From a virus, in IMG/VR virus record IMGVR_UViG_3300042987_001283, positions 1 through 23,220 of that record: a DNA stretch of 23,220 bases. One strand, given 5' to 3'. The first letter of the stretch is position 1. Every line of letters starts with the position of its first letter. Shown here one piece after another: positions 1 through 23,220 of this stretch. The notes beneath the pieces were generated by a model. It was not told the origin of the DNA. It worked only from the letters and a program-made list of their open reading frames with translations, and did no database searches. The position numbers and the translations under genes were made by a program.

Positions 1-71
1 CACGCGCGCAGATTTTCACGGAAAAGTGAAAAAGTTAAGCTTGGTAATTTGGGTAATTGAGGTGTTTTAAA

Positions 72-542
72 GTGGGTGTGCGACCTGTACCGACAAAAAT
101 CCTGGAACAACGCGGAAGCTGGCGAGCGAAGACGCGACCAGACGAACCGCAACCGGAGCCAGCAAAAATCGAACCGCCAAAATTTCTGAAAGCTGCGGAC
201 AAAAAGTATTTCCGCGAAATGGTCGAGACTCTTTTTTCCTGCGGGATCATGACGCGCGTTGATGGTGGAAGTTTCACGCGCTATATCACCAGCTTTGGCC
301 GCTGGGTTGAAGCCGAGCGCGCGCTGGCCGAAGGCGAGCCGACGCATTACGAAATTCGTGACGACGCTGGCAACGTAAAGGGTGTGGTTATGTCCAAGGC
401 GTACGCAACCGTTTGCAAGGAACACGAAAGACTTCTAAAGCTGGAACAGGAATTTGGTTTAACACCTGCTTCGCGCCCACGCCTGCAAGCAGTCAAGCCG
501 ACAAAGGACGCCATCGAAGAAATCTTTGGGGAACTTGCTTGA
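72..542 (+). CDS. Phage terminase small subunit, P27 family
   Basis: DNA-recognition subunit of the packaging motor; it binds phage DNA and hands it to the large subunit. The N-terminus (VGVRPVPTKILEQRGSW) followed by a Pro/Glu-rich stretch and a helical body (FREMVETLFSCGIMTRVD, then AYATVCKEHERLLKLEQEFG and TPASRPRLQ) is the usual P27-type layout, and about 156 residues is the usual length. I prefer the GTG at 72: GAGGTG at 59-64 sits 7 bases upstream, and family members normally begin close to GVRPxPTK. A TTG at 57 is in frame but would lie inside that ribosome-binding site. The stop overlaps the TTG start of the large subunit (TTGA), so the two are coupled. Family assignment is from recognisable sequence pattern, not a search. 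Confidence 0.85.
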   Translation: MGVRPVPTKILEQRGSWRAKTRPDEPQPEPAKIEPPKFLKAADKKYFREMVETLFSCGIMTRVDGGSFTRYITSFGRWVEAERALAEGEPTHYEIRDDAGNVKGVVMSKAYATVCKEHERLLKLEQEFGLTPASRPRLQAVKPTKDAIEEIFGELA

Positions 543-2116
543 TAAAATCACGGAATAAATCTGGCAATCAGGCGAATAACGATCATAAGATCGTTCACTT
601 TTTTTCGCACTATCTCAAGCACACCAAGGGAGAGTGGGCCGGTAGCGCGTTTGAGTTGCAAGTCTGGCAAAAGACTTTTTTGAATCAGCTTTTCGGGACG
701 CTTCGCCCGGATGGCCTGCGCCAGTACCGCACCTCGTATTTGGAAGTACCGCGCAAAAATGGAAAATCCACGCTGGCCGCAGGCATGGCGCTATACCTTT
801 TGATGCTTGATGGCGAGGCCGGTGCGGAAATCTACAGCGCTGCGGCAGATAAAGAGCAGGCAAGTATTGTGTTCAACCAGGCGGTTCAGATGGTTGAAGC
901 GCATCCAAACTTAGTAAAGCATTTAAAAATCTACAAAAACAAAACGATTGTTTACGACGCCAAGGGCAGCGTCTACCGCGCCATTTCCAGCGAAGCGTAT
1001 TCCAAGCATGGATTTAGCGCGCATGGAATTATTTTTGACGAAGTCCATGCACAACCCAACCGCGAACTTTGGGACGTGCTAACAACTTCCACAGGCGCAC
1101 GTCGTCAGCCGCTGACGTTTGCAATCACAACCGCAGGTTGGGATAGGCAAAGCCTTTGCTGGGAACTTCACGAATACGCAAAACAGGTGAACGAAGGCAT
1201 CATTAAGGATGATACTTTTCTTGGCAAAATATTTACCACAGACAAGGACTGGAAGACGCAGGAAGCTTGGCAGGAAGCTAATCCAAACTATGGAATCAGC
1301 GTCAAGCTGGATTATTTTAAAAGGTCGGTGGTCGAGGCTGAATACAATCCAAGCAAAGAAAACGTCTTTCGCAACTTGCATTTGAATCAATGGACTCAAC
1401 AAGAAACGCGATGGTTAAATCTGGATCGCTGGGACGCCTGCCAGCGTGAATTTCCAGACCTCAGCGGAAGGCGCTGTTTTGCTGGCTTGGACTTGTCGTC
1501 AACCTTGGATTTAACTTCCCTTGTGCTTCTGTTTCCACCGCTTGAGGAAGATGAACCTTACTGGGTTCTTCCGTTTGTGTTTGCACCGGAAGACGCAGCA
1601 CGCGAGCGCGAACGCAGCAATCGCCAGCGGTTAGATATCTGGATTCGTGAAGGCTTGATCATTACTTCGCCTGGGCGCGTTCTCGATTACCAAGTTGTGA
1701 TTGATAAGGTTGATGAGTTGGCAGAAAAATACGACATCGCAGAAATAGCGGTAGACCGATGGAACATTAACCAAGCGGTCAAGCGCCTCGAGGCTATTGG
1801 AAAAGAACACGGGCGGGACGAATGGCTTGTTGGCTTTTCGCAAAACTTTTCCGCGATGAGCGCACCGATCAAAGAATTGGAAACCATGGTAGTCGGTGGC
1901 AGCCGCATTGCGCACGACGGCAACCCGGTTCTTCGTTGGATGTTTGGAAACGTCCAGGTTGTCCGCGACGACGCAGGCAACGTGAAATTCACCAAAAGTA
2001 AATCAACGGAAAAAATTGATGCCATGGTTGCCTTGACCATGGCGCTTGGCCGCGCGATGGTCGCGCCGCAGCAAGAGCAATGCGTTTACGATACGAGAGG
2101 GGTCGAATTCATATGA
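539..2116 (+). CDS. Phage terminase large subunit (ATPase-nuclease)
   Basis: Packaging motor and headful or site-specific nuclease of the HK97-like class (Terminase_1 type). Counting from the TTG at 539 (525 aa), the ATPase Walker A is EVPRKNGKST at about residues 69-78 and Walker B is IIFDEVHA at about 164-171. The nuclease half begins around FAGLDLSSTLDLTSL (first metal-binding Asp near 318) with a second acidic motif in EIAVDRWN. The TTG overlaps the small-subunit stop and has GGGGAA 7-8 bases upstream. An earlier in-frame ATG at 413 lies deep inside the small-subunit gene and would add unrelated sequence, so I reject it. The end overlaps the portal start. Confidence 0.95.
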   Translation: MIKSRNKSGNQANNDHKIVHFFSHYLKHTKGEWAGSAFELQVWQKTFLNQLFGTLRPDGLRQYRTSYLEVPRKNGKSTLAAGMALYLLMLDGEAGAEIYSAAADKEQASIVFNQAVQMVEAHPNLVKHLKIYKNKTIVYDAKGSVYRAISSEAYSKHGFSAHGIIFDEVHAQPNRELWDVLTTSTGARRQPLTFAITTAGWDRQSLCWELHEYAKQVNEGIIKDDTFLGKIFTTDKDWKTQEAWQEANPNYGISVKLDYFKRSVVEAEYNPSKENVFRNLHLNQWTQQETRWLNLDRWDACQREFPDLSGRRCFAGLDLSSTLDLTSLVLLFPPLEEDEPYWVLPFVFAPEDAARERERSNRQRLDIWIREGLIITSPGRVLDYQVVIDKVDELAEKYDIAEIAVDRWNINQAVKRLEAIGKEHGRDEWLVGFSQNFSAMSAPIKELETMVVGGSRIAHDGNPVLRWMFGNVQVVRDDAGNVKFTKSKSTEKIDAMVALTMALGRAMVAPQQEQCVYDTRGVEFI

Positions 2117-3729
2117 TGCAATCAATAAGGAATTTCTTCTCTCGCGCTCTTTCACTTTCTGGCGGAAGCCTGCGCGACCCGCGCCTTAATGAAATATTTG
2201 GTTCAAGCAGCGTTGCCGATGCTGGCGTGAGTGTCACGCCATGGACAGCGCTCAACTATTCCGCTGTGTTCGCCGCGGTTCGCATCATCTCAGAAGCGGT
2301 TTCCTCCCTGCCGCTTCACCTTTACGAACGCCTCCCGAACGGAGGTAAGCGGCGGGCCAGCGGAACGCCTTTGTATTCTTTGGTGCATGATGCGCCTAAC
2401 GACGAAATGGGAAGCCTTCAATGGCGCGAAGCTTCGATGGCGCATTTACTGTTGTGGGGGAATTCCTACAGCGAAATTGTGCGCGACTTGGAAGGCAACG
2501 CGGTCGAGCTTTGGCCGCTGGACCCAAGCCAGGTAAAGCCAACACGCACCGCAAACGGTGATCTGTTCTACGATGTTGGCGGCAAGGTGGCGCTACCGCG
2601 TGAAAACGTCCTGCACGTTTCCGGGCTTTCCTTTGATGGCATTTCGGGAATATCGCCCATCGCGCAGGCGAGGCAGTCGATTGGTCTTGCTCTTGCTATT
2701 GAGCAATTTGGCGCTGGCTTCTTTGGACGCGGTGCGCGTCCTGGCGGAATCTTAACTTTCCCTGGGCAGCTAAGTTCCGAAGCGCGTGCCAACCTGCGCC
2801 GCAGCTTTGAAGATCTTCACAGCGGCAGCGGCAATTCGCACCGCGTCGCGTTGCTCGAGCAGGGCTTGAAGTGGGAATCCATTGGCGTACCGCCGGACGA
2901 TTCGCAATTTCTGCAAAGCAGGGAATTCCAAGTGATTGAGATTTGCCGCTGGTTCAACCTGCCACCGCACAAATTAAAAGAACTGGCGAAGATGAATTAT
3001 AATTCGCTGGAACAAATGAATGTTGAATTCTTGACAGACACTTTGCGCCCGTGGTTGGTGCGCTGGGAACAACAGTTAAACCGCAAGCTGTTGCGCAGAC
3101 AAGACCGCGAGCGATTCTTTTTTGAACACGCGGTTGAGGGAATCTTACGCGGTGATCTACAAAGTAGATACACAAGCTACTCAATCGCTCGCAATTGGGG
3201 ATGGTTGAGCGTTAACGAAATTCGGGAAAAGGAAAACCTCAATCCGGTGGATGGCGGCGACACATACCTTACACCGCAAAATATGGCACCAGCAAACGGT
3301 CCATCGCCTGATCCAGCGGCAGCGCAGAGCGCGCAGCAAGTGACCAACGCGCAAGACCCTACTTTGATTCGAAGCGATCTTGGCGCGGAAAAGGAACAGG
3401 CTATATTGATCCGACTTCTTGAAGACGCAGGCAACCGACTGCAATCCATTGAATGCAACGCGGTGAAGCGCTTTGCGAACAAGCCGAGCGAGTTCCTTGA
3501 AAAGATTGGCAAGTTTTGCGAGGAACACAGGACGCGCGTCGTAAGCGCGTACGCGCCAGTTTTGGAAGCTTTCAGCCGCCAGCATGAACTGGAAGAACAC
3601 GTGCAAAGGCACCTTGACGTATTCAGCAAGCTTTGGGTTGAGTTCTCAGGAACGGTAACCGCGTCAAAACTATCCGAGGAAGTAGAAAAGAAAATCAATT
3701 CCATCAGAGGCAATAACCATGACCAGTAA
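2113..3729 (+). CDS. Phage portal protein, HK97 type
   Basis: Dodecameric ring at the unique capsid vertex through which DNA enters. The N-terminal part (VTPWTALNYSAVFAAVRIIS, then SLPLHLYER) and the middle (LWPLDPSQV; GISPIAQARQSIGLALAIEQ; RWFNLPPHKL) are typical of Phage_portal proteins, as is the NEIREKENLNPVDGGD block. The protein (538 aa) is longer than minimal HK97 portals. After a Pro/Ala/Gln-rich linker near residue 400 comes a helical tail of about 125 residues (SIECNAVKRFANKPSEF and later heptad-like helices), an extension seen in many phage portals. Start: ATGATG at 2113/2116 after GAGGGG; the in-frame ATG at 2080 lies within the terminase gene. The last 11 bases overlap the protease gene. 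Confidence 0.95.
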   Translation: MMQSIRNFFSRALSLSGGSLRDPRLNEIFGSSSVADAGVSVTPWTALNYSAVFAAVRIISEAVSSLPLHLYERLPNGGKRRASGTPLYSLVHDAPNDEMGSLQWREASMAHLLLWGNSYSEIVRDLEGNAVELWPLDPSQVKPTRTANGDLFYDVGGKVALPRENVLHVSGLSFDGISGISPIAQARQSIGLALAIEQFGAGFFGRGARPGGILTFPGQLSSEARANLRRSFEDLHSGSGNSHRVALLEQGLKWESIGVPPDDSQFLQSREFQVIEICRWFNLPPHKLKELAKMNYNSLEQMNVEFLTDTLRPWLVRWEQQLNRKLLRRQDRERFFFEHAVEGILRGDLQSRYTSYSIARNWGWLSVNEIREKENLNPVDGGDTYLTPQNMAPANGPSPDPAAAQSAQQVTNAQDPTLIRSDLGAEKEQAILIRLLEDAGNRLQSIECNAVKRFANKPSEFLEKIGKFCEEHRTRVVSAYAPVLEAFSRQHELEEHVQRHLDVFSKLWVEFSGTVTASKLSEEVEKKINSIRGNNHDQ

Positions 3730-4294
3730 AATTGAAAAGCGCGTTTCGTGCGAGTTGCGTCTTTCACCAGACAGCAAAAAAATAATCGGCTACGCAGCGG
3801 TTTACAATCGCGCCAGCGAAGACCTTGGCGGCTTTATTGAATATGTTCGTCCTGGCGCGTTTGACCGCTCGCTGAAAAGCAATCCAGACGTGCGCGCGTT
3901 GATCGACCATGACCCAAGCTTGATTCTTGGAAGAACGCTTTCTGGAACGCTGATACTAGAAAGTGATACTACAGGTTTGAAGGTTACGATTGACCCGCCG
4001 CCGACGACCTACGCAAGCGACCTGCTTACGGTCATGCAACGTGGCGACGTGTCGCAAATGTCGTTTGCATTCACCAGCGCTGTCGATGACTGGAAACTGG
4101 TAGATGGTCAGCGCACGCGCGACTTGATCGACCTTGATCTTGTCGATGTCAGCGTGGTCACTTACCCGGCTTATCCAGATACATCCGTGGCGGTGCGCGC
4201 GCTGGTCGGTATGCAATCCGAAAAAGACTTGAAAAAGCTTCATGAAGAGCTAGCCGCCAGCCGCGCCCGCGCGTTGCGGCTTCGCCGAATGTAA
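3719..4294 (+). CDS. HK97-family prohead protease
   Basis: Capsid maturation serine protease (peptidase family U35), expected to cleave the N-terminal delta domain of the capsid protein inside the prohead. The family signature is visible in order: GYAAVYNRAS, RPGAFDRSL, the catalytic His region LIDHDP (His64), MSFAF with the likely nucleophile Ser115, then DVSVVTYPAYPDTSVAVRAL. Length (191 aa) is normal. AGAGG just upstream of ATG 3719 supports the start, which overlaps the portal gene. It is the last gene before a strong terminator. Confidence 0.95.
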   Translation: MTSKIEKRVSCELRLSPDSKKIIGYAAVYNRASEDLGGFIEYVRPGAFDRSLKSNPDVRALIDHDPSLILGRTLSGTLILESDTTGLKVTIDPPPTTYASDLLTVMQRGDVSQMSFAFTSAVDDWKLVDGQRTRDLIDLDLVDVSVVTYPAYPDTSVAVRALVGMQSEKDLKKLHEELAASRARALRLRRM

Positions 4295-4327
4295 GCAAAA
4301 TAGCTTAGTTTTCCTTACAACACAGAT

Positions 4328-4365
4328 ACGGGTGGGGAAAAATCCTCACCCGTTTTCGTTTTCTT
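4328..4365 (+). terminator. Rho-independent terminator after prohead protease
   Basis: A 10-bp GC-rich stem with one G-U pair (ACGGGTGGGG at 4328-4337 pairing with CCTCACCCGT at 4344-4353), a 6-base A-rich loop, then TTTTCGTTTTCTT. It lies 33 bases after the protease stop and separates the terminase-portal-protease unit from the capsid unit. Confidence 0.85.
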
Positions 4366-4370
4366 GCCAC

Positions 4371-4403
4371 GCAATTTGACAGATTTGAAATCCATGGTCG
4401 AAT
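4371..4403 (+). promoter_or_regulatory. Candidate promoter for the capsid transcription unit
   Basis: GCAATTTGACA at 4371-4381 contains a perfect TTGACA (4376-4381). A 16-base spacer ending in GG leads to TCGAAT (4398-4403), which matches TATAAT at 4 of 6 positions. It lies directly downstream of the terminator and upstream of the capsid leader. The same GCAATTT...GGT arrangement recurs before two other transcription units (15744 and 18896), which raises confidence. Confidence 0.6.
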
Positions 4404-4419
4404 GTAACTAGTTCGAGGT

Positions 4420-4464
4420 CGCGTAGTCTTTACGCGCGATTTCCCGACAACGGGGATCGTGCGT
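4420..4464 (+). promoter_or_regulatory. Structured 5' leader of the capsid mRNA
   Basis: Two overlapping, mutually exclusive hairpins. The first is CGCGTA/TACGCG (4420-4425 with 4431-4436, 5-base loop). The second is longer: 4432-4441 pairs with 4455-4464 and 4443-4446 with 4451-4454, with T4442 bulged and an ACAA loop (14 pairs, two of them G-U). They share 4432-4436, so only one can form at once. There is no uridine run after either, so they do not look like terminators. This could be a stability element or a regulatory switch; I recognise no known riboswitch. Confidence 0.5.
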
Positions 4465-4497
4465 CTTTAGATACGCTTACTAAGCATATCCGCATTG

Positions 4498-4522
4498 ATC
4501 CTTAAGCATTCTGCTAAAGGAT
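4498..4522 (+). promoter_or_regulatory. Hairpin sequestering the capsid ribosome-binding site
   Basis: ATCCTT (4498-4503) pairs with AAGGAT (4517-4522), and after an A-A mismatch AGC (4505-4507) pairs with GCT (4513-4515), with loop ATTCT. The 3' strand contains the AAGGA Shine-Dalgarno (4517-4521) used by the capsid ATG at 4531. Folding would hide it, so capsid translation may be regulated or delayed. Confidence 0.55.
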
Positions 4523-4530
4523 TAAACACC

Positions 4531-5883
4531 ATGTCAGAAGTTGAAAACTTGCGCGAAAAGCGCAACGCGGCTCTTGCTGAAGCCAAAGCCATTCACGCCA
4601 AATCAGAAGAGCGCGCTTTGACACCAGAAGAACAAGCCGCCTTTGATGGCCTAATGGCTGAGGTCGATGACCATGAAGCAAGAATAGCAGCTCTTGAAGG
4701 CGCCGCACCGCAGGCAAACGACAACGCCGACGCCGCTGTTGCCCGCTCTGCCAAGCTGGCGAAGGCAGACGAAGCTTCCAAAAAAGTTTCCGTTCGCAAG
4801 ACTGCGCCGATTGAAGCGCCTGCTTTTGTTCGCGACCTCAACGATAAGCAGTCAACCGAAGACAAGAAACTTGCGCTTCGCGGCTGGCTTGGTTACCACT
4901 CAATCGAAGGCATTACCGACCGCCAGCGCGAAGCCGCTCAGCGCAGCGGGCTTGACCTTCACAACAACAAGCTTTCCTTCAGGCTTGGCGGAAAAGCGCC
5001 GCGTAATATTCAGGAAGCGCGCGCGCAGTCTCTCACCGGTTCCGCCGGTGGTTATACTGTGCCGCAAGGTTTCTTGAACCAGCTTGAGGAATCTTTGCTT
5101 TCCTTCGGTGGTATGCGCGAAGTTGCTCAGGTGATTCGCACCGACAGCGGAAACGATTTACCGATTCCGACTGTTAACGACACCGGCAACGTAGGCGCTA
5201 TCCTTGCCGAAAACAGCCAAGTATCTGAACAGGATATGACATTTGCACAGATCACTTTGAAGGCTTACAAATACTCTTCAAAGCTTGTGCGCGTGTCTGC
5301 TGAACTTCTGCAAGACACCGCGATTGATTTGGAATCTTTCATCGGAAACGCTTTGGGTACTAGAATTGCAAGAATTCTAAACACCCATTTCACGACCGGT
5401 GACAATTCCAGCAAGCCGCAGGGCGTCGTAAATGCTGGAACTGGTGTTACCTGCGCCAGCGCTTCGGCGATCACCTACGCTGAATTGCTGGATTTGCAGC
5501 ACAGCGTTGACCCTGCTTATCGTGCAAATGCTCGATTCATGATGCACGATTCAACCTTGAAGGCAGTTCGCAAGCTTGTGGACGGTCAGCAAAGGCCAAT
5601 CTTCCAGCAGGACATCACAGGCGCTTCGCCTGGGACCTTGCTTGGTTGGCCAATCGTGATCAATCAGGACGTTGCCTCGATTGCTGCCGCCGCCAAGGTT
5701 ATCGTTGCTGGTGATTTTTCCAAGTACCTTATCCGCGACGTAACCGACTTTACTCTGTTGCGTCTGGAAGAAAGGTACGCAGACTACCACCAAGTCGGCT
5801 TTGTTGGCTTCAGTCGTCACGATGGCCGAATCCTTGACGCAGGCACCGACCCGCTCAAGGTGATGGCAATGGCGGCTAGCTAA
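4531..5883 (+). CDS. Major capsid protein, HK97 fold
   Basis: Shell protein of the icosahedral head (Phage_capsid type, 450 aa from ATG 4531). The first roughly 150 residues are helical and charged (VENLREKRNAALAEAKAI, then TPEEQAAFDGLMAEVDDHEA), matching the scaffolding delta domain that the upstream protease removes. The folded part starts near SLTGSAGGYTVPQGFLNQ and shows the usual features: RVSAELLQDTAIDLESFIG, NTHFTTGDNSSKPQG, FMMHDSTLKAVRKLVDGQ, LLGWPIVINQDV and VGFSRHDGRILD. The start is fixed by AAGGA nine bases upstream; that site is the one buried in the leader hairpin. It has its own promoter region and leads a long co-oriented unit of head-completion and tail genes. Confidence 0.97.
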   Translation: MSEVENLREKRNAALAEAKAIHAKSEERALTPEEQAAFDGLMAEVDDHEARIAALEGAAPQANDNADAAVARSAKLAKADEASKKVSVRKTAPIEAPAFVRDLNDKQSTEDKKLALRGWLGYHSIEGITDRQREAAQRSGLDLHNNKLSFRLGGKAPRNIQEARAQSLTGSAGGYTVPQGFLNQLEESLLSFGGMREVAQVIRTDSGNDLPIPTVNDTGNVGAILAENSQVSEQDMTFAQITLKAYKYSSKLVRVSAELLQDTAIDLESFIGNALGTRIARILNTHFTTGDNSSKPQGVVNAGTGVTCASASAITYAELLDLQHSVDPAYRANARFMMHDSTLKAVRKLVDGQQRPIFQQDITGASPGTLLGWPIVINQDVASIAAAAKVIVAGDFSKYLIRDVTDFTLLRLEERYADYHQVGFVGFSRHDGRILDAGTDPLKVMAMAAS

Positions 5884-5885
5884 CC

Positions 5886-6089
5886 ATGAAGGTTAAATTC
5901 CTTACCTCAGTTGCTGGCCTAAATTTTGGTTACGACTGTAACCTGGTTTATGATCTGCCAGCATTTGAGGCCGAGGGTGCGATTCAAAAAGGTTGGGCGG
6001 TTTCCGTGGAAACCGCTCAGCCGAGCGCACCAGTAGAAACCAAGAAAATCGAAAAGGCAATTTCCAAGCGAGCGAAGGAAAAGCGATGA
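5886..6089 (+). CDS. Small conserved phage head protein, unknown function
   Basis: A 67-residue protein immediately after the capsid gene. The N-terminal half (KVKFLTSVAG, then YDLPAFEAEGAIQKGWAV) resembles the small beta-rich proteins often encoded between the capsid and connector genes of siphophages; the C-terminal third is Lys/Arg/Glu rich. No catalytic motif is visible. The ribosome-binding site is weak and the gap to the capsid stop is two bases, so translation probably relies on coupling. Its ATGA overlap with the next gene supports it being real. A structural or assembly role is inferred from position only. Confidence 0.7.
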   Translation: MKVKFLTSVAGLNFGYDCNLVYDLPAFEAEGAIQKGWAVSVETAQPSAPVETKKIEKAISKRAKEKR

Positions 6090-6652
6090 CAAAAGTAACG
6101 TCCGCGCCAGCGCTGGAACCGGTAACGCTTCAGGAAGTGAAACTTCATTGCCGGATTGATTCTCTTGAAGATGACGACCTTGTTAATTCGCTGATTTCCG
6201 CAGCGCGTCAACTTATTGAAACACAAGCGGGCATTCGCTTGGTAACGCAGACGATTCAAGACGACCGCGACGAATGGCCGGACGTTTGGTATCTCGAAGG
6301 GCCGGTGCAGTCGGTAAGTTCCGTCGACTATCTAGACAGCGACGGCAACTGGCAAGAAGTTGATTTGACCGACGTGGACATTGACACCGCCGCCAATCCT
6401 GCGCGCGTTGCGCCAGGTGTTGACCTTGATTGGCCAGAAGTTTACGGCGGAATGGGTTGCGTTTCCATTACTTACGTTGCTGGGTACGGCGCTCCGAGCG
6501 CGGTTCCTGCAATCTTAAAACAGGCTATTAAGCTTTTGGTCGCGCATTGGTACGCCGTAAGAGAAACGGTAAACGTTGGCAATATTGTGAATGAAGTTCC
6601 TTATACGGTTGATGCAATTGTAAAAATGTTTCAGCGAGGAATCATTCAGTAA
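6086..6652 (+). CDS. Head-tail connector (HK97 gp6-like adaptor)
   Basis: Likely adaptor ring between the portal and the rest of the neck. The family pattern is clear: EPVTLQEVKLHCRID followed by DDDLVNSLISAARQLIETQ at the N-terminus, a central beta region (LEGPVQSVSSVDYLDSDG), and the C-terminal YVAGYG...VPAILKQAIKLLVAHWY helix. From the ATG at 6086, which overlaps the preceding stop, the protein is 188 aa, normal for the group. An upstream in-frame start at 5993 would lie inside the previous gene and is rejected. Confidence 0.88.
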   Translation: MTKVTSAPALEPVTLQEVKLHCRIDSLEDDDLVNSLISAARQLIETQAGIRLVTQTIQDDRDEWPDVWYLEGPVQSVSSVDYLDSDGNWQEVDLTDVDIDTAANPARVAPGVDLDWPEVYGGMGCVSITYVAGYGAPSAVPAILKQAIKLLVAHWYAVRETVNVGNIVNEVPYTVDAIVKMFQRGIIQ

Positions 6653-6978
6653 TGATCAAGGCCGGTGAACTTACGCAGCGTGTGAACCTTCAGCGCCAAG
6701 CTGGCAACAGCGTGGACGCGTACGGGCAACCGATCAACGTTTGGGGAACTTACGCGACCGTGTGGGCTAGCGTTCGCCCGCTGTCTGGTAGAGAACAGGA
6801 AATCGGAGCGGCGCGTGGTGCCACGCTTTCGCACCGCGTGCGCATTCGGCACCGCAAGGATGTAAGCCACGGCGACAGAATCATGATGGGTTCGCGCGTT
6901 CTGGAAATCATCAGCGTTCGAAACATTGACGAAGCTTCTTGGGAACTGGAAATCGACGCCGTCGAAAGGGGTTCCTGA
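6652..6978 (+). CDS. Head-tail joining protein (head closure/stopper)
   Basis: 108 aa, Phage_H_T_join type. Typical elements are AGELTQRVNLQRQ at the start, WGTYATVWASVRPLSGRE in the middle, then LSHRVRIRHRKDVSHGDRI and SVRNIDEASWELEI. It forms the neck ring that closes the head after packaging. The start overlaps the previous stop by one base, with GAGGA upstream. Confidence 0.93.
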   Translation: MIKAGELTQRVNLQRQAGNSVDAYGQPINVWGTYATVWASVRPLSGREQEIGAARGATLSHRVRIRHRKDVSHGDRIMMGSRVLEIISVRNIDEASWELEIDAVERGS

Positions 6979-7508
6979 TGCCACGCGCTTCAGTCAGTCT
7001 TGATATATCGAGTTTAAAAAGCTTGATTAAATCCATGGAAGAGATTGATAAAAAAGTTAGAAACAAAGCGCTTAAAGACGCATTGAAGGAAGGGCGAAAG
7101 ATTTATCTGAAAGCTGCCAGAGGGAATGTTCCTACCAAATATAAGATTTTAAAAAAGGCTTTAGGATTCCGCGAGCGTTTCAAATTTGCCAAGGGTTTTG
7201 CGTATTCAATCATCGGTCCAAAGCGTCGAGCAGGAAAAACTATTGACGGCAAAAACAGAATACCGACAAAGTATGCGCATTTTGTTGAATACGGAACGGC
7301 AGCGCATTCTATCAAGAAAAATTCCAGAACTGGAAAAGGTGTGCTTGGTTTTGCCAAAAGATTGATTTTATCTTTTGGCGGAGCTTATAGGCATCCTGGC
7401 GCCGCTCCGAATCCATTCCTTAGAAAATCTTGGGACCAAAATAAAAGTTCTGTTCTTAGCGCCATGGAAAAAATACTAAAGTCCGCAATTGAAGGGGGAA
7501 GCGTTTGA
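6978..7508 (+). CDS. HK97 gp10-like tail completion/neck protein
   Basis: 176 aa from ATG 6978. The C-terminal half carries the recognisable KYAHFVEYGTAAHS and HPGAAPNPFLRKSWDQNK motifs of the HK97-gp10 family, which acts at the head-tail interface. The N-terminal half is very Lys-rich (KKVRNKALKDALKEGRKIYL). GAAAGGGG lies just upstream and the ATG overlaps the previous stop by one base. The gene is visibly more A/T- and Lys-rich than its neighbours, which suggests a different recent history, though function and order are conserved. Confidence 0.88.
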   Translation: MPRASVSLDISSLKSLIKSMEEIDKKVRNKALKDALKEGRKIYLKAARGNVPTKYKILKKALGFRERFKFAKGFAYSIIGPKRRAGKTIDGKNRIPTKYAHFVEYGTAAHSIKKNSRTGKGVLGFAKRLILSFGGAYRHPGAAPNPFLRKSWDQNKSSVLSAMEKILKSAIEGGSV

Positions 7509-7906
7509 GCGCAGCCAAGGCCATGCGAGCGCGTTTGGTTTCCGATGCGACCGTTACCGGTCTTGTTGGCCAGCGTATTTATCCTGGCAAAGCGCCGCAG
7601 GATACCACGCTTCCTTATGTCGTCTATCACAGGATTTCCACGACGCGCACGCCAACGCTGGGTGGACCGACCAACGTTCCAGAAACACGAATGCAACTGG
7701 ACATTCTAGCAGCAACCCAAGCAAGCGCGGAACAGGTGGCCAACGCTGTTCGCAGCAGACTCGACGGATACACCGGGACAAGTGCCAGCGTTTCGGTTCT
7801 CTCCTCGGTGGTCGAGGATGAGCAGGATTTAAGCGAGGCAATCGACGGGTCAGATTCCCTTTATTACCGCGTGGTAATGGACGTTCTGATTCAGTACCGA
7901 GAATAG
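7505..7906 (+). CDS. Tail terminator-like protein, DUF3168 family
   Basis: 133 aa. Probably the protein that caps the tail tube and docks it to the head (DUF3168/gpU-like). Family-like segments are AMRARLVSDATVTGLVGQRIY, LPYVVYHRIS, RMQLDILAATQASAEQVANAV and YRVVMDVLIQYRE. The start is TTG at 7505, preceded by GGGGGAA and overlapping the gp10-like stop (TTGA). It precedes the tail tube gene, as expected. Confidence 0.87.
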   Translation: MSAAKAMRARLVSDATVTGLVGQRIYPGKAPQDTTLPYVVYHRISTTRTPTLGGPTNVPETRMQLDILAATQASAEQVANAVRSRLDGYTGTSASVSVLSSVVEDEQDLSEAIDGSDSLYYRVVMDVLIQYRE

Positions 7907-7917
7907 GAGAGTTTACC

Positions 7918-8331
7918 ATGGCAGCGGCTGCAAGCTACGGCGCAACGATCACGATTGGCGGAACTTCGATTACCGGCGTTACGGATATCACGCCGCCATC
8001 GTACCAGCGCGGAACGATTGACGTTACCCATCTTGGCTCAACCGGAAGAGCTAAGGAATATATTCCTGGCCTGCTGGACGGCGCGGAAATGACCGTATCC
8101 GTAATATGCGGCGCGGGAACCGGTATCGGAACCGTTGCCGGTTATGTGGACGATTACGGCGCCAACGAAGCCAAAGCGGTTTCCATCGCGCTTGCTGATA
8201 GCGCTGGAAGCTGTTCGTTTAACGCAATCGTTACCCGTGTTTCCATGGACGCTGTCAGCGTCGGTGACAACACCGTTAAAGCAACTATCGGACTGAAACC
8301 AACCGGCGTTGTTACCTACACGCTGACATAA
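7918..8331 (+). CDS. Major tail tube protein
   Basis: 137 aa, Ala/Gly/Thr-rich beta protein. The motifs GATITIGGTSITGVTDITPP, IDVTHLGSTGRAKEYIPGLLDGAEMTV (taken in parts) and the Val/Thr-rich C-terminus are characteristic of siphophage tail tube proteins of the lambda gpV-like superfamily. It polymerises as stacked hexamers around the tape measure. A GGAG lies just upstream of ATG 7918. Confidence 0.92.
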   Translation: MAAAASYGATITIGGTSITGVTDITPPSYQRGTIDVTHLGSTGRAKEYIPGLLDGAEMTVSVICGAGTGIGTVAGYVDDYGANEAKAVSIALADSAGSCSFNAIVTRVSMDAVSVGDNTVKATIGLKPTGVVTYTLT

Positions 8332-8343
8332 TAAGGATTTGTA

Positions 8344-8694
8344 ATGATTGACAAAGCAAAATTGCTTTCCGCTAATTCCGCCTTCAAGCTTGGGGAACTA
8401 GAACTTCCTGAGCTTGAAGGCAAAGTCTACTTGCGCGTTCTTTCTTCAAGGGAACGCGACGCGCTCGAGGCAGAATTTACGGACGCAAAAAACAGTCTTT
8501 CCAAGCTGGACAACGTGCGCGCCAAATTGGTCGTTCGCGCGGTCGCAGACGAGAACGGCAAACGCCTGTTTTCGGATGACGAAATCAACGCGGTCGGTGA
8601 CCTGCCAGCGCCTTTTGTGTCAAAGATTTTTGACGCAGCGGCGCGGCATAACGGCATGACGTCCGACGCGGTGGAGACTGCAAGAAAAAACTAA
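8344..8694 (+). CDS. Tail assembly chaperone, upstream frame (gpG-like)
   Basis: 116 aa. It acts during tail assembly by holding the tape measure and recruiting tube subunits; it is absent from the finished virion in lambda-like systems. The segments LELPELEGKVYLRVLSSRERDALE and LVVRAVADENGKRLFSDDEI (each read in parts) are typical. AAGGA precedes the ATG. The last codons contain the heptamer A_AAA_AAC (8685-8691) directly before the TAA, giving the -1 frameshift that extends it into the next frame. Confidence 0.9.
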   Translation: MIDKAKLLSANSAFKLGELELPELEGKVYLRVLSSRERDALEAEFTDAKNSLSKLDNVRAKLVVRAVADENGKRLFSDDEINAVGDLPAPFVSKIFDAAARHNGMTSDAVETARKN

Positions 8695-9017
8695 TCGAGC
8701 GACCGACCAGGCGATTTCTTTTTCGCTTGGCCGGTCACCTGAAAAAAACAGTCGGCGAGATTCTCGACACCGTGGACAGCGCCGAGCTAACGGATTGGAT
8801 GGCGTATTCAACGCTGGAACCGCTTGACGGTGACCGCGCGGACATTCACGCCGCGCAGGTCTGCGCAATGATGGCAAATCAATGGCGCGGAAAAGATTCC
8901 AAGTTGTTTGAAGTCGTGGATTTTATACCTGACTGGTACTCGGTAGCGAAGCCGAAAAAGAACGAGTTTGCAGCGTTTAAGGCGTGGATGGTTGCAGTCG
9001 GAACACCAAGAGGCTAA
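8344..9017 (+). CDS. Tail assembly chaperone -1 frameshift product (gpGT-like)
   Basis: Reading 8344-8691 and slipping back one base at A_AAA_AAC gives ...ARKN then LIERPTRRFLFRLAGHLKKT and the downstream frame to the TAA at 9015-9017, about 224 aa. The joined sequence shows the classic gpT-like block: LAGHLKKTVGEILDTVDS, ELTDWMAYSTLEPLDG and DRADIHAAQVCAMMANQW. The downstream frame has no good independent start: its first candidate is a TTG at 8727 without a Shine-Dalgarno, and part of the conserved domain lies upstream of it. Ribosomal frameshifting at this position between tail tube and tape measure is well known in siphophages. Confidence 0.88.
8685..8691 (+). promoter_or_regulatory. Slippery heptamer for -1 programmed frameshift
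   Basis: AAAAAAC in the phase A_AAA_AAC, a canonical X_XXY_YYZ site, immediately followed by the zero-frame TAA (8692-8694). The -1 frame is open from here to 9017 and continues the chaperone domain. Confidence 0.88.
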
Positions 9018-9020
9018 GTG

Positions 9021-11276
9021 ATGGCAAAAACAATCGGCGCTCTCTCGGTTGGTATGTCACTATCTGTTGGTGACTTTATTTCCAACATGAGTAAAGCGCA
9101 AAAGAAAGTTTCCGACTTTGGCGATAATGTAACTAAATCAACTTCAAGCATTTCCAAAAATGTAACGAACTTAATTACGCTTTCGAATTTTGGTAACAAG
9201 TTTGTTTCTTCTGCTGAAAAAGCAACCAGCGCCATCAAGTACGTTTACGGAGCCGCCGCCGCCGGTCTGGCCGCTTATGGCGTTTACAAGTTTTATGATC
9301 GCGCCATTGAAGCTTTCAAAAAAACAGAAGATGTAATGGTTCGTATTCGAGGGCTTTCCGAAAATATTGGCGCCGAAAAGATTAGTTCTGTTCTTGAAGA
9401 CATTTCTTCCAAGGGAAGAATTGCAATTGATGTATCGGGTGGACTTGCAGCAAAAATGCTGGCCGCTGGAATCAACAGCGATTCAACGGCAAGGATGCTT
9501 GAAAGCTTTGGTCAGTCTGCCAAAGCTGCCGGTTCTGGCGCGTCTGAAGTTTTTACCAAGCTGGGCGAGATTTCCCTGGCGCTGATGTCCACCGGTGAAG
9601 TGAACGCGCAAAGCTTTGCAGAACTTGCCAGCATGGGCTTGCCTGTTTATGAAGCGCTGGCGCAAAGGCTTTCTAGCGTGACTGGCGAAGCCATCAGCGC
9701 CGAGCGCGCCATGGCCATGCTTGCTGGCGGCCAGGTAAGCGGAACGAATGCGCTTAACGCGCTGGTCGGACTGAGTGGAAACGACAAAGTAAAGGCGCAG
9801 GCAGAAGCGCAGGCGAACACGCTTTCAGGAATCTACGCGCAGCTTGCCGGTGAGATTGAAGGATTTTTTGCCACCATGGGCGGCGCAATAGCGGAAGCGC
9901 TGGACCTAAAGGGATTCAATCAAGTATTGATTGATTTTATTCAAAGCCTAAAAACAAATTTTGATTCAAGTTTAAGGCCAGCAATTGAAAATATAGGGAT
10001 AGCGCTTGCCGCTGTGCGTGATGTTCTTTTTGCTGCGTTTAGAGGTCTTGTTGATTTCTTTGCTCGCTTTGGAGAAACGGATGGAATGATTCAAGATAGG
10101 GTTTCCAGCGTTCGCTCTGCTGTCGTTTCATTCGCTCAAAGTGTTGTTGCAGTATTTGCCCAATTTGCTGACATGGCAACAAAAGCAATTCAAGAGCTAG
10201 TAAATCTTGCAGGTGGCGCAAAACTTCTAGGTAAGTTTGCTGCTGCTGGTGCGGCTGGTGCCGGTGCCGGTGCCGCGGTTGGTTCCGTGTTGCCTGGCAT
10301 TGGAACTGGCATTGGCGCTGGTGTTGGCTTTTTGTCAGGCGTCTTGGGCGTTTCCATGAGCAACGAACGCTTTGGTGAAAATGCTGATTTTTCTGCTGTA
10401 AGAGCTAATATGGAAAAAATGTTTCAAGGCATAAACGACACTATTGGCCAGGTTGGAAGCGATGCCGCAGCAAATTACCTTAAAGGATTCATTACAGGAT
10501 TACAAAACAGCTTCGAGAACAAAAAAGACAACCTTGAAAAAGCTTTATCCATCGACATGAAGGGTTTCTTTGTCAATCTTCAAAGCGGCATTGCATCCGG
10601 TGAAATTGGTTACACAACGTTTCTTTCTCAATTAGCTAACGGAACCGCTTCCGCTATTGCAATTTTCAAGCGCCAAATGGAACTCGGAAACATGAGTACC
10701 GACCAGTTCCAAGAATCCATTGGGGAACTGGAAACGCGCGCGCTCAAAACGCTTGATATTGCGTTGAAGGAAGGCAAGATAACCAACGAGGAATACGGCG
10801 CCAGTATTGAGCGCCTTTATAAACAGCTAGATTCCCTCAAGCCGCCAGAGGATATTATAGCGCCAACCATTCCGACCAAATTGCCCGACTGGATTCAGCA
10901 GCTTACAGAAAAGAAAAGTCCGCTTGATACGTACCGCGAGAAACTTGCGGAACTTGAAAACGCGCTGAACACAGGCCAGATATTGCCGGACGCGTTCGCC
11001 GAAGGCGCAACCATGCTTGCGGACGAACTTGAACGCGCCGTAGGCAGCGTGGAAGCGCTCAAGAACCCTGGCGCCTTGCTGGCAGGTTCGCGCGAAGCGT
11101 TCTCGCAGGTGCTTAAGATTCAGAATCAAGGCAGCGGTGAGAACCCGCAACAGCGCCTTGCACGCCTGGCAGAGCGCGCCAACGAACTGGCACAACAGCA
11201 GGCACGCACACAAGAGCAGATTCTTGCCGCAACGCTCAACAATAATCCAATCGTTACGGCTACATTCGGGGGTTAA
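9021..11276 (+). CDS. Tail tape measure protein
   Basis: 751 aa. It sets tail length and is ejected at infection. The N-terminus (GALSVGMSLSVGDFISNM, SKAQKKVSDFGDNV) and the region AAKMLAAGINSD, FAELASMGLPVYEALAQRL are typical tape measure sequence. A strongly hydrophobic Gly/Ala zipper lies at about residues 398-446 (FAAAGAAGAGAGAAVGSVL and following), a candidate membrane-inserting segment. The C-terminal third is helical and ends Gln/Arg-rich. ATG 9021 follows AGAGG at 7 bases; a GTG at 9018 is possible. Using the rule of about 1.5 angstrom per residue, the tail would be near 110 nm. Confidence 0.92.
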   Translation: MAKTIGALSVGMSLSVGDFISNMSKAQKKVSDFGDNVTKSTSSISKNVTNLITLSNFGNKFVSSAEKATSAIKYVYGAAAAGLAAYGVYKFYDRAIEAFKKTEDVMVRIRGLSENIGAEKISSVLEDISSKGRIAIDVSGGLAAKMLAAGINSDSTARMLESFGQSAKAAGSGASEVFTKLGEISLALMSTGEVNAQSFAELASMGLPVYEALAQRLSSVTGEAISAERAMAMLAGGQVSGTNALNALVGLSGNDKVKAQAEAQANTLSGIYAQLAGEIEGFFATMGGAIAEALDLKGFNQVLIDFIQSLKTNFDSSLRPAIENIGIALAAVRDVLFAAFRGLVDFFARFGETDGMIQDRVSSVRSAVVSFAQSVVAVFAQFADMATKAIQELVNLAGGAKLLGKFAAAGAAGAGAGAAVGSVLPGIGTGIGAGVGFLSGVLGVSMSNERFGENADFSAVRANMEKMFQGINDTIGQVGSDAAANYLKGFITGLQNSFENKKDNLEKALSIDMKGFFVNLQSGIASGEIGYTTFLSQLANGTASAIAIFKRQMELGNMSTDQFQESIGELETRALKTLDIALKEGKITNEEYGASIERLYKQLDSLKPPEDIIAPTIPTKLPDWIQQLTEKKSPLDTYREKLAELENALNTGQILPDAFAEGATMLADELERAVGSVEALKNPGALLAGSREAFSQVLKIQNQGSGENPQQRLARLAERANELAQQQARTQEQILAATLNNNPIVTATFGG

Positions 11277-11279
11277 TCC

Positions 11280-12221
11280 ATGGCAGTAACCGGAACAGTA
11301 GAAACGTTTGAAGGCCGCAGCGCTAGCGACGACAGCAAAGCCCAAGTGACCATGAGGCGCACCTTCCTTGTGCGCACGAACAACAATTACGACGACGCGG
11401 CTACCGTGGCGCTTGGAAATATTCCTGCTATGTTCAGTGTGCATCCGAACTATAGCAAAGCCTTTGTTGTTGGCCGAGACTTTCAACCAACGGAAGATCC
11501 GCAGCTTTGGAAAGTGGTCGTTAGTTATTCAAGCAACCTGGACACAGTCACGCCGAGCAGTTCACCGAGCGCGCCGCAAACGCCGGAAGTAGCGAAGCAG
11601 CAGCAGGGAAGTTCACCAGCGGAACGCGTGGTAAATCCATTGCTCAGGCCAACTGACGTGGATTTTTCCACCGTGGACAGGCCAAAATTATTGCTTCAGG
11701 ATTACCACACAACACCACTTGCGGTAGTCAATGCAATCTTTGAAAAGTTTGATCCGCCGGTTGAAACGGAACGACCGGTTTTGAATATGCACTTGGAATT
11801 TAATACGGCAACCTTTTTGGCTGCCGACTGGATGGACAGGGTGAAGACGGTGAACAACGCGGCTTTCTCAGGATACCCGGCGCGTTCCATGTTTCTTGAT
11901 CGAATCACGGCAAAGCGCGTTTACGAAAACGAGGTTAAATACTGGCGCATTTCGCTGGATATTGCGCTCGATAAAGAGTTATGGGATATACTTGTTTTGA
12001 ATCACAGTTACTGTGAGATTGACCCAAACACCATGGAAATTAAACCAGCAGAAGCCAAGTCGGGAAAGCCGTTTCCAAATGGCGTGATTCTCGATGACGA
12101 AGGTTTCCGACTTGATGCGGGCATTGAACCTACGGAAGCCAACGGCGGCTTGATTCGCTTTTACAAATACAAGCCGGTTAGTTGGTCATGGTTGACACCG
12201 ATTTACAATAACATTCTCTAG
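11280..12221 (+). CDS. Probable tail tip/baseplate protein, unidentified
   Basis: 313 aa, directly after the tape measure where the distal tail protein is normally encoded. The N-terminal roughly 85 residues look like a beta domain (MRRTFLVRTNNNYDDAATV; PQLWKVVVSYSSNLD). A Ser/Pro/Gln-rich linker (VTPSSSPSAPQTPEVAK) follows, and a second domain begins near NPLLRPTDVDFSTVDRPKLL and ends in YKPVSWSWLTPIYNNIL. The two-domain arrangement would suit a distal tail or hub adaptor, but I recognise no specific family. GGGGG lies just upstream of ATG 11280. Confidence 0.7.
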   Translation: MAVTGTVETFEGRSASDDSKAQVTMRRTFLVRTNNNYDDAATVALGNIPAMFSVHPNYSKAFVVGRDFQPTEDPQLWKVVVSYSSNLDTVTPSSSPSAPQTPEVAKQQQGSSPAERVVNPLLRPTDVDFSTVDRPKLLLQDYHTTPLAVVNAIFEKFDPPVETERPVLNMHLEFNTATFLAADWMDRVKTVNNAAFSGYPARSMFLDRITAKRVYENEVKYWRISLDIALDKELWDILVLNHSYCEIDPNTMEIKPAEAKSGKPFPNGVILDDEGFRLDAGIEPTEANGGLIRFYKYKPVSWSWLTPIYNNIL

Positions 12222-12231
12222 AGGTTTCCCA

Positions 12232-13812
12232 ATGCGCTTTGCGTTTGGTGAAGACGAAGTCCGCAGAATAGCCAAGACCGTGAAGGTCGTTGAGCAAGGA
12301 CAGGGAAGCTTTGGCCTTGTCGCTTCGGGGCCGCGTCATGTCGGCTCACACATAAGCGTTGTAAAGGTCACTTCCACCGGAACACCATACGCCAGCGGTT
12401 ACCGGCTCGATTTCAACGCGCAAGACGTTAACTTGCTGCAACTCGACGCGGTGAAGGTGCGGGAAGTCAGTAACCGGACCCTTAGCGCAAACAGTTATTA
12501 CCTTGGCTTTTTTAGCGGATACTACAACGGAATTCCTGTTTTTCTGGTATCTGCCGCAAGCGGAACGGCTGGCAGCGGAAGCGGTAGCGGCTCAGGTGGT
12601 TCCGGTGGTACTGGTTCGGGCGAATGCTTTGACGTGATTCAAAGCATATCTTGTACCGATGGCGAACTATCCGTAACCTACGCAACCATTTGCCCGGATA
12701 GCGGAACCGCCGTTATTGTCGGTCAACAAACTGGAAACTATTCAATCACCACGCGTTACTCGGTTACAGGTGGCGGAAAGCTGAACAGCTTCACGCCAAT
12801 CAATCTGGTTGGCGATGTTGCTTCACCGACTTCGCTACAATACTACGGCACAAATTCTAATTCGATTCGCGGATGGTACGACTTGCCAAGCGGCACCGAA
12901 TCAACCATGTCGATTACTGGCAAGGGAACGGTTGCAAGTCCAATCAAGTTTGTGAATGATCAGACAACGCCAGGAAACTTGAAACTGTACGGAACCGATG
13001 GTTCCGGTGTTCGCGGCTGGTACGATATCGCAGGGAATCAAGAAACAACCATGAGCGTTACCGGTGATGGTAGCATTGCCACACCGATTAAGCTGGTGAA
13101 TGACGAAGCTTCACCGGCTGGAAATTATGTTTATGGAACGACGACGCTCGGCGTTAAGGGTTGGGTTCCTGCTGTTTCATTTGATTATGTTGACCCGCTT
13201 TTTGATAACCTTGACAGCAGAATTACCGCAATAGAAAACGCACCGTACGCCACACAAGGATACGTTACAACCGCTGTAAGCAACGAGGCAACAGACCGCA
13301 ACAACGCGGACATTGCTTTGGACGGCAGAATATCAACGCTGGAATCTTCCGTTATTTCGATCAATGCTTCCATTTCCACAATCAACGCGAACATAACCAC
13401 GCTTCAAGGTGATATATCAAACATCAACGGCGACATTTCCACGATCAATAATACGCTGACAACAGTTCAATCAAACATAACTAATTTGCAATCTGACGTT
13501 AGCACGCTACAGAGTGACGTTAGCACGATTCAATCTGATTTAACATCTGCCCAAAGCAATATAACCACGCTTCAAGGTGATGTCACAACTTTGCAGACTG
13601 GACTTTCTACGGCAGAAGGAAACATTACCACGCTTCAAGGCGATTTGGCCACCGCGCAAAGCGACATTGCGACGCTACAAAGCGACTTGGCAACCGCTCA
13701 ATCGGATATCGCAACTTTGCAATCAGACCTCGCAGCAGCGCAAACAAATATATCTACGCTGCAATCGGACTACACGGCGTTGGAAGCGCGCGTCACGGCA
13801 GGGGGATTGTAA
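12232..13812 (+). CDS. Tail fibre protein with repeat modules and long coiled coil
   Basis: 526 aa. Residues 1-108 form a globular N-terminal domain (EVRRIAKTVKVVEQGQG onward) that probably attaches to the tail. A Gly/Ser linker (about 111-130) follows, then three degenerate modules around YGTxxxxxRGWYD and the TMSxTGxGxxxxPIK motif (about 193-314). The C-terminal part (about 365-520) is a long heptad coiled coil built from units such as ATLQSDLATAQSDI, probably a trimeric shaft. There is no recognisable receptor-binding domain at the C-terminus, so the tip may be supplied by the next gene, whose ATG overlaps this stop. Confidence 0.85.
   Translation: MRFAFGEDEVRRIAKTVKVVEQGQGSFGLVASGPRHVGSHISVVKVTSTGTPYASGYRLDFNAQDVNLLQLDAVKVREVSNRTLSANSYYLGFFSGYYNGIPVFLVSAASGTAGSGSGSGSGGSGGTGSGECFDVIQSISCTDGELSVTYATICPDSGTAVIVGQQTGNYSITTRYSVTGGGKLNSFTPINLVGDVASPTSLQYYGTNSNSIRGWYDLPSGTESTMSITGKGTVASPIKFVNDQTTPGNLKLYGTDGSGVRGWYDIAGNQETTMSVTGDGSIATPIKLVNDEASPAGNYVYGTTTLGVKGWVPAVSFDYVDPLFDNLDSRITAIENAPYATQGYVTTAVSNEATDRNNADIALDGRISTLESSVISINASISTINANITTLQGDISNINGDISTINNTLTTVQSNITNLQSDVSTLQSDVSTIQSDLTSAQSNITTLQGDVTTLQTGLSTAEGNITTLQGDLATAQSDIATLQSDLATAQSDIATLQSDLAAAQTNISTLQSDYTALEARVTAGGL
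13340..13790 (+). repeat. Tandem 21-bp-type repeats encoding heptads
   Basis: The fibre gene here consists of imperfect 21-base units (one heptad each), with recurring ACGCTTCAAGGTGA, ACGCTACA and CAATCxGA blocks. Such arrays can gain or lose units in frame and so change shaft length. Confidence 0.7.
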
Positions 13813-14702
13813 TGGCGCTTAATCTTACGCCAAATGCAAGCACAATAAACTCGTTAACCTGCGTTCCATGTTGTGATAAGTTTGGGTGTTGCAACATAGA
13901 TGATTTGCCAGAATTCCTTTATGTAACACTTATGCCATTTGTGAAGGAAGAAACAATAACCACAAATCGGGGATTTAGTTTTACATCTGCAATTAGTTTT
14001 CCAGGGCTTGGTCCAATTCCATTAATCAAAAAAAGCACGTTAATTAATAATGTTTTTTACGATCCAAATAATTTTCCTACGTCAAGAAAGCCTGCAGCAA
14101 TGGACCCAGGTTCTGTATCCCAAGATGCGACATACGTTTTTGAATACATTGATCCGGCTTTAGTTGGTCAAGGTGATTTCAACGGTGGCCCATTCAATTT
14201 TAATATAACAGAGTTGAAAAAATGGGACATTTTAGACACAGTTATTAACGACAATGGAAATAATATACGAATATATGCCGGCCCTGATTCACCTTTTTTT
14301 GGTTTTCCAACAAGTTACGAAGACCCATTGGCTTTTCAGCCATTTCTTAGCACAAGAACACTTAAGGTTATGCGTCTATATTGCGTTGGCAATAGTTATA
14401 CGCTTGAATGGATGACGCAAGCAAATGACGGCGCAGGTTTTTTTATAACAAACAATTCTGCTGGACAAATTCACCCAGAAGGCAACAAGGTGTTGTCTTC
14501 ATGTACTCCTTTTTTTGCAAAAGCAACTGGTACAAGATGGTATCCGTTGCACAATTTTTCTTCAGTATATGACCTGGCAACATACGATTTTATTCGCGCT
14601 TATGTATACGCTGAGACATATTTGCCAAACGGACCTGTTGTAAATGTTTCAAGGTATAGGACAAAATTTGTTGGTGATTGGAAAGCGATCATAACCGAAT
14701 GA
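13812..14702 (+). CDS. Minor tail/adhesin-like protein with Cys motif, unknown
   Basis: 296 aa. The N-terminus has a tight cysteine cluster (Cys17, 20, 21, 26, 27 in CVPCCDKFGCCN) followed by DLPEFLYVTL; the rest is rich in Phe, Asn and Pro with beta-like character and no detected enzyme motif. The gene is clearly richer in A/T than its neighbours. It is coupled to the fibre gene upstream (stop-start overlap at 13812) and to the Cys-rich gene downstream (ATGA at 14699). Position suggests a fibre tip or receptor-binding protein, but this is inference. Other possibilities are a fibre chaperone or a surface-decoration protein. Confidence 0.65.
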   Translation: MALNLTPNASTINSLTCVPCCDKFGCCNIDDLPEFLYVTLMPFVKEETITTNRGFSFTSAISFPGLGPIPLIKKSTLINNVFYDPNNFPTSRKPAAMDPGSVSQDATYVFEYIDPALVGQGDFNGGPFNFNITELKKWDILDTVINDNGNNIRIYAGPDSPFFGFPTSYEDPLAFQPFLSTRTLKVMRLYCVGNSYTLEWMTQANDGAGFFITNNSAGQIHPEGNKVLSSCTPFFAKATGTRWYPLHNFSSVYDLATYDFIRAYVYAETYLPNGPVVNVSRYRTKFVGDWKAIITE

Positions 14703-15010
14703 CGCGCCCCTGCACCTGTAACCGTGTCACGTCGTCCGTGTGGGACTCTTCCCAATGCCGATTGTGTTGGCTTGTGCAGTTTGATCAGCGTTACGCCGAC
14801 CTGTTTATGGGTGGCGGAATCAAAACAATCAAGATTAATCGGCGCGACAATTGCGAACACCTGGGGAAAGTTCTTGAGCGCGCCGCTTGTAATTGTCCTG
14901 GCAAATGGGTTCACGCCTGCGCGTTGCATGAACGCTGCCGCACCGGTTCTTCTAATGATGGCGTGCGTTCCTGTCTTTCCTGTTCTGACTACCGGAAGGA
15001 TGAACCATGA
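14699..15010 (+). CDS. Cys-rich probable zinc-binding small protein
   Basis: 103 aa with 11 cysteines (5, 7, 20, 23, 52, 64, 66, 74, 80, 92, 95), including CTC, CRLC, CNCPGKW and CLSCSDY, plus HACALHERC. The spacing suggests two or more zinc-binding knuckles. The ATGA overlap at 14699 fixes the start, and the stop overlaps the ATG of the glycosyltransferase, so the pair is co-translated. I recall similar Cys-rich proteins next to short glycosyltransferases in planctomycetes, but cannot verify this here. Function unknown; a partner or regulator of the glycosyltransferase is an inference from the tight pairing. Confidence 0.65.
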   Translation: MTRPCTCNRVTSSVWDSSQCRLCWLVQFDQRYADLFMGGGIKTIKINRRDNCEHLGKVLERAACNCPGKWVHACALHERCRTGSSNDGVRSCLSCSDYRKDEP

Positions 15011-15738
15011 AAGCCGGTGTGGTTATTGGTTCTTATAACTATCCGCGCCTAGTGGAATTGCAGATTAAATTAATCCGCGACCGTTGCGGGGAAGATACGC
15101 AGATTCTTGTTTGCGATGACTGTTCGACAGGAACAGCGCTAAACCCTGACAGGGACAGTAAATTTGAAACGCTGTTTCATCTTTGCCACGCCAACCGCGT
15201 CACGCTCTGGAGTAATCCAGACAGATTGGGCCACGTTGGCGGCGATTTGGTCAGCTATTATCTTGGCCTACAATGGGCGAAGGCGCTTGATCTGGACGTT
15301 TTCTGCAAGCTTTCCCAGCGTTGTCTTGTGGATGTTCAGGACTGGCTACGGACCAGCGCAAGCGGTTTACTTTCAAGCGGACTGGCGACCGGTTGCCAGT
15401 CGTGCTTTGAAGGTCCGTACCGTTTGCCGTTGCGTACCGAGGCTATTTTGTTTGATGTGGCGCGCTGGTATCGTCCGGATACTTTGTCCATGCTGTTCCC
15501 AAGGCCAATCAAGACGATTGCCGCTGAGGCTCTTGTTTGGGAAGCCATGCGCTTGATTGAAAACGACTTCTGGCGCTGGCCGCTGTTTCAGGAACGGCGA
15601 ACGGTCAAGGATAAAGGAATCGTCTGGCATTGCTCGCACAGTCGCGCGGACTATGAAAGCGTGGCCAGTCGTTACGGCGTCACGCTGGATGAATCGTTTA
15701 CTGTCCGCGGCTGGCAAGCGCAGGGGAATTATTGTTAA
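15007..15738 (+). CDS. GT-A fold (family 2-like) glycosyltransferase
   Basis: 243 aa. The N-terminus has the nucleotide-sugar-binding pattern of family 2-type enzymes: VVIGSYNYPRLVELQI, then ILVCDDCSTG (Asp37/Asp38). GHVGGD (75-80) and LDLDVFCKLSQR (around 95-105) occupy the place of the usual metal-binding DxD region, here without a strict DxD. No membrane segment is visible, so it is probably cytoplasmic. AAGGA lies just upstream of ATG 15007. Lying among tail-fibre genes, it may glycosylate the virion fibres or modify host surface polysaccharide; the sequence does not show which. Confidence 0.75.
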   Translation: MKAGVVIGSYNYPRLVELQIKLIRDRCGEDTQILVCDDCSTGTALNPDRDSKFETLFHLCHANRVTLWSNPDRLGHVGGDLVSYYLGLQWAKALDLDVFCKLSQRCLVDVQDWLRTSASGLLSSGLATGCQSCFEGPYRLPLRTEAILFDVARWYRPDTLSMLFPRPIKTIAAEALVWEAMRLIENDFWRWPLFQERRTVKDKGIVWHCSHSRADYESVASRYGVTLDESFTVRGWQAQGNYC

Positions 15739-15743
15739 TCCGA

Positions 15744-15777
15744 GCAATTTGCGAACACATGATACCGAAGGTACTAT
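15744..15777 (+). promoter_or_regulatory. Candidate promoter for the second fibre module
   Basis: GCAATTTGCGA (15744-15754) contains a -35-like TTGCGA (15749-15754). A 17-base spacer ending GG leads to the -10-like TACTAT (15772-15777). It lies in a 69-base gene-free gap after the glycosyltransferase stop. The preceding CCGA and the distance to GGTAC are identical to the element at 18896. Confidence 0.6.
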
Positions 15778-15807
15778 TGAAAATAGTTCTTTTTACGCGA
15801 GGTACTA

Positions 15808-16155
15808 ATGGCAGCATTTTATCACCTAGTGATAGATCAAGGCGCAACCTTGCGCGAAAGTTTCACCTATCGAGATTCCAACAACGCCATTGTAGACCTG
15901 ACAGGCTACAGCGCGCGTTCGCAAATTCGCACCAGCTACAGCGCGAGCGGCACCGTTCTGAGCGCAACCAGTCAGGCGGGAACCATCTCGATCACAGCGG
16001 CGACTGGATTGATTGCGTTTAGTGTTCCTGCCGCCACGACTGCCACGCTGACGCCAGGCAATTACGTCTGGGATTTGGAAATTATTGACCCAAGCGGAAT
16101 CGTTACCCGCCTTGTCGGCGGCACCTGCACCGTAACACCGGAGGTAACCAAGTGA
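15808..16155 (+). CDS. Ig/beta-sandwich-like phage structural protein
   Basis: 115 aa, predominantly beta. The pattern LVIDQGATLRESFTYRDSNN, IVDLTGYSARSQIRTSY, GTISITAATGLIAFSVPA and GNYVWDLEIIDPSG matches a small beta-sandwich protein often found among siphophage tail and baseplate genes. GAGG precedes ATG 15808, and the stop overlaps the next GTG. Probably a virion adaptor for fibres; exact role unknown. Confidence 0.75.
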   Translation: MAAFYHLVIDQGATLRESFTYRDSNNAIVDLTGYSARSQIRTSYSASGTVLSATSQAGTISITAATGLIAFSVPAATTATLTPGNYVWDLEIIDPSGIVTRLVGGTCTVTPEVTK

Positions 16156-16511
16156 GCGACCTTCTTGGCGTTCCTGAAAATTCGACCGTGGAAACGCAAG
16201 GCGCGCCTTTGCTCGCCACCGAGCAGGGAATTAATTTAACCGTTAATCGAATTGCCGAACTTGTGGAAGTGCAATCACCGGCGCAAATTGAGGTTCAATC
16301 CAGCGTTGGCACGTTGACGGTTTACGCACCGGGTCCAGTTGGCGCGCGTGGTCCTGCTGGTCCGCAAGGTCCTGCTGGTGGTCCGATCAATCAGCTTTCG
16401 CAGCTTGAAGACGTGTTGCTGGTCAACCTGTCCGACGCCAATCTTTTGAAATATCACAGCGGGTTGCAAAAGTGGACGAACTCGCAATCCGTTGACGGCG
16501 GTTCCTTCTAG
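16152..16511 (+). CDS. Small tail protein with short collagen-like segment
   Basis: 119 aa from GTG 16152, overlapping the previous stop (GTGA) with GGAGG just upstream. The N-terminal half is beta-like (EVQSPAQIEVQSSVGTLTVY). A run of five Gly-X-Y triplets follows at residues 61-75 (GPVGARGPAGPQGPA), then LSQLEDVLLVNLSDAN and a C-terminus ending VDGGSF. Collagen-like triplets are common trimer-forming elements in phage fibres. The C-terminal tag is shared with the next protein. Confidence 0.75.
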   Translation: MSDLLGVPENSTVETQGAPLLATEQGINLTVNRIAELVEVQSPAQIEVQSSVGTLTVYAPGPVGARGPAGPQGPAGGPINQLSQLEDVLLVNLSDANLLKYHSGLQKWTNSQSVDGGSF

Positions 16512-16519
16512 GAGAGACG

Positions 16520-17743
16520 ATGGCAAATACAATCCGAATCAAAAGACGTTCCTCAAGCGGAAGCGCTGGCGTTAGCGGCGTTACCGCGTACAACGGGGAA
16601 TTGCTCTACAATGAAGCCGACAACATTCTTTATTACGGTTATGGTGATGCGGGCGGAGGTGTTGCCAGCAGCATCACCGCAATTGCAGGAACTGGAAGCT
16701 TTTGCACGCTGGGAACTTCGCAGACGGTCACAGGCGCCAAAACGTTTAGCGCAGCTACCACTTTTTCTAATTCCGTAAGTTTTACAAATACTTCCCTTAC
16801 TTTCCCTTCCGGTTTTCAGCTTCCGGTTAATCGAGGTGGAACCGGCTCGGATACCGCCAGCGGTGCGCGTTCCAATCTTGGCGCCGCGGCAAGTGGCGCG
16901 AATTCCGACATTACTTCCATTACTGGATTGACTACAGCGCTAACCGTGGCGCAGGGTGGAACAGGTTCCACAACGGCAAGCGGCGCGCGCTCGAACCTTA
17001 GCGCAGCGGCAAGCGGTGCGAATTCGGACATCACTTCGATTACCGGCTTAACAACTGCTTTAAGCGTTGCGCAGGGTGGAACCGGTGGCACAACCGCAGC
17101 GCTGGCAAGAACTAATCTTTTGCCTTCATTTACCGGGGCGGGTGGCAAATACCTTGCTGTAAATTCAGGCGCTACCGACATTGAATACGTAACCGCTACC
17201 AGCGGCACCGTGACCAGCGTATCTCTTACCGTTCCAACTAGCGTCTTGAGCGTGAGCGGTTCACCAATCACCAGTAGCGGAACGCTAGCGGTTTCCCTGG
17301 CGAATCAGAGCGCAAACGTGATCTTCGCAGGACCAACCACAGGCGCGGCTACAACGCCAACCTTCCGCGCGTTGGTGGCAGCGGATATACCGGCGCTCAG
17401 TTACCTTGCGTCCAGCGGTGGAACGGTTTCCGGGAATGTTATCGTTACAGGAAATTTGACCGTTCAAGGCACGACAACTACCGTAAGTTCAACGACCTTA
17501 ACTGTAGCCGACAAAAACATTGAACTGGCCACCGGTTCCAGCACAGACGCAGCAGCCGATGGAGGTGGTATTACGCTACACGGCGCAACCGACAAAACTT
17601 TGAACTGGGTTGATTCAACCGATTCGTGGACATCCAGCGAGCATATCGACCTTGCCAGCGGAAAAGCTTTTAAGATCAATGGCACAACCGTTTTAAGCGC
17701 TACCACGCTTGACGGCGTAGCGGTGGACGGGGGAACCTTCTAA
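16520..17743 (+). CDS. Tail fibre protein with 40-residue repeats
   Basis: 407 aa, Ser/Thr/Gly/Ala-rich. The N-terminal roughly 45 residues (ANTIRIKRRSSSGSAGV, YNGELLYNEADNILYYG) form a small domain also seen at the start of the next protein. Residues about 106-200 contain two full copies and one partial copy of a 40-residue unit (GGTGSxTASGARSNL, AAASGANSDITSITGLTTAL). The C-terminal part carries VTGNLTVQGTTTTVSS and ends VAVDGGTF. GGAGAG precedes ATG 16520. Likely a trimeric side or central fibre. Confidence 0.83.
   Translation: MANTIRIKRRSSSGSAGVSGVTAYNGELLYNEADNILYYGYGDAGGGVASSITAIAGTGSFCTLGTSQTVTGAKTFSAATTFSNSVSFTNTSLTFPSGFQLPVNRGGTGSDTASGARSNLGAAASGANSDITSITGLTTALTVAQGGTGSTTASGARSNLSAAASGANSDITSITGLTTALSVAQGGTGGTTAALARTNLLPSFTGAGGKYLAVNSGATDIEYVTATSGTVTSVSLTVPTSVLSVSGSPITSSGTLAVSLANQSANVIFAGPTTGAATTPTFRALVAADIPALSYLASSGGTVSGNVIVTGNLTVQGTTTTVSSTTLTVADKNIELATGSSTDAAADGGGITLHGATDKTLNWVDSTDSWTSSEHIDLASGKAFKINGTTVLSATTLDGVAVDGGTF
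16835..17124 (+). repeat. 120-bp direct repeats within the fibre gene
   Basis: Copies start at 16835, 16955 and 17075, exactly 120 bp (40 codons) apart; the third is truncated. Synonymous differences separate the copies, so they are not a recent duplication. Confidence 0.85.
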
Positions 17744-17745
17744 GC

Positions 17746-18693
17746 GTGGCAAACACGATCAAGCCAAAACGAAGTTATACCGCATCGGCAACGCCAACGC
17801 TTGCCGCTGGGGAACTCGCCATTCAGGCAGCAGATAAAAAAGTGTTTATTGGCAACTCTGGTGGCACAGGAAATATCTTAGTTGCCAGCCTGAACGGTGC
17901 GGACATTATCGGAACGGTTGCCAGCGCAACCAGCGCAACAACAGCAACGTCGGCAACCAGCGCAACAACTGCAACTAATCTCGCCGGTGGTGGTGCAGGG
18001 CAATTGCCTTACCAGTCGGCAAGTGGTACGACTGCAATGCTGGCGGCTGGAACGGCTGGCAACCTGCTACAGTCTAACGGCACCAGCGCGCCAAGCTGGG
18101 TGGCATCACCTGGTGTGCCAACTGGGTCGGTATTTCCGTACATTGCTTCAACAGCGCCAACGGGCTATCTTTTAGCAGATGGGTCGGCTGTTTCGCGAAC
18201 TACCTACGCCACGTTATTTGCGGTGATTGGCACGTCGTACGGCGCTGGAAACGGTTCGACAACCTTCAACGTTCCAGATATGCGCGGACGCTTCCCGCTT
18301 GGGTCCGGTACTGGAACCGGCCTAAATGCTTCAGGCACAGGCGCGCCTTCAGGCACAACGCAAACAGCGCGGTCATTAGGCCAATGGGGTGGTGAAGAAA
18401 CGAATTTGTTGACCACAACAGAAATGCCAAGTCACAATCACAATGGTGCTACACAGGGTGCAGGCAGTCACTATCACACTTTCGGCAAGCCTGCTTTAAG
18501 TTATGTTTCACCAAATGGTACCACTACTGTTTCGGTTCCTTCAGGCACCATGCACAGGTTTTCAGATTCTGATGGCGTGAATGATACCGACACGGCAGCC
18601 AATCACACCCACACTATTGATAGCCAAGGTGGTGGCGGCAGGCATAATAACGTGCCGCCTTTTGTCGTTCTAAATTTCATTATTAAAACTTAG
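17746..18693 (+). CDS. Tail collar domain fibre protein
   Basis: 315 aa from GTG 17746 (GGGGGAA upstream, within the end of the previous gene). An N-terminal domain paralogous to that of the preceding fibre (MANTIKPKRSYTASATPTLAAGELAI in parts) is followed by an Ala/Thr/Ser-rich shaft (SATSATTATSATSATTAT). The phage tail collar domain begins at GSVFPYIASTAPTGYLLADG and continues to FNVPDMRGRFPLG. The C-terminus has His-rich motifs (MPSHNHNGA, SHYHTF, NHTHTID) and ends VPPFVVLNFIIKT, as in short-tail-fibre proteins that bind metal along the trimer axis. Receptor binding is the likely role. Confidence 0.9.
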   Translation: MANTIKPKRSYTASATPTLAAGELAIQAADKKVFIGNSGGTGNILVASLNGADIIGTVASATSATTATSATSATTATNLAGGGAGQLPYQSASGTTAMLAAGTAGNLLQSNGTSAPSWVASPGVPTGSVFPYIASTAPTGYLLADGSAVSRTTYATLFAVIGTSYGAGNGSTTFNVPDMRGRFPLGSGTGTGLNASGTGAPSGTTQTARSLGQWGGEETNLLTTTEMPSHNHNGATQGAGSHYHTFGKPALSYVSPNGTTTVSVPSGTMHRFSDSDGVNDTDTAANHTHTIDSQGGGGRHNNVPPFVVLNFIIKT

Positions 18694-18700
18694 GGGAAAC

Positions 18701-18889
18701 ATGGAAATATTAATAAGGGAAAACACCCAAGCGGATACCGGAACCAAAGGATATGCAGTTCAATTCATTGCCCAGCAGGGCAAAAGGCGAGTGGACGAAT
18801 CAGATTTTTTCCCTGATGGATCAGAGATAGAAACCATCATTCAGCAGTTACGCAAACAGCTTCGAAAATACTTTGACGCCAACCCATAA
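18701..18889 (+). CDS. Small hypothetical protein
   Basis: 62 aa, charged, no membrane segment, no cysteine. GGGGAA lies just upstream of ATG 18701 and the gene follows the collar protein after 7 bases. The C-terminal half (EIETIIQQLRKQLRKYF) looks helical. It ends just before the promoter-like element of the next module. I recognise no family; a fibre-assembly helper is possible from position only. Confidence 0.6.
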   Translation: MEILIRENTQADTGTKGYAVQFIAQQGKRRVDESDFFPDGSEIETIIQQLRKQLRKYFDANP

Positions 18890-18895
18890 TACCGA

Positions 18896-18929
18896 GCAAT
18901 TTCGCAAAATTTAAAATCAATGGTACGCT
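18896..18929 (+). promoter_or_regulatory. Candidate promoter for the lysis module
   Basis: CCGAGCAATTT (18892-18902) lies exactly 19 bases before GGTAC (18922-18926), as in the element at 15744. The aligned boxes are TTCGCA (18901-18906) and TACGCT (18924-18929) with a 17-base spacer, both weak. A TAAAAT at 18912-18917 is an alternative -10. It lies in the 67-base gap before the lysis-module start. Confidence 0.5.
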
Positions 18930-18956
18930 GGAATCATTCCTTTTAGGAGCGCTTCC

Positions 18957-20516
18957 ATGCTGGCGTTTTTACTTTCGCTGTGCCTTTTTCAGATTGAAGG
19001 TTCTTCTGTTGAAGGCGGTCGCACGTCACCGGATGGACGCGAAGAAATTCAGATTGATTTGCCTGGCGCCGAACACATGAAGAACACCGGCGGGCGCGAC
19101 GGCGCAGGCTTGTGCGTGTTTACCAGCGTGGAACACGCTGGACGCTGGCAGAACGTGGAAAGCGTTCGCGGATTCCAAACAAAAATGACTAAAGAGTTAG
19201 GCGGCGGATATCCGAGCAAGCTTGAAAAAATGATGGGAAAATACTGCACAGGCGCGCAATTCCTGCAATACGAAGGCAACGACCCAAGCTTGATCAAGCT
19301 AGCGCTTTCCACCGGAAGAATGCCAGCGGTCACTTACGGTTATAGTCCGCGCTACGGCAGCGGAAAGATAGCGCACATGGTGAATATCGCGCATTTGAGC
19401 GATCGCTGGGCAGCGATTCTAGATAACAACTTTCCTGGCGATAACCGATATGAATGGATGGCGCCAGAGGAATTCCGCAAACGCTGGATATCTGGCGGAG
19501 GCGGTTGGGCGGTCTTCCTGCTAGCGCCGCCACCGCCACCGGTTCCAGTTAACGCAAACGATAATCAGGTAGTTTACGGCGCAATCAAGCCGCGCGGCGG
19601 TGGTGGATGGGGCGCTAATGGTTGCCCTTCGGTCGAAGGAGACAGCAACCAGTCAGAATACAAGTGGGTCGAGTTTGCAGACGATGACGGCGGCGATCAA
19701 ATTGCGCTCTATCGTAAATTAGTCCAAGTCGGAATCTGGTCACGCGCTGGCAATTACTACCGCGAGCTTCGCCCAGATGGAAGCTTCGGGCCGAGGCAGG
19801 ATAAAGCGCCGGTGGAATTGCCTGCAATCTATCAGCGCAGCAGGCGCGTAGAGCAGGGGCCGCTATTCTTTGGCGTCGAGCGTGACAAGATTGACCAGGG
19901 TTGCGAGCGATTCTTCCTCGATGGCCGTGAAGTAAACCGCACCAAGGCTTTCCAAATCCTCAAGGAAGGCAACACGCTGACGGATGACCGCAGCAAGTTG
20001 CGCTTAACGGTGATAGGCAGCGCAGAGCAATGCCGACAAATTATCAATGACATGGACACAAACGCGGACCTCAAAGCATGGTCCGAACAAGTTCTCATTC
20101 AATGCTATCGCCCGAACGATTGGGCGGTTGCTAATGTTGGCTTTGCGCCTGGCGCGCCGCGTATCGTGGTACAGTCTGGACCGGATGCAAACGGGAACGG
20201 GAAAGTCTTACATTCTCAAGCAGACTATGACGGTGGCGCTGTCAAGCTAGCTCAGGCGTTGCGCAAGGTGCGACCGGACTACGACCCGAAGAAAGACCCA
20301 GACAAACGCAAGGAAGCTGATGCACCTGCAAGCGGTGGCTTTTCCTTCGTGATCATGCTGGCCGCAGGCATTGCCACCATGGTTGGCCTGCCATGGCTAG
20401 GAAAAATCATTGCCAGCATTCCAGCGATCTTGCCATTTTTCCAAAAGCAGGACACGCAAAAGGAACAGGCAAAGCCGGTATCACGCAAGCCAAAGCGAAA
20501 CAGGAAAAAGACTTAA
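18957..20516 (+). CDS. Secreted/anchored C39-like cysteine peptidase-fold protein, candidate lysis enzyme
   Basis: 519 aa. The N-terminus is hydrophobic (MLAFLLSLCLFQIEG), signal-like. A papain/C39-like domain (about 40-190) shows a plausible triad: Cys53 in DGAGLCVFTSVEH, His140 in KIAHMVNIAH and Asn157 or Asn158 in WAAILDNNFPGD, followed by YEWMAPEEFRKRW. A Pro-rich linker (PPPPPVPV) leads to a second domain (about 205-440) that I cannot name, with GCERFFLDGREV and LRLTVIGSAEQC. A Lys/Asp-rich stretch precedes a transmembrane segment (about 460-495) and a basic tail ending KPKRNRKKT. TAGGAG precedes ATG 18957. Its place before a holin-like gene suggests cell-wall degradation, but no classical peptidoglycan hydrolase motif is present. 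Confidence 0.7.
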   Translation: MLAFLLSLCLFQIEGSSVEGGRTSPDGREEIQIDLPGAEHMKNTGGRDGAGLCVFTSVEHAGRWQNVESVRGFQTKMTKELGGGYPSKLEKMMGKYCTGAQFLQYEGNDPSLIKLALSTGRMPAVTYGYSPRYGSGKIAHMVNIAHLSDRWAAILDNNFPGDNRYEWMAPEEFRKRWISGGGGWAVFLLAPPPPPVPVNANDNQVVYGAIKPRGGGGWGANGCPSVEGDSNQSEYKWVEFADDDGGDQIALYRKLVQVGIWSRAGNYYRELRPDGSFGPRQDKAPVELPAIYQRSRRVEQGPLFFGVERDKIDQGCERFFLDGREVNRTKAFQILKEGNTLTDDRSKLRLTVIGSAEQCRQIINDMDTNADLKAWSEQVLIQCYRPNDWAVANVGFAPGAPRIVVQSGPDANGNGKVLHSQADYDGGAVKLAQALRKVRPDYDPKKDPDKRKEADAPASGGFSFVIMLAAGIATMVGLPWLGKIIASIPAILPFFQKQDTQKEQAKPVSRKPKRNRKKT

Positions 20517-20575
20517 AGCAACGCTTGCGCGCTCATCAACACGCGCCATAAATCCATGCGAAGATAGGAGCAGAC

Positions 20576-20800
20576 ATGGCAGAAGACGTAAAGCCGGGAT
20601 ACAAGACGACTGAATTTTGGATAACGCTAATCGGTCAGGCGGTGGCGCTTGGCGTTGTGTTTGGTATCGTCCAACCGCAAGATCAAGGAACTATAGCCGA
20701 TGCCGCAGGCAAAGCGGTGCAAGGCGTGTTTGCGCTTATCGTTAGCGGAGCAACTATTCTTTCTTATATCAGCGCACGCGTGAGGCTTAAAGACAAATGA
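20576..20800 (+). CDS. Holin-like two-TM protein
   Basis: 74 aa with two hydrophobic segments, about 15-34 (FWITLIGQAVALGVVFGIV) and 48-68 (VQGVFALIVSGATILSYIS), separated by a short polar turn. The charged N-terminus (AEDVKPGYKTTEFW) is like that of many small phage holins and the C-terminus is basic (RVRLKDK). TAGGAG precedes the ATG. Its position after the candidate lysis enzyme fits a role in membrane permeabilisation. The stop overlaps the next small gene (ATGA). Confidence 0.72.
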   Translation: MAEDVKPGYKTTEFWITLIGQAVALGVVFGIVQPQDQGTIADAAGKAVQGVFALIVSGATILSYISARVRLKDK

Positions 20801-20934
20801 ACGCGCAAGGAATCATTACCGGTCTGATGCTTGGCTGGCTTTCCTGGCTGACGTTCTACGGTGGTTGCCATTGTGCCAGCGGAAGACCTCTGCTGAAAAT
20901 CGGCAAATGGCTTCTTTGGTTGCTGACGCTGTGA
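20797..20934 (+). CDS. 45-aa membrane protein in the lysis module
   Basis: A short reading frame whose ATG overlaps the holin-like stop (ATGA) and whose stop overlaps a GTG start downstream (GTGA). The product has two Trp/Leu-rich hydrophobic stretches (GIITGLMLGWLSWLTFYGG and KIGKWLLWLLTL) with a CHC motif between them. Perfect coupling on both sides and clear membrane character argue that it is real. It may be a second holin, antiholin or pinholin; no family is recognised. Confidence 0.6.
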   Translation: MNAQGIITGLMLGWLSWLTFYGGCHCASGRPLLKIGKWLLWLLTL

Positions 20935-21275
20935 CGCAGGACGAGGAAGGCGAAGACCCGTGGCTAACCAACCTTGAGCGCGAATTCTTTGAGCGCGAGC
21001 GAGGCTTTACGGAAGACCCGGAAGACTTGCGCACCATTCTTTTGCGTCGGCTGGCAATCAAGTTTGATCTTCCTGTTGAATTTGTTGACCGTTTTATTCC
21101 GCTTCTGATGCAACAGTTTGTTTACGACTACAGCAGAGCGGCTACCATTCGCAAATGTTTTGAGCTTGCGGATGTAAACTTTCTGGACCTTATACCGAAA
21201 GACGAGCGCCAGAAGATTGAAAAAAAACAACTCGGACTAGGCAAAGACCCATTCAGGATCAGGCGTGAAAAATAG
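20931..21275 (+). CDS. Hypothetical acidic protein
   Basis: 114 aa from GTG 20931, chosen because it forms a GTGA overlap with the preceding small membrane-protein gene. Earlier in-frame starts (20865 or 20907) would overlap that gene extensively and add unrelated sequence. The N-terminus is acidic (TQDEEGEDPWLTNLEREF), the middle helical (LRTILLRRLAIKFDLP, FIPLLMQQFVYDYSRAA), the C-terminus basic. No catalytic motif is seen. The end overlaps the next gene by 11 bases. Function unknown. Confidence 0.6.
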   Translation: MTQDEEGEDPWLTNLEREFFERERGFTEDPEDLRTILLRRLAIKFDLPVEFVDRFIPLLMQQFVYDYSRAATIRKCFELADVNFLDLIPKDERQKIEKKQLGLGKDPFRIRREK

Positions 21276-21744
21276 ACCAGAAATAATTTGCCCGTCATGC
21301 AACGAAAAGAAAAAACACCGCGCGCGCGGACTTTGCCTGCATTGCTACACGGAAAAATACCCGCGCAAAAAAGTAGTGTGCCTTGGTTGTGGGATTCTCA
21401 GCGAACACAAAGCGCGCAACCTTTGCCATAACTGTTATCAGAAACGCTACCAAGACTTTCCAAAGCTGCCATGGAATCTTGGCCGTAATGCTGACGAGAT
21501 TCTGGAAGCGCTGGACCGCAAGCGCGTTGTGCCAGCGCAGGCAACCAGCGCGCAGCCGGGAACTGAGGAAAAGATTTGCGTCATGATTGAACGCCATGGA
21601 CGCGGTGAACTGCTGCATCATGAAGACGACAACAAGACACCGTTAAGACCGCCGACCTTATCGCATCAACCAGTACCAGAACTGGAACTCAGGCCGCACA
21701 AGACGCCGTATTGGATTGTTGACACCGGCGGGAATGATTTCTGA
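21265..21744 (+). CDS. Tandem zinc-ribbon protein
   Basis: 159 aa from GTG 21265 (AGGATCAGG upstream). Two homologous zinc modules sit 30 residues apart: CPSC...RARGLCLHCY (Cys9, 12, 24, 27) and CLGC...KARNLCHNCY (Cys39, 42, 54, 57), each CxxC-x11-CxxC with a HxARxLCxxCY core. The remaining 100 residues have low complexity and are rich in Pro, Glu and His, with no enzyme motif. Such ribbons bind nucleic acid or protein; a DNA-binding regulator acting on the adjacent GTACGGAA array is possible but unproven. It is the last gene before the gene-free att region. Confidence 0.7.
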   Translation: MKNRPEIICPSCNEKKKHRARGLCLHCYTEKYPRKKVVCLGCGILSEHKARNLCHNCYQKRYQDFPKLPWNLGRNADEILEALDRKRVVPAQATSAQPGTEEKICVMIERHGRGELLHHEDDNKTPLRPPTLSHQPVPELELRPHKTPYWIVDTGGNDF

Positions 21745-21754
21745 TAAAAGGCTT

Positions 21755-22282
21755 GTACGGAATTGCGTACGGAATTATAAAATCCCGTACGGAAAATAAA
21801 ATTATCCTTTTCAAAATGAGAATATGACCTCTTGCAATGCGAGATAATCAATGATGGCAAATTTAAACTATGCCAAATGACGAATGCTTCGTTTATGAAC
21901 TATTGCAAATAAGGACTATTTGTTGAATTAAGTTTTTCAACTACGCTGCGTGGTTATTCTTTATTTTTTTGTACGGAAAAAAATTCCATTTTTGAAGTCA
22001 TTTTTTGACGTACGGAATTTTGTACGGAAAAAAATTCTCATCGTTTTTTAATGATGAAAACAAAAGGTTTTGTACGGAAAATGGTTAAAAACAACCATGT
22101 TTTTTGAGGTAAATTAAAACCTAAAAATGATCACCAAACGCTTGTAAAATAGGCATTTCCGAAGATTGGTCTTGTACGGAAAAAAGGCATTGGGGTGCAA
22201 GAGGTCGCAGGTTCAAATCCTGTATCCCCGATTGGACTTACGACGATTTTGAAAGTGTAAAATTTCCGTACCAGTACGGAAA
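21755..22282 (+). repeat. Array of ten GTACGGAA sites flanking attP
   Basis: Direct copies begin at 21755, 21767, 21787, 21971, 22010, 22022, 22072, 22174 and 22274; one inverted copy (TTCCGTAC) is at 22264. Two pairs (21755/21767 and 22010/22022) have the same 12-base period and the form GTACGGAATTnnGTACGGAA. Most copies continue with A or T. Eight lie left of the tRNA-like core and two right of it. They best fit arm-type binding sites for the integrase or an accessory factor. Replication iterons or repressor operators are alternatives. Confidence 0.8.
22190..22231 (+). other. attP core matching the 3' half of tRNA-Pro(GGG)
   Basis: The segment reads as the 3' half of a tRNA: loop TTGGGGT (anticodon GGG at 22192-22194), 3' anticodon strand GCAAG, 5-base variable loop AGGTC, T-arm GCAGG-TTCAAAT-CCTGT (22207-22223), acceptor strand ATCCCCG and discriminator A (22231). 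No matching 5' half (expected start CGGGGAT plus D-arm) lies upstream, so it is not a complete tRNA. Lying 129 bases before an integrase, it is the expected attachment core that would restore a host tRNA-Pro on integration. The exact crossover limits cannot be set from one side. Confidence 0.85.
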
Positions 22283-22294
22283 ATCAACACTTTC
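22251..22294 (+). repeat. 44-bp imperfect palindrome upstream of integrase
   Basis: Inner arms TTTCCGTAC/GTACGGAAA (22263-22271 and 22274-22282) around a CA centre, and outer arms GAAAGTGT/ACACTTTC (22251-22258 and 22287-22294), on the same dyad axis with three mismatched pairs between. It contains the two right-hand GTACGGAA sites and overlaps a TAAAAT (22258-22263), so it could be an operator, a paired arm site, or a hairpin in the integrase mRNA leader. Confidence 0.75.
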
Positions 22295-22360
22295 TGGAAA
22301 ACTTTTAGTATTGATTCCGCTTACAACATCGGACACACTTCCACCCATGGGAGGAACCCG

Positions 22361-23220
22361 ATGAAAAAAAAATTTCCTCGCGTGCCGAAGCTATGCAGGC
22401 ACAAGGCGCGCGACCTTGGATTCGTTACCGATCCAGAAACTAAAAAAGAAATATACCTCGGCCCATGGGGAGCGCACGAAACGCGCCGCGCTTACGAGCG
22501 CTGGGTGGCTGATTATATTGCAAGCCGCGACGTTCAACATCCATTGCCACGCGGCGAAGGTACGATCAAGCAACTGGTCGAAAAGTACATTCTTTTTGCG
22601 CGCGACTATTACCGAAAGCCTGGAACGCGGACAGTAACCAGCGAGTATAATTGCGTGCGCCAGGCGCTTCTCGAATTAAAGAACTGGTTTGACGTTTCTT
22701 GCGCCGAGTTTAAACCATCCGATCTTATCGCCGTTCGCCAACAAGTTATTGACCGCAAGCAAGTAAGCCAGAACGGCAAGCCATCGAGCAAGCAGCTATC
22801 TATCAGCACCATCAACGCAATCATAACGCGCTTAAAGCGGATGTTTAAAAAAGGCGTCGAGTGGGAATTCGTACCGGCGGCAACATGGCAGGCGCTTTCC
22901 TGCGTGGCAAATTTATCCTGGCGAACTGCGCCTAACCTGAGAGATACCGCGCCAATCAAGCCGGTTGATATTGAACACGTTCGCGCGGTCATGCCTTATT
23001 TAAAGCCAAAGTTTCAGTTGATGCTTGAAACGCACCTTCAAACTGGAATGCGCATAACGGAGCTATGCTCGATGCGCTGGCGCGAAATCAGCAAATATAA
23101 CGAAGCGCTTTACGCGTACAAGCCAACCGAGCATAAGACCAAACACCGCGGCGTTGACAAGGTTATCTTCCTGCGCGCGGAACTGGTCGAGCGTATGCGC
23201 GAGCTACCGCGCCGCGGTGC
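22361..23220 (+). CDS. int: Tyrosine-family integrase, truncated by the window edge
   Basis: Site-specific recombinase inserting the phage at the tRNA-Pro site. ATG 22361 follows GGGAGGAA. The 286 visible residues comprise an N-terminal arm-binding-like domain (about 1-60, PRVPKLCRHKARDLG and EIYLGPWGAHETRRAYERW), a core-binding helical domain (about 66-190) and the start of the catalytic domain. This has the first catalytic Arg (Arg231) in LQTGMRITELCSMRW and the beta-hairpin Lys (Lys259 or Lys261) in YKPTEHKTKHRG. The His-x-x-Arg box and the Tyr nucleophile lie beyond 23220. The N-terminal and hairpin motifs are those I associate with planctomycete integrases. Confidence 0.93.
   Translation, partial: MKKKFPRVPKLCRHKARDLGFVTDPETKKEIYLGPWGAHETRRAYERWVADYIASRDVQHPLPRGEGTIKQLVEKYILFARDYYRKPGTRTVTSEYNCVRQALLELKNWFDVSCAEFKPSDLIAVRQQVIDRKQVSQNGKPSSKQLSISTINAIITRLKRMFKKGVEWEFVPAATWQALSCVANLSWRTAPNLRDTAPIKPVDIEHVRAVMPYLKPKFQLMLETHLQTGMRITELCSMRWREISKYNEALYAYKPTEHKTKHRGVDKVIFLRAELVERMRELPRRG

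Follow-up and report, generated by a model that had tools for sequence, protein, structure and literature searches.

A conserved RNA leader that may gate major capsid gene expression in a clade of phages

Known systems closest to the capsid leader

In phage lambda, the late promoter pR' is closely followed by the terminator tR', which is passed with Q for structural gene expression. In transcription attenuators such as the Bacillus subtilis rplJL leader (PMC4538822), a promoter is followed by a structured leader with mutually exclusive pairings and by a terminator hairpin with a U-tract before the gene. Q-like loading has been discussed as well (PMC11150451), and 5' UTR hairpins that sequester the Shine-Dalgarno (SD) sequence form a further, general class. 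Finally, the put RNA of phage HK022 is about 70 nt long, comprises two stem-loops and lies just downstream of an early promoter (PMC9378689); binding to the zinc-binding domain of the RNA polymerase beta' subunit is a further mark of this group. In this study, we analysed the leader of the major capsid gene in a window of 23,220 bases, that is, IMG/VR virus record IMGVR_UViG_3300042987_001283, positions 1 to 23,220.

This leader shares with attenuators the promoter, the structured RNA and predicted mutually exclusive pairings and, in most relatives, the terminator hairpin and U-tract before the gene. Unlike the described attenuators, it serves a phage capsid gene, has no known ligand, protein or Rfam match, and has lost the U-tract in the lineage of the window. 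The resemblance to lambda pR'-tR' lies in a late-type promoter followed by a terminator to be passed for the structural genes; in contrast, any control by the leader would be limited to the capsid unit, the fold is kept by covariation, and a Q homologue was not identified. As in SD-sequestering leaders, a conserved hairpin (P4) pairs the SD sequence AAGGA, and its opening is predicted to need a release, but here P4 is joined to an invariant 11-mer and to a three-helix fold that is conserved upstream of it. HK022 put resembles the leader in size, in being a phage RNA and in its place directly after a promoter (PMC9378689). However, we rejected put on architecture and gene: the capsid leader has a closing helix (P1) besides P2, P3 and P4, precedes a late gene and ends in a terminator in most relatives. 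Rfam 15 gave no match in the window and none up to E 5 in the leader; the leader of one relative, L014, had only a chance match of 7.9 bits (gathering threshold 125). A literature search on RNA control by capsid leaders found nothing matching. In our comparison, the leader appears most like an attenuator or an SD-hiding leader, and we claim no membership of a named family. The motif is new; the kind of system is known.

Architecture of the leader in the window

The window carries genes for the small and large terminase subunits, portal, protease and capsid, followed by head-tail and tail genes; a PHROGs check confirmed the protease and the major capsid protein (4531-5883; phrog_10 major head protein, E 2e-83). 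The gene and the RNA elements located here all lie on the plus strand. The terminase-portal-protease unit is closed by an intrinsic terminator (4328-4353; 11-pair stem with 7 GC pairs, a loop of 4, then TTTTCGTTTTC), which is the best plus-strand terminator-like site in the window. Most relatives have an intrinsic terminator at the equivalent place, upstream of the capsid promoter, and it is weak or missing in L009, L012 and L011. Downstream of it lies the candidate capsid promoter (4376-4403), with a -35 box TTGACA at 4376-4381, a -10 box TCGAAT at 4398-4403 and a spacer of 16. Its sequence in the window scores under the consensus threshold of the promoter scan; TTGAC and AAT are conserved across relatives while the spacer diverges, and the -10 box of the relatives is TTTAAT. 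The capsid gene thus has its own terminator-insulated, promoter-like site. From the promoter, transcription would start at about 4410, so that the leader would be about 120 nt long.

Some neighbouring features deserve mention in their own right. Between protease and capsid, some relatives carry variable cargo ORFs (for instance L227, 5663-7259), always upstream of the capsid promoter; this gap spans about 1.6 kb in the related record G001 and 236 bases in the window. Near the end of the window, a sequence resembling a tRNA 3' end (AAGAGGTCGCAGGTTCAAATCCTGTATCCCCGA; 22199-22229 and 22362-23220) is shared with G001 and G003, beside an integrase gene. These two near-complete related records encode a tyrosine integrase (Pfam). 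The tRNA-like sequence is likely an att site, and the phage of the window is therefore probably temperate. GTACGG(A) words (gtacggaaaa and variants) are repeated around it in an AT-rich stretch (21750-22310). No close relatives at the DNA level were found among GenBank phages, and a search of genome contigs for a host returned distant actinobacterial capsids only.

Folding of the leader is far stronger than that of shuffled sequence (z -4.6 for 4404-4533; z -4.8 for 4404-4550). Of 26 start regions tested in the window, of which two entries (536 and 6080) are not real start codons, the capsid start moreover had the lowest fold z (-5.56, then -3.15 and -3.06). The initial annotation had proposed three hairpins, and all of them were found. 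The largest, P2, has 14 pairs at 4432-4464 and a free energy of -21 kcal/mol; it corresponds to the terminator hairpin of the relatives. A 6-bp alternative hairpin at 4420-4436 pairs CGCGUA (strand A) with UACGCG (strand B) across the loop GUCUU and excludes both P1 and P2. The hairpin described at 4498-4522 does bury the capsid AAGGA (4517-4521) in its 3' strand, and proved longer, with four further inner pairs; the whole of P4 spans 4495-4525, with -13 kcal/mol and an SD pairing probability of 0.89-1.0. What that description had missed is the closing helix P1, the invariant AGUCUUUACGC and the terminator nature of the main hairpin in most relatives. P1 pairs GCGUA(g)UCU at 4421-4429 with AGAUACGC at 4469-4476, encloses 4432-4464, and belongs both to the minimum-energy fold of 4404-4533 and to the conserved fold.

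Several strands of the leader have two possible partners. Strand A can pair either with strand B or with the 3' strand of P1; simulation of the growing transcript has A:B form first and give way once P2 is complete. This candidate antiterminator pairing exists in the relatives too; A:B is nevertheless weaker evidence than P1, because the ability to pair is kept only in a shifted register. Strand C (GUGCGU, 4459-4464) can pair with B within P2 or with strand D; in the window, the D-like CCGCAU at 4490-4495 can pair with it at -6.3 kcal/mol, and C:D energies in relatives range from -5.8 to -10.5 kcal/mol. A P3-like hairpin (GAUAcGCUUacuAAGCauAUC, 4470-4490, -5 kcal/mol; counterpart in L011, GAUUAAAA/UUUUAAUC) excludes P1 in the lineage of the window. 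Because P4 has no strand in common with P1 or P2, the fold shows no built-in switch between them.

The 11-mer AGTCTTTACGC (4425-4435) is present unchanged in all leaders. Its 5' part sits in P1 and the junction and its ACGC in P2, so that the motif links the two helices. The sole deviation is a single T-to-A change in an extra copy carried by L011, where the motif occurs in tandem (AGTCTTTACGC then AGTCTTAACGC, 2781-2833) within one capsid leader. A long-range pairing of UCUUU with the SD sequence was rejected because the SD region varies among leaders and the motif does not.

Conservation and covariation among relatives

About 70 IMG/VR relatives, counted at 70-97% capsid identity and with enough upstream sequence, have the TTGAC promoter and the leader directly before the capsid gene; most are fragmentary metagenomic contigs. 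The capsid-protein scan gave 72 viral loci. Scanning the entire viral collection for the DNA pattern yielded 74 stretches, and the new ones, once read, were same-clade capsid leaders in all but five cases (L093, L106, L108, L120 and L122), which we judged to be chance matches. The covariance model R1 matched once per record in 20 of the 23 related virus records (E 1e-15 to 1e-26), with only weak antisense echoes at the same place and nothing elsewhere; the window likewise gave one match and a weak antisense one over it. The three records lacking a match are L049 and L057, in which the capsid start is cut off, and the distant relative L173. Neither the motif nor an R1 match was found in distant capsid relatives (about 40-59%), and no similar leader precedes the distantly related capsid genes of Pseudanabaena phage Pan4 and Microcystis phage Mae-JY02. 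Given its single copy per record and its absence from distant relatives, the leader is a feature of the capsid gene that occurs once and is specific to this clade. Separately, terminator-like hairpins are over-represented before the capsid gene in distant HK97-type relatives that lack the leader: they lie 20-85 bases ahead of the start codon in 12 of 38 loci, where the remainder of those loci would predict 1.1. Some near-duplicate loci enter this count, and two of the twelve sites are weak. The strong ones are L064, L175, L176, L182, L185, L194-L197 and L207.

In homologous leaders, the pairing of P1, P2 and P4 is kept through two-sided changes, and P4 is kept in every lineage examined. RNAalifold on 21 leaders recovered P2, P4 and the P3 hairpin and counted 11 pairs with two-sided changes; in the first alignment it misplaced part of P1 because MAFFT had aligned non-homologous 3' strands. 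P1 was therefore counted on spliced sequences from which the linker and P3 had been removed, a count that assumes the homology it counts, as the pairing rests on the 3' strands chosen as homologous. In 17 distinct spliced leaders, 92.6% of cells were paired, against 24-48% for slid versions. Two-sided changed cells numbered 31 against 10.6 in shuffles, these being cells and not independent events, most of which trace to one split between the lineage of the window and the others. Two further counts stood out less clearly from the control: pairs altered on both sides were more numerous than in all but 8 of 500 shuffles, and pair types were no more numerous than in the shuffles. By helix, P1 pairs 3:54 and 5:52 change on both sides between lineages (C-G/U-A and U-A/C-G), and P1 strands taken from the same leader pair better than most combinations across lineages. 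Two outer-stem pairs of P2 and three pairs of P4 carry two-sided changes, those of P4 being strong, with a single cell in a fourth. The matching base changes in about 70 relatives make it very likely that the leader is a real, uncatalogued RNA control element.

In most relatives, P1 pairs GUGCAgUC(U) with (A)GAUGCAC (GUGCAgUCU:AGAUGCAC) and encloses P2 and P3 in a three-way junction; in the lineage of the window, per-sequence folding has P1 (GCGUAgUCU with AGAUACGC) enclosing P2 only. P2 of most relatives (-18 to -22 kcal/mol) runs directly into U7-8, which makes it a textbook intrinsic terminator lying between promoter and capsid gene, whereas the lineage of the window has a tract degraded to UCUUUAGAUA (4464-4473 in the window) or similar. 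P4 reaches -12.1 to -13.3 kcal/mol where the U-tract is lost and -5.6 to -8.7 kcal/mol where it is kept, and is thus about twice as stable in the lineage of the window. A strict trade-off is contradicted by L011, which has neither a U-tract nor a strong P4 (-5.3) and carries the tandem second motif copy. In essence, the trade-off comes down to a single contrast of one lineage with another.

Candidate mechanism, rival explanations and meaning

The proposal of translational or other leader control made in the initial annotation is reasonable, since covariation did not refute it and P4 is kept everywhere examined; timing, autogenous control by the capsid protein and stabilisation are hypothetical forms of it. 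U7-8 after P2 points to transcriptional attenuation in most relatives. The reading we favour, at a probability of about 45%, is that the leader is a conserved cis-acting RNA that gates major capsid gene expression, keeping coat-protein synthesis in check until released, the main step differing by lineage. This gate would be attenuator-like, transcriptional in most relatives and translational in the lineage of the window. Transcription would start at about 4410 and the nascent RNA would first fold strand A onto B; P2 would then form, and P1 would close around it. In most relatives, P2 and U7-8 would end transcription before the capsid gene, so that capsid mRNA would be made only when something prevents termination, either a phage or host factor, possibly acting at the invariant AGUCUUU, or the alternative pairings. 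In the lineage of the window, the U-tract would have decayed and control moved to P4, which must open for translation; with the terminator arm absent there, the gate would depend wholly on P4. Consistent with such a gate are the extreme fold, the conservation in the clade as a single copy, the compensatory changes, the position of P2 and U7-8, the contrast in P4 and the mutually exclusive strand pairings. Counting against it are the missing terminator arm in the window, the state of L011, the lack of strands common to P4 and P1 or P2, a trade-off drawn from two lineages and a P1 pairing that depends on the 3' strands chosen. That a terminator is kept ahead of a gene in need of high expression suggests that it is passed under control, which favours the gate. 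A more elaborate form is unlikely: a bistable capsid switch in which strands A and C re-pair with B and D between terminator and open folds, a phage or host signal is read at AGUCUUU, and related phages have moved the same control from transcription termination to SD hiding.

The leader might instead stabilise the mRNA, its compact fold about 10 nt from the 5' end shielding capsid mRNA from 5'-dependent decay and P4 being a weak side effect. The stable P1 and P2 at the extreme 5' end and the high demand for capsid protein that is general in phages suit this explanation, which we nonetheless consider unlikely, as it accounts neither for the U7-8 that follows P2 in most relatives nor for the invariant AGUCUUU or an SD hairpin of -13 kcal/mol. 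In a DNA-level operator, a protein would bind the motif and the inverted repeat ACGCRC/GYGCGT immediately after the promoter, and folding of the RNA would be incidental. Such an operator would account for an invariant 11-mer and an inverted repeat near the transcription start and for the tandem copy in L011. It is very improbable given covariation in three separate helices, P4 included, the G-U pairs, and one-base spacing changes that are compensated inside the hairpin.

Two further explanations are translational repression and antitermination, and we find each of them improbable. CsrA typically acts at the SD sequence, and translational repression by a leader-binding phage protein, either the capsid itself or a CsrA-like protein, agrees with the conserved P4 and with the csrA genes of related records. 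A CsrA-family gene (PF02599) is present in 7 of the 23 related records, among them G003 (9628-9810, L229), G001 (29211-29369) and G023 (7984-8139); the available capsid part of G023 (residues 160-450) is identical to that of the window. However, CsrA target leaders present GGA in loops, usually at two sites, whereas here no hairpin loop contains GGA, which occurs only in the P2 and P4 stems, and the AGGA in the stem is in many relatives the only GGA of the leader. We thus rejected assignment to this class; a phage CsrA is a possible post-transcriptional regulator of a leader without canonical sites. For autogenous repression, there was no sign of capsid binding. Antitermination of the put or nut type, with the nascent leader modifying RNA polymerase for read-through of the long capsid-tail unit, would explain why the leader starts just downstream of its promoter, as HK022 putL does (PMC9378689), and why the invariant UCUUUA, followed by a hairpin, resembles a boxA core; the part comparable to rRNA boxA is AGUCUUUA. 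Yet a boxA or nut element (NusB-S10) fails on sequence, as AGTCTTTACGC matches 6 of the 10 specified positions of GYTCTTTAANA, a gamma-proteobacterial consensus (PMC5725501) that may differ from that of the host. The architecture is also unlike the two stem-loops of put, no strong intrinsic terminator was found downstream in the capsid-tail unit, and in most relatives the leader itself ends in a terminator.

Capsid synthesis relative to that of other structural proteins is usually ascribed to promoters and translation rates. The motif is one that Rfam lacks, and it can be looked for in viromes. Since some lineages have a terminator and another has a strong SD hairpin, the clade would offer a comparative system for studying shifts of leaders between transcriptional and translational control. 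A covarying leader confined to the capsid gene would, if true, provide a testable instance of capsid dosage controlled at the RNA level.
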